Shown here: one piece after another, positions 1 through 64,000 of the stretch
How positions within the stretch are numbered: the stretch's first letter is position 1
Layout: each line of letters opens with the position of its first letter
The notes under the pieces: model-generated
Databases searched by the model: none
Told to the model about the DNA's origin: nothing
What the model saw: only the letters and a program-made list of their open reading frames with translations
Assembly (NCBI GenBank): GCA_004564215.1
Contig: CP024846.1
Coordinates: 1,426,001 to 1,490,000, forward strand
DNA: 64,000 bases
From: Beijerinckiaceae bacterium
Lineage (GTDB): Bacteria > Pseudomonadota > Alphaproteobacteria > Rhizobiales > Beijerinckiaceae
Reading direction: 5' to 3'
Made by a program: the position numbers and the translations under genes

Positions 1-202
1 CGACCACGAGATCGGCGCCCATGCGGGAGAAGCTGGTTGCAATGCCGTCCCGCAATGCCCAGCCGGTCACGAAGCCCGCAAAACCGACGCCGACGGCCAT
101 CGTAACCGAGAGGGCAAGAAACAGCGTCCGCAAGCGGCGCCTGCCGACATTCTGAGCGGCGAGCCGGAACAACAGAAAAAACGTTCCCGTGCGTGTCGTC
201 AT
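1..202 (-). CDS. ABC transporter permease, FtsX/MacB-like (N-terminal part; runs off window)
   Basis: The first 67 codons on the minus strand begin at the ATG at 202-200 and read off the left edge. The start is a short cytoplasmic lead, a basic patch (NVGRRRLR), then a hydrophobic stretch of about 20 residues (TLFLALSVTMAVGVGFAG) and the beginning of an extracytoplasmic region. This is the usual N-terminus of MacB/FtsX/LolE-type ABC permeases, which mostly do mechanotransmission or efflux. It lies 24 bp downstream of the exported propeller gene on the same strand, so the two are probably cotranscribed. The family call rests on the N-terminus only. Confidence 0.6.
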   Translation of the reverse strand, partial: MTTRTGTFFLLFRLAAQNVGRRRLRTLFLALSVTMAVGVGFAGFVTGWALRDGIATSFSRMGADLVV

Positions 203-226
203 ACAGCGCGCCGATCAAATTTCGGG

Positions 227-1909
227 TCAGACCGTCGTGCAGCGGCTGTGGATCAATTCCTGATTATTGCGCGGGACGATCACGCAATCATGGTGGCCCC
301 CGAAGTTCGGCAGATAGCCGACGGGTTCCAGAGTGTCCTGCGTGAAGACGAAAGTGCCTCCTTCCAGCCTTTGAAAGCCGCTGAAAATCTGCAAGACATA
401 TTTTCCATCGTAGGTGACATGCATGGTCTGGCAATCGACTCCGACATTCTCGAAGCGCTTGATGGTCGTCCAGGTCGCCGTATCGACGACGACAATGGCG
501 CTCCTAGCCGGTTTTTGGTGCAGCTCCGAGACAAACATTTTGGACCCGTCCATCGAATAGGTGATATGGAACGGGCTCGGCGTCGATCCGACCCAATGCG
601 AGTCCTTGAAATCGGTGATCCGCTTCCATTTCCGCGGGTCCGGATCGACACAGTCGAACACGCCCATGCTGTTTTGGCGGGTATTGTTGGTCATGACGAA
701 CCATTTGCCGTTCGGTCCGAACCCGCATTCATGGCCCGACGTCATCACCGTATCCAGTTTGATTTCCCATATGCCGTCGCTGACTTTCGTCACCGGAATA
801 TTATCCTTCGGGGTTCCGGCCGGTGAGGAGATGCAGGCGACGGGCTCCATGCTGGTACGGTCGAAGACGACGCCAACGGCGAACATCCGCAGGGTCACAA
901 GCGAGAGCGGATGGATCGGATGGTGCACGCAATTGTCCGAGCCGGTGAGGGTCCGGACGGAATCGCCCGGCAGCTGGCCCGTATAGACGAGATATTCGCC
1001 CATCGGCACCATTTCCCAGTCGAGTTTGTTCCCTTTGGTCCCGCGGTAATCGTAAAGGCCTGTTTCCGGCGCCATCACAAGTTTGGTGATCCGAACCCTG
1101 CCGCCCTTGAACCAATTGTCTTCGAGCGCACCATCGGTTTCATTTCCGTGCCAATCGAAGCGGAAGGCCGCGATGACTTTGGTTTTCTGCTGTCCCGTCG
1201 CCCGCGTGAAAAATGCCACGACATCCTTCTGTCCGTCCGAACAGGAAAACCCCGAAGCATCCGGGAAGATCACGGTGTGGACGCCGACGCCAATGCCGGT
1301 CGTCTCGGCGATATTCTCCAACAGGTTCATCTGCTGCCCGTCGAAGCCGACGCGATAGATCTGATTGCCCTGGCCCCAGATCGGATCGAGCATGCCATGC
1401 TCCCGGATCTCGCTCGGGATACCATAGATCAGCACGTTCTGGCCGCCCTGGGTCGAGTTCACGAATTCAAAACCTTTGCGCGGGTCGGGGGATGGGAAAG
1501 CCGCGAGGTGATGCGCAATCGGACAGCTGTCGCCATAGTTCCAATATTCGATCCAGGCCAGCGTCTTGCCCGTCGAGAGATCCTGTACTTGTGCCCCGCC
1601 CCCAAGCTTCGTCGGCGTCAACCAGAGGTAATCTCCGAGCTGATTGAAATGCGGACTCGCCCCTTCGATCTTTGCGGCGGTTTCAGCGGGCGCGTTATCC
1701 GAAGACCCCCAAAGGCCGGAGAAAAAGCCGCCCGCCTTGGCAGAACCTCCGCCCAGAATCGTGCCGATGAGTCCACCGGACGCAGCTTGCAATATTTTCC
1801 GCCGGTTCACCGGCCCATGCCGGTTAAAAAGTCGAGCGACCGAGGGAGCGGCAATGCTATTTTGAGGGGAAATCTTATTCGCTGACGGGGGTATCGGATC
1901 TGAGTCCAT
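227..1909 (-). CDS. Tat-exported beta-propeller protein with His/Cys-rich blades (possibly NosZ/YncE-like)
   Basis: A 560-residue protein. I prefer the ATG at 1909 (AAGGGA with 9-nt spacing) over a TTG at 1933. A twin-arginine motif (NRRKILQAA) precedes a hydrophobic stretch and an Ala-rich cleavage region, so export to the periplasm by Tat is likely; Tat often carries cofactor proteins. The rest has blade-like repeats (DG.KM/FVS, DGKYVLQI). Several blades carry His or Cys clusters: CVHHPIH, SGHECGFG, SPFHITYS, CQTMHVTYD and GGHHDCVIVP. This recalls the propeller domain of nitrous-oxide reductase, whose CuZ ligands are histidines from successive blades. No CuA cupredoxin domain is present, so it is not a classical NosZ. 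Function unknown. Confidence 0.6.
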   Translation of the reverse strand: MDSDPIPPSANKISPQNSIAAPSVARLFNRHGPVNRRKILQAASGGLIGTILGGGSAKAGGFFSGLWGSSDNAPAETAAKIEGASPHFNQLGDYLWLTPTKLGGGAQVQDLSTGKTLAWIEYWNYGDSCPIAHHLAAFPSPDPRKGFEFVNSTQGGQNVLIYGIPSEIREHGMLDPIWGQGNQIYRVGFDGQQMNLLENIAETTGIGVGVHTVIFPDASGFSCSDGQKDVVAFFTRATGQQKTKVIAAFRFDWHGNETDGALEDNWFKGGRVRITKLVMAPETGLYDYRGTKGNKLDWEMVPMGEYLVYTGQLPGDSVRTLTGSDNCVHHPIHPLSLVTLRMFAVGVVFDRTSMEPVACISSPAGTPKDNIPVTKVSDGIWEIKLDTVMTSGHECGFGPNGKWFVMTNNTRQNSMGVFDCVDPDPRKWKRITDFKDSHWVGSTPSPFHITYSMDGSKMFVSELHQKPARSAIVVVDTATWTTIKRFENVGVDCQTMHVTYDGKYVLQIFSGFQRLEGGTFVFTQDTLEPVGYLPNFGGHHDCVIVPRNNQELIHSRCTTV

Positions 1910-2121
1910 CGTTGCCATTCCCTTGATCTTCAAGCCGGTGGGAAATGAATCAGCAGCGCCAGGCAGACGCCAAAGAATTGCTTCGCCGCAGATTCAACAA
2001 TTGGGGATTGGCTTAGACTAGGCCAGCTCGGTCGAGCCCCGCCAAACCCCGCGCAGGCTTTTGCGCCCGCGCGTCGCACGACCCAGAGATGTCAATCCCT
2101 GCTTCATGAACTGGCGTGTCC

Positions 2122-2154
2122 AAAGGGTCTGAGTCTTAGAAAGACAAACCCTTT
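2122..2154. terminator. Bidirectional hairpin terminator between the cupin and propeller genes
   Basis: Outer stem AAAGGGT (2122-2128) pairs with ACCCTTT (2148-2154); inner stem GTCTT (2133-2137) pairs with AAGAC (2141-2145). On the minus strand it lies just downstream of the cupin gene and is followed by a short T stretch. It would separate that gene from the propeller gene, so the two are probably not one operon. Confidence 0.6.
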
Positions 2155-2188
2155 AAGGAGAGCGAAAATCGGTTTCCGGCGGAACCCG

Positions 2189-2620
2189 TTAGCCCTCGCG
2201 ATTGGGAGTGCCGAGGACATGAACATTCGGCGGCAGCATCACATTGTCGAATTGCTGCGTGAACATCGCCGCGGCGAAGAAAGCGACAGCGCGCAAAGTT
2301 TCATTGCCGGTATTGACGAGGTCGTGTCGCACCGGTGTCGGGATGACAAAAACGCTCCCCGGTTTGACCTGGTGGGTCACTCCGCCTTCCATGCGCAGCT
2401 CGCCGGTGCCGGCAAGAATATATTGCGTCTCCTCGGTCGCGTCGGTGTGCCAGCCGAGGCGATGGCCAGGCTCGATCTCATAAACGATGGTCGAGGACTG
2501 GGTCGTTCCATGTCCTCCGTAAGCGGCAAAAGCGCCGGCCCATTGGACTGTCGGGTCATCCACCCCTCCGACTTTAGCCCGTGGGAGATCGCCGGTCGCA
2601 ACGACAAAGACTGTATCCAA
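2189..2620 (-). CDS. Small single-domain cupin protein
   Basis: A 143-residue protein with one cupin barrel. Motif 1 runs from GHRLGWHTDATEETQYILAG and motif 2 is PGSVFVIPTPVRHDLVNTG. The usual HxH of motif 1 is HTD here, so only one of the two His ligands is kept, along with the downstream Glu and the motif-2 His. Metal binding is therefore possible but not certain. No signal peptide is visible. Small cupins of this kind are annotated as sugar-binding, quercetinase-like or isomerase proteins, and the sequence does not decide which. A hairpin terminator follows the gene. Confidence 0.75.
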   Translation of the reverse strand: MDTVFVVATGDLPRAKVGGVDDPTVQWAGAFAAYGGHGTTQSSTIVYEIEPGHRLGWHTDATEETQYILAGTGELRMEGGVTHQVKPGSVFVIPTPVRHDLVNTGNETLRAVAFFAAAMFTQQFDNVMLPPNVHVLGTPNREG

Positions 2621-2838
2621 GAGAGCCTCTCCTCATGAAGATCGCCGCTCCGGGGAAAATTCCTGTCTCGGCGGCCAGCCCATTGCTTACGTGGCAATTG
2701 CTGCACGGATGTGATGTTAGCGAGGCACGCAATTGCCGTCAAACTATAGGAGACTTTTATAAATTATCATTTGCCTCGGCGACGCCGACGCCGCCAATCC
2801 AAAGCTACACCTGAAGCCAGCCAAGCGCTGGAAGGGCC

Positions 2839-3030
2839 CTACTCCAGATCGATCGTCTCTTCGACAACATGATTGAGCGGCGCGTTGTCTGCTGTGAGCG
2901 TCATGCGTAATTTCAGCTTGTTTCCCTCAACCTTTCCGTCGCGAACGACCCGTTCGATCTCGCGTTGCGAGGTAATGCCGACCACCTTGAGGAATTTGCG
3001 CACTGCCATGTTGAAACTCTCTTCGTCCAT
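2839..3030 (-). CDS. DUF6494 family small protein
   Basis: A 63-residue acidic protein starting MDEESFNMAVRKFLKVVG and continuing SQREIE, which is the conserved core of DUF6494. The ATG at 3030 is preceded on its strand by GGGAGGG with about 5-nt spacing, so I prefer it to the ATG 24 bases further upstream. No membrane segment or signal peptide. The family has no known function; members are short proteins of proteobacteria. It ends 208 bp from the cupin gene on the same strand and begins 47 bp after the serine hydrolase gene, so it could be cotranscribed with the latter. Confidence 0.75.
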   Translation of the reverse strand: MDEESFNMAVRKFLKVVGITSQREIERVVRDGKVEGNKLKLRMTLTADNAPLNHVVEETIDLE

Positions 3031-3077
3031 GCGACCCTCCCATTTTGCCGACAAATGCTCGGTGGACCTGCCAGCAC

Positions 3078-4628
3078 TCAGCTCACGACGCGGTTGAAGC
3101 TGCCCTGCCCATGGATATTGAGGTTTTCAATCGTAATTTGGTTCGCCCGTTGATCGGCTCCAACCATAAATGTGACCGCACTTGGCCCATACGCATTCTC
3201 ACCGACCGGCTGGTAGGTGAACACATCGCGATCGAAGTGACGCAGCGGATAGGGCTGCTGCTTGGGCCCCAGCTTCAGGGTCAGCCCGGCGTCGCGCCCC
3301 ATGATTTCAATCGGTCCGTAGAGATCATTGTGATAGCCACCAAGATAAGCGGCAGTCGAAAGTGCCGGGGCGATTTGTGCCGGCGGTTTCAGATAATCGA
3401 CGGCAGTGCCATATTCGGGCGCCATTATCTTCGCGAATTGTTGCCCGAACAATCCAAGCCAGTCCTTCTCGACTTTGCCTGACAGAACGAGGTCGAGAAA
3501 GCTTCGGCAAAGGGCCTCCGGCAGGCCGACGGGAGAAGCATTGGTCAGCACCACGATGCCGATTTGTTCGTGGGGAAGCACATTCACACATGTCGCGGCC
3601 CCGAGATTGAACGCCCCCGAGTGACTCCAGCGGATACGGCCAGCCTCGTCGTAATTCACGCCCCAGCCAAGTCCGTAGAACGACGAGCGGTCGACCATCG
3701 GGTTTTCGGCGGGCGTGCTGACGATTTGCGGGCGGTGGGTCTCATCCAAAGGTGCCGCCTTGACGATTTCACGGCCGTCCACCGTCCCCCTGCCAAGCTG
3801 CAAACGCAGCCACAACGCCATATCGCGGGCTGAAGAAGAGACTCCACCCGCCGGCGATTGGGCGTCGGCGTCGCGAATATATTTGGCGACCCAGGTGTCA
3901 CCTTGCTTGACATGGCCGATGGCACGATTCGAGGCGTTGGAAAAATCGGCAAAGCGTGAACTCGTAGAGTTCATGCCGAGCGGCCGATAAAGCCGGTCCG
4001 CACTTAGCTCTTCCCAGGATTTCCCGCTGGCTTTTGCTGCCGCGACCGCAGCCGCGGTCAGGCCGAAATTCGTGTAGGCGTACTGCGAGCGAAAGCTGCT
4101 GTCGGGCTTTACAAAGCGCAATCGATGCAGGACCTCGTTTCGGTCATAGCCGATGTCTTCGAGGAAATCGCCGGCATGGTCCGGCAATCCGCTTCGATGA
4201 CAGAACATATCGCGCAACGTGATCGCTCGTGTCACCCATGCGTCGTGCATCGCAAAGGCCGGATCGTGGCTGACGATCTGATCGTCCCAGGTCACACGCC
4301 CGTCACCCGCTAGCGCCGCGACGACCGTGGAGGCGACCGGCTTCGAAAGTGAAGCAAGCTGGAAAATTGTGTCGGAATCGACAGGCTCCGCCGTGCCGGC
4401 CCGCCGCACGCCGAAGCCCTTGAGGTAGAGGACGTTGTCCCCGTACGCAACGGCGATCGAAAGGCCCGGCACTTTAGTTCGTTTCAGGGCCTCGCCGGCG
4501 AGCTTGTCAAGTTCCGGAAGCGCCTGCTCGACGACCGCCCGTGTTGGCGCCTTGGCCTGAGCAAATGCCATCCGTGGCATAAGCGCAGCCGCGGTCGAAA
4601 GGAGCGCGGACCGTCGTGACAATTTCAT
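3078..4628 (-). CDS. Tat-exported serine hydrolase, beta-lactamase/class C-like (PF00144)
   Basis: A 516-residue protein starting at the ATG at 4628 (GAGG upstream); an earlier ATG at 4670 only adds a non-conserved lead. The N-terminus MKLSRRSALLSTAAALMPRMAFAQA is a Tat-like signal with an AxA cleavage site. The catalytic signatures are SLSK (SxxK), YTN in QYAYTNFG (YxN), and HSG in WSHSGAFN near the third active-site strand. An extra C-terminal beta-domain (about the last 120 residues) follows, as in penicillin-binding esterases and D-aminopeptidases. The substrate (ester, D-peptide or beta-lactam) cannot be read from sequence. It acts in the periplasm. Confidence 0.85.
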   Translation of the reverse strand: MKLSRRSALLSTAAALMPRMAFAQAKAPTRAVVEQALPELDKLAGEALKRTKVPGLSIAVAYGDNVLYLKGFGVRRAGTAEPVDSDTIFQLASLSKPVASTVVAALAGDGRVTWDDQIVSHDPAFAMHDAWVTRAITLRDMFCHRSGLPDHAGDFLEDIGYDRNEVLHRLRFVKPDSSFRSQYAYTNFGLTAAAVAAAKASGKSWEELSADRLYRPLGMNSTSSRFADFSNASNRAIGHVKQGDTWVAKYIRDADAQSPAGGVSSSARDMALWLRLQLGRGTVDGREIVKAAPLDETHRPQIVSTPAENPMVDRSSFYGLGWGVNYDEAGRIRWSHSGAFNLGAATCVNVLPHEQIGIVVLTNASPVGLPEALCRSFLDLVLSGKVEKDWLGLFGQQFAKIMAPEYGTAVDYLKPPAQIAPALSTAAYLGGYHNDLYGPIEIMGRDAGLTLKLGPKQQPYPLRHFDRDVFTYQPVGENAYGPSAVTFMVGADQRANQITIENLNIHGQGSFNRVVS

Positions 4629-4839
4629 CGGATGAACAACCTCGCCGCCGCTCCCCAGCGCCCGCAACACCTTGTGAAAATCAGGGAGTTGCCCACGGGT
4701 CGACGTCCAATGTCATTGATTAGGCGGCATTTTCTGAAAACTTAACCGGTATTCGCGGCGACTGCAACAAATGGCCCCCTTGCGGCGACCTCCTCGACCA
4801 TCCATATACCATCCATGTGGATGTTATTGGGGATAGGCG

Positions 4840-5259
4840 ATGGCGGGAACTGTGCACCGGCTGCCGGACAGGGTGGGCGAGTCCGAGAAAATTACGGTCA
4901 ACGTGGGCTACGTCGACCTTGGCCACATCGACCTGCTGGTGCAAGAGGGTTTCTACTCCAACCGCAGCGACCTCATCCGCACAGCGATTCGCAATCAGCT
5001 CGCCATTCACGCGGATGCCGTCAAGCAGTCGATCGTCCGGCACACGCTTGAGCTCGGCCTGCGACGCTACAGCCGCGAGAATTTGGAAGCCGTGAAGGCC
5101 ACCGGCGACAAACTGCGGATCAATATCGTCGGACTGGCCGTCATCGCCGACGACGTATCGCCTGAGCTTGCGAGCGAAACCATCGAGTCGATCAACGTTC
5201 TTGGCGCCCTGCAGGCCAGCCCGGCGGTCAAGGCGGCACTTTTTGACCGCATACGGTGA
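4840..5259 (+). CDS. CopG/ribbon-helix-helix family regulator
   Basis: A 139-residue protein. Residues 17-60 (EKITVNVGYVDLGHIDLLVQEG and the following FYSNRSDLIRTAIRNQL) make a beta-strand plus two helices with the N/T-R-S-D-x-I-R-x-A-I-R pattern of ribbon-helix-helix proteins. RHH proteins bind DNA as dimers through the beta-strand. The remaining part is helical and could be an effector or oligomerisation domain. It lies 35 bp upstream of an esterase gene on the same strand. Autoregulation of this gene pair is an inference; antitoxin function is unlikely because no toxin gene is adjacent. Confidence 0.8.
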   Translation: MAGTVHRLPDRVGESEKITVNVGYVDLGHIDLLVQEGFYSNRSDLIRTAIRNQLAIHADAVKQSIVRHTLELGLRRYSRENLEAVKATGDKLRINIVGLAVIADDVSPELASETIESINVLGALQASPAVKAALFDRIR

Positions 5260-5294
5260 TTGCACCGCGACCCCCTCCTTTGAAGGACATGAGA

Positions 5295-6545
5295 ATGAAG
5301 AGCCTCTTCAGCGGTGCCATGCACAAGGCTGCGAAACTTACACAAAATCAAAACGTCATCGAAGCCACGCGCGTGATTCGGCGCGCGCTGTCCGGGGGGC
5401 GAGAGAATAGCTCCTGGCCCACCGATACGTCCTCCGAAAAAATCCAGCGGATCGAACCGAAGCAGACTCCGGCCGAGGTGGCCGGTTTTGCCCGAGCTGG
5501 CGCCGGCATCGGCGCAGAGGGCGCCGCGAGAGACTTTGGTTTTAACCCCGGGCGTGTCAAGCGGCCGCTGGGAGAGATTTTGGAGCTGCTGCGAACGCCC
5601 GACCTTCCCGGATTCGGGCTGCCCTCAAAACCGGCCGTAAAAGCCCGAAGCGCCCCTCCGGTGCCGCCGGACGGGGCAGGGTTTTTGACCCGAACCTTTG
5701 CTTGCGAGGCTGGTTCGAGGGACTACAAACTCTACGTTCCAAGCCGGATGAAATCCTCGAAGCGTCCGTTGATCGTGATGCTTCATGGCTGCGCGCAAAA
5801 TCCCGACGATTTCGCCGCCGGGACCGGCATGAATCTGCTGGCAGAGGAACATGGCTTTATCGTCGCCTATCCCAGGCAACCGACAAGTTCCAATCCGACC
5901 GCCTGCTGGAACTGGTTCAACATCAAGGATCAGATGCGCGACATTGGCGAACCGAGCATTCTCGCCGGAATCACGCGCCATATCATGGCGGAGTTCGATA
6001 TCGATTCAAAAAAAGTGTTCATGGCGGGTCTCTCCGCCGGCGGCGCCATGACGGCGATCATGAGTACCGCCTATCCGGAGCTGTATGCCGCGGCAGGCAT
6101 TCATTCCGGGCTCGCCTATGGGTCTGCCACGGATCTGCCCTCGGCATTTGCGGCGATGCGTGGCAATCCAGGTCTGGCCGAGAAAACACCCAAAAGGCGG
6201 CGGTCAGGAAAGGCCGGTGGCGTTCGCACGATCGTGTTTCATGGCGCATCCGATCAAACGGTGCATCCCGCCAACGCCGATCGAATCGTGGCTGCGGCGC
6301 GGGCGGAACTGTCCGATCCTGAACTGGAAATAGAGCAAGGCCAGGCGGGTGGGCGAAAATATACGCGCACCATCATCACCGAGGCGAGCGGCGTCCCGCA
6401 TGTGGAATATTGGGCCATCCAGGGATTAGGGCACGCCTGGTCGGGAGGTCGCCCGGAAGGCTCCTACACGGATCATCAAGGGCCCGACGCGACGCGCGAA
6501 ATGCTGCGGTTCTTCCTGAAACGTCCAACGCCGACCCCGAGGTAG
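5295..6545 (+). CDS. PHB depolymerase family esterase (LpqC-like)
   Basis: A 416-residue alpha/beta hydrolase. GAAGGA lies 7 nt before the ATG at 5295 and only 1 nt before the ATG at 5289, which decides the start. The first ~130 residues are a poorly conserved, charged extension starting MKSLFSGAMHKAAKLTQ. The catalytic domain follows: PLIVMLHGCAQNPDDFA (oxyanion region), GLSAGG (nucleophile Ser) and GLGHAWSGG (catalytic His). This is the polyhydroxybutyrate depolymerase / feruloyl-esterase-like family. No clear signal peptide, so an intracellular PHB or short-chain ester role is plausible. The RHH regulator upstream probably controls it. Confidence 0.85.
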   Translation: MKSLFSGAMHKAAKLTQNQNVIEATRVIRRALSGGRENSSWPTDTSSEKIQRIEPKQTPAEVAGFARAGAGIGAEGAARDFGFNPGRVKRPLGEILELLRTPDLPGFGLPSKPAVKARSAPPVPPDGAGFLTRTFACEAGSRDYKLYVPSRMKSSKRPLIVMLHGCAQNPDDFAAGTGMNLLAEEHGFIVAYPRQPTSSNPTACWNWFNIKDQMRDIGEPSILAGITRHIMAEFDIDSKKVFMAGLSAGGAMTAIMSTAYPELYAAAGIHSGLAYGSATDLPSAFAAMRGNPGLAEKTPKRRRSGKAGGVRTIVFHGASDQTVHPANADRIVAAARAELSDPELEIEQGQAGGRKYTRTIITEASGVPHVEYWAIQGLGHAWSGGRPEGSYTDHQGPDATREMLRFFLKRPTPTPR

Positions 6546-6872
6546 GCACCTTGATCCGAGGCAAATGCTTAATCTTTGCCTCGGGCCTTGCGGATGGGGG
6601 CCGGCGCACCATATAAGGTAAGGCAATGTCGATGCCTTCGGGCTCTGTTGCCGGATACGGTCGCGATACGAAGTGGTAACGCCGGATGTACGCGTACTAC
6701 TTGGTTCGTGGCCGTTGTTTTTTGGTTTCAGCCTTACCTCTGCCGCCCGTGCAGTGGCGTTGTTTTCCAGGCTGAACTTTTTCGCGGATTGTCGGGGCAA
6801 GACCGCAACAGGCTCGCATGCCGACCACCCCTTATAAAATTCCGTTGCCAACTCCTCCGACCGGAAAAACCA
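6546..6872. other. Intergenic region, 327 bp
   Basis: No credible coding sequence. It contains a perfect 10-bp inverted repeat, CCGAGGCAAA (6556-6565) with TTTGCCTCGG (6575-6584) around a 9-nt loop, 10 bp after the esterase stop. This is probably the esterase terminator although no T-run follows. The remainder should hold the promoter of the small gene at 6873, but I see no clear consensus. Confidence 0.5.
6556..6584 (+). terminator. Hairpin after the esterase gene
   Basis: Perfect 10-bp stem with a 9-nt loop starting 10 bp after the esterase stop codon. The missing T-run makes it a Rho-assisted or mRNA-stabilising hairpin rather than a textbook intrinsic terminator. Confidence 0.5.
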
Positions 6873-7139
6873 ATGGCTCAACATTTGTATGCAATCGGCC
6901 AGCACGTGAATTTCGATGGACAGATCGGGTCACAGATGAAACCGGCCGGTACTTTCATTGTCACCAAGCTTCTGCCGCCGCTCGGCGTCGAATTTCAGTA
7001 CCGAATCAAAAGCGAACGCGAGGCCTACGAGCGCGTGGCGATCGAACCGCAGCTGCGGGCCCTGAAACCGAAGGACCCCGCAGACAATCAATTGCCGCGC
7101 AATGCCTCCGAAGCGGAGCGCGTTTTCGCCGGCGCCTGA
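6873..7139 (+). CDS. Conserved hypothetical small protein
   Basis: An 88-residue protein starting MAQHLYAIGQHVNF. I prefer the ATG at 6873 because the open frame upstream is low-quality, Cys-rich and non-conserved-looking. The protein has a beta-strand-rich first half (GQHVNFDGQIGSQMKPAGTFIVTKLLP) and a charged second half (YRIKSEREAYERVAIEPQLRAL), reminiscent of small SH3-like or KOW-like proteins common in Rhizobiales. No signal peptide or membrane segment. It is convergent with the oxalate decarboxylase gene 42 bp downstream. Function unknown. Confidence 0.6.
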   Translation: MAQHLYAIGQHVNFDGQIGSQMKPAGTFIVTKLLPPLGVEFQYRIKSEREAYERVAIEPQLRALKPKDPADNQLPRNASEAERVFAGA

Positions 7140-7181
7140 CGACGCGAAGTCAGCAAGACGATGCCTAACCGCGCCTGCCTG

Positions 7182-8438
7182 TCACTCTGGCATGATCTCC
7201 GGCTTGTTGTTGGGGAACTTTGCGATGACCGCTTCATCCACGTTAAAGTGTTGGGCGACCAATGCCGGCGGCGTATGAGTGATCCAGTCCGATAAGGACA
7301 CATCCGCGAAATAGGAACTTCTGAACACTTCGAGGAATTGCAGGTCGGTATCGCCGACATTCTTTATATAATGTCCGTTGCTGCGCTTCACATAGCCGAT
7401 GTCGCCGGGGTTGAAATCCATTGTGACCGCTCTGGGCCCGGAATCGAACACGGTCATGCGTCCTTTTCCCTTGATCCAATATTGCCATTCATCGGCATTG
7501 GGATGCCAATGCATCTCTCGAAGTCCCCCCGGATGGATCGTGACAAGCGCCGCCGCGATTGTCTTCGACACGGTGAAATTGCTGCTGTCGGCAATCCGGA
7601 CTTCGCCGCCCTTCGTCTGCCGCGTGGGCGCGCTTGAGCCCAGGGAAAATGTGAATGGATGCGGCGGAAACCCCATCGGTCCCTTGACCGCCGCCTGGTC
7701 GGCCGAGAGAGCTCCTGGCAGCTTGCCTTGGAAGATATAGAGCTGGTGAAGGGGAATTTTCGCGAAGGTGTCGATCGGGACGCCGAAATTCTCGGCCAAT
7801 ATCTCCGGCGGCGTGTGCGCCATCCAATCGGTAACCAAGAGAGTATTGTATTCCGTGGCTTTGCCATCGTCGAAGCACAGGATGAACTCACACCCGTCCG
7901 GCCCGAGCCCTTGCAGCGAATGCGGCAGGCCCGCCGGAAAATACCAAAGATCGCCCTCTTTCACATCGGCGACGGAGGCCCGGCCCATTTCGTCGAGAAT
8001 CGTGACCCGGCAGTTGCCGTAGGACATGAAGCCCCACTCGGCCGCAAGGTGCCAGTGCATTTCCCTGATGCCCCCGGCGGTGAGCCGCATGTCGACGCCG
8101 GAGATGGTGTCCGCGATGGCGAAGTCGGCTTGTGTCACCTGACGCGCCCACCCTCCATCCTGGACACGTTTCGGTGCATTGTTGAACGAGGCCCAGAACA
8201 TCGGCATGTCGCTGACATCGGTCGGCGGCGGGAATTGCGCCGACGGAAACTGGCTGCCCAGCACCTTGTTCTGCGGACCTGGATCGGTGAGACTGGCTGG
8301 GTTACCCGTGGTGTTGATGGCTCCCTGCGGCGGCTCATCCGGATTTCCGTAGGTGGCGGAACGCGCCTTCGTCGCGGCCGTAACCATTGCGCCCGCGGCT
8401 GTCGCCGACAAAATTTTTCGCCTCGAAATCTTGGACAT
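7182..8438 (-). CDS. Oxalate decarboxylase, bicupin, Tat-exported
   Basis: A 418-residue protein. The ATG at 8438 has GGAGG with 7-nt spacing. The N-terminus MSKISRRKILSATAAGAM is a Tat signal. Two cupin domains each carry a complete Mn site: REMHWHLAAEWGFM in domain 1 and REMHWHPNADEWQYW in domain 2 (HxH plus Glu), with the later His in PHSLQG and NGHYIKN. The domain-1 lid, SENST in Bacillus OxdC, is TEYNT here (in DDGKATEYNTLLVTDW). The lid Glu that marks decarboxylases is kept. The reaction is oxalate to formate plus CO2, probably in the periplasm. Confidence 0.9.
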   Translation of the reverse strand: MSKISRRKILSATAAGAMVTAATKARSATYGNPDEPPQGAINTTGNPASLTDPGPQNKVLGSQFPSAQFPPPTDVSDMPMFWASFNNAPKRVQDGGWARQVTQADFAIADTISGVDMRLTAGGIREMHWHLAAEWGFMSYGNCRVTILDEMGRASVADVKEGDLWYFPAGLPHSLQGLGPDGCEFILCFDDGKATEYNTLLVTDWMAHTPPEILAENFGVPIDTFAKIPLHQLYIFQGKLPGALSADQAAVKGPMGFPPHPFTFSLGSSAPTRQTKGGEVRIADSSNFTVSKTIAAALVTIHPGGLREMHWHPNADEWQYWIKGKGRMTVFDSGPRAVTMDFNPGDIGYVKRSNGHYIKNVGDTDLQFLEVFRSSYFADVSLSDWITHTPPALVAQHFNVDEAVIAKFPNNKPEIMPE

Positions 8439-8601
8439 CGCATAGCCTCCGACGTTGCTCATACTTGGTATTGGATGACCCGCTGAGACGCAAGCCAGCA
8501 ACGAGCGACAATTCTAGCCTGGCCTGCGTCGTAGCATTGGGGTTATGGTTGCGCTCGCAAACACCTTCGTGACAGCAACTCGATACCCGCGTGGAAAAGC
8601 C

Positions 8602-9501
8602 ATGTCCGATCCGGAAATCGATTCCATCCGAGAGATTCTGGCCGCGCGGCCGCGGCCGGCCGGGCTTGCAGAACGTCGCCAGCGCCTTGATGCGCTCGGC
8701 AAAAATTACGCCACCTCGGTCGAGGTTCACCTACAGCGAATCCATGCGAACGGGGTCGAGGCGGAGTGGTCCATATCGTCGGGCGCGGACCCCGCGCGCG
8801 CCATCCTGTTTTTGCATGGCGGTGGTTACATCTCTGGATCGATCGAGAGTCACAGGCCATTGGCGACCGAGATCGGGCGGGCCGCTGGCGCCCCCACACT
8901 CTCGCTTGGGTATCGGCTCGCGCCGGAACATCGTTTTCCGGACGCGGTGGAAGATGTAATTTCCGGCTATCGATTTCTGCTCGATCGCGGCATTGCCTCC
9001 GATCGCATTGCGATTGCCGGCGACAGTGCCGGCGGCGGTCTGGTGATCGCCTTGATGATTGCCGCCCGCGACAGTGGACTGCCGCTGCCGGGTTGCGGCT
9101 GGTGTATTTCCCCTTGGGTCGATCTGGAATGCACGGGCTCGACAATGTCGACAAAGGCCGCTGTCGATCCGCTCATTCAAAAGCCCTATCTCATCGAACT
9201 GGCAAACGACTATCTCGGCGGAGCTTCGCCGCGCGAGGAACTGGCCTCGCCGCTGTTTGCCGACCTCAAAGGGCTGCCGCCCGTGTTGATCCAAGTCGGT
9301 TCGGCCGAAACGCTCCTCGATGATTCGGTCCGGCTTGCCGGCGCGTTGGGAGCTGCCGACGTTGCCGTCACATTGGAAATCTGGCCCGACATGATCCACG
9401 CCTTTCCGCTGTTCCATCAGGTGGTCGGGGCCGGACGCCGGGCGATCGAGCAGGCAGGCCAATTTATGAAACTGCAGGATTTGGCCGGCCGCCCGATCTG
9501 A
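8602..9501 (+). CDS. Alpha/beta hydrolase, hormone-sensitive-lipase (HSL) family esterase
   Basis: A 299-residue enzyme. The HGGGY oxyanion motif (FLHGGGYISGS) and GDSAGG nucleophile motif define family IV esterases. The catalytic Asp and His are probably in the DMIHAFPLF segment and the region before it (SAETLLDDS). I chose the ATG at 8602 (GGAAAAG upstream), which gives the usual N-terminal cap helix; a GTG/ATG-like extension upstream from 8545 is not needed. No signal peptide, so cytoplasmic. It is divergent from the oxalate decarboxylase gene. Natural substrate unknown; short-chain acyl esters are usual for the family. Confidence 0.85.
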   Translation: MSDPEIDSIREILAARPRPAGLAERRQRLDALGKNYATSVEVHLQRIHANGVEAEWSISSGADPARAILFLHGGGYISGSIESHRPLATEIGRAAGAPTLSLGYRLAPEHRFPDAVEDVISGYRFLLDRGIASDRIAIAGDSAGGGLVIALMIAARDSGLPLPGCGWCISPWVDLECTGSTMSTKAAVDPLIQKPYLIELANDYLGGASPREELASPLFADLKGLPPVLIQVGSAETLLDDSVRLAGALGAADVAVTLEIWPDMIHAFPLFHQVVGAGRRAIEQAGQFMKLQDLAGRPI

Positions 9502-9649
9502 AGGCGGGCAACTTGGACGCGGTTGGCCAGAACCTTGGAAATTTGGGCGCGCGCCGGGACATATGTGATATTTTAGGGCCCCTCGGCGCCGGACGACCCT
9601 GGCCGCCTTGAGCCGAGGATGGGGCGTCCGATTACACGCGAGCTTCGCT

Positions 9650-11191
9650 ATGACCACCGATATTTCGGAAATGCCGAGCCGCACCGCCATTGAAAACCTT
9701 TTGCGAGACCTTGGCGTCCCGGATCAGGCCGTGCGGCAAGGCGACCTCGTCGTGCGCTCGCCCATAAACGGCGCCGAGATCGCGCAGCTGCCCTCGGCGT
9801 CGGAGGCCGAAGTCGAACGCAAAATCGACGCGGCTCATTCCGCGTTCCTGATGTGGCGGGCGGTTCCAGCCCCGAAACGGGGGGAGCTGCTGCGTCTGTT
9901 CGGCGTGGAACTTCGCACCCATAAGACTGCTCTCGGCCGGCTCGTGTCGATTGAATCCGGCAAGATCCTGCAAGAAGGCTTGGGCGAAGTGCAGGAGATG
10001 ATCGACATCTGCGACTTTGCGGTCGGTTTATCGCGCCAGCTCTACGGGCTGACCATCGCGACCGAGCGTCCCGAACACAAGATGCTGGAGACCTGGCACC
10101 CGCTGGGCGTTGTCGGCATCATCAGCGCCTTTAACTTCCCTGTCGCGGTGTGGGCATGGAATGCCGCCCTGGCTCTCGTCTGTGGCGACACTCTGCTCTG
10201 GAAGCCATCGGAAAAAACCCTTCTCAGCGCGCTCGCGTGTCAATCCTTGCTCGAACGTGCAGCCGCCGGTCTCGCCTTCGTTCCACAAGGCCTCTCTGCG
10301 ATCCTTGTCGGCGGACCGCAGCTCGGCGAGGCTCTCGTCGAGGATCGCCGCATACCGCTGGTGAGCGCCACGGGATCGACGCGCATGGGCCGCGCGGTGG
10401 CGCCGCGGATCGCGGCTCGCTTTGGCCGAGCCATACTCGAATTGGGTGGCAATAATGGCATGATTGTCGCGCCGTCAGCCGACCTCGATCTTGCCACAAG
10501 GGCCGTCCTCTTCGCCGCGGTTGGAACCGCGGGCCAGCGCTGTACGACACTTCGCCGACTGTTCGTGCATGAGAGCGTCTATGACCATCTTATCCCGCGT
10601 TTAAAACATGCTTACAGCGAGGTTGCGATCGGCAATCCGCTTGAAGCCGGAACGCTGGTTGGCCCTCTGATCGATCGGCGTGCCTTCGAGGCTATGCAGA
10701 CAAGTTTGGCCGAAGCGCGGAACGAGGGCAGCGTGATCACCGGCGGTGAACGTCTGCTCGGCAACCTTTGGCCGGCGGCTTATTACGCCCGTCCGGCCCT
10801 CATCGAGATCGAGCGGCAGACGCCGCTTGTCTGCCGCGAGACTTTCGCGCCGATCCTTTACGTCATGCGCTACCGTGATCTGGATGAAGCGATCCAGCGA
10901 CATAATGCCGTGCCCCAGGGGCTCGCGTCCTCCATCTTCACCAACGACCTAAGGGAGGCGGAACTCTTTACCTCAAGCATGGGCAGCGATTGCGGGATCG
11001 TGAATGTAAATGTCGGTCCTTCGGGAGCGGAGATCGGCGGCGCTTTTGGGGGCGAGAAAGAAACCGGCGGCGGCCGCGAGGCAGGCAGCGATGTCTGGAA
11101 AGCCTATATGCGGCGTGCCACCACCACCATCAATTATTCGCGCGAGTTGCCCTTAGCGCAGGGCATTCGTTTTGACGTGCCCCCGGCGTGA
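9650..11191 (+). CDS. amaB: ALDH7-family aldehyde dehydrogenase, L-aminoadipate-semialdehyde dehydrogenase-like
   Basis: A 513-residue NAD(P)-dependent aldehyde dehydrogenase. The ELGGNNGMI segment has the general-base Glu and GTAGQRCTTLRR the catalytic Cys. The C-terminal signature GGEKETGGGREAGSDVWK followed by YMRRATTTINYS is typical of ALDH7A1 (antiquitin) and bacterial L-piperideine-6-carboxylate dehydrogenases. These oxidise 2-aminoadipate 6-semialdehyde in lysine breakdown. The start at 9650 is the first good ATG before the conserved part. The neighbours are not lysine genes, so the physiological substrate is inferred from family only. It is convergent with the GH13 gene 33 bp downstream. 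Confidence 0.85.
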   Translation: MTTDISEMPSRTAIENLLRDLGVPDQAVRQGDLVVRSPINGAEIAQLPSASEAEVERKIDAAHSAFLMWRAVPAPKRGELLRLFGVELRTHKTALGRLVSIESGKILQEGLGEVQEMIDICDFAVGLSRQLYGLTIATERPEHKMLETWHPLGVVGIISAFNFPVAVWAWNAALALVCGDTLLWKPSEKTLLSALACQSLLERAAAGLAFVPQGLSAILVGGPQLGEALVEDRRIPLVSATGSTRMGRAVAPRIAARFGRAILELGGNNGMIVAPSADLDLATRAVLFAAVGTAGQRCTTLRRLFVHESVYDHLIPRLKHAYSEVAIGNPLEAGTLVGPLIDRRAFEAMQTSLAEARNEGSVITGGERLLGNLWPAAYYARPALIEIERQTPLVCRETFAPILYVMRYRDLDEAIQRHNAVPQGLASSIFTNDLREAELFTSSMGSDCGIVNVNVGPSGAEIGGAFGGEKETGGGREAGSDVWKAYMRRATTTINYSRELPLAQGIRFDVPPA

Positions 11192-11224
11192 CGCAAACGC
11201 AGCGAAGTCGGTTCGGCCATTCAT

Positions 11225-12817
11225 CTAGCGACCCAACTCGACGATCAGGCCTTCATTCGCGCGAAGGCTTAGGACCGATCCGACGGGTTCGTCCTTGCGG
11301 TCGCAGCATGTCGAGATTGCGATCCGGATTTCCGGCAAGTGGGGCGGAACCGTCCAGCCACGCGGCGCCGCGCTAAAATTAAGGACAATGATGGTTCGAT
11401 CCGCGCCGTCATCCCGCTCATAGGCGAGCACATCATTGCCGCAGTCGAGAAAACGCCAATGGCCTCTCGAAAGCGATGCGTGTTCCCGCCGATAATGCAA
11501 AAGATTGCGCACGAGGGAAAGGATTGTCGTTTGCGCCGCGCTCATCGTCGCGACATTGCGGGTCCGATGGTCGGGCGTCAGCGGCAGCCAGGGTCTGTGC
11601 GTCGAGAAACCCGCAAAATCCGCGGCGTCCCATTGCATCGGGGTGCGTACCGGATCGCGTCCTACGCTGAGGCCGGGCTCGCGCTTCGCCCAAGGGTCGC
11701 AAATTTGATCCGGCGGTATCTCGACGTGACCTATGCCAAGTTCGTCCCCGTAGTAGAGCGTTGGGGTCCCGCGCAGGGTCAAGAGCAGCATGGCTGCGAT
11801 CCGCGCCTGCTCCTCCCCGACCCTCGCGGCGATGCGCGGGCGATCATGATTGCCGAGAACCCAGTTCGGCCAACCGCCCTCGGGGAGAGCCGCCTCATAA
11901 TCCCGGATAAGTTCGGCGAGGCGGGGCGCGGTCCAGGCGGTTTGCAGAAGCTGGAAGTTGAAGGGAAGATGTGCGCCCTGGAGGGCTTCACCATAATAGG
12001 TCACGAGCCGTTCGATCGGCAGATAGATTTCGCCGATCAGCACCCGGTCGTCGAATTCCTCGAGAACCCGGCGCAATTCAGCGATCACCTCATGAACGTC
12101 GGGCTGGTCGGTCGAATGAATTTGCAGCAGCCGATCGATCTCGGGCTGTTCCGGTGTCCACGCCGGATTGGGCGGGTTATCCCGCAGGCCCGGGTCTTTC
12201 ATGAGGTGCCAAATCACGTCAACCCGAAATCCGTCGACGCCGCGGCGAAGCCAGAACCGAAGCACCTCGTGCATCGCCGCGCGGACATTTGGGTTTCGCC
12301 AGTTGAGATCAGGCTGCTCGGCAAGAAAGGCGTGATAGTAATATTGCCCCGTTGGCTCGTCCCACGCCCAGGCGCTGCCGCCAAAATTGCTGATCCAATT
12401 GTTCGGCGGCCCACCGTCCGGCGCGGCATCGCGCCAAATATACCAATCCCGTTTCGCGGACGAGCGGGATTTCCGGCTCTCCAGAAACCAAGGGTGCAGC
12501 ACCGATGTATGGTTCGGCACGAAGTCGAGGATGATTCTCAGCCCCCGCGCATGGGCATCCGCAACGAGGAGATCGAAGGTTTCGAGGGTTCCGAAGATCG
12601 GATCGATTTCGCAATAGTCGGCGATATCATAGCCGAAGTCGTACATTGGCGAAGGATAGATAGGCGAAATCCAGATCGCATCGACACCGAGCCAGACGAG
12701 ATAATCGAGGCGTTGGCGGATGCCTTCCAGATCGCCGATACCATCGCCATTCGAATCCTGAAAGGAGCGCGGGTAGATTTGATAGATGGCGCCGGTCTGC
12801 CACCAGGCATGCAACAT
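11225..12817 (-). CDS. GH13 alpha-glucosidase / oligo-1,6-glucosidase-type enzyme
   Basis: A 530-residue retaining glycosidase. The alpha-amylase family regions are in order: DFVPNHTS (region I), GFRVDVIWHL with the nucleophile Asp (region II), IGEIY with the acid/base Glu (region III) and LGNHDRPR (region IV). The N-terminus WWQTGAIYQIYPRSFQDSNGDGIGDL is that of the GH13 alpha-glucosidase/trehalose-synthase group. No signal peptide, so it would act on internalised or storage-derived alpha-glucosides. No sugar transporter is adjacent. It is divergent from mgtA across 291 bp. Confidence 0.9.
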   Translation of the reverse strand: MLHAWWQTGAIYQIYPRSFQDSNGDGIGDLEGIRQRLDYLVWLGVDAIWISPIYPSPMYDFGYDIADYCEIDPIFGTLETFDLLVADAHARGLRIILDFVPNHTSVLHPWFLESRKSRSSAKRDWYIWRDAAPDGGPPNNWISNFGGSAWAWDEPTGQYYYHAFLAEQPDLNWRNPNVRAAMHEVLRFWLRRGVDGFRVDVIWHLMKDPGLRDNPPNPAWTPEQPEIDRLLQIHSTDQPDVHEVIAELRRVLEEFDDRVLIGEIYLPIERLVTYYGEALQGAHLPFNFQLLQTAWTAPRLAELIRDYEAALPEGGWPNWVLGNHDRPRIAARVGEEQARIAAMLLLTLRGTPTLYYGDELGIGHVEIPPDQICDPWAKREPGLSVGRDPVRTPMQWDAADFAGFSTHRPWLPLTPDHRTRNVATMSAAQTTILSLVRNLLHYRREHASLSRGHWRFLDCGNDVLAYERDDGADRTIIVLNFSAAPRGWTVPPHLPEIRIAISTCCDRKDEPVGSVLSLRANEGLIVELGR

Positions 12818-13108
12818 GAATCCACTCCGTTCATCTCAATCTCGATCGGCACCGTCGTAAACCGGACGACCTCACTTCCGGCGTCGCAGCAATGTCACAC
12901 AACTCGCACCAAACCAGCGGATTTTTCCCGACAAACATGGCATGGTGACGGGGTAGGAGCGCGAATCTGCTGACATGGATCATTGTAAACAGGAGAGATC
13001 CTGGCAACCAGCAGCAACCCGCCGCTGGTTGACCCCAATCGAGAGCGCTCGACGGGTGGAAGATCGCGGCCAAGGAATTGACGAAAATCCTGCGGAAGAA
13101 AGCCCCTG
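12818..13108. other. Divergent intergenic region between the GH13 gene and mgtA
   Basis: 291 bp without a credible gene. It should hold both promoters. A 7-bp inverted repeat, AACCAGC (13006-13012) with GCTGGTT (13024-13030), lies about 80 bp before the mgtA start. It could be a leader hairpin or operator. I see no recognisable Mg-sensing leader ORF or M-box. Confidence 0.35.
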
Positions 13109-15772
13109 ATGAATCTCCCCGCTCCCGATGATCGGCCGACCTCAGAGATGTCCCTTCGCCACCCCGACGCGCGCGACACCGACATCGCTCTGTCGAAAGA
13201 GATTCTGACGGTCAGCCGCGCGGAGAAGGAGGCGGTCTTTGCGCTGCTGCGTACATCGCCAGAGGGCCTGGATCCCACCGAAGTTAAAGCGAGGCTGGCA
13301 TTGGCCGGCCCAAACCTCATCGCCCGCGAAGGGCGCCCTAGCCTTGCAAACGAATTATGGGGGCGGGCAAAGAACCCCCTGAACGCATTGCTCCTCAGTC
13401 TTGCCGCGACGTCTTATTTCCTCGGCGACATCCGAGCGGCCGTGGTCATTTCGGTCATTGTACTTCTCGCCGTTGTTACGGCCTTCATCCAGGAGCATCG
13501 CTCCAATGACGCCGCCGCCAAGCTCCGCGCCATGGTGAAAACGACGGCCAGCGTCAAGCGACGCGGCGGCCCGGCCAACAGCGACTCCAATGGCTTCATC
13601 GAAATTCCGATCGAACAGCTCGTGCCCGGCGATGTCGTGCGCGTTTCGGCCGGCGATATGATTCCCTCCGATCTCCGCCTCGTCAGCGCCAAGGATCTCT
13701 TTATCAATCAGGCGGCACTTACCGGCGAGGCGATGCCTTCCGAGAAGTCGGTGCGCGCGTTCGATGGTGACGTCACCGATCCGTTTAGCCTTCCAAACCT
13801 TTGCTTCATGGGCGGCAGCGTGGTCAGCGGATTCGGCACCGGCGTCATCGTCCATACGGGCGCAAGAACCTATTTTGGGCAGCTTGCCGACTCGATCGCG
13901 GGACAGCGCGAACTTACAAGTTTTGACAAGGGTATCAATCGCTTCACCTGGCTGATGATCCGGTTCATGTTGGTGATGGTTCCGGCCGTCTTCCTGATCA
14001 ATGGTCTCACCAAGGGCGATTGGCTCGAGGCGCTGTTGTTTGCAGTCGCCGTCGCGGTCGGGTTGACGCCCGAAATGCTGCCGATGATCGTCACCGTGAA
14101 CCTCGCCAAGGGCGCGATCGCCATGTCGCGGAAGCGGGTGATTGTGAAGCGCCTCCATGCGATCCAAAATTTCGGGGCGATGGATATATTATGCACCGAC
14201 AAGACCGGCACGCTCACGCAGGATCGCGTCATCCTCAAGCGACATCTCGACATTCGGGGCAATGACAGCGAAAGGGTGCTCGAGTATGCCTATTTGAACA
14301 GCCATTATCAGTCTGGTCTAAAGAACCTCCTTGATGTGGCCGTCCTTGAGCATGTGGAGCTCGGCAAAAATCTGCACTTGCGGCATCGCTACGAGAATAT
14401 CGACGAAATTCCGTTTGATTTCGTCCGGCGGCGCCTTTCCGTCATCCTCTCGCGCGAGGACGGCACGCATGTCCTCATCTGCAAGGGCGCGGTAGAGGAA
14501 GTCTTCTCGGCATGCCGGCATTATGAACTCGGCGATGAACTAGGAACTTTGGACGCCAGTCATCTCACCGCGGCCCAGGCGGAGACTCGCGCCCTCAACG
14601 AGGATGGGTTCCGCGTCGTCGCCGTTGCCTATAAGGAAATTACCGACAATCTCAAACAGGGCTATTCGGTTGCGGACGAAAGCGACCTAACCCTGCTCGG
14701 CTACATCGCCTTTCTCGACCCGCCGAAGGAAAGTGCCGGAGCGGCAATCGCCGCGCTCAACAGATCCGGCGTCGCCGTCAAGATTCTCACGGGCGACAAT
14801 GAGGTCATCACCCGCAAGATTTGCCACGAAGTTAAGCTCAAAGTGGACCGCATCGTTCTCGGTCCTGAAATCGAACGCATCGACGACGAAGCTTTGGCCG
14901 AACTTGTGGAATCTGCCTCCGTCTTCGCCAAGGTCTCCCCAGCGCAGAAAGCCCGTATTCTCGCTGCGCTTCATTCGAGAGGCCATGTCGTCGGTTTTTT
15001 GGGGGATGGGATCAACGACAGTCCGGCGTTGAAGGCCGCCGACGTCGGCGTGTCCGTCGACACGGCCGTCGACATCGCCAAGGAATCGGCAGATATCATC
15101 TTGCTCGAGAAAAGTCTGATGGTGCTTCAGGAAGGCGTCATCGAAGGCCGCAAGATCTTCGGCAATATTACGAAATACATCAAGATGGGCGCGAGCTCGA
15201 ACTTCGGCAACATGTTCAGCGTGCTTGGCGCAAGCACATTTTTGCCGTTTCTGCCGATGTTGCCTATTCAGGTTCTGACCAATAATCTGCTCTATGATTT
15301 ATCGCAAACAGCCATCCCGACCGACAATGTGGATGAGGAATATCTCTCCGTTCCCCGCCGATGGGACATCGGCAATATTTTTAAATTCATGATATGTATC
15401 GGCCCGATCAGCTCGATCTTCGATTACGCGACTTTTTTCACGATGCTTTACGTATTCGACGCCTGGAATAATTCTTCGTTGTTCCAGACGGGCTGGTTCG
15501 TCGAGTCCTTGCTTACGCAAACGCTCATCATTCACATCATCCGGACCGCCAAAATCCCCTTCCTGCAAAGCCGCGCGAGTACCACCCTTATCGCAACATC
15601 CGTGGTGATCAGCGCGATCGGAATCGCGCTGCCCTATACGTTGGCGGGAGACGCCCTGAAGTTTACGCCATTGCCCCCGCTCTATTGGATCATCCTTGCC
15701 GGATTTCTGCTGACCTACGCGACCCTCACACAATTGGTCAAAAGCTGGTTCGTCCGCCGCTGGGGCATGTAA
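13109..15772 (+). CDS. mgtA: Magnesium-transporting P-type ATPase (P3B, MgtA/MgtB)
   Basis: An 887-residue inner-membrane pump close to the usual length of MgtA (about 900). It shows, in order: a cation-ATPase N-terminal domain (about 40-90), membrane segments near 95-135, the actuator TGEAMPSEK motif, membrane segments near 280-330, the phosphorylation site DKTGTLTQ, the KGAVEEV nucleotide-binding region, GDGINDSPALKAADVGVSVD, and C-terminal membrane helices. The DILCTDKTGTLT context and GINDSPAL are typical of P3B Mg2+ importers. It imports Mg2+ along its gradient with ATP hydrolysis. The gene is monocistronic-looking and followed by a palindrome. Confidence 0.93.
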   Translation: MNLPAPDDRPTSEMSLRHPDARDTDIALSKEILTVSRAEKEAVFALLRTSPEGLDPTEVKARLALAGPNLIAREGRPSLANELWGRAKNPLNALLLSLAATSYFLGDIRAAVVISVIVLLAVVTAFIQEHRSNDAAAKLRAMVKTTASVKRRGGPANSDSNGFIEIPIEQLVPGDVVRVSAGDMIPSDLRLVSAKDLFINQAALTGEAMPSEKSVRAFDGDVTDPFSLPNLCFMGGSVVSGFGTGVIVHTGARTYFGQLADSIAGQRELTSFDKGINRFTWLMIRFMLVMVPAVFLINGLTKGDWLEALLFAVAVAVGLTPEMLPMIVTVNLAKGAIAMSRKRVIVKRLHAIQNFGAMDILCTDKTGTLTQDRVILKRHLDIRGNDSERVLEYAYLNSHYQSGLKNLLDVAVLEHVELGKNLHLRHRYENIDEIPFDFVRRRLSVILSREDGTHVLICKGAVEEVFSACRHYELGDELGTLDASHLTAAQAETRALNEDGFRVVAVAYKEITDNLKQGYSVADESDLTLLGYIAFLDPPKESAGAAIAALNRSGVAVKILTGDNEVITRKICHEVKLKVDRIVLGPEIERIDDEALAELVESASVFAKVSPAQKARILAALHSRGHVVGFLGDGINDSPALKAADVGVSVDTAVDIAKESADIILLEKSLMVLQEGVIEGRKIFGNITKYIKMGASSNFGNMFSVLGASTFLPFLPMLPIQVLTNNLLYDLSQTAIPTDNVDEEYLSVPRRWDIGNIFKFMICIGPISSIFDYATFFTMLYVFDAWNNSSLFQTGWFVESLLTQTLIIHIIRTAKIPFLQSRASTTLIATSVVISAIGIALPYTLAGDALKFTPLPPLYWIILAGFLLTYATLTQLVKSWFVRRWGM

Positions 15773-15819
15773 AGATCGAATTGTCCCGCTGGCGCCCTCG
15801 AACCTTGAAAATCGAACAC

Positions 15820-15856
15820 TATCTTATATTTCGCACTTCAGTGCCTATATGAGATA
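15820..15856. promoter_or_regulatory. Long imperfect palindrome between mgtA and the DUF1488 gene
   Basis: TATCTTATAT (15820-15829) faces ATATGAGATA (15847-15856) with one mismatch in ten. Inside it, GCAC (15833-15836) faces GTGC (15841-15844). It is A/T-rich with no T-run after it, and lies 30 bp before the ATG of the DUF1488 gene. It could be an operator or an RNA hairpin in that leader; a terminator for mgtA is the alternative. Confidence 0.45.
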
Positions 15857-15885
15857 AGTAGCCACCATAGCGGGGAAATGCACTG

Positions 15886-16149
15886 ATGACGCTTCGTTTT
15901 CCGAACATCAGCAGAAACTATGATTCGACTCGACACTGCATCTGCTTCTGGGGCCACGATTCCGCAAAAGAGGTCTCGTTCCAATTGGACGAGGGTGCCA
16001 TACACCACATCAGCCGCTTTGCGGATCGGGATGAAGCCTCAATGCTGCATGTGTTCGATGTCAATCGAGCTCGTATCGAGGCAGCCGCCAGCGCCGCTTA
16101 TCTCAAGCAGCGAAAGAGCTTTTATCGGCTGTCGGCAGCGGATCTGTAA
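15886..16149 (+). CDS. DUF1488 family protein
   Basis: An 87-residue protein starting MTLRFPNISRNYD and containing FWGHDSAKEVSFQLDE, the recognisable DUF1488 core. Members are short cytoplasmic proteins of proteobacteria with no established function. The C-terminal part (ARIEAAASAAYLKQRKSFYRLSAADL) is helical. GGGGAAA precedes the ATG. A palindrome lies in its leader and a 45-codon gene follows 25 bp downstream on the same strand, so the two may be one transcript. Confidence 0.8.
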   Translation: MTLRFPNISRNYDSTRHCICFWGHDSAKEVSFQLDEGAIHHISRFADRDEASMLHVFDVNRARIEAAASAAYLKQRKSFYRLSAADL

Positions 16150-16174
16150 ATAAAAACCATAAGGGAGGGATGCC

Positions 16175-16312
16175 ATGTCCAGAGGTGATACGCACGGCAA
16201 TCGCGAGGCCAAAAAGCCTAAAAAGGTGAAACCCAAGGAAACGGCGGCTGTTTCGACCCTCGCCTCCATTCAGAAAAAGGCGGTAGAAGCCGCCCACCCA
16301 AAAAAGAAGTAA
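16175..16312 (+). CDS. Lys-rich small protein, 45 residues
   Basis: A short frame starting MSRGDTHGNREAKKPKKVKP and ending HPKKK, with the strong ribosome-binding site AGGGAGGG 6 nt before the ATG at 16175. It is highly basic (Lys-Pro repeats) and without hydrophobic segments. Small lysine-rich proteins of this shape (MSRGNTHGNREAKKPK-type) recur in Rhizobiales. A nucleic-acid-associated role is conceivable but unsupported. A perfect 7-bp stem hairpin follows 28 bp after the stop, which supports a real transcription unit. Function unknown. Confidence 0.65.
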   Translation: MSRGDTHGNREAKKPKKVKPKETAAVSTLASIQKKAVEAAHPKKK

Positions 16313-16339
16313 GTGGCTGCATCTGTAGATTTGCGTGTT

Positions 16340-16361
16340 GCCTGGATGATCGCGTCCAGGC
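16340..16361 (+). terminator. Hairpin after the 45-codon gene
   Basis: Perfect inverted repeat GCCTGGA (16340-16346) with TCCAGGC (16355-16361) around an 8-nt loop, in the gap before the convergent glyS stop. No T-run follows, so the terminator call is tentative. Confidence 0.45.
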
Positions 16362-16504
16362 GCAGCGTCTCCCGTCCCTTCCGGTGTGCGAAGCGTGCGC
16401 GAGCCCGCCGACACGCCAGCTGCGACTCTATTTCGCTCTGCTTCGGTGCGTGCGTGCCTCGACGGGAATCTTCCAGGCCGCTGCCCCGGCGTCAGGTTAA
16501 CCTG

Positions 16505-18634
16505 TCAGCCGCCGATCTTCGAAAAATCGGCCACCTCATGCACGGCCCGGCGCAGTCCATTCAAAAGGCGAAGACGGTTTTTGCGTAATTCGGGATCGGC
16601 CGCATTTACGGTCACGCGGTCAAAAAAAGCATCGACCGGGGCCCGAAGCTCGGAGAGAGCCCGCATTGCGGTCTCGAAATCTTCGGACTCGACGCTCACT
16701 CTTGCCGTCTTGGCTGCCGTCTCCAAGCCCGCGGCCAGCGCTTTCTCCTCAGGCTCCATAAGCAGAGCCGGAGAATAATTTTCAGCGAAGGAAGCGCTTT
16801 CTTGCGCCGTCGATTTTTTCTCTTCGGCACGGAGGATATTCGCAGCACGCCGGTAGCCGGCGAGCAGGTTCTTCCCCTCCTCAGTGTCGAGGAAACGTCC
16901 CAGCGCTTCGACGCGCCGAACGATCAAAAGAAGATCGTCTTGGCCCGGAAGAGCAAATACCGCGTCGATCAGATCGTGCCGCGCCCCGTGCTCGCGCAAA
17001 TAAACTTTGAGACGATCGCCAAAAAAACTCAGGAGTTGATCGAATAGCTCATCTGGGCCGAGCGATGCTTTCCGTTCGCTCAAAAAGCCCGCGTGTGTGT
17101 GTGCCGCCGCGAGGAGAGAACGCAGCGGCAAACGCAGCTCGTTTTCGAGCACCAGCGCGATGATACCAAGCGCCGAGCGGCGCAAAGCATAAGGATCCTT
17201 GCTGCCGGTGGGCTTTTCATCGATCGCAAAAAAACCGACCAGCAGATCGAGCTTGTCGGCCAAGGCAACGGTGATCGCAACCGGATTGGAAGGGACGCGA
17301 TCGCTCGGGCCTTGCGGCTTGTAGTGATCCTCGATGGCCTCGGCGACACTGGCGTGTTCCCCCTGGGCGAGCGCGTAATAGCGTCCCATCACGCCCTGCA
17401 ATTCAGGGAATTCGCCGACCATTTCAGACGTCAAATCGGCCTTGGCAAGAGCTGCTGCGCGCTCGACGAGGCCAACGTCGGCGCCGGTGTAGGCCGCAAT
17501 ATCGCGGGCCAGCAAAACCAATCTCTTGCTTCGGCCGCCTTCACTGCCAAGCTTCTCGTGGAAGATCATCTGATCGAGCTTGGCCAACCGGTCTTCGAGT
17601 TTGACCTTGAGGTCGGTTTCCCAAAAAAACTTGGCATCGGAGAGCCGAGCCTGCACAACCCGCCCGTTCCCGGCGGCAATCGCCGTTCCGCCATCGCTGC
17701 CTTCGATATTGGCGACGAGCACAAACTTATGACTGAGCTTCCCGCTGTGCGGGTCCCGCAACACAAAACATTTCTGGTTGGCGCGAATTGTGGTCCGGAT
17801 GACCTCGGGCGGGATATCGAGAAAGGCCGCGTCAAATTCACCGATCAGCACCACCGGCCATTCGACCAGCCCGGCCACTTCCTGCAACAGCGATTCATCT
17901 TCAACAAGTTCGAGGCCATGCGCGAGGGCGAGGTCGCGGGCATCGTAAAGAATCATGTCTCGCCGCCGGGCCGGATCAAGCACGACCTTGGCTCTTTCGA
18001 GCGCTTGAACATAATCGTCGAAGCGGCGCACCTTGATTTTCCCGGGCGCCATAAATCTATGGCCGAAAGTTATATTGGCAGCGCTCACGCCATCGAGAGC
18101 GAAGGGAACCACTTCCGTATCTTCCGTCTCGGGACCGAAAGTGGCGAGAATGGCGTGTAGCGGGCGCACCCAGCGTAAAGCATCCGCGCGAGCCGAAGCC
18201 GCCCCCCATCGCATCGACTTGGGCCAGGGAAAACTTCTGAGGACGGCGGGCAAGATTTCGCTCAAAACCTCAATTGTGTTTCTGCCTTTTTGCTCGATCA
18301 CGGCGACATAGAACTCGCCCTTTTTCGAATCGCTCGCGATTTTGGCTTCCGTCAGCGAAGCGAGGCCCGCGTTTTTCAGAAAGCCCTGGATCGCGGCTTC
18401 GGGGGCGCCGAGCCGCGGTCCTTTCCTTTCCTCCCGCGTGTCGGGCTGCTTGGTGGGCAAATCCGAGACGTGCAAGGCAAGACGCCGCGGTGTCACAAAA
18501 CTCGCGGCGCCTTCATACGAAAGCCCGCGCTCTGCCAAGGCCTCGGTTACGAGGCGGCGGAGATCCTCGGCCGCCTGCGCCTGCATGCGCGCGGGTATCT
18601 CTTCGCAGAAAATTTCAAGAAGAAGGTCTGGCAT
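16505..18634 (-). CDS. glyS: Glycine--tRNA ligase beta subunit
   Basis: A 709-residue protein starting [18 protein letters not shown] at 18634, the canonical GlyS N-terminus; the open frame upstream to 18760 is not conserved. The core has [12 protein letters not shown], the LPKSMRWG-like segment [10 protein letters not shown], and the C-terminal anticodon-binding DALR-like domain. GlyS pairs with GlyQ as the alpha2beta2 glycyl-tRNA synthetase, charging tRNA-Gly in the cytoplasm. glyQ lies upstream on the same strand, but an opposite-strand exported-protein gene separates the two by about 800 bp. glyS therefore probably has its own promoter or a long shared transcript. Confidence 0.95.
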
Positions 18635-18814
18635 TGGATCGCGTCGGGCGCCTTTAGGAGGGGAATGAAGGGTTCGGTTGTATAGGCACGAGTCCGCCAG
18701 CAAGGGAAACCCGCAAAAAAAGGGGTCTATGGTGATCAATTTTATTGCGGAACGGAACAACGATAACGGGAAAGTGTTAGGCGAACCTTAGTGGGCCCCT
18801 ATTGGAGGAACGCC

Positions 18815-19303
18815 ATGAATATCGCAAAAATTTCGATAGTCTCAGGTTCCTTAATGCTCGCGGCCACGTCGACGGTGTCGGCGGGACCGATGAGTGTTGC
18901 AGGTTCGAACATTGTTACGCCCCCGGCTCAGGTGGAACGAGTCCAGTACTGGTATCCAGGATATGGATACGGTTGGAACGCGGGTGCGGCAGTAGCTGGC
19001 ACAGCCCTTGGGTTGCTTTCGCTGGGGACAGCGGGAGCGCTCGGTGGCGGTTACGGCTACGGCTATGGCTATCCGTACGGCTATTATGCTGGCTACGGCT
19101 ATCCTGCTTATCGCTATGCATATTATCGGCCATATCGGTATGGGTGGTATCGCCCCTATCGTGCTTATGCCTATTACCGGCCGTATTATCGCCATCATGC
19201 CTATTGGCGTCCGCATCGCCATTATGCTTATTATCGCACGGTCTATACAGGTCGGAGCGTCTATTATCACCACCGGCATCATCGGTGGCATTGCCATTAT
19301 TGA
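18815..19303 (+). CDS. Exported Gly/Tyr-rich low-complexity protein
   Basis: A 162-residue protein with GGAGG 6 nt before the ATG at 18815. Residues 1-24 are a signal peptide (MNIAKISIVSGSLMLAATSTVSAG). Then comes a short hydrophobic Gly/Ala patch (AAVAGTALGLLSLGTAGALGG), followed by GYGYGYPYGYYAGYGY-type repeats and a Tyr/Arg/His-rich tail (YRPYRYGWYRPYRAY, HHRHHRWHCHY). Such Rhizobiales proteins are exported and of unknown function; envelope or metal association is a guess. It is encoded opposite to glyQ and glyS and between them. A terminator with TTTGTTTT follows. Confidence 0.75.
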   Translation: MNIAKISIVSGSLMLAATSTVSAGPMSVAGSNIVTPPAQVERVQYWYPGYGYGWNAGAAVAGTALGLLSLGTAGALGGGYGYGYGYPYGYYAGYGYPAYRYAYYRPYRYGWYRPYRAYAYYRPYYRHHAYWRPHRHYAYYRTVYTGRSVYYHHRHHRWHCHY

Positions 19304-19375
19304 GGCCCGCTTCGTCACGCAGCCGGCAGCTTCGGTCAAACCCGAGGCCTGCCGGTTTAGCTGGCGCCCTTGACT

Positions 19376-19412
19376 GCCGACCCTTCTCAAAGGGCGTTGG
19401 CGGCTTTGTTTT
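19376..19412 (+). terminator. Intrinsic terminator of the Gly/Tyr-rich gene
   Basis: Outer GCCG (19376-19379) pairs with CGGC (19401-19404); inner CCCTT (19381-19385) pairs with AAGGG (19390-19394). TTTGTTTT follows directly at 19405-19412. It ends 22 bp before the convergent glyQ stop. Confidence 0.6.
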
Positions 19413-19434
19413 GCAAAGGCGGTGGACCAAGAGC

Positions 19435-20379
19435 CTAGGCGCCACCGCCTTCTGTCTTGAGCCAGGCCACACCGCAGGCTTTAGCAAGGTCGCGCACCCG
19501 TAAAATATAGCTTTGCCGCTCGGTCACCGAGATGACTCCGCGCGCATCGAGCAGGTTGAAGAGATGCGAGGCCTTGATGCACTGATCGTAGGCCGGCAGA
19601 ACCATCCCATGGCGGCCGCCTTCGTCCCCTCGATCGAGCAGCGCCCGGCAGGAAGCTTCGGCATCCCTGAAATGCCGGAACAACACATCGACATCAGCAG
19701 CCTCGAAATTATAGCGTGAGTATTCCTGCTCCGCCTGGGTGAAGACCTCGCCATAGCTGACTTTCTCGGCCCCCTCGCCGCCATTGAAATTCAGGTCATA
19801 GACGTTGTCGACGCCTTGCACATACATTGCGAGCCGTTCGAGTCCGTAGGTCAATTCACCAGACACCGGCGCGCACTCAATTCCAGCAACCTGCTGGAAA
19901 TAGGTAAATTGGGACACTTCCATCCCATCACACCAGCATTCCCAGCCCAGGCCCCAGGCTCCGAGCGTGGGACTTTCCCAATCATCCTCGACGAAACGGA
20001 CATCGTGGACCTTGAGGTCGATGCCAATGGCTGCGAGCGATGCCAGATAGAGCGCCTGAAGATCGGGCGGCGACGGTTTCAGGATCACTTGGAACTGATA
20101 AAAGTGTTGCAGGCGATTCGGGTTCTCGCCATAGCGCCCATCCTTGGGCCGACGCGAGGGCTGCACATAGGCCGCCTTCCACGGGCGAGGGCCGAGCGAG
20201 CGGAGCGCCGTGGCCGGGTGAAACGTCCCTGCTCCCATTTCCATGTCGTAGGGCTGCAGGATGAGGCAGCCTTCCACACTCCAGAAATTCTGCAAGGTGA
20301 GAATAAGATCCTGAAACGAGCGAGCGGGATCGAGCGATCGAGTCCCTTTGTCCTTGGCTGCAAGGTCCGCGTTATTCAT
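19435..20379 (-). CDS. glyQ: Glycine--tRNA ligase alpha subunit
   Basis: A 314-residue class II aminoacyl-tRNA synthetase catalytic subunit. Clear GlyQ segments are [55 protein letters not shown] and [20 protein letters not shown]. GlyQ makes glycyl-adenylate and transfers it to tRNA-Gly together with GlyS. The length matches the family (about 300). The ATG at 20379 gives the usual short N-terminal lead. It is divergent from a small exported-protein gene across 227 bp. Confidence 0.96.
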
Positions 20380-20606
20380 GATCAGCCGACCGCATGACCG
20401 GAACCTCTTTCAACCAACCGGCGGTCCGCAGGGACCATGCCAAAAAAACCGGATCGCTTCATCGCGCGATATTTCCATTAAACGGGCTGGGCAAGAGCCG
20501 CAACGGCGTTATCTTTTTAGGGTCGCTAGCGGTGATATTTTACCTTTGATGGGGCCAGAGCGGCAATTCTGACCGGCTCCAAGGTTATTGATTCAAGGAG
20601 GAAAAA

Positions 20607-20912
20607 ATGAAGCTCTTGCGGATCATGGTCGTCGCGGCCCTAACCGCCTTTGGCGTCATTGTTGGCGGCGGCGGCGTGCATGCGACCCCCGCGACCGGGG
20701 TTTTATCGGGAGCACCCGCCGTCAAAGGCTTGCAAACGCGCCTCGGAGCCGCGCCTGTCGAAAAGGCCTATTATTATTACAGGCGTCATTATTGGCATCC
20801 TTATTATCGCCGCTACTATTGGCATCGGCGCTATTATCGCCCCTATTGGCATCGGCGCTATTATCGTCCGTATTGGCATCGCCGCTATTGGCATAGGCGG
20901 TATTACTGGTAA
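20607..20912 (+). CDS. Exported Tyr/Arg/Trp/His-rich repeat protein
   Basis: A 101-residue protein with AAGGAGG before the ATG. Residues 1-27 form a signal peptide (MKLLRIMVVAALTAFGVIVGGGGVHA). After a short linker the C-terminal half is built almost entirely of YYYRRHYWHPYY and YWHRRYYRP units, made by a 27-bp tandem repeat in the DNA. It is strongly basic and aromatic, so it could bind polyanions, heme or metal; none of this is shown. A two-part hairpin lies just downstream. It belongs to a trio of low-complexity exported proteins around glyQ. Confidence 0.7.
   Translation: MKLLRIMVVAALTAFGVIVGGGGVHATPATGVLSGAPAVKGLQTRLGAAPVEKAYYYYRRHYWHPYYRRYYWHRRYYRPYWHRRYYRPYWHRRYWHRRYYW
20816..20896 (+). 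repeat. 27-bp tandem repeat, 3 copies, inside the Tyr/Arg/Trp-rich gene
   Basis: Units at 20816-20842, 20843-20869 and 20870-20896. The first two differ at one position; the third is more diverged. The unit length is a multiple of three and encodes about nine residues (roughly YWHRRYYRP), so copy number can change without a frameshift. Confidence 0.8.
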
Positions 20913-20931
20913 CAATCATCTCAATTTGAAT

Positions 20932-20979
20932 CGGCCGGCCTTACTCTAATGATTACATACCATTAGATGCAGCCGGCCG
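20932..20979. terminator. Two-tier hairpin downstream of the Tyr/Arg/Trp-rich gene
   Basis: Outer arms CGGCCGGC (20932-20939) and GCCGGCCG (20972-20979) enclose inner arms TCTAATG (20945-20951) and CATTAGA (20961-20967). It starts 20 bp after the stop codon and 80 bp before the His-rich gene. It is a likely terminator or attenuating structure, although no T-run follows. Confidence 0.5.
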
Positions 20980-21059
20980 GCTTGACCACGGCGCAAATCT
21001 AAAGCATGCTCGAAATGTCGTTTTGGCATCTGACGTAAAATATTTATGGAGTAATCCAA

Positions 21060-21356
21060 ATGAAGATATCAAAGACATTAGGTTTGGTCGTGGCAACCGC
21101 TTTCGCCGCAGCGTTTAACTTTAATATGGCTCTGGCAGCGCCCGTCACGGGAGGCGCGGACCCGATCGCCCTCAATCAGCCTGCCGCGGCGAACGGGCTT
21201 ATTCAAAAAGTCCGGCATATGGGCGGCCCGGACCGGCATGGACCCGGCCACCATCCCCACCATGGCCATCACGACCATCACCACCATGGCCATCACCACC
21301 ATGGTCATCATGACCATCATCACCATGGCCATCACGGCCATCATCACGAGATGTAG
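21060..21356 (+). CDS. Exported His-rich (GHH/DHH repeat) protein
   Basis: A 98-residue protein. Residues 1-27 are a signal peptide (MKISKTLGLVVATAFAAAFNFNMALA). The C-terminal third is almost pure His with Gly and Asp (HGPGHHPHHGHHDHHHHGHH and onward), ending HHHEM. His tracts of this kind bind Ni, Co, Cu or Zn, so a periplasmic metal buffer is a reasonable inference. Unlike HypB- or SlyD-type His tails, there is no attached enzyme domain. A perfect 9-bp terminator hairpin follows. Confidence 0.75.
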   Translation: MKISKTLGLVVATAFAAAFNFNMALAAPVTGGADPIALNQPAAANGLIQKVRHMGGPDRHGPGHHPHHGHHDHHHHGHHHHGHHDHHHHGHHGHHHEM

Positions 21357-21391
21357 TTTCCGCCGATTGCGTCAAGCAAAGCTCGTTATTC

Positions 21392-21423
21392 GGCCAAGGG
21401 CGACATCCGTAGCTCCCTTGGCC
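21392..21423. terminator. Perfect 9-bp stem terminator after the His-rich gene
   Basis: GGCCAAGGG (21392-21400) pairs exactly with CCCTTGGCC (21415-21423) around a 14-nt loop. A C/T-rich stretch ending TTTT follows on the plus strand. It lies between the His-rich gene and the trmN6 3' fragment and could serve both directions. Confidence 0.65.
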
Positions 21424-21435
21424 CCGGCCCCCCTT

Positions 21436-21741
21436 TTACCATTCGATTGTTCCGCATCCTCGATGGATCGCGTCGGCAGCGGGCGAAAACGCCTCTCCCT
21501 CGTGAAGAATGAGAGGGGCCGCAATCGCAAGCGGCGCGCGGCTCCCTTTTTTCCCCCGCACAAGTATACGAATCGCTGCGAGGTCCCGCCGGGGATAGAC
21601 TGGCAGGATCGTGATGCGGCCGACACGCCCTGTCAGAGTGTCAATGATAATGGGCAAAGCATCCGGGTGATGCATCAGGATAAATAATCCACCTGGCTCA
21701 ACGCGGGCCGCCAACACCAACGACCCGGCAGCTATCTGGTG
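21436..21741 (-). pseudogene. Truncated duplicate of the 3' end of the trmN6-like methyltransferase gene
   Basis: A frame of about 94-100 codons matching only the C-terminal third of the intact methyltransferase at 23861-24634. It begins around IAAGSLVLAARVEPGG and runs to IHRGCGTIEW plus a stop. It lacks the SAM-binding domain and the NPPF motif, so it cannot be a working enzyme. Its last 116 bp (21461-21576) match the intact gene at 115 of 116 positions, while its upstream part is clearly diverged (for example ILMHHPDALPIIIDTLTGRV against LLIHRPDALPDIFTALAGRI). The GH85 gene separates the two copies. This is a relic of recombination at this gene end. Confidence 0.8.
21461..21576 (+). repeat. 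116-bp direct repeat, left copy (in trmN6 3' fragment)
   Basis: Identical to 23886-24001 for the first 104 bases, then one mismatch (T against A at 21565), then 11 identical bases. Same orientation in both copies. Together they bracket the GH85 gene with 2.3 kb between them. Confidence 0.9.
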
Positions 21742-21777
21742 AATGTCGGTTATTGAGCGATCGTCAGGAGAAATGCC

Positions 21778-23793
21778 ATGGCAGAGCAGCTAGCGCCAAC
21801 AATGAGATCGTTCACGACGATAGCGGAACTTCGTAGTAACTGGCGCCAGGAAGAATCAAACGTGGCCCGCGTACCGCTCGCCGCAAGAACACCACTGCCC
21901 AGCAATGCCAAAACATCGCTGATGGGATTCGACATGGGCGAGTTCCAGTTTGATCCGTGGTTCACGAAGTGGAGCCAAGGTGCTTGCGGGGCAGAAGGTA
22001 ATCGCTCTGCCGCAAATGTCTATAATTTCAGCTTCTGGCAGTATGTGGACATCAGCTACTACTATGGACACCAGCTGCTCACTGTCCCACCCACGGTTTG
22101 GACTAATGCTGCGCATAAGAACGGAGTACTGAGCCTCGGTACGTTAGGTCTGAATTGGTATGAGCAAGAGAATGTGGGCAAGTTTGACCTCGATGACGTG
22201 AAGGCCATGCTCACGAAACGTCCTGCGCAACCAGATCCGAAGAGAATGTATCTGGAAGAATGCATTGACGTGATGAAAAAGATTGCTGGCTACTATGGAT
22301 TCGATGGCTATTTAGTAAATTTTGAACCGGAGGCGGGCGTGAACCTATCCGCCTTCAAGCCCGGCATGATGCAATTGCTCTCTGCTCTGAAAACTGCTGG
22401 ACTGACAATGCTCTGGTATGACTCGACGTTTAGCAGCGAGAATGGTTTCTATGATAACCGCCTCACAGGGGCTCAATACGAATTCTTTACCGCTGCAAAT
22501 AACTTCCAAGCTAATTACTTTTGGGGAACTCGATTTAAAGATACTGAAAAGTATCCACAGCTCTCATGGGAAGTGCTCAAAGCCAAAAACTCTGCGACGG
22601 CTCTAGACGACCGTAAGCGCGTATTCATGGCCGTCGACTGTTCAAAAGATCGCCGTACTCCCCCTTACGAATCGCCGTTCTTTTTCCAAACTCTCGCTCT
22701 GATCAACTCGAGCATCCAAGACCCGCCTAATTTTTTTACGGGGCTGGGTCTCTATTATCCAGCCTGGGTCATGTACGATCTCAGATTCCCGCCTGGCGAC
22801 AAGGTAACGGACAAATTGCCCGACCGCGAAACCTTTCACAACAATGATGAAGCGTTTTGGTGCGGCACGAAGGACCTGATTGATTTTCCAAAACCACATG
22901 AAGGCCGCACAGTGCTGCCAAATGAATGTATGAGTTTTTACTTGCACGAACGTTCGGTGATCCGTTCTGCGCCATTTGTGACCACGTTTAACGACGGCGA
23001 GGGACTTTTCTATAACGTTGCCGGCGAAACCTTGTCCAAGGGGCCATGGAACAACTTAAGCGATCAAAGTGTATTGCCCTCGTTTCGATACAAATTTGCA
23101 AACACTGACAGCAAGACGAACAAGACAAAGCTTCAATACACTGATCCTGCCACCATATACACGGGAGGCTCAAGTCTATCAATCGATCTCTCCAAGATTG
23201 GAGTAGGCGGCTCACTGAACATCGTCCTTTTCAGAACGGAGTTCAAAGTGACGCCAACGAGCACAATTGGGCTCGTGGCAAAATTCTCTAGCAGCAAGGC
23301 CAACTTGACTTTGAAAGTTTCACGGCGGGGTTTTGACACAATCTCTATACCGGTAGAACAATCTATACCTTTAGAAAACGGCTGGACCCGTTACGTTTTT
23401 GATCTCAACAAGGGTGCAGCCGAGCAAGTTGTAACCGTTATTGGGCTCAACATAGAGGTCATGGCCACACCCACAATTTTTACTATAGGCGAACTGGCTC
23501 TGCTGGACAGCGCGCAAAGAATCGATCCGTCGCCTATTATGGACTTTCCTGGCGACTCAAAGGAGCTGGACTGGAGCAAGAACTTTCGCTCATCATCGCA
23601 TTATCGCGTCTATGGCGTCTTAGGCAAAACCAGCTATTTGCTCGGTATCGCCTACAACTGCTTTTACCGAACGAAGTACGAGACTTGGGCTGGCGTGGTT
23701 GATGCAGTCCACATATTCAACACTGAACAATCGGGATTCACGAGTTACAAGGTCCAAGAGATCACCGCAGATGGTAACTACACGCCGCTCTAA
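21778..23793 (+). CDS. GH85 endo-beta-N-acetylglucosaminidase (ENGase)
   Basis: A 671-residue protein. The N-terminal TIM barrel (about 45-350) contains FSFWQYVDISYYYGHQ, PPTVWTNAAHKNGVLSLGT and the GH85 catalytic motif GFDGYLVNFEPEAG. N181 and E183 have the N-x-E spacing of the ENGase active site. Beta-rich C-terminal domains follow (about 400-670). GH85 enzymes cleave the chitobiose core of N-glycans by a substrate-assisted mechanism. AGGAG lies 7 nt before the ATG. No signal peptide is visible, as in eukaryotic cytosolic ENGases. The gene is visibly A/T-richer than its surroundings (26 of 60 G+C at 22441-22500), and its codon choice differs. It is likely horizontally acquired. Confidence 0.85.
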   Translation: MAEQLAPTMRSFTTIAELRSNWRQEESNVARVPLAARTPLPSNAKTSLMGFDMGEFQFDPWFTKWSQGACGAEGNRSAANVYNFSFWQYVDISYYYGHQLLTVPPTVWTNAAHKNGVLSLGTLGLNWYEQENVGKFDLDDVKAMLTKRPAQPDPKRMYLEECIDVMKKIAGYYGFDGYLVNFEPEAGVNLSAFKPGMMQLLSALKTAGLTMLWYDSTFSSENGFYDNRLTGAQYEFFTAANNFQANYFWGTRFKDTEKYPQLSWEVLKAKNSATALDDRKRVFMAVDCSKDRRTPPYESPFFFQTLALINSSIQDPPNFFTGLGLYYPAWVMYDLRFPPGDKVTDKLPDRETFHNNDEAFWCGTKDLIDFPKPHEGRTVLPNECMSFYLHERSVIRSAPFVTTFNDGEGLFYNVAGETLSKGPWNNLSDQSVLPSFRYKFANTDSKTNKTKLQYTDPATIYTGGSSLSIDLSKIGVGGSLNIVLFRTEFKVTPTSTIGLVAKFSSSKANLTLKVSRRGFDTISIPVEQSIPLENGWTRYVFDLNKGAAEQVVTVIGLNIEVMATPTIFTIGELALLDSAQRIDPSPIMDFPGDSKELDWSKNFRSSSHYRVYGVLGKTSYLLGIAYNCFYRTKYETWAGVVDAVHIFNTEQSGFTSYKVQEITADGNYTPL

Positions 23794-23860
23794 CACCAAA
23801 AACGTTAGCAAGTAGCAACGACATCTGTGCTGCGCTTGATTGACCCCGGGGCGGCGGATG

Positions 23861-24634
23861 TCACCATTCGATCATCGCAGCGCCGCGATGGATCGCGTCG
23901 GCAGCGGGCGAAAACGCCTCTCCCTCGTGAAGAATGAGAGGGGCCGCAATCGCAAGCGGCGCGCGGCTCCCTTTTTTCCCCCGCACAAGAATACGAATCG
24001 CCCTGCCGCCTCGCCTCGCATAGACCGGCAGGACGGTCATGCCGCCGATCCGTCCGGCGAGGGCGGTGAAGATGTCAGGCAGGGCATCGGGACGATGGAT
24101 CAGAAGAAATACTCCGCCAGGCTCGACCAATGCCAACGAGGCCGCAATCCAGGCTGCGAGTGCCGCCGGACCCTGCTCCGCCATCGCATGGGCGCGCCGC
24201 TTTTGAGGTTCGGGTGAAAGCCGCGCCCGCCCCGGATCGAGAAAAGGCGGGTTGGTCAGAACAAGGGCGGCACTTTCATCGCATAATCCGGCGCCGCGAC
24301 GGCTCGGCGGCGACAAGACATCCGCCTCGATGACAAAGCCGCGCTCCGCCAAGCCATTTTTGGTGAGATTGCCGCGGGCCAGGCCCGCGATGAAGGAATC
24401 ATTCTCCACAAGGCCAATGCGCGCGCCGGGCCGCAAGACCGCGAGGGCCAGCCCTGCCGCGCCCACTCCGGCGCCCACGTCGAGGGCAAGACCGGAAAAA
24501 TCGGCGGGTGCGGCGGCGGCCAGAAGCACGGCGTCTGTCCCGCTGCGGTGGCCTTTGGCGGGCTGATCAAGGAGAAGTCGGCCGCCCAGAAACGCATCTG
24601 TGACAATCCCGGGCATCCCGAGCGTCTCAACCAT
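23861..24634 (-). CDS. tRNA1(Val) (adenine-N6)-methyltransferase-like protein (TrmN6/YfiC family)
   Basis: A 257-residue Rossmann methyltransferase. The lead GGRLLLDQPAKGHRSGTDAVLLAAAAP, SAM motif I ALDVGAGVGAAGLALA, acidic motif GLVENDS and catalytic NPPF (VLTNPPFLDP) match the TrmN6/YfiC family. It would methylate N6 of adenine in tRNA, with A37 of tRNA-Val the known E. coli target. The start overlaps the stop of the DUF2007 gene by 8 bp, indicating translational coupling. The last 116 bp are repeated at 21461-21576. Substrate by family only. Confidence 0.85.
   Translation of the reverse strand: MVETLGMPGIVTDAFLGGRLLLDQPAKGHRSGTDAVLLAAAAPADFSGLALDVGAGVGAAGLALAVLRPGARIGLVENDSFIAGLARGNLTKNGLAERGFVIEADVLSPPSRRGAGLCDESAALVLTNPPFLDPGRARLSPEPQKRRAHAMAEQGPAALAAWIAASLALVEPGGVFLLIHRPDALPDIFTALAGRIGGMTVLPVYARRGGRAIRILVRGKKGSRAPLAIAAPLILHEGEAFSPAADAIHRGAAMIEW
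23886..24001 (+). repeat. 116-bp direct repeat, right copy (3' end of intact trmN6-like gene)
   Basis: Matches 21461-21576 at 115 of 116 positions. It forms part of the intact gene's last codons (RIRILVRGKKGSRAPLAIAA region to IHRG). Similarity falls off sharply past 24001, where only protein-level resemblance continues. Confidence 0.9.
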
Positions 24635-24851
24635 CGCGCAGTTCCCCGGCGAGGCCGGCCTCCGTCAAGGCCCTTCGCGCGCGTCCGGCGGCCTCGTCGG
24701 CGACCAGGATGCGGCGCGGCAAAAACGATAAGGAGCCTTCGACAGCGCTCATATGTTGATCGGCTAGAACGACGGCAATATTGTTTTCCGCCAGGATTGC
24801 CTCAACCAGCGAAATCAGCACAAGATCGTTGGTGCGAAGCAGTTCGATCAC
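24627..24851 (-). CDS. DUF2007 domain protein
   Basis: A 74-residue protein starting at the GTG at 24851 (GGGGA about 7 nt upstream), reading MIELLRTNDLVLISLVEAIL. An in-frame upstream ATG at 24914 adds a Trp/Arg-rich stretch that does not look conserved. The conserved pattern is LLRTNDLVLIS, EAILAENNI, DQHMSAVEGS and FLPRRILVADE, as in DUF2007 (putative signal-transducing) proteins, which share a PII-like or ferredoxin-like small fold. It is the first gene of a two-gene unit with the TrmN6-like methyltransferase, and divergent from the prenyl synthase gene. Confidence 0.8.
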   Translation of the reverse strand: MIELLRTNDLVLISLVEAILAENNIAVVLADQHMSAVEGSLSFLPRRILVADEAAGRARRALTEAGLAGELRDG

Positions 24852-25101
24852 CTTAGTTCCCCACCGATATCGACCGGCCCGCCCTTCAATTTGCCATGGT
24901 GTGACGGATTGCATCTTTAATCAATCCGATGCAGTTCTTGATTTGCCGTTCGTTCCGTGCTGGGCATAAAACCCATCGGAGGTTTGCGCGCCAGCTCTTC
25001 ACGTGGGACAATAGGCCCCACAAGTTGGACCGGCTCACGCCCCAGTTGCGAAGCGCCTAGCGGCGTCCTAATAAGTGCCGCCGGCATTCGGAGATAGAAT
25101 T

Positions 25102-26115
25102 TTGGGCGTTGTCATCCCCCTCGAAGAAAAAACTCAGGAACCCAGCATCGACAAGCTGCTGGACTTGGTGACGACGGACATGGACCGCGTCAATCAGACG
25201 ATCTTGTCCCGTGCCGCCTCGGACGTCACGATGATCCCCGAGGTCGCCAACCATCTGATATCCTCGGGGGGCAAGCGGCTACGTCCCATGCTGACTTTGG
25301 CCACCGCCGGACTTTGCGGCTATGCCGGATCCGGCCATATCAAGCTCGCCGCCTCGGTCGAATTCATGCATACGGCCACTTTGCTCCACGACGATGTGGT
25401 GGACGAAAGCGATATGCGCCGGGGCAAACTTGCGGCGCGTATGCTCTGGGGCAATGAGGCAAGCGTTCTCGTCGGCGATTTCCTGCTCGGCCAGGCCTTC
25501 AAGATGATGGTGGAGGTTGGGTCCCTGCCCTGCCTCGATGTTCTCTCGACCGCCGCCGCGGTTATCGCCGAAGGCGAGGTCATGCAGCTTTCCGCCGCCA
25601 AGGACACCGAGACCAGCGAGGATGATTATCTGGCGGTGATTCGGGCCAAGACGGCGGCTCTCTTCGGGGCCGCGTCGGAAGTCGGCGCCTTGCTCGGCCA
25701 ACGGCCAAGGCCCGAAATTGCCGCCTGCCGGGGCTACGGCCTAAATCTCGGAATCGCTTTTCAGCTGATCGACGATGCACTGGACTATGGCGGGACATCG
25801 GCCAAGCTTGGCAAGAATATCGGCGATGACTTCCGTGAGGGGAAAATCACCCTCCCAATAGTCCTGTCGTTCCGCCGCGGTTCGCAGAAGCAGCGGGAAT
25901 TCTGGCGCCGGACCCTTGAACAGGGCGAGATCGTCGACGGAGATCTCGAGACCGCGATTGCGACCATGCATAAGCACCGGGCGCTGGAGGACACGATCGA
26001 GCGAGCCCGCCATTATGGGGCCATGGCCCGCGATGCCCTGGAGCTTTTTCCGCCGTCGCCGTGGAAGTTTGCTTTGAGCGACGTTGTGGATTTCTGCGTC
26101 GGCCGCGCCTATTGA
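25102..26115 (+). CDS. ispB: Long-chain polyprenyl (octaprenyl) diphosphate synthase
   Basis: A trans-isoprenyl diphosphate synthase of about 337 residues. The first aspartate-rich motif is LLHDDVVDESDMRRG and the second QLIDDALDYGG; GKNIGDDFREGKITLP is also typical of IspB. The family condenses IPP onto farnesyl diphosphate to make the C40-C50 side chain of ubiquinone. There is no ATG at the expected place: I propose the TTG at 25102 (GGAG 8 nt upstream), with a GTG at 25075 as the alternative. It forms a divergent pair with the DUF2007-trmN6 unit. Product length cannot be read directly. Confidence 0.9.
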   Translation: MGVVIPLEEKTQEPSIDKLLDLVTTDMDRVNQTILSRAASDVTMIPEVANHLISSGGKRLRPMLTLATAGLCGYAGSGHIKLAASVEFMHTATLLHDDVVDESDMRRGKLAARMLWGNEASVLVGDFLLGQAFKMMVEVGSLPCLDVLSTAAAVIAEGEVMQLSAAKDTETSEDDYLAVIRAKTAALFGAASEVGALLGQRPRPEIAACRGYGLNLGIAFQLIDDALDYGGTSAKLGKNIGDDFREGKITLPIVLSFRRGSQKQREFWRRTLEQGEIVDGDLETAIATMHKHRALEDTIERARHYGAMARDALELFPPSPWKFALSDVVDFCVGRAY

Positions 26116-26305
26116 TCCTGTGGATTGCTAAGGTCTAGCTTTCGCCCGGGATGCGCCCAAGGCTGAAATTGACCCATCCTGGCACAGCGACCCGCGCGCG
26201 CTGGTAACCTATTCTCAAGCTTACGCAACAACAATGCGGTTCCAAAAGGCCGGCCGATCGCCGTCCTGAAAGCGGCATGCGCCATGCCGATGAGCTTGGG
26301 ACCCC

Positions 26306-27544
26306 ATGGCTGGTTCGCGGATTGGTTGGGCGGCGGGCGCCGTCGCGCCCTGGTGTCTCGGGATGGCACTGGCCGTCTCGATAAGCGCAGATGCCGGACA
26401 GGAAGCCTCGTCCGGCGCCTCTCTGGCACCCTTATCATTGCGCGCCCAAGCCGCTCCAGCGCTGCTAGTTCCCCCGTCGATTGTCTCCCTCGGCATTGAT
26501 TTTAATATGTTTTCCGGCAAAGCCCGCAAGCTCTTGCGGGAGGCGAGCCTTTCAATTGGCGATGACGATGAATTCAAGCGGCTCCCGGATGAGATCGAAC
26601 CCCGCGCTGATGTGAAGCACAATGCGCAAATTTTTCCGTCGGTGGATCGGAGCCACAAGGGCGATCCTTTCGTCGGTTTGAGGCCGACCTTCGATTCAAA
26701 ACTCAGGGAATTGGGCGGTGTCGCCTATCTCCGTGCCCATGATTTGATCTTCCATCACGACGAAACGGGACCGACCGGTGGTTTTGCGTTTCTCGATGGA
26801 GACGTGGCGGGTCCGGACAGCGTGGCCTCCTTCGAATCATGGCCGGATGGCGAAAGTCCGACTACGGCACATTCGATCGCGGATGCATCGCCGCGCCCGG
26901 AGAGCACACCCATGACCATGCGGCCGGCCGCCGTGAACGAGCGGCAGATCCAGGGAGCGACGCCCGCGACCCGCCGCGCGGTCGGGCTCGGATCGACCAC
27001 GCCCGCCCCGGCCGATTCAACCCCGATCGAGGTCGTTGCTCTCCCTTCGGGACGAGGATTGTCGGCCCCGGCCATGAGTGAGGCCCCGGCTTCCGAGGCT
27101 CGCCCCAATTACGCGGCGCTGGTCGATCAGGATACATCCGCGCGCGAAAAACGCTGCCTTGCCCAAGCTATTTATTTCGAAGCGCGCAGTGAATCCGAAG
27201 AAGGCCAGGCCGCCGTGGCGCAGGTTGTGTTGAACCGCGTTTCAAGTGGCCTTTATCCGGCCTCAATTTGCGGCGTGGTGTTCCAGAACCGCCGGCGCTA
27301 TCACGCCTGCCAATTCTCTTTCGCGTGCGAAGGCAGATCGTTGCGGGTCGCCGACCAGGACGCGTGGCAACGGGCGGTTCGGATTGCCGATGAGGTCTCC
27401 AACGGCCAGACTTACGTTTCGGATATTGGCAACTCAACCCATTATCATGCGAATTATGTCCGGCCCCGCTGGGCAAGAAGACTTGAAAAAATGGACGTAA
27501 TTGGGCATCATATCTTTTATAAGCTAAGGCCTGGGCAGACATAA
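26306..27544 (+). CDS. Cell-wall hydrolase, SleB family, with long N-terminal extension
   Basis: A 412-residue protein. The C-terminal ~135 residues are a SleB-type hydrolase domain: RCLAQAIYFEARSESEEGQA with the catalytic Glu, VAQVVLNRVSSGLYP, CQFSFACEG and HYHANYVRPRWARRLEK. SleB proteins cleave the glycan strand of peptidoglycan. The N-terminal ~30 residues contain a hydrophobic segment (WAAGAVAPWCLGMALAVSISA) that is probably a signal or anchor. The ~240 residues between are Pro/Ala/Thr-rich and low in conservation. Non-sporulating alphaproteobacteria use such enzymes for wall remodelling. Confidence 0.85.
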   Translation: MAGSRIGWAAGAVAPWCLGMALAVSISADAGQEASSGASLAPLSLRAQAAPALLVPPSIVSLGIDFNMFSGKARKLLREASLSIGDDDEFKRLPDEIEPRADVKHNAQIFPSVDRSHKGDPFVGLRPTFDSKLRELGGVAYLRAHDLIFHHDETGPTGGFAFLDGDVAGPDSVASFESWPDGESPTTAHSIADASPRPESTPMTMRPAAVNERQIQGATPATRRAVGLGSTTPAPADSTPIEVVALPSGRGLSAPAMSEAPASEARPNYAALVDQDTSAREKRCLAQAIYFEARSESEEGQAAVAQVVLNRVSSGLYPASICGVVFQNRRRYHACQFSFACEGRSLRVADQDAWQRAVRIADEVSNGQTYVSDIGNSTHYHANYVRPRWARRLEKMDVIGHHIFYKLRPGQT

Positions 27545-27877
27545 TCATCGCAAATTCGTGCCGGCCATTTGGATTCCATGCCAGTTTTGGTTTCACGATG
27601 CACCGGCGGCCGTTTAACGAGCTGTCTCGCAAAACTGCAGCGAGATGGCAGATGGCCGACGCAAACTGTTCCGAGACCCATGTCAGGTTTCGTGATAGAC
27701 GCGACGCGGCCTTGCGCATGAGGCGGCTGGGTCGCTTTCGGCCTTGACCGGTTCTCAGAAACTCGCAAGGTTCGAACCCCGCCAGGCCAACGCAAAACGG
27801 CCATGTTCATCGTGGAAGTTCGCGCGATCGAGCCTCGACGGCCGGATTTAATCGTTCTTGCACGGAAAGACCGTCAA
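27545..27877. other. Intergenic region, 333 bp
   Basis: No convincing gene. A tRNA T-arm-like stretch (GGTTCGAACCCC near 27769-27780) does not fold into a tRNA. The last ~75 bp before 27878 are in frame with the TPR gene and could extend it. It presumably contains the TPR gene promoter. Confidence 0.4.
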
Positions 27878-29680
27878 ATGCCGATCGTTTTGAAATTCGT
27901 TGAGAAATTTCACGGCTGGCCCATTCGCCGCTTTGCTTCTTTTGCGTTCGTTTTTTTCTTTATGCCGGCATTGTTGCTCGTCGGCGCGCTTGCGACAGCT
28001 GAAGCCCGCGCACGGGAGAATTTAGCCGTCGCGGCCCCCTTCGAGGTTGGCGGAAGTCCCTCCGGAAATTATCTTGCGGCTCTTGTCGCCGGTGCTGAGC
28101 GCGACACCGTGGCGGCGGCGACTTTCTTTCGCGAGGCGCTGCGGTATGACCCCCGCAACACCAAATTGCTCGAGCGCGCTTTTGTCGCGGCGATCTCCAA
28201 CGGCAATATGCAGGATGCATTTGGCTTTGCGAACCGCCTGCTGGCGCAAGATCCGAACAATAGTCTGGCAAATCTGGCGCTCGGCATCAAAGCTATCAAA
28301 GCGAAGCAGTTTGACGCCGCGCGCGGTTATTTCGCAAAAGGCAGCGGCACCGGACAGCAACGCGACATTACCGCGACTTTGCTGACCGCATGGAGCTATG
28401 CGGGCTCCAAGAATACACGACGCGCCCTAAGCCTCGTCGACAAGCTGCACGGCGACAATTTCGGTGTTTTCAAGAATTACCATGCGGGCCTGATCGCCGA
28501 TGTCGCGAATGATCAGGCGGACGCCCTCAAGCGGATGAAGGCGGCCTACGCCACCGACAAGAACACTCTGCGTCTCGTCGATGCTTATGCCCGCTTCATG
28601 GCTCGCCGCGGCGACCGTGACGAAGCCATTCGCGCCTATGAGGCGTTCGACCAAATTCTGCCCAACCATCCGATCATCGCGTCGGCGCTCGCCGACGTCA
28701 AAGCCGGCAAGCCCGTCCCCCCGCTGGTCGCGGATGCGGAGCAAGGGGCGGCGGAAGTACTCTACGGACTTGGTGCCGCCGGTGGCCAGCAAGGCGATGA
28801 ACTTGCCGCCATGATCTATCTGCGGCTGGCGCTCTACCTCACCCCGCACAACAGCCTCGCCATCATAACCTTGGGCGACATCTACGAGCGCATCAAGCAG
28901 AACGAACAAGCGATCGACGTGTATGAAATGGTGCGGGAAAACGATCCCCTGCGCACCACGGCCGACATTCAAACCGGCCAGATCCTCGAAGCGCTTGGCC
29001 GCCCGGAAGAAGCGGCAAAATATCTCGCACGCATCGTCGATGAAAATCCCAAGAATGAGGACGCCTTGTCCGCGCTTGGCAATCTCCAGCGCGCGCACAA
29101 ACAATATGGCGAGGCGATCGCCACCTATTCACGCGCCTTGGCCGAGACGAGCAAGCCCGCCAAGGCGACATGGCCAATCTATTACTTCCGTGGGATTTCC
29201 TACGAGCGGGTGAAGAAATGGCCCGAGGCGGAAGCCGACCTCGTGCAAGCGCTCGCGCTCTATCCGGACCAGCCTCTCGTCTTGAACTATCTTGGCTACA
29301 GCTGGGTCGATCAAGGCATGAACCTCGACGAAGCTTTCAACATGCTGCGCCGCGCCGTCGAGTTGCGGCCGACCGACGGATATATCGTCGATAGCCTCGG
29401 CTGGGCCAATTATAAACTTGGCCGCCTCGATGAAGCGGTCAAGGAACTTGAGCGCGCCATCGACCTCAAACCCTCCGATCCCGTGATCAATGATCATCTG
29501 GGCGATGCCTATTGGCGGGTCGGACGCAAACTCGAGGCGCATTTCCAATGGAATCACGCGCGCGACCTCGATCCGGAGCCCGATGACAAGGTCAAGATCC
29601 TGCGTAAAATCGAGCATGGCCTCGACGAAGAAGGACTTCCAGCCGCCGCTGAAGCCGATCCGAAAAAAAACGGAGGCTGA
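27878..29680 (+). CDS. Exported tetratricopeptide-repeat protein
   Basis: A 600-residue protein, probably starting at the ATG at 27878 (MPIVLKFVEKFHGWPIRRF). It has an extended hydrophobic signal/anchor (FASFAFVFFFMPALLLVGALATAEA). The rest is many TPR-like helix pairs, clearest at LALGIKAIKAKQFDAARGYF, AEVLYGLGAAGGQQGDELAA and the last two repeats (LNYLGYSWVDQGMNLDEAF; VDSLGWANYKLGRLDEAVKE). TPRs mediate protein-protein contacts; this family resembles exported TPR proteins found near ispE in Rhizobiales. A role in the envelope or polysaccharide export is a guess. It reads towards ispE 137 bp downstream. Confidence 0.8.
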   Translation: MPIVLKFVEKFHGWPIRRFASFAFVFFFMPALLLVGALATAEARARENLAVAAPFEVGGSPSGNYLAALVAGAERDTVAAATFFREALRYDPRNTKLLERAFVAAISNGNMQDAFGFANRLLAQDPNNSLANLALGIKAIKAKQFDAARGYFAKGSGTGQQRDITATLLTAWSYAGSKNTRRALSLVDKLHGDNFGVFKNYHAGLIADVANDQADALKRMKAAYATDKNTLRLVDAYARFMARRGDRDEAIRAYEAFDQILPNHPIIASALADVKAGKPVPPLVADAEQGAAEVLYGLGAAGGQQGDELAAMIYLRLALYLTPHNSLAIITLGDIYERIKQNEQAIDVYEMVRENDPLRTTADIQTGQILEALGRPEEAAKYLARIVDENPKNEDALSALGNLQRAHKQYGEAIATYSRALAETSKPAKATWPIYYFRGISYERVKKWPEAEADLVQALALYPDQPLVLNYLGYSWVDQGMNLDEAFNMLRRAVELRPTDGYIVDSLGWANYKLGRLDEAVKELERAIDLKPSDPVINDHLGDAYWRVGRKLEAHFQWNHARDLDPEPDDKVKILRKIEHGLDEEGLPAAAEADPKKNGG

Positions 29681-29817
29681 TGTCCGATGGCGGCCGTAAG
29701 CGTGCGAGCCTCCGCGGTGCGGAATGCCAGAGCTCTTGTCGCGAACGAAAAATTTGAGGCATTGGTGGCGATCCAGTCCGGGCGCGCCTGTTGATCCTGA
29801 GCAAGGTAAGCAGCGCC

Positions 29818-30693
29818 GTGCCTCGCCTTTCAACCGAACGCGCGCCCGCGAAGATCAATCTCACCTTGCATATCGTCGGCCGCGGCGCCGACGGTTGGCA
29901 CGCGCTTGAAAGCCTGGTCGCTTTTTCGCGCGGGGGCGACACGCTCACCTTTGCCGAGGGCCAACCCCTAGCTCTTTCGATCGAGGGTCCGACCGCAGCG
30001 GCTTCGGGCACACTCAACGACAATCTCGTCTTGCGCGCCGCGCGCAACTTCGCCGACTTTTATCCGGGGGCCAGGCTCGGCGCCTTCCATCTCCGCAAGC
30101 GTTTACCCGTGGCGGCTGGATTGGGAGGGGGATCGTCGGACGCGGCAGCCGCCCTGCGGTTGCTTGCCCGCGCCAATGGCCTATCGATCGAGGATGCGCC
30201 CGTGATTGACGCCGCGCGCGCAACCGGGTCCGATGTTCCGGTTTGCCTGGCAAAGCGTGCGCGCGTGATGCAGGGCAAGGGCGAGCAACTCGGTCCTTTG
30301 CTCGCGCTGCCGCCGCTCATCGGCCTGATGGTCAATCCGGGTGTCCCTGTCGCGACCGCAAGCGTTTTTTCGCGCATGAATATTACGCGTGGCACGGCAA
30401 CCGGCTTCGGTGGTCACCCGGACCTTTATCCGGGAATGGCCATGGATTCGTTGATCGCCGCCCTGCGCAAAGGCCGCAACGACATGGAAGGGGCGGCCTG
30501 CCGGCTTGCCCCCGTGATCGGCGACGTCCTTTCGATTCTCTCGGCCGCGCCCGGATGCCGCCTCGCCCGGATGTCCGGTTCAGGCGCCACCTGCTTTGCG
30601 CTGTTCAAGGATTGCCGCTCGGCCGCGCGCGCCAAGAAGGCAATTCTTCGCGCGCATCCGTCCTGGTGGGCAAAGGCTTGCGTCTTGAATTGA
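29818..30693 (+). CDS. ispE: 4-diphosphocytidyl-2-C-methyl-D-erythritol kinase
   Basis: A 291-residue GHMP kinase of the MEP pathway to isopentenyl diphosphate. It has the start motif APAKINLTLHIVGRGADGWH, the glycine-rich phosphate loop LPVAAGLGGGSSDAAAAL, catalytic Asp in GSDVPVCL, and the C-terminal GHMP motif MSGSGATCFAL. I propose the GTG at 29818 as start (AAGG upstream); a TTG at 29791 is possible. It supplies precursors for the prenyl synthase encoded at 25.1 kb. It follows the TPR gene on the same strand. Confidence 0.92.
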   Translation: MPRLSTERAPAKINLTLHIVGRGADGWHALESLVAFSRGGDTLTFAEGQPLALSIEGPTAAASGTLNDNLVLRAARNFADFYPGARLGAFHLRKRLPVAAGLGGGSSDAAAALRLLARANGLSIEDAPVIDAARATGSDVPVCLAKRARVMQGKGEQLGPLLALPPLIGLMVNPGVPVATASVFSRMNITRGTATGFGGHPDLYPGMAMDSLIAALRKGRNDMEGAACRLAPVIGDVLSILSAAPGCRLARMSGSGATCFALFKDCRSAARAKKAILRAHPSWWAKACVLN

Positions 30694-30767
30694 ATCGCTT
30701 GTTTGCAAACTGCGATTAAGACCCAATGCGTGACACTTGGCGTTGTGGCAAATCGCTGCCCCGCTCC

Positions 30768-32030
30768 CTAGGCAGCCGCGGGCTCCATCAAGGTTTTGAG
30801 CGACACCGATTCATCCGCGAGGCGGCTGGCCGCGACCCGCGCCCTGTCGCCGACAAGCCGTTTCGCGGCCAGGAACTCGCCCAGCCGATTGACCGAATCG
30901 GCCGCGATGACCTGCCCATCCCGCAGATAGAAAGCGATAAAGGACGAGGTGTCCATCCGGCCCCGGATCGCCAGCTCCTCATATCCGTCGGACAGGCCAA
31001 CCATCTGCAGTTTGAGCCCATATTGATCCGACCAGAACCACGGCGCTGTCGCCGCAGGAACTGGTTTTCCCGTGATCGATGCGGCAACCGCACGCGCTTG
31101 TTCGAGCGCATTCGGGACGGACTCGATTCGTATTCTCTGCTGAAGAAAGCCGTGATTGGCATGCATCGCGCAGTCGCCGATGGCATAAATATCGGGATCG
31201 TTGGTGCGGCTTTCCTGATCGACGACAATGCCCCCATCGACGACGAGGCTGGCCTTCTCGGCGAGTTCAGTATTGGGGACAAGACCGATGCCGACCAGCA
31301 CAAAATCAGCCGCAAAGGATTGACCGTCGTCACATTCCACCGCGCCGACACCGGTGCCGTCCGGGCCCGCGGTAAAATCGACAACCGTCACATCCGTGCG
31401 GATGTCGACGCCCGCTTCGCGATGAATACGTTCGTAGAATTTCGAAAGATCGGGCGCCGTGACCCGCGCCAGCACCCGTGGCGCCCCTTCGAGCACGGTG
31501 ACCGCGAGGCCCCGCTTGACTGCGACAGCCGCGACTTCAAGCCCAACATAGCCGCCGCCAACGACCACGAGTCGCCGGCCGGCCTCGATGAGCGGCTGCA
31601 GCACTTCGACGTCGGCAATCGTGCGAAGATAAAGAACATTGCGCAAATTCGCGCCTGGCACCGGCAGTTCGCGGGCGCGGCCCCCCGTCGCTATCACGAG
31701 CTTGTCGTAACTAAGGGGCGGACCGCCTTCGAGCAAAAGCTTTTTTCCGCTGCGGTCGATCTCGTTGACGCGAACCCCGAGCCGCATTTCCACTTGCGCT
31801 TTTTCATAGGCAACCGCCGCCTTGTAAATCAGCGCGTCGGCACCGATCTCGCGGGCAAGAAATGCCTTCGACAAAGGCGGCCGCATATAGGGAAGATGTT
31901 TCTCCTCGCCGATGAGGACGATGCGGCCTTTGAACCTGTTCTGGCGCAGCAGAGTCGCGACCTCGCCGCCCGCCTGACCGCCGCCGATAATGGCGACCGT
32001 CGATGCGGCGCCGAGCTGAGTTGAATCCAT
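30768..32030 (-). CDS. FAD-dependent ferredoxin/rubredoxin reductase-like oxidoreductase
   Basis: A 420-residue flavoprotein. It has the FAD-binding GxGxxG motif VAIIGGGQAGGEVA, the NAD-binding VVVGGGYVGLEVA and the ATGGRARELP segment. The second FAD motif is DIYAIGDCAMH, and the C-terminal reductase domain contains PWFWSDQYGLKLQMVGL. It resembles BphA4/rhodocoxin-type NADH:ferredoxin reductases that feed monooxygenases or dioxygenases. No ferredoxin or oxygenase gene is nearby, so the electron partner is unknown. The start is the ATG at 32030 (a GTG at 32033 adds one residue). A short palindrome lies 54-66 bp upstream of the 32033 GTG. Confidence 0.88.
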   Translation of the reverse strand: MDSTQLGAASTVAIIGGGQAGGEVATLLRQNRFKGRIVLIGEEKHLPYMRPPLSKAFLAREIGADALIYKAAVAYEKAQVEMRLGVRVNEIDRSGKKLLLEGGPPLSYDKLVIATGGRARELPVPGANLRNVLYLRTIADVEVLQPLIEAGRRLVVVGGGYVGLEVAAVAVKRGLAVTVLEGAPRVLARVTAPDLSKFYERIHREAGVDIRTDVTVVDFTAGPDGTGVGAVECDDGQSFAADFVLVGIGLVPNTELAEKASLVVDGGIVVDQESRTNDPDIYAIGDCAMHANHGFLQQRIRIESVPNALEQARAVAASITGKPVPAATAPWFWSDQYGLKLQMVGLSDGYEELAIRGRMDTSSFIAFYLRDGQVIAADSVNRLGEFLAAKRLVGDRARVAASRLADESVSLKTLMEPAAA

Positions 32031-32086
32031 CACTTAATCAAATTCCCGTAAGACCCTGCGTGAAGCCTGGATCATAGGCAAAGCCA

Positions 32087-32099
32087 GTTGCATTGCAAC
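32087..32099. promoter_or_regulatory. Short palindrome upstream of the flavoprotein gene
   Basis: GTTGCA (32087-32092), one central T, then TGCAAC (32094-32099): a perfect 6-bp inverted repeat in the 156-bp gap upstream of the reductase gene. Its position fits an operator. No matching regulator is adjacent. Confidence 0.35.
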
Positions 32100-32189
32100 A
32101 AACCGCCCGGTCTCAAGGTGCCATTCTCTAGATCGGCGCGGCAAAAAAGAAAAGATTTGATGGAAGACAAGGCGTCGGGCGCTGCCCTG

Positions 32190-32975
32190 TCATTCCTTGA
32201 AGGCACGCGACAAATTGCTTGCCCCGGCAAAGGCCTTCTCCTGAGCGGCGTCGATGCGCGCCGAGGACAGGTCAAGATCGTCGACATTCGTATGAGCGAG
32301 GATCGCGCCGCGAAAATCGGCACCCCCCGCCTCGGCGCCGGCAAGAGACGCCCCCGCAAAATTCACGCCGGACATATTCGAAAACTGCAGATCGGCGCGC
32401 CCGAGTTTCGCATTTTCAAAATCCGCACCGCGGAGATCCGCCGATTTCATGACCGTTCGCATAAGCCCCATAGATTGGTTCTTCATGTCGGCGGCGAGAT
32501 TGGCGTCCTTGAACTTGGCGTTGCGCAAACTGGCACGCGACAGATCGGCGGCGATGCGGGCGGCCGAAAGATCTGCGCCGTCGAATTTGGCCTCCTGCAT
32601 TTGGCTCGCAAAGAGATTGGCACCGCGAAGGCTTGCGCCCGAAAAATCGGCTGCAACAGCCCAGGCCTGATCGAACACCGCGCCGTCAAGCTTAGTCTTC
32701 GACAGATTGGCCTTGTTCAACCGCGCGGCGCGGAAATTGGCGTTGGAGAAATCAAGCCCGGACAGATCCAGCCCATTGAGACTCTTGCCGGAGAAGTCGG
32801 CGCCCGCCGGCGCGGCCCTCAGGCTTGCCTCGACCTCGACCCTGGTCATCTCGGCGGAGGAAAAACGGGGGCTGGAAAGATCGACATGACGCATCATGTC
32901 CTGTGCCTGCGTGGCCGCCGTCGCAAGCCAAGCCGAGGCCGCAACGCGGACGATCCATTGAAGGCCGTTTTCCAC
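32190..32975 (-). CDS. Exported pentapeptide-repeat protein
   Basis: A 261-residue protein with a signal-like N-terminus (VRVAASAWLATAATQAQ). From about residue 55 there are continuous A(D/N)LxX-type pentapeptides: ADFSG, LDLSG, LDFSN, ANFRA, ARLNK, ANLSK, TKLDG and so on, interrupted near residue 170 by an MKNQSMGLMRTVMK segment and continuing to about 240. Such repeats fold as a right-handed quadrilateral beta-helix. Cytoplasmic relatives (Qnr/MfpA) mimic DNA; an exported one cannot protect gyrase, so its role is probably structural or in binding. It is divergent from aspA. Confidence 0.8.
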   Translation of the reverse strand: MENGLQWIVRVAASAWLATAATQAQDMMRHVDLSSPRFSSAEMTRVEVEASLRAAPAGADFSGKSLNGLDLSGLDFSNANFRAARLNKANLSKTKLDGAVFDQAWAVAADFSGASLRGANLFASQMQEAKFDGADLSAARIAADLSRASLRNAKFKDANLAADMKNQSMGLMRTVMKSADLRGADFENAKLGRADLQFSNMSGVNFAGASLAGAEAGGADFRGAILAHTNVDDLDLSSARIDAAQEKAFAGASNLSRAFKE

Positions 32976-33208
32976 TTGTGATGCTCCCTGCCGAGTTCAT
33001 TCACTGAATTTTATTTTCTTGGGACAAGGATCGATCCACCAATTGGGCGGCTCAATTCCCGCGCAGTGACTATATAAGACTATCCGCGCCGCAACTGCCA
33101 TGGGTTACCTTGAGCGCCACCCCAATCAGCGGCACCGTCTCGATCGGTTCGGCCATGACCAGAGAAGCCCTCGAAATGCACCGTCGAACGTCAGGCCGGG
33201 AATTGCCG

Positions 33209-34714
33209 ATGAAAGACAGTTCCCTTCCAGACATCCACGCCACCCTCCAGCTTGCCGCCCCCCGCGCATTGGAGCTCGCCGCCGTCGCGACGAGGCGCGA
33301 GCATGACCTCCTCGGCGAGGCGGATGTTCCAGCCGATGCCTATTGGGGCATCCACACCCTGCGTGCGGTGGAGAATTTCCCGATCACCGGCATTCCGATC
33401 GGACATTTCCCCGAACTTGTACGCGCTTTGGCGCTGGTCAAGCAGGCGGCGGCGCGTGCCAACCGGCGCCTTAAACAGCTTCCGGCCGAGAAGGCGGATG
33501 CGATCGACCGAGCCTGCGATCTCATCGCCAAAGACCGGATCTATCTCGATCAATTCGTGGTCGATGCGGTGCAAGGCGGCGCCGGGACTTCGACCAACAT
33601 GAACGCCAATGAGGTCGTGGCCAATGTCGCGCTGGAGCTAATGGGACGCCGGCGCGGCGAGTATCACATTTTGCACCCGATCGACGACGTCAATATGGCG
33701 CAATCGACGAACGACGCCTATCCGACGGCGCTTCGGCTTTCCTTGATCTTCGCAACCGAGCCCCTCGTTCAGGCGATGAAAGAACTCGCCTACGCCTTCA
33801 AAGCCAAAGCGGTTGAATTCGCGGATGTGCTGAAGATCGGCCGCACCCAAATGCAGGATGCAGTGCCGATGACGCTCGGGCAGGAATTCGATGCGTTTCA
33901 CACGACCGTGAAGGAAGACATCGACCGCCTGCGGGAAGCCGTGGCGCTGTTTCGCGAGGTGAATCTCGGCGCGACGGCGATCGGCACCGGCATCACATCC
34001 GATGCCCGCTACGCTTCGCTTGCGGTGGAAGAATTGGCGCGCGCCTCTGGCGAGCCGATGGTGCTTGCCGCCAATTTGATCGAGGCAACCTCGGACATGG
34101 GCGCCTTTGTCCTGTTCTCCGGCGTGCTCAAGCGCGTAGCCGTGAAGCTTTCGAAGATTTGCAACGATCTGCGCCTGCTTTCCTCCGGCCCTCGGGCGGG
34201 TTTTGGGGAGATCCGTCTGCCGCCCGTTCAAGCCGGTTCTTCGATCATGCCCGGCAAGGTGAATCCGGTGATTCCGGAGGTCGTGAGTCAGGTTGCTTAT
34301 CTCGTCGTCGGCAATGATCTGACAGTCACGATGTGCGCCGAAGCGGGCCAACTTCAGCTCAATGCATTCGAGCCGACAATCGGCTATGCAATCCTCACCT
34401 CACTTCGTATGCTGACCGCCGCGATCGATACTTTGACCAAGCGCTGCATCAACGGCATTGAGGCCGATCGCGAACGCTGCCTCGACCTCGTCGAAAACAG
34501 CATCGGTCTCGTGACCGCGCTTGGGCCCGTGCTTGGCCACGAAACCTGCTCGCGCATCGCCCGTCGCGCCTTGGATGAAAAACGTAAGGTTTCGGAAATC
34601 GTGCTCGAAGAAGGCTTGTTGACAGAGGCAAGGCTCAACGAATTGCTTTTGCTCGAAGCGATGACACGGCCGTCACGAATCGCGATGACGGCCTCGGTGA
34701 AACCGAAGAGTTAG
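33209..34714 (+). CDS. aspA: Aspartate ammonia-lyase
   Basis: A fumarase/aspartase superfamily enzyme of about 501 residues. The aspartase N-terminal core TRREHDLLGEADVPADAYWG is present, with GAGTSTNMNANEVVANVA, TNDAYPTALR and the flexible SS-loop GSSIMPGKVNPVIPE bearing the catalytic Ser. It deaminates L-aspartate to fumarate and ammonia. Start choice is uncertain: I prefer the ATG at 33209 (GGGAA 6 nt upstream); ATGs at 33155 and 33176 and a TTG at 33110 are also in frame. It is convergent with the exported methyltransferase gene, with 12 bp between them. Confidence 0.93.
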   Translation: MKDSSLPDIHATLQLAAPRALELAAVATRREHDLLGEADVPADAYWGIHTLRAVENFPITGIPIGHFPELVRALALVKQAAARANRRLKQLPAEKADAIDRACDLIAKDRIYLDQFVVDAVQGGAGTSTNMNANEVVANVALELMGRRRGEYHILHPIDDVNMAQSTNDAYPTALRLSLIFATEPLVQAMKELAYAFKAKAVEFADVLKIGRTQMQDAVPMTLGQEFDAFHTTVKEDIDRLREAVALFREVNLGATAIGTGITSDARYASLAVEELARASGEPMVLAANLIEATSDMGAFVLFSGVLKRVAVKLSKICNDLRLLSSGPRAGFGEIRLPPVQAGSSIMPGKVNPVIPEVVSQVAYLVVGNDLTVTMCAEAGQLQLNAFEPTIGYAILTSLRMLTAAIDTLTKRCINGIEADRERCLDLVENSIGLVTALGPVLGHETCSRIARRALDEKRKVSEIVLEEGLLTEARLNELLLLEAMTRPSRIAMTASVKPKS

Positions 34715-34726
34715 AAGCCGGCCCTT

Positions 34727-35566
34727 TTACTTCGCATCCAGGGGCTTTTGAAATTTCAGCACAAAGCGGTCGCTTTCGCCGATCGCAGAATATTTTTCTC
34801 TGTCCTGGTCTTTCAGCTGGTAGGTGGGCGGCAGGGTCCAAACGCCTTCCGGATAATCCTTTGTGTCTTTCGGATTGGCATTGACTTCGGATTCGCCGAC
34901 CAATTTGAAACCGGCTTTCTCCGCCAGTGCGATCGCATAATCCTGCCGGACATAGCCGCTTTTGGCCTGCGGGTCCTGCGCCTGATCGGGGCGGCCCCGA
35001 TGTTCCTCAACACCCAAAATCCCACCTGGCTTCAGCGCCTTGTAAAACGACCGGAAAGCTGCGTCCGCGGTTCCGGCGCGCATCCAATTATGGATATTGC
35101 GGAACGTCAAAACGAAATCGGCGCTGCCGGGAGGCGCTATATCCTCGCCGCCTCCGGTAAAGGCGGTGGTGACGGTTTTGCCATAGAGTTCGGGATGGGC
35201 GGCGATGTTCGCTTGGATCGGCGCAATGTCCCGGCCGGCATCGCCGGCGGCGGTGTAGCGGCCGTGGTCCTTGAGGTAGGGCGCCAAAATCTCGGTCCAA
35301 TAGCCGGCCTTCCCTGGCGTGACTTCGACCACATCGGCATCTGCTTTCACCCCGAAAAAGGTGAGAACCTCCAACGGATGCCGATAGGGATCGCGAGCCT
35401 TGTTGGCATCGCTTCTCTGCGGGCCGTTGACGAGCGCGACAAGGGCCGGGTCAGCGCCCTGTTCCGCGCTCGCATACGGGATCTGGGCGAGGCCGACAGC
35501 AAAGCAGATCGCGGCAAGCGGCCCCGACATTTTGCTCCATGAAACTCCCATCCTTTTGGCAAACAT
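34727..35566 (-). CDS. Exported methyltransferase-fold protein (COG4798-like)
   Basis: A 279-residue protein. AAGGAGG lies 5 nt before the ATG at 35566. Residues 1-34 look like a signal peptide (SGPLAAICFAVGLAQIPYASAEQ). The rest is a class I methyltransferase fold with motif I at 79-90 (VVEVTPGKAGYW), then TEILAPYL, SADFVLTFRNIHNW and ALKPGGILGVEEHR. This resembles the COG4798 'predicted methyltransferase' group. Export is odd because S-adenosylmethionine is cytoplasmic. It is the last gene of the receptor operon, 42 bp after the thioredoxin gene. Whether it binds SAM, a metal or another small molecule is unknown. Confidence 0.75.
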   Translation of the reverse strand: MFAKRMGVSWSKMSGPLAAICFAVGLAQIPYASAEQGADPALVALVNGPQRSDANKARDPYRHPLEVLTFFGVKADADVVEVTPGKAGYWTEILAPYLKDHGRYTAAGDAGRDIAPIQANIAAHPELYGKTVTTAFTGGGEDIAPPGSADFVLTFRNIHNWMRAGTADAAFRSFYKALKPGGILGVEEHRGRPDQAQDPQAKSGYVRQDYAIALAEKAGFKLVGESEVNANPKDTKDYPEGVWTLPPTYQLKDQDREKYSAIGESDRFVLKFQKPLDAK

Positions 35567-35608
35567 GCACGCCTCCTTATTGGTTCGTCTCGGCCTGTCA
35601 CGACGCGA

Positions 35609-36103
35609 TTATTTAGGAGGCCGGCGTTCCCCATCGAGCCACGCCGAAACCTCCTCCACATTGGCCGCGCCCTCGATCTTGCGCATCGCGCCATTGCTCC
35701 CGATCAGAAAGGTAAAAGGAATCTCGCCTTGCCATTTAGGGTCGATTTCGTAGCGCAATCGCTCGACAAAACCATCGTCGAAAATCCAGTTCTCGGCATT
35801 TGAAAGGCCGGATTTCGCAAGGAATGCCTGCGTCGCGTCTGGGGAGTCGGGCACCAGATCCGCGCTCACGGTGACAAGCGGCAAATCCGGTCGCTCAGCC
35901 AGCAGCTTTCCCCACGCGAGCATTTCCGAACGGCAGGGTCCGCAGGTCATTCCCCAGAAATGCACGATCACCGGCCGTCCGGAATGGGCTTGAATCAAGG
36001 CCCGCCAGCTGCCGCGAACAAACGGATTGAGCTCTGCCGCATTGCCAAGGCTGACCGACAGGCACAGAGCGGCGAGAAGAGTTGCAAAAGACTGCGGTCT
36101 CAC
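35609..36103 (-). CDS. Exported TlpA/ResA-like thioredoxin-fold protein (CGPC)
   Basis: A 164-residue protein. It starts with the GTG at 36103, which overlaps the stop of the upstream gene as GTGA, so translation is coupled; longer readings go into that gene. Residues 1-25 are a signal peptide (MRPQSFATLLAALCLSVSLGNA). The active site is WGMTCGPCRSEM, followed by the cis-Pro region GEIPFTFLIG. TlpA/ResA-type proteins reduce disulfides or Cu-binding cysteines in the periplasm, often for cytochrome or oxidase assembly. With a TonB receptor and DUF2946 in the operon, a role in handling copper-ligand thiols is plausible. Confidence 0.88.
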   Translation of the reverse strand: MRPQSFATLLAALCLSVSLGNAAELNPFVRGSWRALIQAHSGRPVIVHFWGMTCGPCRSEMLAWGKLLAERPDLPLVTVSADLVPDSPDATQAFLAKSGLSNAENWIFDDGFVERLRYEIDPKWQGEIPFTFLIGSNGAMRKIEGAANVEEVSAWLDGERRPPK

Positions 36104-37317
36104 GAGGCTTCCTCGAGTATGAGAAGACGGTAGCCTTCCTTCTGGGTTTGCCAAGAGAGGAAAGCATGGCGGCCATCGCTGACGAGCACGGGATGGTCCG
36201 ACTCCTCGGTCGTCACGGCGACCGCCCTCAGGCTGCTCCAATGTTTACCGTTATCCTGCGAGACCATGGTCATGACATTGGTGTGATCGCCGTCGAATTG
36301 CTTCCAAGCCAGCCAAACCTTGCCATTGAAGCCAAGAAGATCCGGTCTTCCCGGCGCTTGATCCGGCAGGCCAACCGGCATGGGTTCGGAAAAGCTGCGC
36401 CCGCCATCCGTCGATCTTGCATAAAATAGGCCCTTGCGCACACGACCATTGGTAAACCACGCAACATGATAAGCACCGTCGCTGGCGACCGCGAGGCTCG
36501 GACCATGGTGTGGGCAGGCATCGATGGCCCAATCATCGTCGCTGACGCGATAGACCGGACCTGGCTTGCTCGGACCATCAAATGTCAAAATCGCGTGATC
36601 CCGCACGCTTGTGTTGAAAAGATTGCGAAAGAGGACGACGGGACGCCGTGGGCCGGCAAAGCCGATGGCGATGCGACAGCATTCGCAGGTATTGTCATGG
36701 GCGATCGCTGCGTCCGAGAAGGTCGTTGCGTGATCGCCGGACCAGGCAAAGGCAAGCCCCGCCCCTTCATAGGGTTCGCCCTTCTCCTTGGCCGCGGCGC
36801 GGTTGCGCTTGTCGACCCAGGCCGAAAAAATCGACCCGTCGGAATCCAAACCCATCGCGATGAAACGCTGACTCGCCTGGTCCGCCGTGATCGGCTGCGC
36901 CGCCGCGAATGTCTTGCCGCCGTCGACCGAGCGCGTGAAGAACAATTGGCCGTTGTATTTATCGTCGCGGAAAGTCGCGTAAGCGACAATCACGCGGCCT
37001 TTGCGATCGACGATGATTTTGGGTCTCGACTCCGGACCCCCGTCGAGTGCGACGGGGTCCGGAGTGATGACGACGGGCGCGGTGAAGGAGCGGCCATGAT
37101 CGGACGATTTCGCCACGAAGATTCGATTTCCGACCCGTGCGGCAACCCATAAGGCGCCATCCGGGGCAAAGGTCGGCGTTACGACGGCCGCACAGGCAAG
37201 CGACAGGTCGGAACAGGTTTCTCGTCCCTTGTGCTCGTGCGACATTTCCGCGACGACCGAACCGGAAGCGGCAAGAACCACCAAAGCAATAATAAGTGCA
37301 GGCCAGCGATTCAACAT
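36100..37317 (-). CDS. Exported Asp-box (BNR/sialidase-fold) propeller with CECC motif
   Basis: A 405-residue protein. The ATG at 37317 has GGAGGAG upstream. A signal peptide covers residues 1-23. At least four Asp-box repeats are visible: SSDHGRSF, SVDGGKTF, STDGGRSF and SQDNGKHW, giving a six-bladed sialidase-like propeller. It lacks an obvious sialidase arginine triad or FRIP motif, so glycosidase activity is doubtful. Residues 211-214 are CECC (in HDNTCECCRIAIGF), with HEHKGRETC near the N-terminus and CPHHGP further on; these could bind metal. It lies between the TonB receptor gene and the thioredoxin gene, overlapping the latter. Confidence 0.8.
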   Translation of the reverse strand: MLNRWPALIIALVVLAASGSVVAEMSHEHKGRETCSDLSLACAAVVTPTFAPDGALWVAARVGNRIFVAKSSDHGRSFTAPVVITPDPVALDGGPESRPKIIVDRKGRVIVAYATFRDDKYNGQLFFTRSVDGGKTFAAAQPITADQASQRFIAMGLDSDGSIFSAWVDKRNRAAAKEKGEPYEGAGLAFAWSGDHATTFSDAAIAHDNTCECCRIAIGFAGPRRPVVLFRNLFNTSVRDHAILTFDGPSKPGPVYRVSDDDWAIDACPHHGPSLAVASDGAYHVAWFTNGRVRKGLFYARSTDGGRSFSEPMPVGLPDQAPGRPDLLGFNGKVWLAWKQFDGDHTNVMTMVSQDNGKHWSSLRAVAVTTEESDHPVLVSDGRHAFLSWQTQKEGYRLLILEEAS

Positions 37318-37367
37318 TGAACTCTCCTCCACCCGATCTCTCGGGCCACGCACCGGGGAAGCTCTCG

Positions 37368-39698
37368 TCAGAACTTCACTCTAATACCCCCGACGAAGAC
37401 ACGCGGAAAGCCCGCATAGATCGTGCCGCTATTGGCACCGCCATTTGCCGCCAGCACCGTGGCCGGGTTCTGAAATCCGGTGACCGCGCTGATCGAGTTG
37501 GTGACATTGTTCGCGGACGCAATGTAGGTGTTGTTGAAGACGTTGCGAACCTCGAAATAGGCGCCGATCTTCTGAATGAAGGAGTTTTGAATGTCGGCGT
37601 CATAATGAAGGTTCAAATTGACGATCCGGTAGCCCGGGATCTTCAACAGATTGCCGTTGTCCGCATAGAAAGAGTCGGTCAAATAATATTCGGCATAGGC
37701 TCCAAGGCCTTTCGCCGGGCCGGTCGGCACATCATAGCCGAGCCGAGCGGTGAACTCGTTCGGAGCGACCCCCGGAAGCCAATGACCGGCCCGGTCGAAA
37801 ACCGAGGTCTTTTTCCCCGCGCTGAGCTGCTCCGAATATTGGGTGTAAATCTGGTTATCGTAGGTGTAGGCGAGCCTCGCCTTCCATCCTGGGTAAAACC
37901 GCCATTCGCCCGCGACTTCGACGCCGCGATGCTCCGAGCGCGGGGCATTGAACGTATATGTCAGCAGCGGCGACGGGCCAGGCGATTGCGAGATCAATTC
38001 GTTGCGGAAGAATTCGTAGAACCCTGTTACGCTCAGTCTTACGGTATCCAGCGGTGTCCAGACGGCAGAAAGATCATAGCCGAGGTTGGTTTGGGATTTC
38101 AGCTGCGTGTTATTCCCCGCCACGCCCGTTGGGGTGACGAAGAGGTTGCTGGCTTGCGGTGTTCCATAGCCGGTCGCGACTCTCGCCTTGATCAGCCAAT
38201 CGCTGTCGGGGCGAAAGACCAGCGCGCCTTCGGGAGCGATGTTGTAATAGTCATTGTTTGCCGAAGTTAAGCTGCTAGTCGGAATACCCTTCGGGTAGCT
38301 AAATGCGTTCAGGGTTCCGTTCACATTCGTATATTCGGCCCCTAAACCAGCGACCCCGGTCAAAAATTCATTGAACCGGATTTCTTCGCGCCCATGCAGC
38401 CCCATGTTGGTTTGCTGGGAGGGGACGATCTGAGTCACCCCTGCGAGCGGCGCATTGGACCCCGGACGGAGATTGTATGTATAGCCGGTCGTTCTCTCGG
38501 TGTTGAAATAGACCCCACCAAAATGCACGGCTTCCAAGCCAAAGACGGTCCCTCGGCTGGTGATGTCGGACATGAAGTTGATGGCTGGCTCATCGCCAAG
38601 GGAGCTGGTGGCGCCCGTCGGCTGATTGTAGTTCTTGTCGTCGAGGACAACTTGGGTTCGCCAGATGGAGTTATTGTCGAGATTATGCTCCCAGCGTAGG
38701 CCCAGGATCGACCGTGTGTCGTTGCGGTGGAACCCAGCCTGATAGGCGGTCTCAGGAACCGTGGCGCCAAAGAAGCCGTTTTTCAGGATGTTATTGGTTC
38801 CGCAGCCGGCCGCCTTTGCCGCCGTTGTGCTGGCGAAGACATAGCAGTTTCGTTGATAGGGATTTTGGTAGAACTGGTTGAGGTTGAGACGAACCGACAG
38901 ATCGCCGTAGAGCCGGTTGCTGATCAGTTTAAGCGTGATCTTGTCATCCGGGGTCGGGGAATAAGAGCCAAGAAAATTGATCGTCTGGGTGTTGAACAAA
39001 TTGTGATTGGTCGGTCCATTGCCGATCACATTGCTGGTAAACAGCGACACGTCGAAATTGCCGCTCTTGAGACCGTAAGCGAGGTAATTGTTGAGATAGC
39101 CGAAGCTGCCCGCGTCGGTTCCGACCTCGATGCCGTTCACCTCCGCACCCGTTCGCATCCGAAAATTGAGGGCGCCGCCGGTCGCGTAATTTCCGTACAG
39201 CGCCGAGGACGGCCCGCGGATGACGTCGATCGCGCCATAGGCATGGGGATCGGTCAGGTCCGTCCGCGAGAGCCCGTCCGGTTGCGTCACCGGAAATCCA
39301 TCCTCGAAAATTACGACGTTGCGAATGCCGAAGCCGACTTGCGCATTCGAGCCCCTTATCGAGATCCCGACGTCGCGCGGCCCATTGCCTTGCTTCAAAG
39401 AAACACCGGGGCTGTCCCGCAAGACGTCAAAGACGGAGAAGGCCTGCGTATTGATCATCCGGTCCGCGGGGATCGTGGTCTCGACCTGTCCCAGAGGCGT
39501 TTGATAGAGAGACTCCGGGGTCGTGTTCAGATCTCCTTCCGGGCCGATTGCCAAGCCGGTCGCGGTGACCTCGACGGCCGGGAGCTGCGCCGATTCGGCA
39601 GCTTGCTGGGCCTGAACCCCGAGCGGCCAGAGGGATGTGGTAACCATGAGAAAGGCAAGCGGGTGCGCACGCCGGCGCGTCGAGAAATTGGAGCGCAT
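37368..39698 (-). CDS. TonB-dependent outer-membrane receptor
   Basis: A 776-residue protein with a signal peptide (PLAFLMVTTSLWPLGVQAQQ) and a TonB-box-like stretch (PAVEVTATGL). The plug domain has DVLRDSPGVSLKQGNG, ISIRGSNAQ, VVIFEDGFPVTQPDG and IDVIRGPSSALYGNYATGGALNF. A 22-strand beta-barrel ends in the terminal Phe (GGIRVKF). It imports an unknown ligand with energy from TonB/ExbBD; a tonB gene lies just upstream on the same strand. The neighbouring DUF2946, Asp-box and CGPC proteins suggest copper or a copper chelate, but iron-siderophore receptors are similar in sequence. Confidence 0.92.
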   Translation of the reverse strand: MRSNFSTRRRAHPLAFLMVTTSLWPLGVQAQQAAESAQLPAVEVTATGLAIGPEGDLNTTPESLYQTPLGQVETTIPADRMINTQAFSVFDVLRDSPGVSLKQGNGPRDVGISIRGSNAQVGFGIRNVVIFEDGFPVTQPDGLSRTDLTDPHAYGAIDVIRGPSSALYGNYATGGALNFRMRTGAEVNGIEVGTDAGSFGYLNNYLAYGLKSGNFDVSLFTSNVIGNGPTNHNLFNTQTINFLGSYSPTPDDKITLKLISNRLYGDLSVRLNLNQFYQNPYQRNCYVFASTTAAKAAGCGTNNILKNGFFGATVPETAYQAGFHRNDTRSILGLRWEHNLDNNSIWRTQVVLDDKNYNQPTGATSSLGDEPAINFMSDITSRGTVFGLEAVHFGGVYFNTERTTGYTYNLRPGSNAPLAGVTQIVPSQQTNMGLHGREEIRFNEFLTGVAGLGAEYTNVNGTLNAFSYPKGIPTSSLTSANNDYYNIAPEGALVFRPDSDWLIKARVATGYGTPQASNLFVTPTGVAGNNTQLKSQTNLGYDLSAVWTPLDTVRLSVTGFYEFFRNELISQSPGPSPLLTYTFNAPRSEHRGVEVAGEWRFYPGWKARLAYTYDNQIYTQYSEQLSAGKKTSVFDRAGHWLPGVAPNEFTARLGYDVPTGPAKGLGAYAEYYLTDSFYADNGNLLKIPGYRIVNLNLHYDADIQNSFIQKIGAYFEVRNVFNNTYIASANNVTNSISAVTGFQNPATVLAANGGANSGTIYAGFPRVFVGGIRVKF

Positions 39699-39772
39699 TT
39701 GAGTGATCTCAGCTGAACGAGGGAAAACTGCATGCGTCGGGGGTGCCGACCATGCGGAGTTGAGAGTGGGCT

Positions 39773-40144
39773 TCAGCTGAAGAGGGGTGGCCCGCGCGGT
39801 GGCCGATGCTGGTCGGCGCCGAACACAACATGTTGAACGCTAGGTGCCCGCCAGCGGATGAATTGCGGTTCGGCATTAAGCGTGGCGGCGGTAAACGCCC
39901 GGCCGTCCGGCGGAAGCCAACCGCCCACGACGATTTGGCAGAGCTGGCAATGGTCATGGTGAGGGAGACTGGGGCCGGGGTCCGAGGGGTCGGTAACGGT
40001 CCCAACGTCGGTGGAGCAGATCGGAAGATGGTCGAATGGATCGACGGCATGCGTCACCATTCTCGAAGCTGCGACCGGCACCAAGGCCTGAGTCAGCAGC
40101 GCGAGACCAACTAAAAATGCTCCGAGAAATCTACGCCCCATCAT
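39773..40144 (-). CDS. DUF2946 family protein (metal-linked, His/Cys-rich)
   Basis: A 123-residue protein starting at the ATG at 40144 (a second ATG follows directly). The N-terminus is a signal/anchor (RFLGAFLVGLALLTQALVPVAA). The core has HLPICSTD and PHHDHCQLCQIVVGG, matching the Cys/His pattern of DUF2946. DUF2946 genes commonly sit beside TonB-dependent copper receptors and PCuAC-type proteins (recalled knowledge, not checked). It is the first gene of the receptor operon, with two palindromes upstream. It may present metal to, or take it from, the receptor pathway. Confidence 0.75.
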   Translation of the reverse strand: MMGRRFLGAFLVGLALLTQALVPVAASRMVTHAVDPFDHLPICSTDVGTVTDPSDPGPSLPHHDHCQLCQIVVGGWLPPDGRAFTAATLNAEPQFIRWRAPSVQHVVFGADQHRPPRGPPLFS

Positions 40145-40165
40145 TGTTGCTTTATGTTGTCTGGG

Positions 40166-40185
40166 TCAGCTTTAACGTTAGCTGA
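40166..40185. promoter_or_regulatory. Inverted repeat close to the DUF2946 start
   Basis: TCAGCT (40166-40171) and AGCTGA (40180-40185) flank an 8-nt spacer, 22-41 bp upstream of the ATG. Its position overlaps the expected promoter or leader, so it may be an operator. Confidence 0.4.
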
Positions 40186-40238
40186 GCCAATGCAACCGAG
40201 GCAACCCTGGGTTTAGGAATCGATTGTAATCTCGTCGT

Positions 40239-40260
40239 ATCGTGACATCAATGTCACGAT
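40239..40260. promoter_or_regulatory. Perfect 22-bp operator-like palindrome upstream of the receptor operon
   Basis: ATCGTGACAT (40239-40248), spacer CA, then ATGTCACGAT (40251-40260): a perfect 10-bp dyad, 95-116 bp upstream of the DUF2946 start and 74 bp after the tonB stop. No T-run follows on either strand, so a terminator is less likely than a protein-binding site. Confidence 0.6.
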
Positions 40261-40333
40261 TTAGAACAAGACTAGTTAAAGATAATGAGGAGTTACTGGC
40301 AAATGAATTGACTGATGACTGTGAATACTTGAT

Positions 40334-41410
40334 TCAATTCTTCATCCCGAACGCCACTTCCGCGGCAAAGGAACGTGGGGCGCCGGGTGGTGGCGGCGGA
40401 AAAGGCGCGGCGCGGCTGACCAGAGCCACGCTTTCCGCATCGAGATCCGGATCGCCGCTCGACCTCAGGAGCGAAACCGAAATGACATGTCCGGCCTCGT
40501 CGAGGACAAAGCCAATGGCGGTCACTCCTTTTGCGCCGCGCTGGATTGCCGCCTCGGGATAATGCTTGGCCCGAGCCAAAATGCCGAAAACAATCACCTT
40601 GTAACTCATGGCCTCGGTGCCGGCCTCGGTCGGCAAAGGGACTGCGACGGCGCGGAAAATGTCCGGTCCGGAATCGAAGGGAAGTGTATAGCCGGATCGC
40701 TCCGTCGGAAAATTTGAGGTGGGTTTGTCTTGAAGCGGCGGCGATATGCTGGGCTGCGCGTTTGGCTGGCGTTCCTGTTTGGGGCTCTCTGGACTGATGG
40801 TCTTTATGGGCGTTCCTGAGTCCTGCTGTGCCACGGCTCCGGGCGCCCCGGCTCCTTTGGGCTGAGGCGGCCTGGCGGCGGTCACGGGCGGTTTCGCAGC
40901 CGAGTCAGGCTGCGATTGTTCCGGGGTTTCGCGCGGTCCAGCAGGCTTTGAGGCCGAATCCGGCTGAGGCGCGGAAGGCGCATCCTGTTTGGCGGCCGCT
41001 GGCGCAGGCTTTTTTTCAACCGTCGCGGATTCGCTCACCAATTCGACCGGGATTTCGCGCGCACGTTCCGCGGAAGGGGGTGGCAGCTCGAGAAGAACGA
41101 GCCCCAACAAGAGAAGCCCATGGGCAACCAGCGACGCGGCCGCAATTGGGATCAAAAAACGCTGGCGACGCCCAGCTGCGCTCGCTCCATGGGCCGAGTC
41201 GTAAAACTGAGCGCTACGATCGACGACGATGTTTTGATGCTCGGTTGGATCGGCGACGGAGGTCGTGAGAGATAGGTTGTCGTCCGCCGCTTCTCGCAAG
41301 AATGGCGTTTTTGGACCTGGGACACGCCCCGCGGATTTAATGGACGGAAACATGCAGCGGTGAAGCGCAGCGGTCGAAACAAAAAGCCTATGGGACGAAA
41401 GCATTTTCAT
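40334..41410 (-). CDS. tonB: TonB-like energy transducer
   Basis: About 358 residues from the ATG at 41410. The true start is uncertain; further in-frame ATGs exist at 41485 and 41353. One membrane segment (FLIPIAAASLVAHGLLLLGLVLLEL) is preceded by about 90 cytoplasmic residues, longer than usual for TonB. It is followed by a Pro/Lys/Ala-rich periplasm-spanning region. The C-terminal TonB domain has YPEAAIQRGAKGVTAIGFVLDEAGHVISVSLLRSSGDPDLDAES. It couples proton-motive force to TonB-dependent receptors such as the one encoded at 37.4-39.7 kb. Confidence 0.85.
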   Translation of the reverse strand: MKMLSSHRLFVSTAALHRCMFPSIKSAGRVPGPKTPFLREAADDNLSLTTSVADPTEHQNIVVDRSAQFYDSAHGASAAGRRQRFLIPIAAASLVAHGLLLLGLVLLELPPPSAERAREIPVELVSESATVEKKPAPAAAKQDAPSAPQPDSASKPAGPRETPEQSQPDSAAKPPVTAARPPQPKGAGAPGAVAQQDSGTPIKTISPESPKQERQPNAQPSISPPLQDKPTSNFPTERSGYTLPFDSGPDIFRAVAVPLPTEAGTEAMSYKVIVFGILARAKHYPEAAIQRGAKGVTAIGFVLDEAGHVISVSLLRSSGDPDLDAESVALVSRAAPFPPPPPGAPRSFAAEVAFGMKN

Positions 41411-41677
41411 TGAAGCGGAATTGAAGAATTTGCACAATGCTTCTGACAAAACGATAAAATGCTTTCCTATGGGATTATAGAGCACTGTTGACGCAGTTAG
41501 ACCCGGATTGCAGCGAATCAGGGGCTTTTCGCCCGGTCTCGTTGCGAGATTTTGTCTCGCCTCCAGGTGCCGCGGGATGCCCGGCGGTGCGGATTGCCGG
41601 TCGCCGCTTGTGTTATTTCAAGTTAGGCTTAATCAAGCCGTTGCGAGTTTTTCGCTTCTTAAGGTGAGCTGGCAGCC

Positions 41678-42367
41678 ATGCAGACCCTTGCCCGTGTTCC
41701 ATTCTTTAAAGACGTCGCCGACCTCGATTTCGAACGGTTCGACCGGCGCTGCAATTGGCGGCGATACAATGAAGGGGAAACCGTCGTCGATTACGAAGAC
41801 GAATCCTCGGATGTTTATTTTATCATTTCCGGCGAAGTCAGGATTCTGATTCGGACCCTCGCCGGCAAGGAGATCATTCTAGGCGAGACCAAAGCTGGCC
41901 AATTTTTTGGGGAGATGGCGGCGATCGACGGTGCGAAACGCTCGGCCAATGTGACCGCCCTGACCAATTCCGAACTCTGCATTATGCCGACCACCGTCTT
42001 TCGTGAAGTGATTTTCGCTTCGCCCACGACATGCGAACGCATTCTGCGGCTGCTGACCGGACGTGTGCGCGAGCTCAATGCGCGGCTGGCGGAACATTCG
42101 ATCTTCGATCTCAAGCACCGGCTCTATTCGGAGCTTTTGCGGATGGCTCATCCGCGTCCTGGCCGCCCGGACGAACGGGCGGTGACTCCTCCACCCTTCC
42201 ACCATGTGCTGGCCGCGCGAATCGGCTGCCGGCGTGAACAGGTGACGCGCGAACTTTCCGCAATGAGCGAAGAAGGCCTGGTGGAAAAAACCCGCGGCGC
42301 GCTCATTTTGTTGCGACCACAGGTCCTGGAGGCTCGCCTCAACGAGGCCATGCGAGAGGGCGGCTGA
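41678..42367 (+). CDS. Crp/Fnr family transcriptional regulator
   Basis: A 229-residue protein with an N-terminal cyclic-nucleotide-binding-like domain (about 5-125; DVYFIISGEVRILIRT, GEMAAIDGAKRSANVTAL) and a C-terminal winged helix with the recognition segment VLAARIGCRREQVTRELSAM. The four FNR iron-sulfur cysteines are absent, so oxygen sensing by a cluster is unlikely; the domain may bind cAMP or another ligand. It is divergent from tonB, and therefore a candidate regulator of tonB and the receptor operon, although this is only positional inference. Confidence 0.88.
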   Translation: MQTLARVPFFKDVADLDFERFDRRCNWRRYNEGETVVDYEDESSDVYFIISGEVRILIRTLAGKEIILGETKAGQFFGEMAAIDGAKRSANVTALTNSELCIMPTTVFREVIFASPTTCERILRLLTGRVRELNARLAEHSIFDLKHRLYSELLRMAHPRPGRPDERAVTPPPFHHVLAARIGCRREQVTRELSAMSEEGLVEKTRGALILLRPQVLEARLNEAMREGG

Positions 42368-42373
42368 TCCTTT

Positions 42374-43132
42374 TTAGGGGACGGCACTCCTGCGCATAGG
42401 CGCCTGGACGGCGAGATGTTCGCGGGCCCTGGCGAATACAGCCCGAAACATTTCCGGCGTCAGCACCCCGGTATTGGTGTTGTACCGCGAGCAGTGATAA
42501 CTGCTGAAAAGGCTGATTGCCTTGGCTTGATGCGATGACTGTTTGGGGGAATGGTCCCGAGACGTTTCTTCCGCGGAAAGAACATGTTCGGAACCATGCG
42601 CGAAGGGAAAGGCGCTCAGCTTCAATCCGAACGCCCGAACGACGGATTCATGGGCCACGCGGCCCAGCGCGACGATGGCGCAAAGCTCCGGCATTGCCGA
42701 AATCGTCGCCGCCAGAAAAGCTCGGCAATTGTTAATTTCAACCGGCGTGGGCTTGTTTTGCGGTGGCACGCAACGCACCGCATTGGTGATTGCGCAGGAC
42801 ACGAGCTGCAGACCATCATCTGCGCGGGCGTCGTACCGGCCGCTGGCGAACTTAAAATCTTGGAGCGTTGTATAAAGAAGATCTCCGGCGAAATCGCCGG
42901 TAAAGGGCCGACCGGTCCGATTGGCGCCGCGCAGGCCGGGAGCTAGACCGACCACCAGCAATCGCGCCTCCAGCGCTCCAAAAGTCGGAACCGGTGCATT
43001 ATACCAATCGGGCTGGGCCAATCGGGCAGCAGCGCGAAAATCTGCCAAACGCGGACAAACTGCACAATTGAAGTCGGGATCACGGCCAGTAGAACTTGGT
43101 AGACAACCAGCCGCGATGATCTTTTTACTCAC
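42374..43132 (-). CDS. Type 5 uracil-DNA glycosylase (UdgB-like)
   Basis: A 252-residue DNA-repair enzyme. Motif A is GLAPGLRGANRTGRPFTGD, and motif B is the SSYHCSRYNTNTG stretch with the His that recognises the base. Four cysteines (NCAVCPRL near the N-terminus; CVPPQ and NNC in the middle) fit the 4Fe-4S cluster of families 4 and 5. Family 5 lacks the Asp/Asn of other UDGs in motif A and excises uracil, hydroxymethyluracil and hypoxanthine. The insert SAEETSRDHSPKQSSHQAKA is polar and poorly conserved. The gene is convergent with the Crp/Fnr gene. Confidence 0.88.
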   Translation of the reverse strand: MSKKIIAAGCLPSSTGRDPDFNCAVCPRLADFRAAARLAQPDWYNAPVPTFGALEARLLVVGLAPGLRGANRTGRPFTGDFAGDLLYTTLQDFKFASGRYDARADDGLQLVSCAITNAVRCVPPQNKPTPVEINNCRAFLAATISAMPELCAIVALGRVAHESVVRAFGLKLSAFPFAHGSEHVLSAEETSRDHSPKQSSHQAKAISLFSSYHCSRYNTNTGVLTPEMFRAVFARAREHLAVQAPMRRSAVP

Positions 43133-43187
43133 GCCAATGTGTTTCAGTCTTAAATCTTCGATTGGGGCAAGCGAAGGTGGGCCGGCG

Positions 43188-43805
43188 TCAACCTAGCCGG
43201 TCGTCGGCCAGAGCTGGATCGAAACTGCCCACGGGGGCGGTGCGTCGTTCCTGCGCCTTTTGCGGACGTTCAGACCTTTCGGAGATGTCACGGCCAATTT
43301 TCGGAGCAAGGTGAAGTATATCGATGAATTCATCGGCTTGACGACGCAATTCATCGGCTACCATGGCCGGCTGAGTCGCATTGGTAGACACAACCGATAC
43401 CCGAACTCCCTTGCGCTGGACGGCTTCGACCAGCGAGCGGAAATCGCCATCACCCGAAAAAAGAACCAAATGATCAATATGATCAGCCATTTCCATGGCG
43501 TCAACGGCAAGCTCTATGTCCATGTTGCCCTTGACCTTGCGGCGTCCGAGCGAATCCACGAATTCCTTGGTTGGCTTCGTTACGACAGCGTAGCCATTGT
43601 AATCCAGCCAATCGACCAGAGGGCGAATTGAAGAATATTCCTGATCTTCAACCAACGCTGTATAATAGAAAGCTCGGATGAGCTTCCCTCTGGTTTGGAA
43701 CTCTTTGAGCAACCGCTTGTAATCAATATCAAAACCAAGCGACTTCGCGGTCGCATATAAATTCGCGCCGTCGATAAATAGCGCAATTCGCTCTTGATCA
43801 GCCAT
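43188..43805 (-). CDS. NYN domain (LabA/DUF88) protein
   Basis: About 205 residues from the ATG at 43805 (MADQERIALFIDGANLYATA), with a possible extension to 43844. The NYN/PIN-like ribonuclease core shows the expected acidic residues: FIDGANLY (first Asp), KGNMDIELAVDAMEMAD and LFSGDGDF. These bind the catalytic metal in PIN/NYN nucleases. The C-terminal tail is charged. RNA cleavage is the inferred activity; LabA in cyanobacteria affects circadian output. The gene is somewhat A/T-richer than its neighbours. It is divergent from rpoZ. Confidence 0.85.
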   Translation of the reverse strand: MADQERIALFIDGANLYATAKSLGFDIDYKRLLKEFQTRGKLIRAFYYTALVEDQEYSSIRPLVDWLDYNGYAVVTKPTKEFVDSLGRRKVKGNMDIELAVDAMEMADHIDHLVLFSGDGDFRSLVEAVQRKGVRVSVVSTNATQPAMVADELRRQADEFIDILHLAPKIGRDISERSERPQKAQERRTAPVGSFDPALADDRLG

Positions 43806-44166
43806 ACCTGTCTCGTATAGTTCTCTAGTGATGTTCTTCGACATTTTTATTTCATCTAGCCAGAAGTGAGAACAACAACTTCTAGGCCAACGCGCACTTA
43901 AACTTGTCGCGCTAGATCGCGCCTTACAAAAAAATACAGAGGAAGGTATGTGGCCCTACTCTTCCCCTACGTCAAGAGCCCACTATACGCTAAGTTTCAG
44001 CATCAAAGTGATAATATTAAGGCGAATGAAGACGTCGGGAGTTTTTATGTTTGGTTCAGTTTCTCAGAACGTCCGGCCGTGGATGATTGAGGGTTGCCAG
44101 AACCGACACTTAAAGTGTAGACCAAACTACTCCTAAAATGTCTCTGTCACAAGGAGCGTGCTCGGT
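43806..44166. other. Divergent intergenic region before rpoZ, 361 bp
   Basis: A/T-rich with no credible gene. Inverted repeats include AGAAGT with ACTTCT near 43865-43890 and ACACTT with AAGTGT near 44107-44120. It should carry promoters for the NYN gene and for the rpoZ-rsh-pdxJ run. AAGGAG lies just before rpoZ. Confidence 0.4.
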
Positions 44167-44562
44167 ATGGCCCGCGTCACCGTTGAAGATTGTATTGACA
44201 AGGTCGAGAATCGTTTCGAACTCGTTTTGATCGCAAGTCATCGGGCGCGGATGATCGCTTCCGGCGCGCAGATCATGGTCGAGCGCGACAATGATAAAAA
44301 CCCCGTGATTGCCTTGCGTGAGATCGCGGAAGCGACCCTGGCGCCAGAAGACCTCAAAGAGGATTTTATCCAATCCTTGCAAAAACACGTTGAGGTGGAT
44401 GAACCCGAGGCTGAAGCTGTCCCGGCGCTTTCCTCCGCTCCGGAGGGGACCCAGTCCGATTCCCTCGGCGATATGCAGTTTGACAGAATGACCGAGGAAG
44501 ATCTTTTGCGTGGCCTTGAGGGCCTGGTTCCACCGGCCGAAACCGAAGACGACGGTGACTAG
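44167..44562 (+). CDS. rpoZ: RNA polymerase omega subunit
   Basis: A 131-residue protein starting [20 protein letters not shown], the hallmark of RpoZ, with AAGGAG upstream of the ATG at 44167; a start 9 bases earlier is less likely. It also has [32 protein letters not shown]. The acidic C-terminal tail is longer than in E. coli and common in alphaproteobacteria. Omega helps assemble RNA polymerase and takes part in the ppGpp site, which fits the rsh gene directly downstream. Confidence 0.95.
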
Positions 44563-44770
44563 CCCGCAGGGCAAACCGCGCCATCGTCGGATTGGACAAG
44601 CTTGCATTAAGAAGCCGTCGCGGGAGGAAGACGGCATGATAGCATAGCGGTATTGGCATAAGGGAGTGGCGCAGCGGCGGAGCGGCCGTTGGTGCCCCGC
44701 TTTTAAACCGCATCCGATCGTTCTGAAATCGGGTATGATCCAATGTGCAGAGTCGCGGATCCAACCAATT

Positions 44771-46975
44771 ATGATGCGGCAATACGAACTCGTCGATCGG
44801 GTACGGCGCTATAATCCGCAAGCCGACGAGGTCTCGCTCAATCGCGCCTATGTCTATGCCATGAAGGCCCATGGGGCGCAAAAGCGCGCTTCCGGCGATC
44901 CCTATTTTTCGCATCCTCTCGAAGTCGCGGCCATCCTCACCGACATGAAGCTCGACGATGCGACCATCGTCGCCGCGGTCTTGCATGACACGATCGAAGA
45001 TACCGATTCGACGCGGGAGGAGATCGACCGGCTTTTCGGCAGCGATATCGGCCGTCTCGTCGACGGGCTAACAAAGCTCAAGAAGCTCGACCTTGTCTCC
45101 AAGCGGGCTGAGCAGGCGGAAAATTTCCGCAAGCTGCTTCTCGCCGTGGCCGAGGATGTGCGGGTTCTCCTCGTCAAGCTCGCCGACCGGCTGCACAATA
45201 TGCGCACACTGCATTTCGTGGCGCCCGATAAACGCGCCAGGATCGCCGAAGAAACCCTCGATATCTATGCGCCGCTGGCCGGCCGCATGGGCATGCAGAC
45301 GATGCGCGACGAGCTTGAGGATTTGGCGTTTCGCCATCTCATGCCCGACGCCTATGCGATGATCCAGGCACGGCTCGAGGATCTGCGCCGCAAAAACGGG
45401 AAGATCATCGTAAAGATCGAGAAGGAACTCACCGCCGAACTTGCCGCGCGCGGCATCGAAGCCAAGGTCGAAGGCCGCCAGAAACAGCCCTATTCGGTGT
45501 GGCGCAAGATGGAGCGCAAATCGATTGCCTTCGAACAGCTGTCCGACATCTTCGGCTTCCGCGTCGTCGTCTCCGGCGTCGAGGATTGCTACCGCGTCAT
45601 CGGCGTCGTCCATACGAAATGGGCGGTCGTGCCAAACCGTTTCAAGGACTATATTTCAACGCCCAAGCAGAACGATTATCAGTCCGTCCACACAACGGTC
45701 GTGGGACCCGGCCGGCAGCGGGTCGAACTGCAAGTGCGCACCGCCGAGATGCACGATATCGCCCGCAACGGCATCGCGGCGCATGCGCTCTATAAAGATG
45801 GCCGCATTTCCGACCGGGAAAGCTTGACGAGCGAAAGCCGCTCCTATCAATGGCTGCGCCGCACCATCGCCCTGCTCGCCGAAGGGGCGACGCCCGAGGA
45901 ATTTCTCGAACACACCAAGCTCGAACTTTTTCATGATCAGGTTTTCTGTTTCACGCCGAATGGCCGGCTCATCGCTTTGCCACGCGGCGCAACCCCGATC
46001 GACTTTGCCTACGCCGTCCACACCGATGTCGGCAATTCCGCCGTGGGCGCCAAGATCAACGGGCGCCACGCGCCGCTTTTGTCCGAACTTCAAAACGGCG
46101 ACGAAGTCGAGATTACCCGCGCCGAAGGCCAGACGCCGCCCGCGGCCTGGGAAGGTCTCGTCATCACCGGCAAGGCGCGCTCGGCAATCCGGCGGGCGAC
46201 CCGCGATGCGGTGCGGGCCCAGTTCGCCAGTCTTGGACGCCAGATTGTCAGCCGCGCGTTCGAACGGGCCGGCAAGGCCTACTCCGACGAAAAACTGAAA
46301 ACCTCATTGCCGAGGCTCGGCCGGACCAACATTGAAGATGTCCTCGTCGGTGTTGGGCGCGGCGAGATGTTTTCCGGCGATGTGGTCAAGGCGGTCTATC
46401 CCGAATTTATGGAAGAGCGCAAAGCCGTCGTCGCAAGTCCGCGCGGAGAAGCCGGCTGGTTCGGCCTGAAGAAGGCCTCAAGTCTGGTCTTCAAAATTCC
46501 AGGCGGCAGTGAGTTGGATCCAACCTCGATCCCGATCCGCGGTCCGCACGGCGACCTGCCGGTGCGCTTCGCGCCGAGCGGGGGAGCCGTGCCTGGCGAT
46601 CGCATCGTCGGCATTCTGACTCCGGGGGAAGGAATCACGATCTACCCGATCCAATCTCCCGATCTGACCGCCTTCGATGAAGAGCCCGAGCGTTGGCTCG
46701 ATGTGCGTTGGGACATCGAGGAGAGCCGTCACGAGCTGTTCCCGGCCCGCCTCTTGATCACGGCGATCAACGAGCCGGGGACCTTGGGGACGATCGCCAC
46801 CGTGATCGGCGATCATTCCGCCAATATCGACACGATTACGATCAAGCCGCTATCCGCCGACTTCCGCGAAATGATCATCGACGTGGAAGTCAATGATCTA
46901 AAACATTTGAACACGATCATCTCGCATTTGCGGGCGCGCCCGGTGGTTCACAAGGTCGAACGGGTGAACGGATAA
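44771..46975 (+). CDS. rsh: Bifunctional (p)ppGpp synthetase/hydrolase, RelA/SpoT homologue
   Basis: A 734-residue Rsh protein from the ATG at 44771 ([16 protein letters not shown]). The N-terminal HD hydrolase domain keeps HPLEVAAIL and HDTIEDT. The synthetase domain keeps YSVWRKM and the [16 protein letters not shown] segment; the RFKD form marks bifunctional enzymes. A TGS domain ([19 protein letters not shown]) and a C-terminal ACT domain ([25 protein letters not shown]) follow. It is the main stringent-response enzyme of alphaproteobacteria. Its stop TAA shares one base with the pdxJ ATG (TAATG). Confidence 0.96.
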
Positions 46976-47733
46976 TGGCTGCGTCGAACTCCGTGCGGCT
47001 CGGCGTCAATATCGACCACGTCGCGACACTGCGCAACGCGCGCGGCGGCGCTTTTCCCGATCCCGTACGCGCCGCCCATCTTGCGGTGAAGGCCGGCGCC
47101 GATGGGATTACCGCGCATCTCCGCGAAGACCGCCGGCACATTCGCGACGAGGACATGGCGCGGCTGAAACGGGAAATTGCAAAGCCGCTGAATTTCGAAA
47201 TGGCGGCGACCGACGACATGGTCGCGGTGGCCCTCGACACGCGGCCGCATGCCTGTTGCCTGGTTCCCGAAAAGCGGAGCGAGCGTACCACCGAGGGCGG
47301 CCTGGACGTCATCGGCGGCCATGACCATTTGAAAATCGTGACCGCTGAATTGCTGAAAGCCGGGATTCGGGTCTCGTTGTTTATCGAACCATCCTTGGAG
47401 GCCGTAAAGGCATCGCGCTCGATCGGCGCGCCCGTCATCGAATTTCATACCGGCGCCTGGTGCGATGCGCTCACCCATGCCGAAAACCAGCGCGCCCAAA
47501 ATGAGTTGGCGCGCATCAAGACGGCGGCGGCGCTTGCGAACGGGTTGGGACTTGAATGTCACGCCGGCCACGGTCTCGATTTTGCCACCGCCAAGATCGT
47601 CGCCGGATTACCGGAAATCGTCGAATTGAATATTGGTCATTTTCTGATCGGCGAGGCCGTGTTCATTGGACTCGACGCCGCCATCAAGAAGATGCGCATG
47701 GCGATGGATGAGGGTCGCCGGACGGCGAGCTAG
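46975..47733 (+). CDS. pdxJ: Pyridoxine 5'-phosphate synthase
   Basis: A 252-residue TIM barrel starting [24 protein letters not shown]. It has [34 protein letters not shown] and [12 protein letters not shown], all characteristic of PdxJ. The enzyme joins deoxyxylulose 5-phosphate and 3-amino-2-oxopropyl phosphate to make pyridoxine 5'-phosphate. The start overlaps the rsh stop by one base, indicating translational coupling. It belongs to the rpoZ-rsh-pdxJ-acpS-lepB-rnc-era run. Confidence 0.97.
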
Positions 47734-47786
47734 AGCATGTTCTGCAAAAGCACACCGATGCTTGGCGGCAACCCGGGCATGGTCAG

Positions 47787-48212
47787 ATGATCATAGGTTT
47801 CGGCAACGACCTTTGCGATATTCGTCGCATCGAGCAGTCCTTGGAACGCTTCGGCGACCGCTTCGTCCTGCGATGTTTCACCGAGACCGAGCAGCTCAAA
47901 TCCAATGGGAGAGCCGGCCGCGCCGCTTCCTACGCCAAGCGATTCGCCGCCAAGGAAGCCTGTGCCAAGGCCCTCGGCACCGGGCTCCGCGCCGGCGTGA
48001 GGTGGCGCGATATGGGCGTTGTCAATTTGCCTTCAGGCAAGCCGACCATGGCTCTCACCGGCGGCGCGGCCTTGCGATTGGCTGACCTGACCCCGGTGGG
48101 GCATTGGACCCTGATCCACCTCACGCTGACCGACGAATATCCGCTGGCTCAGGCGCAGGTGATCATCGAGGCGATCGTGCAGGACCCGGCCATCGCGTTA
48201 TGGCAGGATTAA
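47787..48212 (+). CDS. acpS: Holo-[acyl-carrier-protein] synthase
   Basis: A 141-residue phosphopantetheinyl transferase. The N-terminal Mg-binding Asp lies in [13 protein letters not shown], and the second motif is [15 protein letters not shown] with the metal-binding Glu. AcpS transfers 4'-phosphopantetheine from CoA to apo-ACP. The core [13 protein letters not shown] is also typical. The ATG at 47787 is 53 bp after pdxJ; the intervening bases show no terminator, so it is likely cotranscribed. Confidence 0.95.
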
Positions 48213-48507
48213 GTTTTGGCAAGGTGGCGGGCTCCAGCGCCTCGGTCTTGACGTTAAAAATCAAGGGTTTCTCCCCTATTTTATTGATCCGCGCGGGCCT
48301 TGAATTCGGTCCAGAATGCGACGTCCAAGGGTCGGCCCCCACTCTATACCGGCGTGGACCGGCATGGTAAGGAGCCCACCTTGGAGTAGGCCAGCCCCGA
48401 GAAATATGGGTTTGGGCGCGTTGGATCGCGGCTGCTCCAAGCTTTTGTTCGGCATGTCCAGGCGTCCGGGAACGGCTACGCCTGAATTGCTCTTGAGAGA
48501 AGATAAA

Positions 48508-49302
48508 ATGACAGAGCCAGCACGATTGGACGGAAAAGGCCGCGACACGAAACAACGCGCCAAGGAAGGCGGCAAGGGCGATACTTTGAAGGTCATCGTT
48601 CAGGCGCTGCTGATAGCGCTCGTCGTACGTACTTTCCTGTTTCAGCCGTTCAATATCCCATCCGGCTCCATGATTCCGACGCTTCTGATCGGCGATTATC
48701 TTTTCGTCTCCAAATATGCCTATGGCTATTCCGATCATTCATTGCCGTTTAGCCCGCATCTGTTCTCGGGGCGGGTTCTCGCCTCCGCGCCAAAACGCGG
48801 CGATGTCGTCGTCTTCAAGCTTCCGCGCGACGGGCAGACGGATTACATCAAGCGCGTGATCGGACTGCCCGGCGACAAGATCCAGATGAAAGACGGCCGG
48901 CTTTTCATCAACGGCGAGATCGTGCCGCGCGACCCGATCGCCAAGGCGCATACCGAAGATTTCTACGGCCGCGAAACGGATGTCCCCACCTATCGTGAGA
49001 CCCTTCCTGGGGGCGTCAGCCACACAATCATCGAGATCCAGGGCGACTCCGGCTTCAACGACAATACAAGGGTCTTCGAAGTGCCGGATGGAGAGTATTT
49101 CATGATGGGGGACAATCGGGACAATTCGACCGACAGCCGCGTTGCACCCGACCAGGGCGGTGTTGGATTTGTCCCGTTCCAAAATCTTGTCGGCCGCGCC
49201 GAGCTGATCTTCTTTTCGGTTGGCAAGGGGGAACCCGCCTGGGCCTTTTGGGAATGGCCTTGGACGGTACGTTGGGACCGGATGCTCAAAACCGTGAAAT
49301 AA
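48508..49302 (+). CDS. lepB: Signal peptidase I
   Basis: A 264-residue membrane protease. I chose the ATG at 48508 (GAGAGAAG upstream), which gives a short Lys-rich cytoplasmic lead and one membrane anchor (VIVQALLIALVVRTFLFQPF). The catalytic Ser is in IPSGSMIPTL and the Lys in YIKRVIGLPGD; GDNRDNSTDSR is the other signature. Longer in-frame readings to 48316 are not conserved. It cleaves Sec and Tat signal peptides in the periplasm, so it would process the many exported proteins of this window. Confidence 0.95.
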   Translation: MTEPARLDGKGRDTKQRAKEGGKGDTLKVIVQALLIALVVRTFLFQPFNIPSGSMIPTLLIGDYLFVSKYAYGYSDHSLPFSPHLFSGRVLASAPKRGDVVVFKLPRDGQTDYIKRVIGLPGDKIQMKDGRLFINGEIVPRDPIAKAHTEDFYGRETDVPTYRETLPGGVSHTIIEIQGDSGFNDNTRVFEVPDGEYFMMGDNRDNSTDSRVAPDQGGVGFVPFQNLVGRAELIFFSVGKGEPAWAFWEWPWTVRWDRMLKTVK

Positions 49303-49303
49303 A

Positions 49304-50014
49304 ATGTCGCGGCAAGTTCAGGATATCAAAGCAGTCGAGGATCGCATCGGACATCATTTTGCCGATCCAGATCTCATTGCCGCCGCGCTCACTCACATGA
49401 GCGCGGTCACGGGCCGCAGGCGAGAGACCTATCAAAGGCTCGAATTTCTTGGCGACCGGGTTCTCGGTCTCGCGATTTCCGAAATGCTGTATGTGGCCTT
49501 TCCCGAGGCTGAGGAAGGGGAGCTTTCCCGCCGCCTCGCCGGCCTCGTTCGCAAGGAAAGCTGCGCCGAGGTCGCGCGCGAATGGGGAATTGAAACCCAC
49601 GTGCGTTTGGGCGAAAGCGAAAAGCAGACGGGCACAACCAAGGCGGCCATTTTGGGCGATGTCTGCGAATCGATCATCGGCGCGATCTTTCTCGATGCAG
49701 GCTATGCCGCGGCCAAAGCCGTCGTAGCCGCCGCATTCGCGTCGCGAATGCTGTCGCCGGATCGGCCCCTGCGCGACCCTAAGACCGCGCTGCAGGAATG
49801 GGCGCAGGCGCGTGGCCTCCCGACCCCCCTTTATCGCGAAGTCGCGCGATCCGGGCCCGACCATGCACCGGAATTCACGATCAGCGTTGAAGTGCGCGGC
49901 TATCCGCTTGCCGAAGCCAAAGGCCTCACCAAGCGCCTCGCCGAGCAGGCTTCCGCGGCCAATTTCATCGCGCGCGAGGGCATCGACCAAGCCTCTCAAA
50001 AGGGCGCCGCGTGA
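49304..50014 (+). CDS. rnc: Ribonuclease III
   Basis: A 236-residue double-strand-specific endoribonuclease. The signature RLEFLGDRVLGLAISE includes the catalytic acidic residues, and GDVCESIIGAIFLDAGY holds the second acidic site. The C-terminal dsRNA-binding domain runs from DPKTALQEWAQARGLPTP to about residue 225. It processes rRNA precursors and structured mRNAs. The start is 1 bp after the lepB stop and the end overlaps era as GTGA. Confidence 0.96.
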   Translation: MSRQVQDIKAVEDRIGHHFADPDLIAAALTHMSAVTGRRRETYQRLEFLGDRVLGLAISEMLYVAFPEAEEGELSRRLAGLVRKESCAEVAREWGIETHVRLGESEKQTGTTKAAILGDVCESIIGAIFLDAGYAAAKAVVAAAFASRMLSPDRPLRDPKTALQEWAQARGLPTPLYREVARSGPDHAPEFTISVEVRGYPLAEAKGLTKRLAEQASAANFIAREGIDQASQKGAA

Positions 50015-50931
50015 ACGGCCCCCGCGGTGCCGGAACGAGCTGTGGTTTTGTCGCCCTCATCGGTACGCCGAATGCCGGAAAATCGACGTTGATCAATCAA
50101 CTCGTCGGCACCAAGGTTTCGATCGTCTCACGCAAGGTGCAAACGACACGCAGCCCGGTACGCGGCATTGCCATCGAGGATCATGCGCAGATCATTTTTG
50201 TGGATACGCCTGGAATCTTCGCACCCAAGCGGCGGCTCGATCGGGCCATGGTGACGTCGGCTTGGAGCGGCGCCGGCGACGCCGATGTCGTCGCCTTGCT
50301 CGTGGACGCGCGCAAAGGCATGGATGAAGAAGTCGAGGCCATCCTTGCTGGCCTGCCGCGCGTGGGCGGCGTCAAGATTCTGGTGTTGAACAAGATTGAC
50401 ACGGTTGAACCGCCGAAGCTTCTCGAGCTCGCCGATCGGCTCAACAGCGCTTTTACGTTTGCGGACACGTTCATGATTTCGGCCCTGCGCGGCCACGGCG
50501 TTCCCAAATTCAAGCAGCACCTCGCCACGCTGATGGCTCCGGGCCCCTGGCTCTATCCGGAAGACCAGATCACCGATGCGCCGTTGCGCTCGCTCGCCGC
50601 CGAAATCACGCGCGAAAAAATCTTTGAGCGCCTGCACGATGAATTGCCTTACCAATCGACGGTGGAAACCGAACTCTGGAAGGACATGCCGGACGGTTCA
50701 GTGCGGATCGAACAGACGATCTATGTGATGCGCGAGGGGCACAAGAAAATCGTGATCGGCGAAGGCGGCCGCACGATCAAGGCCATCGGCACGGCGGCGC
50801 GCAAGGACATCATGGAGGCGACAGACCAAAAGGTTCATCTCTTTCTGTTCGTCAAGGTGCGGGAGAATTGGGCCGACGATCCCGAACGCTACCGGGAAAT
50901 GGGATTGGACTTTCCCAAGGGATCGTCTTGA
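50011..50931 (+). CDS. era: GTPase Era
   Basis: A 306-residue protein starting at the GTG at 50011, which overlaps the rnc stop (GTGA). G1 is GTPNAGKST, G2/switch I VQTTRSPVRG, G3 VDTPGIF, G4 NKID and G5 MISALRG. The C-terminal KH domain has IVIGEGGRTIKAIGTAARKDI. Era binds 16S rRNA 3' ends and helps 30S maturation. Its coupling to rnc is conserved in proteobacteria. No recO gene follows here, unlike many relatives. Confidence 0.96.
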   Translation: MNGPRGAGTSCGFVALIGTPNAGKSTLINQLVGTKVSIVSRKVQTTRSPVRGIAIEDHAQIIFVDTPGIFAPKRRLDRAMVTSAWSGAGDADVVALLVDARKGMDEEVEAILAGLPRVGGVKILVLNKIDTVEPPKLLELADRLNSAFTFADTFMISALRGHGVPKFKQHLATLMAPGPWLYPEDQITDAPLRSLAAEITREKIFERLHDELPYQSTVETELWKDMPDGSVRIEQTIYVMREGHKKIVIGEGGRTIKAIGTAARKDIMEATDQKVHLFLFVKVRENWADDPERYREMGLDFPKGSS

Positions 50932-50992
50932 GCGAGATGGCCGGCGGTTCTATGGTGCGGGCCAGCTCGATGTCTCAGGTTTCAAGTTTTCA

Positions 50993-51877
50993 ATGAAAAT
51001 TGCCAGCATGACGGGCTTCGCCCGGGACGCCGGAAGCGCCGGATTGTGGCGCTTTTCGTGGGAGCTCAAGTCGGTCAACGCCAAGGGTCTCGATGTCAGG
51101 CTGCGCTTGCCGCCTCCCTTCGACGCGATCGAGACGGAGGCACGCGCCCGCATCGCCCGAGATTTGGCCCGCGGAACGGTCCATGCCACGCTGACCGCTC
51201 ACCGCGAGATCATGGTCCCCGAGATTCGCGTCAACGAGGTTTTGCTGCGGAAGCTCGTCGAAGCAGTCGCCGCGATCCCGCTCCCTGCGGCCGTGGCGCC
51301 GGCAACGCTTGATGGGCTTCTCGCCATGCGGGGCGTTGTTGAAGTCATCGAGGCGGCCGATAGCGAAGCCGAGATTTTGCACGCGCGTCGCATCGTTCTC
51401 GATGGGCTCGGCGCCGCGTTGGGCGCCCTCGCGACCATGCGGCAAAGCGAGGGACAGGCGCTTGCCCCTGTGCTTTTCGCCAGACTTGAGCGCATTACCG
51501 CTTTGATACAGGCGGCCGAGGTCTGCCCCGGGCGCCAGCCGGAAGCGATTGCCACCCGGCTCGCGCAAACTCTCGCCATTCTTGCCGGAAACGTGAATTT
51601 CGACCAGAGTCGCCTGCATCAGGAGGCGCTCATGCTCGCAGCCAAGGCCGACATCAGGGAGGAATTGGATCGCCTTGTCGCTCACACGGCAGCAGCGCGC
51701 GATCTTTTGACCAAGGGCGGCACGGTCGGCCGCAAGCTCGACTTTCTGGCCCAGGAATTTGCCCGCGAGGCTAATACCCTTTGCGCGAAATCGAATGACG
51801 CGAATTTGACCGGGCTTGGCCTCGAATTGCGGGTCGAGATCGAGCAGTTTCGCGAACAGATCCAGAATATCGAGTAG
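50993..51877 (+). CDS. yicC: YicC family endoribonuclease-like protein
   Basis: A 294-residue protein starting MKIASMTGFARDAGSAG, with SWELKSVNAKGLDVRLRLPP in the YicC N-terminal domain. The DUF1732 C-terminal domain contains DIREELDRLVAHTAAARDLL, GRKLDFLAQEFAREANTLCAKSND and LELRVEIEQFREQIQNIE. YicC proteins of E. coli act as RNA endonucleases on small RNAs. It is 3 bp upstream of gmk, a conserved pairing. Gene name by family only. Confidence 0.9.
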   Translation: MKIASMTGFARDAGSAGLWRFSWELKSVNAKGLDVRLRLPPPFDAIETEARARIARDLARGTVHATLTAHREIMVPEIRVNEVLLRKLVEAVAAIPLPAAVAPATLDGLLAMRGVVEVIEAADSEAEILHARRIVLDGLGAALGALATMRQSEGQALAPVLFARLERITALIQAAEVCPGRQPEAIATRLAQTLAILAGNVNFDQSRLHQEALMLAAKADIREELDRLVAHTAAARDLLTKGGTVGRKLDFLAQEFAREANTLCAKSNDANLTGLGLELRVEIEQFREQIQNIE

Positions 51878-51880
51878 CCA

Positions 51881-52567
51881 ATGAGTCTGAACAATCCGCC
51901 CACGACCGAACCGGCCTCCGGCGCTCAAGATCGAGGGCCTAGCCGCCGCGGTCTGATGTTGATTCTTTCCTCGCCGTCGGGGGCTGGCAAGACGACCTTG
52001 ACTCGGATGCTGCTTCAGACGCGCGACCTCGACCTGACTCTGTCGATCTCGGTCACCACACGGCCCCGCCGTTCGAGTGAGGTCGACGGCATCCATTATA
52101 CATTCATCACCAAGAAGCATTTCGAAGCGTTGCGCGATGGCGGCGATTTGCTCGAATGGGCGGAAGTGCACGGCAATTTCTACGGAACGCCGCGCGAGCC
52201 CGTCGAAGAGGTTCTGCGTCAGGGGCGTGATGTCCTTTTTGACATCGACTATCAGGGAACGCAGCAGGTCAAGCAGAAATCGGCCGACAATGTCGTCACC
52301 ATCTTTATCCTGCCGCCGTCGATGAAGGAACTACGGTCGCGACTTGAACGCCGCGCCGAGGATTCGCCCGAGATCATCGCCAAAAGGTTGAACGACGCGC
52401 GCAATGAGATTCGCAGGTGGGCCCAATACGACTACGTCCTCGTGAACGACGATCTGCAAAACACCTTCGGCGATTTGCTCGCTATCCTTGCCGCCGAACG
52501 CCACCGCACTCTGCGCGTGAAGGAAGGCATCGGCGGTTTTGTCGAAAAACTATTGAACGAGTCGTGA
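51881..52567 (+). CDS. gmk: Guanylate kinase
   Basis: A 228-residue nucleotide kinase. The P-loop is LILSSPSGAGKTTLTRM, GMP-binding residues lie in SVTTRPRRSSEVDGIHYTF, and the EWAEVHGNFYGTP segment is characteristic. It phosphorylates GMP to GDP with ATP. It starts 3 bp after yicC. A perfect GACCGGC/GCCGGTC hairpin (52599-52631) lies 31 bp after the stop. Confidence 0.95.
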   Translation: MSLNNPPTTEPASGAQDRGPSRRGLMLILSSPSGAGKTTLTRMLLQTRDLDLTLSISVTTRPRRSSEVDGIHYTFITKKHFEALRDGGDLLEWAEVHGNFYGTPREPVEEVLRQGRDVLFDIDYQGTQQVKQKSADNVVTIFILPPSMKELRSRLERRAEDSPEIIAKRLNDARNEIRRWAQYDYVLVNDDLQNTFGDLLAILAAERHRTLRVKEGIGGFVEKLLNES

Positions 52568-52598
52568 TTTGACGGCTGATATGCTGATAAACTGGGGC

Positions 52599-52631
52599 GA
52601 CCGGCATTGTCATCATTGAGGCTGGCCGGTC
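52599..52631 (+). terminator. Hairpin after gmk
   Basis: GACCGGC (52599-52605) pairs exactly with GCCGGTC (52625-52631) around a 19-nt loop. No T-run follows. It marks the probable end of the yicC-gmk transcript and precedes the flippase gene. Confidence 0.45.
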
Positions 52632-52799
52632 ATCCTCTCGATACTTCAGAAGCTGATAGGCGGCCCCCTGGTATGGATCTTGCTCAATTTTTCGTCATGA
52701 TCTTGCCAAAGCTGGAGACCATCAACACCCCGCGAATTGGCGCAAATTCGGTTGCCTTTGCGCGGCGAAATCCTCGTCTTTCCGCAACTTAGGGGCTCC

Positions 52800-54143
52800 A
52801 TGACCCTCTCGAGTTCATTTCGCCGCGTCGGCTTCACCCTAGGCGGACACGTCTATAATCAGCTCGTCCTGATCGGCGTTCAGATTCTGCTCGTTCCGGT
52901 CCTTCTGCATGCTTGGGGGATCGAGCGATATGGCGTGTGGCTGCTGCTCTCGTCGATACCGACCTATCTGACGTTCAGCGATTTCGGTTTTACGTTTATC
53001 GCCAAGAATGAAATGACGATGAAGGCGGCGGGCGGCGACCGGTCGGGTGTCCTCGTCACCTATCAAAGCGTCTTCGTGCTCCTCAACATCATTACCGCTG
53101 TCGTTGCAATTTTAGCTGGCGCCGTAATTTTTGCAGTCCCCATGCGGTCCATCTTCGCCTTGGGCGAGGTTTCGGATATCGAAGCGAAACTCGTCCTTGC
53201 CCTTCTCGGGGCAAGCTTGATTTTTTATCAATATTTCCTGCTCTTTTCAGGCGCGGCGCGCGCGGCAGGTCGACCCGCCAGCGAAGTCGCGTGGAACGGG
53301 ACCAGTAGATTGGTCGAAGGATTATCCACGGCCGCCGTTGCCTTGCTCGGCGGCGACCTCGTTCTCGCGGCCATTATCATCCTGGTCAATCGGATCGTTT
53401 TCACGAGCGCCATCTTTGTCTGGATCCGATCGATCGCGCCCTGGCTGCCCATCGGTTGGAGCCATTGCTCGCGCAGCGAGATCAAACGTCTGTTCAATCC
53501 TTCGATCAGCTATATGTTCGTGTCCGTCGCCTATGCCTTAATGATCCAGGGCCCGATCACTGTTCTCGGCCTCGTCACCGGACCGGATCGCATCGCCATC
53601 TTTTCGACGTCGCGCACGCTTGCAAGGCTCGGAACATCGGCAACGAATCTTCTCAACAACTCCGTGACACCCGAATATTCCCATCTTTTCGGCCTGAAAA
53701 AGACGTCGGGGTTTTTGCGTATCCTCCGTTTCCACCTTGCGCTCTCGGGCGCCGGCGTCCTCGCCTATTTACTGTTGATGAGTTTCTTGGGCGATTCCAT
53801 CCTGAAACTTTGGACCGGCGGAAAAGTGATGGCGGAAGAACCGTTCTTCACACTGCTCATTTTGTCGGTCGGCGCTGAAATGATTTGGACAGCGCTTTTT
53901 GTTCCCCTGGCGTCGACCAACCGACACATAAGGGTCTCTTACGCCTTTGCAATTCTAAGCTTGATCGGCATTTGCGCTTGCTACTTCGGCGCTGCATCCT
54001 ATGGCCTGACAGGCGCAATTCTGGCTGTGCTTGGCGTTAATGTCGTCATGATCGGTGTCACGATCGAACAATTGATCAGCCGCGCCGGTCCGAGCGCGTT
54101 GGATAGCGCAGGCAGGGGCGCCGTCAAACCGAGCCAGCTTTAG
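52800..54143 (+). CDS. Polysaccharide flippase-like membrane protein (MATE/Wzx fold)
   Basis: A 447-residue integral membrane protein from the ATG at 52800 (AGGGG upstream). About 12 hydrophobic segments are visible, for example YNQLVLIGVQILLVPVLLHAWG, VLLNIITAVVAILAGAVIFAV and the C-terminal ILSLIGICACYFGAA. The pattern (YGVWLLLSSIPTYLTFSDFG near the start) fits the Wzx/RfbX-type oligosaccharide flippases that move lipid-linked glycans across the inner membrane. Its partner appears to be the GT4 gene 33 bp downstream. No polymerase or ligase is nearby. Confidence 0.85.
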   Translation: MTLSSSFRRVGFTLGGHVYNQLVLIGVQILLVPVLLHAWGIERYGVWLLLSSIPTYLTFSDFGFTFIAKNEMTMKAAGGDRSGVLVTYQSVFVLLNIITAVVAILAGAVIFAVPMRSIFALGEVSDIEAKLVLALLGASLIFYQYFLLFSGAARAAGRPASEVAWNGTSRLVEGLSTAAVALLGGDLVLAAIIILVNRIVFTSAIFVWIRSIAPWLPIGWSHCSRSEIKRLFNPSISYMFVSVAYALMIQGPITVLGLVTGPDRIAIFSTSRTLARLGTSATNLLNNSVTPEYSHLFGLKKTSGFLRILRFHLALSGAGVLAYLLLMSFLGDSILKLWTGGKVMAEEPFFTLLILSVGAEMIWTALFVPLASTNRHIRVSYAFAILSLIGICACYFGAASYGLTGAILAVLGVNVVMIGVTIEQLISRAGPSALDSAGRGAVKPSQL

Positions 54144-54176
54144 CGCTCACGTCTTTTCGTCCGATCGCGAGGCAAT

Positions 54177-55322
54177 ATGGCTGCAAGTCCCACAAACGCA
54201 GAGACCCGTATCGTCGTGTGCGCGCTCGAGACCTATTCCAAAATAGGTGGCCTTCAAAACTTCAATCGGCGGATCATCGCCAATCTGGCACAACGAACCC
54301 TCGACCGAAAAGAGCGACCCCCGCAGGTCTTCTTGTTGCGCGATCAGAACGCCATCCCGGAGATTGCGGGAATCGAGATCGCCGGAATGGGTCATCGCCT
54401 GCGCTTTATGTTTCAGGCGTTGAGGGCCGGTGTAACCCAGGCCAATCTCTTCGTCATAGGCCATCGAAATCTTCTTCCGCTCGCGGCTTTGGTCCGATGC
54501 CTTCGCCCCAATTTGCCAATTCTCCTGTTTGTGCATGGTGAAGATGTTTGGAACGATCCTCGTCAGGAGGCCGGACGGCGGCGTTGGTATGAACCTTGGT
54601 TGCTGCGGGCCGTCTCACAGATCGCTTCGGTCAGCGCTTTCACCGCCGAGACGATGGCGCGGGAATTCAATGTCCCTCTGTCGAAGTTTATTCTTCTTCC
54701 GAACGCAGTCGATCCGCTCAAATCCACGTTGGAGCTGGCGAAGCGCGAGCCGGCTACGATCCTGACCGTGACAAGGCTTAGCCTGAACGACCGCGAAAAA
54801 CACGTGGACAAGGTCATCCGCGCGGTCGCCAAGCTCAAGCACAGCCTGCCCCATATCAAATGCGAGATCGTCGGGGATGGCGCTTTACGCCCCGAACTTG
54901 AGGCCTTGGCCACGGAACTCGGCGTCGCCGACGCGGTAAAATTTCTTGGCCGCATCAGCGATGCGGAGCTCGACGCGGCCTATGCAAGAGCGACGGTCTT
55001 CGCGATGCCCTCGTCCAAGGAGGGGTTCGGGATCGTCTATCTCGAAGCCTGGCTGCGGGGTCTTCCCGTGATCTGCAGCAAGCATGGCGCCTCCAAGGAA
55101 ATCGTTTCCGATGGGGTGGATGGATTTGTCGTCGAACCCTCCGATATTTCGATGCTCGCAGATCGCCTCCATCTGTGGCTCTCACAGCCGGAAATTGCCC
55201 GGGACATGGGCGAGCGCGGGCGCCGGAAGGTCGAGGCGAATTTTCTCGGCCCCGCCTTCCGGGCCAATCTCGACCGGATCATCGACGGGCTCCGCGCGGG
55301 GAAGCGTCCCAGGGATAATTGA
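54177..55322 (+). CDS. Glycosyltransferase family 4
   Basis: A 381-residue GT-B enzyme. The N-terminal acceptor domain contains ETYSKIGGLQNFNRR and LLFVHGEDVW. The C-terminal domain has ILTVTRLSLNDREKHVDKVI, CEIVGDGALRPELEALA, and the EX7E motif SKEGFGIVYLEAW that binds the nucleotide-sugar donor. It is cytoplasmic or membrane-associated. Sugar and acceptor are unknown. It overlaps nothing but follows the flippase gene closely, so the two probably make and export one glycan. Confidence 0.9.
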   Translation: MAASPTNAETRIVVCALETYSKIGGLQNFNRRIIANLAQRTLDRKERPPQVFLLRDQNAIPEIAGIEIAGMGHRLRFMFQALRAGVTQANLFVIGHRNLLPLAALVRCLRPNLPILLFVHGEDVWNDPRQEAGRRRWYEPWLLRAVSQIASVSAFTAETMAREFNVPLSKFILLPNAVDPLKSTLELAKREPATILTVTRLSLNDREKHVDKVIRAVAKLKHSLPHIKCEIVGDGALRPELEALATELGVADAVKFLGRISDAELDAAYARATVFAMPSSKEGFGIVYLEAWLRGLPVICSKHGASKEIVSDGVDGFVVEPSDISMLADRLHLWLSQPEIARDMGERGRRKVEANFLGPAFRANLDRIIDGLRAGKRPRDN

Positions 55323-55353
55323 CCTTCGGCCGCACCGGTATTATTTCATAAAC

Positions 55354-55929
55354 ATGCCAGTTCGGACCATAATCACCCTCCCAGACCCGCGTTTGCGGCT
55401 TCGCGTGCCGCCCTTGGCGTCCGTCGACGACTGCATCCGTGCGCTGATGGACGATATGCTTGAGACCATGTATGCCGCGCCCGGCATCGGCCTCGCCGCC
55501 GTGCAGATCGCCGTCCAGAAGCGGGTGATTGTGCTCGACGTCGCCAAGCGCGAAAGCGAAGCCGCGACCGCTGATCCCCTTTGTCTCGCCAATCCGGAAG
55601 TCCTCTGGGCCTCGGAGGAGCTGTCAACCTATGAAGAGGGCTGCCTGTCGATCCCGGAATTCTATGAGGAGGTGGAACGGCCGGCGCGCGTAAGGGTCGG
55701 CTATCTGGACCGGGAAGGCCGGGCACGGGAGGTCGAGGCGGACGGCATTCTGGCGACCTGCCTTCAGCATGAAATCGATCATTTGAACGGCGTCCTGTTC
55801 ATCGATCATATTTCCAGGCTGAAGCGCGAGCGCATCACCAAGAAATTCAGCAAGAGCGCCAGACACGGGGCCGCTGATCGGAAGCGCAGCGTGGAGCACG
55901 AACAGGCCTCCGTCCGAACCGACGCCTGA
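55354..55929 (+). CDS. def: Peptide deformylase
   Basis: A 191-residue metalloenzyme from the ATG at 55354. The three deformylase motifs are GIGLAAVQ (GxGxAAxQ), EGCLSIP (EGCxS) and QHEIDHLNG (HEIDH with the metal-binding His pair and catalytic Glu). It removes the formyl group from nascent N-terminal methionine. The charged C-terminal tail ([16 protein letters not shown]) is not conserved. It lies directly before fmt, the enzyme that adds the formyl group. Confidence 0.95.
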
Positions 55930-55938
55930 TTGACGCCC

Positions 55939-55960
55939 ATCACTTGGGCATCACTTGGGC
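55939..55960 (+). repeat. 11-bp tandem duplication between def and fmt
   Basis: ATCACTTGGGC at 55939-55949 is repeated exactly at 55950-55960, between the def stop and the likely fmt start. A possible slippage product with no evident function. Confidence 0.7.
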
Positions 55961-55985
55961 CGCCCCCAACCCTAGGCCAAGACTA

Positions 55986-56936
55986 TTGCGTATCGTCTTC
56001 ATGGGGACCCCGGAATTCTCGGTGCCTGTGCTCACCGAGATCATCGGCCAGGGCAACCTCGTGGCAGCGGTCTATACGCGGCCACCGAAACCCGCAGGGC
56101 GTCGCGGCCTAGAGGCAACCCCCTCCCCTGTGCATGAGGCGGCGCTGCGTTTCGGCATTGACGTGGTCACGCCCCAAACCCTTCGCTCGGACGAGGCGGC
56201 CGCCCGGCTGCGGAGCTTTGAACCCGACGCGATCGTCGTCGTGGCCTATGGCTTGATCTTGCCGAAAGTCATTCTCGAACTGCCGCCGAAATTCTGTCTC
56301 AACCTGCATGCCTCCCTGTTGCCACGTTGGCGGGGCGCCGCGCCGATCCAGCGCGCGATCATGGCCGGCGACAAGGAAACAGGGGTCATGGTGATGCGCA
56401 TGGAAGAAGGTCTCGACACCGGCCCCATCGCCCTCACCGAGCGGGTCGCCATTGGACCGGATTCGAATGCCGCTGAACTGCATGACAAACTAGCCTTCGC
56501 GGGAGCCGGGCTGATGGCGCGGGCCCTGGCATTGCTTGAGCGGGGCGAACTTGTCTTCACCGCGCAGGCTGAAACCGGGGTCACCTATGCGCGTAAAATC
56601 GACAAGGCGGAAGCGCGGATCGATTGGTCAAAACCGGCATCGGAAATACATGATCTGATCCGCGCTCTTGGGCCCTTTCCTGGGGCCTATTTCGAAGCCG
56701 ATCTCGGCAAGGGCGTGGAACGCATCAAGGTCTTGCGCGCCCAAAGGGTCGACGCCACCGGCACGCCAGGATGCGTCCTCGATGATCGCTTGACCATTGC
56801 CTGCGGCAAAGGGGCGGTGCGGCTTCTGGAGTTGCAACGTCCCGGCAAACTGCACGTGTCGGCCGAGGATTTTTTGCACGGCGCCAAACTGCCCGCCGGA
56901 ACCATGCTCGCCCCAAAATCTGATGCCGCGCTTTAA
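55986..56936 (+). CDS. fmt: Methionyl-tRNA formyltransferase
   Basis: About 316 residues from a TTG start at 55986 (reading [16 protein letters not shown]). A TTG at 55944 would add 14 unconserved residues, and the next ATG (56001) falls inside the conserved VFMGTPEF core. It has the formyl-folate binding [21 protein letters not shown], catalytic [20 protein letters not shown] and DTGPI. It formylates Met-tRNAfMet. The gene overlaps truA by 14 bp and follows def, a conserved trio. Confidence 0.93.
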
Positions 56937-57684
56937 GCTCACCGTCGAATACGACGGAACGCCCTTCGTCGGCTGGCAGCGGCAGACCAATGGACCCTCG
57001 GTCCAGTCCGTCATCGAATCTGCCCTTGAGGCCCTGTGTGGCACCCACGTCGGAGTCCGTGGAGCCGGGCGAACGGATACCGGTGTTCACGCCACCGGCC
57101 AAGTTGTGCATGCAGATCTGGTCAAGGACTGGCGCAGCGATGTCTTGCGCGATGCCCTGAACGCGCATATGCGGCCCCAGCCCGTCGCGATTTTGGCGGC
57201 CGAACGCGTTCCTGAATCCTTTGACGCCAGATTTTCAGCAATCCGGCGGCATTATCTCTATCGAATCATCAATCGCCGGGCCCCTCTGACCGTTGAGCAA
57301 GGGCACGCCTGGCTCGTCAAACGAAGGCTCGACGCCGACGCCATGCGGGCAGCCGCCGCCCATCTTGTCGGTCATCATGATTTTTCAACCTTCCGCGCGT
57401 CTCAGTGCCAGGCGGAGAGCCCGGTGCGCACGCTGGAACGGCTCGATGTCACGCGGATTGGCGATGAGATTCAGATCAGCGCCAGCGCGCGCTCGTTCCT
57501 GCACTCGCAAGTGCGGTCCATGGTGGGGTCGCTCGAACAGGTCGGCTCAGGAAAATGGAGCGCGTTTAACCTCCGTGCCGCTCTCGAAGCGTGCGACCGT
57601 CGCCGCTGCGGCATGGTCGCTCCCCCGGAAGGACTCTATCTGATCGGCGTGGATTATGATCCGAGCGCTTCTGCGTGGCCTTGA
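56923..57684 (+). CDS. truA: tRNA pseudouridine(38-40) synthase
   Basis: A 253-residue pseudouridine synthase. The ATG at 56923 gives [21 protein letters not shown], the usual TruA start, overlapping the fmt end by 14 bp. The catalytic Asp is in [31 protein letters not shown] and [17 protein letters not shown] are also typical. It modifies U38-U40 in the anticodon arm of tRNAs. It is the last gene of the def-fmt-truA set; the next gene is convergent. Confidence 0.95.
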
Positions 57685-57696
57685 TTCTGTTATGAC

Positions 57697-58416
57697 TCAG
57701 CGCCAGTCCGAATAGTGTCGCTCCAATTCGGCTTCAAGCTCTGGGCCGGCCGCTGGAACGAAACTGAAAACAGCCATCCTCCCAACCATCCTCTCAAGTT
57801 GGGCAAATCTTTCAATAATCCGGTAATGGGGGCGATCGGCATAGTCGTCCACCAGTAAGAGCGCGTTAGATGGCTCTTTGGACATGTATTTGATGCTTGT
57901 CAGGGCACAGGCGACCCGGAAACGTCCATCCACCAAGATCAAATCCGGAAGCCGCGTGTCGCCAATTAATCTCCAGGGCGCCTGGGGATAGGACATCCAT
58001 TTACGGACACGATTTGGCTTGGGCGTTTTGAAAAGCGGAATGCCCCAGAGGCCCGTGATGCCAATATTGACATGAACCAGATGCTGATCGTGTTTTAGAT
58101 TTCCTATTTTCGCTCTCACGGAATTCATAAATACTTTGTCGGAGTCCACGGCGACGAAGGGCTTGCCCCATTTCGCAGCCTGTACGGTACTGCCGCCTGT
58201 GCCATACTCGACGTAAAAGGCGCTGTTATTTATTTTTTCCATAAAATATTGCGTAGACCGGTCGTCAAAATGGGGCTCGTCAGGCACATTACACTTCGTA
58301 AATCGCTTGCTTACGATAAACATAGCATTCGTGCCGGCCTCGATCAGCGGTTCGGGCATCATGTCCCGAACTCTCTTTCTGGCGGTCCGAGAAGCACGCT
58401 GAAAACTGACTGACAT
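57697..58416 (-). CDS. Putative SAM-dependent methyltransferase-like protein of unknown function
   Basis: A 239-residue protein. Residues 60-95 (NSAFYVEYGTGGSTVQAAKWGKPFVAVDSD) look like Rossmann motif I with a following acidic residue. Later LPDLILVDGRFRVACALTSI and NALLLVDDYADRPHYRIIERF resemble the core of class I methyltransferases or polysaccharide-associated relatives. No signal peptide. The gene is A/T-richer than its neighbours and lies convergent to truA, which suggests acquisition. I cannot assign a substrate. Confidence 0.6.
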   Translation of the reverse strand: MSVSFQRASRTARKRVRDMMPEPLIEAGTNAMFIVSKRFTKCNVPDEPHFDDRSTQYFMEKINNSAFYVEYGTGGSTVQAAKWGKPFVAVDSDKVFMNSVRAKIGNLKHDQHLVHVNIGITGLWGIPLFKTPKPNRVRKWMSYPQAPWRLIGDTRLPDLILVDGRFRVACALTSIKYMSKEPSNALLLVDDYADRPHYRIIERFAQLERMVGRMAVFSFVPAAGPELEAELERHYSDWR

Positions 58417-58485
58417 ATATTATTTAACCTCTAACCAACAGTGGGACTTTAATCTCCTCGTTGCGATTTGCAACCCGCGCGACGA

Positions 58486-58902
58486 TCAGAGAGCAGCAGC
58501 CGTCTTCCGCGCTTTATCGATCAACTGCTCCGCGCCGTAAATCGCGTCGCCATCAGGATCATGCACAAGAGCGCCGGAACCCGCAGCGAGGGCCGCGCAG
58601 ACAATCGCGGCGCTGGCTTCTTCGCGCACATCTCCGCTCCAGCGAAAGGCAATCGCGGCATTTCGCTCGCCAATCCGCGACTGCAACGCGGACGATAGCC
58701 CCGACGCATCGACGGCCTGAAAGCGGATGTCGAACCCCGCGTCTTCTCCGTCCAGCGTGCAGGGCAGATAGCCCGACGTTTGAAACGGAACGTAGGAATC
58801 ATCCAGAGTGAGTTTGAATTTGAGGCCGTCGATCACCTTTTGCAGGGTTTCGCGCGCGGGCACGTCGTTGCGCAGGAGATAGGCGGTTTGGGAGCGGGCC
58901 AT
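58486..58902 (-). CDS. Conserved hypothetical protein near pyrC'
   Basis: A 138-residue soluble protein starting MARSQTAYLLRNDVPARET. It has alternating strands (LKFKLTLDDSYVPFQTSGYLPCTLDGEDAGFDIRFQ) and an Ala-rich C-terminal half (AAIVCAALAAGSGALVHDPDGDAIYG) ending in a helix. The wording 'LVHDPDGD' recalls small domains that judge sequence or signal strength, but I do not recognise the family. It follows pyrC' 59 bp downstream on the same strand. Function unknown. Confidence 0.65.
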   Translation of the reverse strand: MARSQTAYLLRNDVPARETLQKVIDGLKFKLTLDDSYVPFQTSGYLPCTLDGEDAGFDIRFQAVDASGLSSALQSRIGERNAAIAFRWSGDVREEASAAIVCAALAAGSGALVHDPDGDAIYGAEQLIDKARKTAAAL

Positions 58903-58961
58903 GGAATTCCCTTTGCGATGCGTCTGGCGCTGCTCTCAAGCAAAAATCTGGCCGCGCGGAA

Positions 58962-60305
58962 CTACTCCCTCTCGAACACAATCTCCCCGGCGACGAGGGT
59001 GAGTTTCACCCTGCCCTCCATGCGGGCTTCGTCGAACGGCGTATTCTTGCAGCGCGAATGCAATTTGGCCGGGTCGACGACATAGGGTTCGTTCGGATCG
59101 AAGCGGATCAAATCGGCGGGCGCGCCGACCTTGAACCTTCCCTGGGGGAGACCAAGAATTTCCGCCGGGCGGGTCGTCATGGCGTTGAGCAGACGTCCCA
59201 GCGAAACTTCGCCGGAGGAAACCAGCCGCAGGCCTGCGGACAGCATGGTTTCCAGCCCGATCGCGCCATCCTCGGCCTCGGCGAAGGGCAGCCGCTTGGT
59301 TTCGACATCCTGGGGATTATGGTCGGAGACGACAACGTCGATGAGCCCCGACGCCAGTCCGGCAACCAGCGCACGCCGCTCGTCTTCGCGCCGCAGCGGC
59401 GGCGCAAGTTTTAAAAACGTTCGATAGTCGCCGATGTCGTTTTCATTGAGCGTCAGATGGTTGATCGAGGTCGCGCAGGTCACCGGCAGCCCATCGGCCT
59501 TGGCCTTGGCGATGATCTCCAGGGACAAAGTCGTGGTGACGAGGGCGGCGTGATAGCGGGCGCCCGTGAGATTCACCAGTTTGATGTCGCGATCCAGCAT
59601 GATCGCTTCCGCCTCGCGGGGGATTCCGGCAAGGCCGAGCCGCGAGGCGAATTCGCCTTCATTCATCACGCCTTCGCCGGCAAGATCGCGATCTTCCGCG
59701 TAATGAATGATTAGGGCGTCGAAATCACGGGCGTATTCCATCACCCGGCGCATGACCCGGGCGTTGCGGACAGAACGAGCCCCGTCGCTGAACGCAACCG
59801 CGCCGGCCTGCTGCAGCAAGCCTATCTCAGCGATCTCGGTGCCCTCAAGGCCCGCCGTCAGGGCGGCGCAAGGAAGCACCCGGACGCGGCCCGTGTCGCG
59901 CGCCCGGCGCAACAGAAAATCGACGACCGCCGCCTCATCGACCGGCGGATTGGTGTCGGAGCGGGCCAGGATGGTCGTGACCCCGCCGGCTGCGGCCGCG
60001 GCGGTCGCGGTCGCAATGGTTTCCCGGTGTTCGGCGCCCGGTTCGCCGATAAACGCCCTCATGTCGATGAGGCCCGGCGCCACGAGGTCGCCGCGGCAAT
60101 CCAAAATGCGCGCATGCGAAGGCAGCTGCCCCTTCGTGACCCCCGGACCGAAATCGCGGATCACGCCATCGACGACCAGAATCCCGCCGAAACTCTCCCT
60201 GAGCTCCGCCGGATCGACCAATTTTGCATTGACGAGCGCCAAAGGCTGGTGGGCGATCGAGGCGCTGGAGGGAAGCTTCACGTGAAACAGCTCGCTCTTA
60301 TCCAT
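58962..60305 (-). CDS. PyrC' pseudo-dihydroorotase (aspartate carbamoyltransferase partner)
   Basis: A 447-residue amidohydrolase-fold protein from the ATG at 60305, overlapping the pyrB stop by 8 bp. True dihydroorotases have D-x-H-x-H in the segment PGLIDMHVH; here it is PGLIDMRAF (R83 and F85 replace both His), so the binuclear zinc site is broken. [16 protein letters not shown] keeps a late Asp. Non-catalytic PyrC' subunits that join PyrB in the ATCase complex are known from Pseudomonas and occur in Rhizobiales. A separate active pyrC should exist elsewhere in the genome. Confidence 0.88.
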
Positions 60306-61248
60306 TTGGCAAATGCTGCGCCAATGCTTCCAGCACGGCGATCCGAACCGCGACGCCCATTTCGACCTGCTCGCGGATGCGGCTTCTCGCTCCGTCGGCG
60401 ACGCTCGAATCGATCTCCACGCCCCGGTTGATCGGGCCGGGATGCAAGACCAGCGCATCGGGTTTCGCCCGCCTAAGCTTGGCTTCGTCGAGGCCAAAAA
60501 ATCGGAAATATTCCTTGGCGGACGGGATATACGCCCCGAGCATCCGTTCCCGCTGCAACCGCAGCATCATCACAATGTCCGCACCCTCGAGGCCCGATTC
60601 CATGTCGCGGAAAACCTCGACGCCCATCCGCTCGATGCCGGTCGGCAGCAATGTCGAGGGGCCGACCGCGCGCACCCGCGCCCCAAGGGCGGAGAGAAGC
60701 AAAATATTCGAGCGCGCGACGCGCGAATGGAGGATATCGCCGCAGATCGCGACCGTGAGGCCCGCGATTCTGCCTTTGTTGCGCCGGATGGTGAGAGCGT
60801 CGAGAAGCGCTTGGGTCGGATGTTCATGGGCGCCGTCGCCCGCGTTGACGACTGAACAATCGACCTTTTTCGCCAGCAGATGCACCGCGCCGGCGTGGGC
60901 ATGGCGGACGACGATGATATCGGGACGCATGGCGTTGAGCGTCATCGCCGTATCGATCAGGGTTTCGCCCTTTTTGACGCTGGACGTCGCGACCGACATA
61001 TTCATGACGTCGGCGCCAAGCCGCTTGCCCGCGAGTTCGAACGACGACTGGGTCCTGGTCGAGGCCTCGAAGAAAAGGTTGATGAGGGTTCGTCCCCGCA
61101 GGGTTGAACGCTTCTTTTCGACCTGACGCGACACTTCGATCGCCGACTCGGCCAAATTAAGCAAAGCCTCGATGTCCAGGGGCGATAGCCCCTCTATCCC
61201 GAGCAGATGCCGGTGCGGGAAGGTGAGCTCTCCAGGCGCATTGACCAT
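60298..61248 (-). CDS. pyrB: Aspartate carbamoyltransferase catalytic subunit
   Basis: A 316-residue enzyme. The carbamoyl-phosphate motif is [21 protein letters not shown], followed by [20 protein letters not shown] and [14 protein letters not shown]. It makes carbamoyl-aspartate in the pyrimidine pathway. No pyrI gene is present; instead pyrC' overlaps its 3' end by 8 bp (ATGGATAA), which fits class A dodecameric ATCases that use a pseudo-DHOase partner. Regulation is not evident from the 5' region. Confidence 0.95.
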
Positions 61249-61468
61249 TGACCCTGGCTTATAGGCCCCGATGGGGCCCGCTCACAATAGTTTGCTCGGC
61301 TCGCTTCGAACTGCCCACAAAAATCGGCACATCTTGACCGGGCTCACCGGCGCTCATTCATGAAACCGTCAAAAACGTGAAGCACCTAATGGCCTTGCCG
61401 AGTTGCATTTTTTCCCGAAACCCGGTTCAAGCGTCGCAGGAAGAGGCGCTGTTCAAGGTCGGATCCCC

Positions 61469-62068
61469 ATGAAATCTATTTGGCAATGTTTAGGGTCGGC
61501 GGCGGCAATCATGGCGGTTGCGGCTCCGGCATGGGCGGAAAATCAACCGCTGACCTGCTGGTATAATGACCACGCCGATTTTACCTCAGCCGACAGCGCG
61601 CCGGCCAGCGCCGTCATCGGAAGCGTGGCGAAGGCAAGCAGCGGGGACAAGACCTTTTCCTATACGATTTCGGCAAGAGACGGCATGGCGTGCCCGGTGC
61701 AGCTCCCGCTCTCGACGACGTCCGCCGTGACGGTGGCCCTCGTTCGCCAGGACGAGGGGGATTGTTCGAACGAGAAGGTCAGCGACGCCGGAGGCGCAGC
61801 CATTGGCGGTTCCGTGACCGTCTATAGCGAGTCCAGAGCCGCATCCACGGCGGCGATCCGGCTTGCCGGTCTGGCTCCCAACACCAGCTATAAGATTTTC
61901 CTGAAATGCCTGCGGCAGCTCGGAACGCTCCGAACCGATGCGAATGGAAACGCCGGGCGAACCGTCAGCTTTCCCACTGACGGGCCGGGTCCAGTCTTTG
62001 CCTTCGAAATTGCTCCCGAGGGCGACGCCGCGGGCACCAAGCTCCAAAGCCTGTCCTTCAAGAAGTAA
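61469..62068 (+). CDS. Exported protein of unknown function
   Basis: A 199-residue protein from the ATG at 61469. A signal peptide is clear (MKSIWQCLGSAAAIMAVAAPAWAEN). The mature part is Ser/Ala/Thr-rich and beta-strand-rich. It has four spaced Cys residues (TCWYND, MACPVQ, GDCSNE, LKCLRQ), so two disulfides are possible. The segment AAIRLAGLAPNTSYKIFLKC followed by LRTDANGNAG resembles a fibronectin-III-like or superoxide-dismutase-like edge motif, but the family is not recognised. It is divergent from pyrB. A periplasmic or secreted location is inferred. Confidence 0.65.
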   Translation: MKSIWQCLGSAAAIMAVAAPAWAENQPLTCWYNDHADFTSADSAPASAVIGSVAKASSGDKTFSYTISARDGMACPVQLPLSTTSAVTVALVRQDEGDCSNEKVSDAGGAAIGGSVTVYSESRAASTAAIRLAGLAPNTSYKIFLKCLRQLGTLRTDANGNAGRTVSFPTDGPGPVFAFEIAPEGDAAGTKLQSLSFKK

Positions 62069-62125
62069 AGCGGGCTTTCGCTGCGCAACCCATCGGCGCC
62101 AAGCCGAAAATTGCGCAGCCACAGC

Positions 62126-62614
62126 TCACGCAACCTCTTGGAGATGGGCTTCCAGGAACCAAAGCGACTTGTCGAGGGCGCGCGAAAACGCCGTCAAAAT
62201 ATCCGCTGTGTCCGCATCGCCTGCCTCGTCGGTCGCCGCGATCCCGGCGCGAACCGAATTCGCGACCGTGCCAAAGTGCTCGATCAGCGCCGCGATGTGA
62301 TCCTTGATCTTGTAAATATCTGTCGGATAGGGCTTGAGCGAGGTCTTGTTCGCCACCACTTGCGAAGTGCCAAGCGCGGTTCCGCCCAGTTGCACAACGC
62401 GCTCGGCCATGGTGTCCACATGGTCGTCGATCTCGGTGCGGAACGAATCGAGCATTTCATGCACCGCGATGAATTGAATGCCCTTAAGGTTCCAATGCGC
62501 CTGTTTGGTAAGCAAAGCCAAATCGATGGCGTCGGCTAAGCGGGCATTCAACAGATCGATGGAAACCGCTTTTGCATTCGACTTCACATCGTTCAGCGTT
62601 TTATGCAACTTCAT
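62126..62614 (-). CDS. dps: Dps family DNA-protection/ferroxidase protein
   Basis: A 162-residue ferritin-like protein. I prefer the ATG at 62614 (MKLHKTLNDVKSNA; GGAG 9 nt upstream) over a TTG at 62620. The ferroxidase signature is KQAHWNLKGIQFIAVHEMLDSFRTEIDDHVDTMAERVVQLGG, carrying the His, Asp and Glu ligands. Dps makes a dodecamer that stores iron oxidised by peroxide and protects DNA in the stationary phase. Its upstream region holds several TTAGC-type motifs. Confidence 0.93.
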   Translation of the reverse strand: MKLHKTLNDVKSNAKAVSIDLLNARLADAIDLALLTKQAHWNLKGIQFIAVHEMLDSFRTEIDDHVDTMAERVVQLGGTALGTSQVVANKTSLKPYPTDIYKIKDHIAALIEHFGTVANSVRAGIAATDEAGDADTADILTAFSRALDKSLWFLEAHLQEVA

Positions 62615-62620
62615 AAGCAA

Positions 62621-62915
62621 ATACTCCGCTTTTCTGGTGGATTCTTCAGTTTAGCAAGCTTGCCTGCGGTATTTTGGCGCACTGAGACTTGGCAATTGCT
62701 AAACTTAGCTTTAGTAAATGCGCGCCGAAACGAAAAGGTTCATCAGGTCCAGCATTTTTGACGGGATTTGACTATGATCCCGCGCTCCCCCATCCTCCGG
62801 CGCATCGATTTCGGCCAAGCTCCGGCTCGGATCCCCTAGCGCGAGCGGTACCAGATCAATTTGAAATTAATAAAATACCGGCTGTTGCGCCGCTGGGAAC
62901 AGATAGGACCTATGC
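62621..62915. other. Divergent intergenic region between dps and topA
   Basis: 295 bp. It contains a perfect 10-bp palindrome GCAAGCTTGC (62654-62663) and the inverted pair TTTAGCAA (62650-62657) and TTGCTAAA (62696-62703), followed by ACTTAGCTTTAG. These are candidate binding sites for a dps regulator. A short A/T-rich stretch (ATTAATAAAATACC near 62866) could be the topA promoter. No gene is supported. Confidence 0.4.
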
Positions 62916-64000
62916 ATGAATGTCGTCATCGTCGAGTCGCCGGCGAAGGCCAAAACGATCGGCAAGTATCTGGGAAAGGGCTATGAGGTCTATGCCTCCT
63001 ATGGCCATGTTCGGGATTTGCCGGCCAAGGATGGTTCGGTGGATCCGGACGCGGATTTCGCCATGCTCTGGGATGTCGATTCCCAGTCGGCAAAACGGCT
63101 GGCGGAGATCGCCAAGGCCGTCAAGAGCGCCGACCGAATTATCCTCGCGACCGACCCGGACCGTGAAGGGGAAGCGATTTCCTGGCACGTCCTCGAGATT
63201 TTAAAGGCCAAAAAAGTCCTCGGCACCAAGCCGGTCGAACGGGTGGTCTTCAACGCGATCACCAAATCGGCGATTCTCGATGCCATTCGCAATCCCCGCC
63301 AGATCGACGAGGCGTTGGTCGATGCCTATCTGGCGCGGCGCGCCCTTGATTATCTTGTCGGTTTCAATCTCTCGCCGGTGCTGTGGCGGAAATTGCCCGG
63401 CGCCCGCTCCGCCGGCCGGGTTCAATCCGTGGCCTTGCGCCTTGTCTGCGACCGCGAACTCGAGATCGAAAAATTCGTTTCGCGGGAATATTGGTCGATC
63501 CTCGCCCATCTGAAAACCGGCGCCGGGGCCCCCTTCGTCGCCCGCCTCATCGGCGCCGACGGGCAGAAGATTGCGCGCCTCGATATCGGCTCGGGGGGCG
63601 AGGCGGAGGCCTTCAAAGCCGAGCTGGAGGCTGCCAAATTCTCGGTGGCCCGCATCGAGGCGAAGCCCGCCAAGCGGCACCCGGCGCCGCCCTTCACCAC
63701 CTCAACCCTGCAGCAGGAGGCCTCGCGCAAATTGGGATTTGCTCCCGCCCGAACCATGCAACTCGCCCAGCGGCTTTACGAGGGCGCCGACATCGGCGGC
63801 GAAACGGTTGGCCTCATTACCTATATGCGGACCGACGGCGTCGACCTCGCCCCGGAAGCGATCACCAGCGCGCGCAGTGTCATCGGCAAGGAGTTCGGCG
63901 CGAACTACGTCCCCAAGGCGCCGCGCAAATATACGGTGAAAGCCAAGAATGCGCAGGAAGCGCATGAAGCCGTTCGCCCGACAGACCCGGCAAGGTTGCC
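62916..64000 (+). CDS. topA: DNA topoisomerase I (5' part; runs off window)
   Basis: The first 361 codons, starting MNVVIVESPAKAKTIGKYLG at the ATG at 62916 (AGGA upstream), are intact to the window edge. The TOPRIM domain (about 1-120) has the acidic metal-binding motif ATDPDREGEA. The remainder has YLARRALDYLVGFNLSPVLWRKL, ARSAGRVQSVALRLVC and the active-site Tyr in LITYMRTDG. It relaxes negative supercoils. In many relatives plsY and dprA separate pyrBC from topA; here dps and an exported-protein gene lie between instead. Confidence 0.95.
   Translation, partial: MNVVIVESPAKAKTIGKYLGKGYEVYASYGHVRDLPAKDGSVDPDADFAMLWDVDSQSAKRLAEIAKAVKSADRIILATDPDREGEAISWHVLEILKAKKVLGTKPVERVVFNAITKSAILDAIRNPRQIDEALVDAYLARRALDYLVGFNLSPVLWRKLPGARSAGRVQSVALRLVCDRELEIEKFVSREYWSILAHLKTGAGAPFVARLIGADGQKIARLDIGSGGEAEAFKAELEAAKFSVARIEAKPAKRHPAPPFTTSTLQQEASRKLGFAPARTMQLAQRLYEGADIGGETVGLITYMRTDGVDLAPEAITSARSVIGKEFGANYVPKAPRKYTVKAKNAQEAHEAVRPTDPARL

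Follow-up and report, generated by a model that had tools for sequence, protein, structure and literature searches.

A recurrent cassette of leader peptide, TonB-dependent receptor, propeller and thioredoxin genes, probably for copper uptake, beside an unrelated methyltransferase-fold gene

Do five closely spaced genes on one strand of a Beijerinckiaceae genome form a single metal-uptake pathway, and which of them belong to it? Within the 64,000-nucleotide stretch of DNA that we analyzed (the window), the minus strand encodes, in order, a DUF2946 protein (40144–39773; 123 aa; PF11162 at 34.4 bits, cut-off 23.7), a TonB-dependent receptor (TBDR; 39698–37368; 776 aa; Plug and barrel over the Pfam cut-off), an exported Asp-box/BNR beta-propeller (ASP; 37317–36100; 405 aa; PF13088, BNR_2, at 43.7 bits, cut-off 31.4), an exported thioredoxin-like protein with a CGPC motif (TRX; 36103–35609; 164 aa; every Pfam match under its cut-off) and an exported methyltransferase-fold protein (MT; 35566–34727; 279 aa; only Methyltransf_12, E 4.7e-4, 21.3 bits, cut-off 30), the signal peptides of the window proteins having been assigned by eye. 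The gaps between these genes are exactly 74, 50, −4 and 42 bp, as the original prediction had it, and its gene coordinates are likewise confirmed. Upstream, and likewise on the minus strand, lies a tonB gene (41485–40334); on the plus strand, a lyase gene (33110–34714) is convergent with MT. A CRP/FNR-type regulator gene (41678–42367) lies divergent from tonB. We read the locus, with a probability of about 0.7, as a four-gene uptake cassette for copper starvation, TonB-dependent and repressed by copper, with an unrelated fifth gene behind it.

The host genome is a single contig of 3.33 Mb. Its organism is probably a methane oxidizer, since several of the closest MT relatives carry the source name Methylocella sp. 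and the genome encodes PmoB, as judged by a sequence match. PCuAC gives one match in this genome, far from the window. Beyond the window, PF11162 finds two further matches, one of them over the cut-off; this second over-cut-off DUF2946 gene (locus L116) stands ahead of an exported protein of VGNRFFP type and of CopC- and CopD-like genes (CopD-like called from a CopCD match, CopC from reading the sequence), a set that resembles the one upstream of the cassette in Bradyrhizobium loci L007 and L008. A third DUF2946-like frame (L117, 9125–9529), under the Pfam cut-off, has a CxxC-type motif and ends in RAPPPSV; no copper gene is evident behind it.

We compared the window with 31 other loci carrying a strong ASP match, counting a TBDR when it lay within 9 kb and TRX when it stood directly behind ASP. 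The loci came from searches that yielded 14, 4 (order), 10 (family) and 3 (class), and some possibly represent the same species twice; weak ASP matches, for instance those in G230, G338, G145, G080 and G342, were excluded from the counts. A TBDR was present at all 31 loci, TRX followed ASP at 27, and a DUF2946 gene with the strict CruR motif was found at 19, a pattern that misses the DUF2946 genes of L014, L015 and L113 (recognized by reading) and L110 (found by tblastn) and those of loci at contig ends. Three loci have ASP without an adjacent TRX, and at L015 the contig ends directly behind ASP, so that TRX could not show there. Neither MT nor the lyase gene occurs at any of the 31 loci. The control set of 20 MT loci contained no CruR motif, a TBDR match at two loci (L094, and a fragment in L100) and TRX at one (a fragment in L100). 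Given these two sets, DUF2946, TBDR, ASP and TRX form a recurrent cassette whose grouping exceeds chance.

The composition around this core varies. Four different panel receptors serve as best match for the receptors at the ASP loci, so ASP and TRX are not tied to one receptor type. ExbD lies within the ASP unit at seven loci (L105–L109, L111 and L112), and among the loci listed exbB and tonB are also present at L105, L106, L111 and L112. A second strict CruR motif heads a divergent receptor gene in five of the seven exbD-type loci, the other motif heading the exbBD/ASP unit. The arrangement of a divergent receptor gene facing the exbBD/ASP unit was seen at L105–L109 and L112. In the named Bradyrhizobium loci the order is DUF2946, TBDR, ASP, TRX and PCuAC, with CopCD further on in most. 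ASP itself is rare, with strong matches in 5 of 199 genomes of the order and 5 of 385 of the class. Of the 11 family genomes with a pmoB match, 8 also match ASP strongly, versus 3 of the 138 others (Fisher 5e-9, kinship uncorrected); the corresponding figure for the genus is only 2 of 10, the ten including G345 with a short partial match. A tight link between ASP and pMMO is weakened by this outcome, holding in the family and failing in the genus.

The distribution of MT is a different one. ASP is matched strongly (E 1e-92 or better) in 11 and MT (E 1e-66 or better) in 18 of the 149 family genomes; the only genome with both is the window's own, for a chance expectation of about 1.3. Within the genus (15 genomes), strong ASP is confined to the window's genome and G318, and strong MT to the window's genome, G344, G345 and G346. 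The four genes DUF2946-TBDR-ASP-TRX are present in G318 without MT, and in G346 tonB, MT and the lyase gene adjoin with no cassette gene between them. In G344, pieces of TRX and of the TBDR gene still separate MT from tonB, so the cassette has been lost at least there and MT kept (G344 and G346 are many-contig assemblies, of 580 and 310 contigs). Elsewhere the neighbors of MT vary. Because MT is absent from all 31 ASP loci and is kept without the cassette in G344 and G346, it is an adjacent gene and not a cassette member in the other genomes examined. We therefore dropped the five-gene unit and, with it, the original idea of a pathway that ends in an exported methyltransferase; co-occurrence in other genomes holds for the first four genes and fails for the fifth. 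In the window, MT may be co-transcribed with the cassette, and tonB may energize the receptor but belongs to the tonB-MT-lyase neighborhood. The TRX and TBDR fragments between MT and tonB at 7062–7448 of L100, from a genus-mate, are the remains of a cassette since lost. A similar exported pentapeptide-repeat-like gene occurs in three genomes of the genus close to the cassette or to where it used to be (window 32190–32975, L103 6425–7210, L100 3631–4413), in differing arrangements and with the similarity judged by eye.

Class I SAM-dependent methyltransferases have a glycine-rich motif I, E/DxGxGxG. MT shares their fold in its model and differs from them in that this motif is replaced by EVTPGKAGY, in its export (assigned by eye) and in having no solved relative by sequence or profile search. 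The altered form ExxPGxxG is matched by 107 of 120 MT relatives among those listed. The family is large, exported-looking and of methyltransferase fold, with at least 8000 relatives (8000 of 8000 scored candidates at E 0.001 or better), many of them named 'predicted methyltransferase' by their source; our literature search found no paper on COG4798, the label that the original prediction used for this protein.

What, then, controls the four-gene cassette? DUF2946 is, by gene order, the first gene of the putative operon, with the receptor gene next. The protein carries CxxC at residues 66–69 and RGPP at 117–120, with a spacing of 47 and three residues behind RGPP. In CruR, CxxC and RAPP are about 45 residues apart, give or take one or two, RAPP stands three residues before the end, and the mechanism combines a ribosome arrest that copper relieves with Rho termination (PMC9426467). 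The window protein thus has the sequence features that define CruR, with Gly replacing the Ala of RAPP, and its gene fits a copper-responsive leader peptide of this type. The gap to the TBDR is 74 bp versus 162 bp for CruR of Bordetella pertussis; long intergenic regions are described as general at cruR loci but not required (PMC9426467). C exceeds G, the bias looked for as a sign of Rho action, from about 40100 on, a stretch that is not specific because it continues beyond DUF2946 into the receptor gene. Upstream of DUF2946 stands a perfect 22-base palindrome (40239–40260), overlapped by a promoter-like site (40251–40223). As a shared operator the palindrome was rejected, being found only in the window when this was compared with 28 loci (26 from other genomes and 2 elsewhere in the host genome), and promoter-like sites around it occur at chance level.

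The DUF2946-type protein CutF acts via a stem that shields the start site of the next gene (PMC9973294). A comparable stem is predicted in the window, on the minus strand: its 5′ arm (39781–39772) runs across the final codons of DUF2946 and its stop codon, and its 3′ arm (39717–39708) lies in the ribosome-binding region just upstream of the TBDR start codon (39698). The RNA folds with a z of −3.7, none of 200 shuffles folding as well, and a shorter piece without the 5′ arm reaches a z of −1.1. Of 20 junctions (window included), 10 have a z of at most −2, with +0.22 for the genus-mate G318; in this set the start codons of L008, L012 and L114 were misplaced, which was corrected when the pairing of the arms was compared. 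In that comparison, the cognate pairing between frame end and start region beats the mismatched mean in 18 of 20 junctions (all but L007 and L131); in 10 of 20, no more than 15 of 300 shuffles pair as well, and in only 3 of 20 is it stronger than every mismatched pair. Given the kinship of the loci and a test that was chosen with the folds already in view, this pairing is suggestive only, and the related junctions support the stem only in part.

Operons of this general kind, in which copper represses a TonB-dependent receptor gene preceded by a DUF2946 leader peptide, are already published (PMC9426467, PMC12914433). The undescribed pathway that the original prediction thought possible is therefore in part a known one. 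The cruR-crtA(bfrG)-crpH(bp2921) operon of B. pertussis, which copper represses, likewise begins with a DUF2946 leader bearing CxxC and RxPP, followed by the receptor (PMC9426467, PMC12914433, PMC13038864), and CrtA imports copper chelates for respiratory oxidases (PMC12914433). Receptors of the CrtA type are marked by a sequence cluster that has an essential His in its binding site. The window differs from it in the shorter gap and in having no PepSY_TM gene behind the receptor, where more than 75% of CrtA-receptor loci carry one; the next genes here are ASP and TRX. The cutFOG operon of Rhodobacter capsulatus likewise has an exported leader peptide of DUF2946 type and a stem that hides the next start site, but there copper turns on cutO, and the genes act in detoxification, so that the opposite sign is expected for the window cassette (PMC9973294). 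The receptor resembles PqqU/YncD in its sequence more than any other receptor of solved structure; it lies far below the PqqU cut-off, and the gene context points to copper. The pcu operon of Bradyrhizobium reportedly comprises five genes, without ASP and TRX, and PCuAC, one of its products, is encoded elsewhere in the window's genome. It is an operon for copper starvation with a cruR homologue at its head, a receptor and PCuAC (PMC9426467, PMC12617631). PcuB, which belongs to this operon, has no phenotype of its own, and the aa3 oxidase of Caulobacter needs TccA (PMC12617631).

Which cargo the receptor takes up, and whether the exported proteins act on it, can be weighed from several sides. 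In one alternative, all five genes would form a metallophore pathway in which MT, as the last operon member, acts on the imported ligand in the periplasm, by modifying or by binding it. MT does follow TRX on its strand at a distance of 42 bp, and G344 retains the same order, with MT beside the TRX and TBDR remnants, so this neighborhood existed in a shared ancestor. We nevertheless consider this pathway very improbable, given that MT is near none of the 31 ASP loci, that strong ASP and MT coincide in 1 of 149 family genomes, and that MT is intact where the cassette is gone and has varied neighbors elsewhere. In another, the cassette would import a different metal or an organic cofactor, such as zinc or a PQQ-like molecule. 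Indeed, the TBDR has its nearest, if remote, match among the families and solved structures searched in PqqU (133 bits against the PqqU model, short of its equivalog cut-off of 1200, and the PqqU/YncD structures), none of its 12 solved-structure matches is named CrtA or BfrG, and TIGR01778, presumably the OprC model of NCBIfam, is not among its 20 NCBIfam matches at E 0.01. H338, H590, H698, C285 and C299 are common to the 13 receptors of its group (counting that of the window), with no invariant Met; invariant His in this receptor class can be structural. Furthermore, in Caulobacter a Zur-activated operon for zinc efflux begins with a DUF2946 gene, CC2720 (PMC4176598), and some CutF-like groups adjoin nickel/cobalt genes (PMC9973294), settings that count against copper as the only option. 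Against a non-copper cargo stand the CxxC and RxPP motifs at CruR spacing in DUF2946 and the genes near the related cassettes, PCuAC at 16 and CopCD at 7 of the 31 ASP loci, and we regard such a cargo as unlikely; the same observations support the original suggestion of copper.

A further alternative concerns the propeller, which could be a glycan-active or glycan-binding protein and not a copper acceptor, its cysteines forming disulfides handled by TRX, and the pair helping the receptor or an envelope partner to fold. The ASP model is a confident beta-propeller (mean pLDDT 88) whose best fold matches, at modest TM-scores, are sialidases, polysaccharide lyases and a lectin, and its sequence matches to sialidase are weak. 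Cysteines of exported proteins are, as a rule, often disulfide-bonded, and the sialidase (GH33) active site consists of an Arg triad, Tyr/Glu and Asp. What speaks against the glycan reading is the constant linkage of ASP to copper-type loci and a set of residues invariant over 57 aligned sequences, namely C211, C213 and C214 (the CECC at 211–214), C268, H270 and H284. H27, C35, C42 and H241 are conserved in 90% or more of these sequences, and the N-terminal motif is absent from some Reyranella and gammaproteobacterial relatives. We consider this reading of the propeller rather unlikely. TRX has its CxxC in the window and in all 21 relatives collected. Periplasmic thioredoxins reduce the cysteines of copper sites before metallation (PMC13038864), and AhpC_TSA genes near cruR homologues have been read as serving peroxide detoxification (PMC9426467). 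In our best reading, the propeller and the thioredoxin are a putative periplasmic copper-handling pair.

Under the preferred reading, that of a copper-starvation uptake cassette, we infer the roles of all cassette proteins from sequence and gene context, and they would connect as follows. When copper is scarce, the ribosome would stall at RGPP near the end of DUF2946, as the likeness to CruR, the motifs and the predicted stem suggest; it would then cover the 5′ arm of the stem that otherwise hides the ribosome-binding region of the TBDR, so that the receptor genes are expressed, and it may also keep Rho off. Copper bound by the CxxC of the nascent chain would relieve the stall, upon which the stem would close, Rho may terminate transcription and uptake would stop. 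The receptor, energized by TonB, would bring a copper complex into the periplasm, where the propeller could take over the copper via its Cys/His cluster, as its invariant Cys and His residues and the constant association of the genes suggest. The thioredoxin would keep reduced the cysteines of the propeller, or those of downstream targets, and the copper would presumably pass to chaperones of PCuAC type and to cuproenzymes. The fuller proposal, that ASP represents a new class of periplasmic acceptor of copper from the receptor-imported complex, with TRX as its dedicated reductase and the whole set switched by a leader peptide whose RxPP stall copper relieves through an anti-Shine-Dalgarno stem (CruR-type logic joined to a CutF-type RNA device), is put forward tentatively, as less likely than not.

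It is in the propeller and the thioredoxin that the claim of novelty may stand. No paper describing the pair appeared among the literature matches listed for sialidase or BNR repeat with copper or TonB. The words 'sialidase' and 'BNR' do not occur in the main texts of PMC9426467, PMC9973294 and PMC13038864, nor do 'BNR', 'propeller' and 'thioredoxin' in the main text of the CrtA paper (PMC12914433), these counts covering main text as distinct from figures and supplements. The pair may therefore be undescribed so far.

Our result also means that copper uptake is not a role to assign to the exported methyltransferase-like protein. With the predicted stem comes a mechanism, open to direct testing, by which a leader peptide that senses copper could switch its operon. 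Finally, only a small number of copper-importing outer-membrane receptors have been described, and still less is understood of what takes over the copper behind them; a pair of propeller and thioredoxin that accompanies several receptor types would be a candidate for this copper-receiving step in methane oxidizers, Bradyrhizobium and their relatives.
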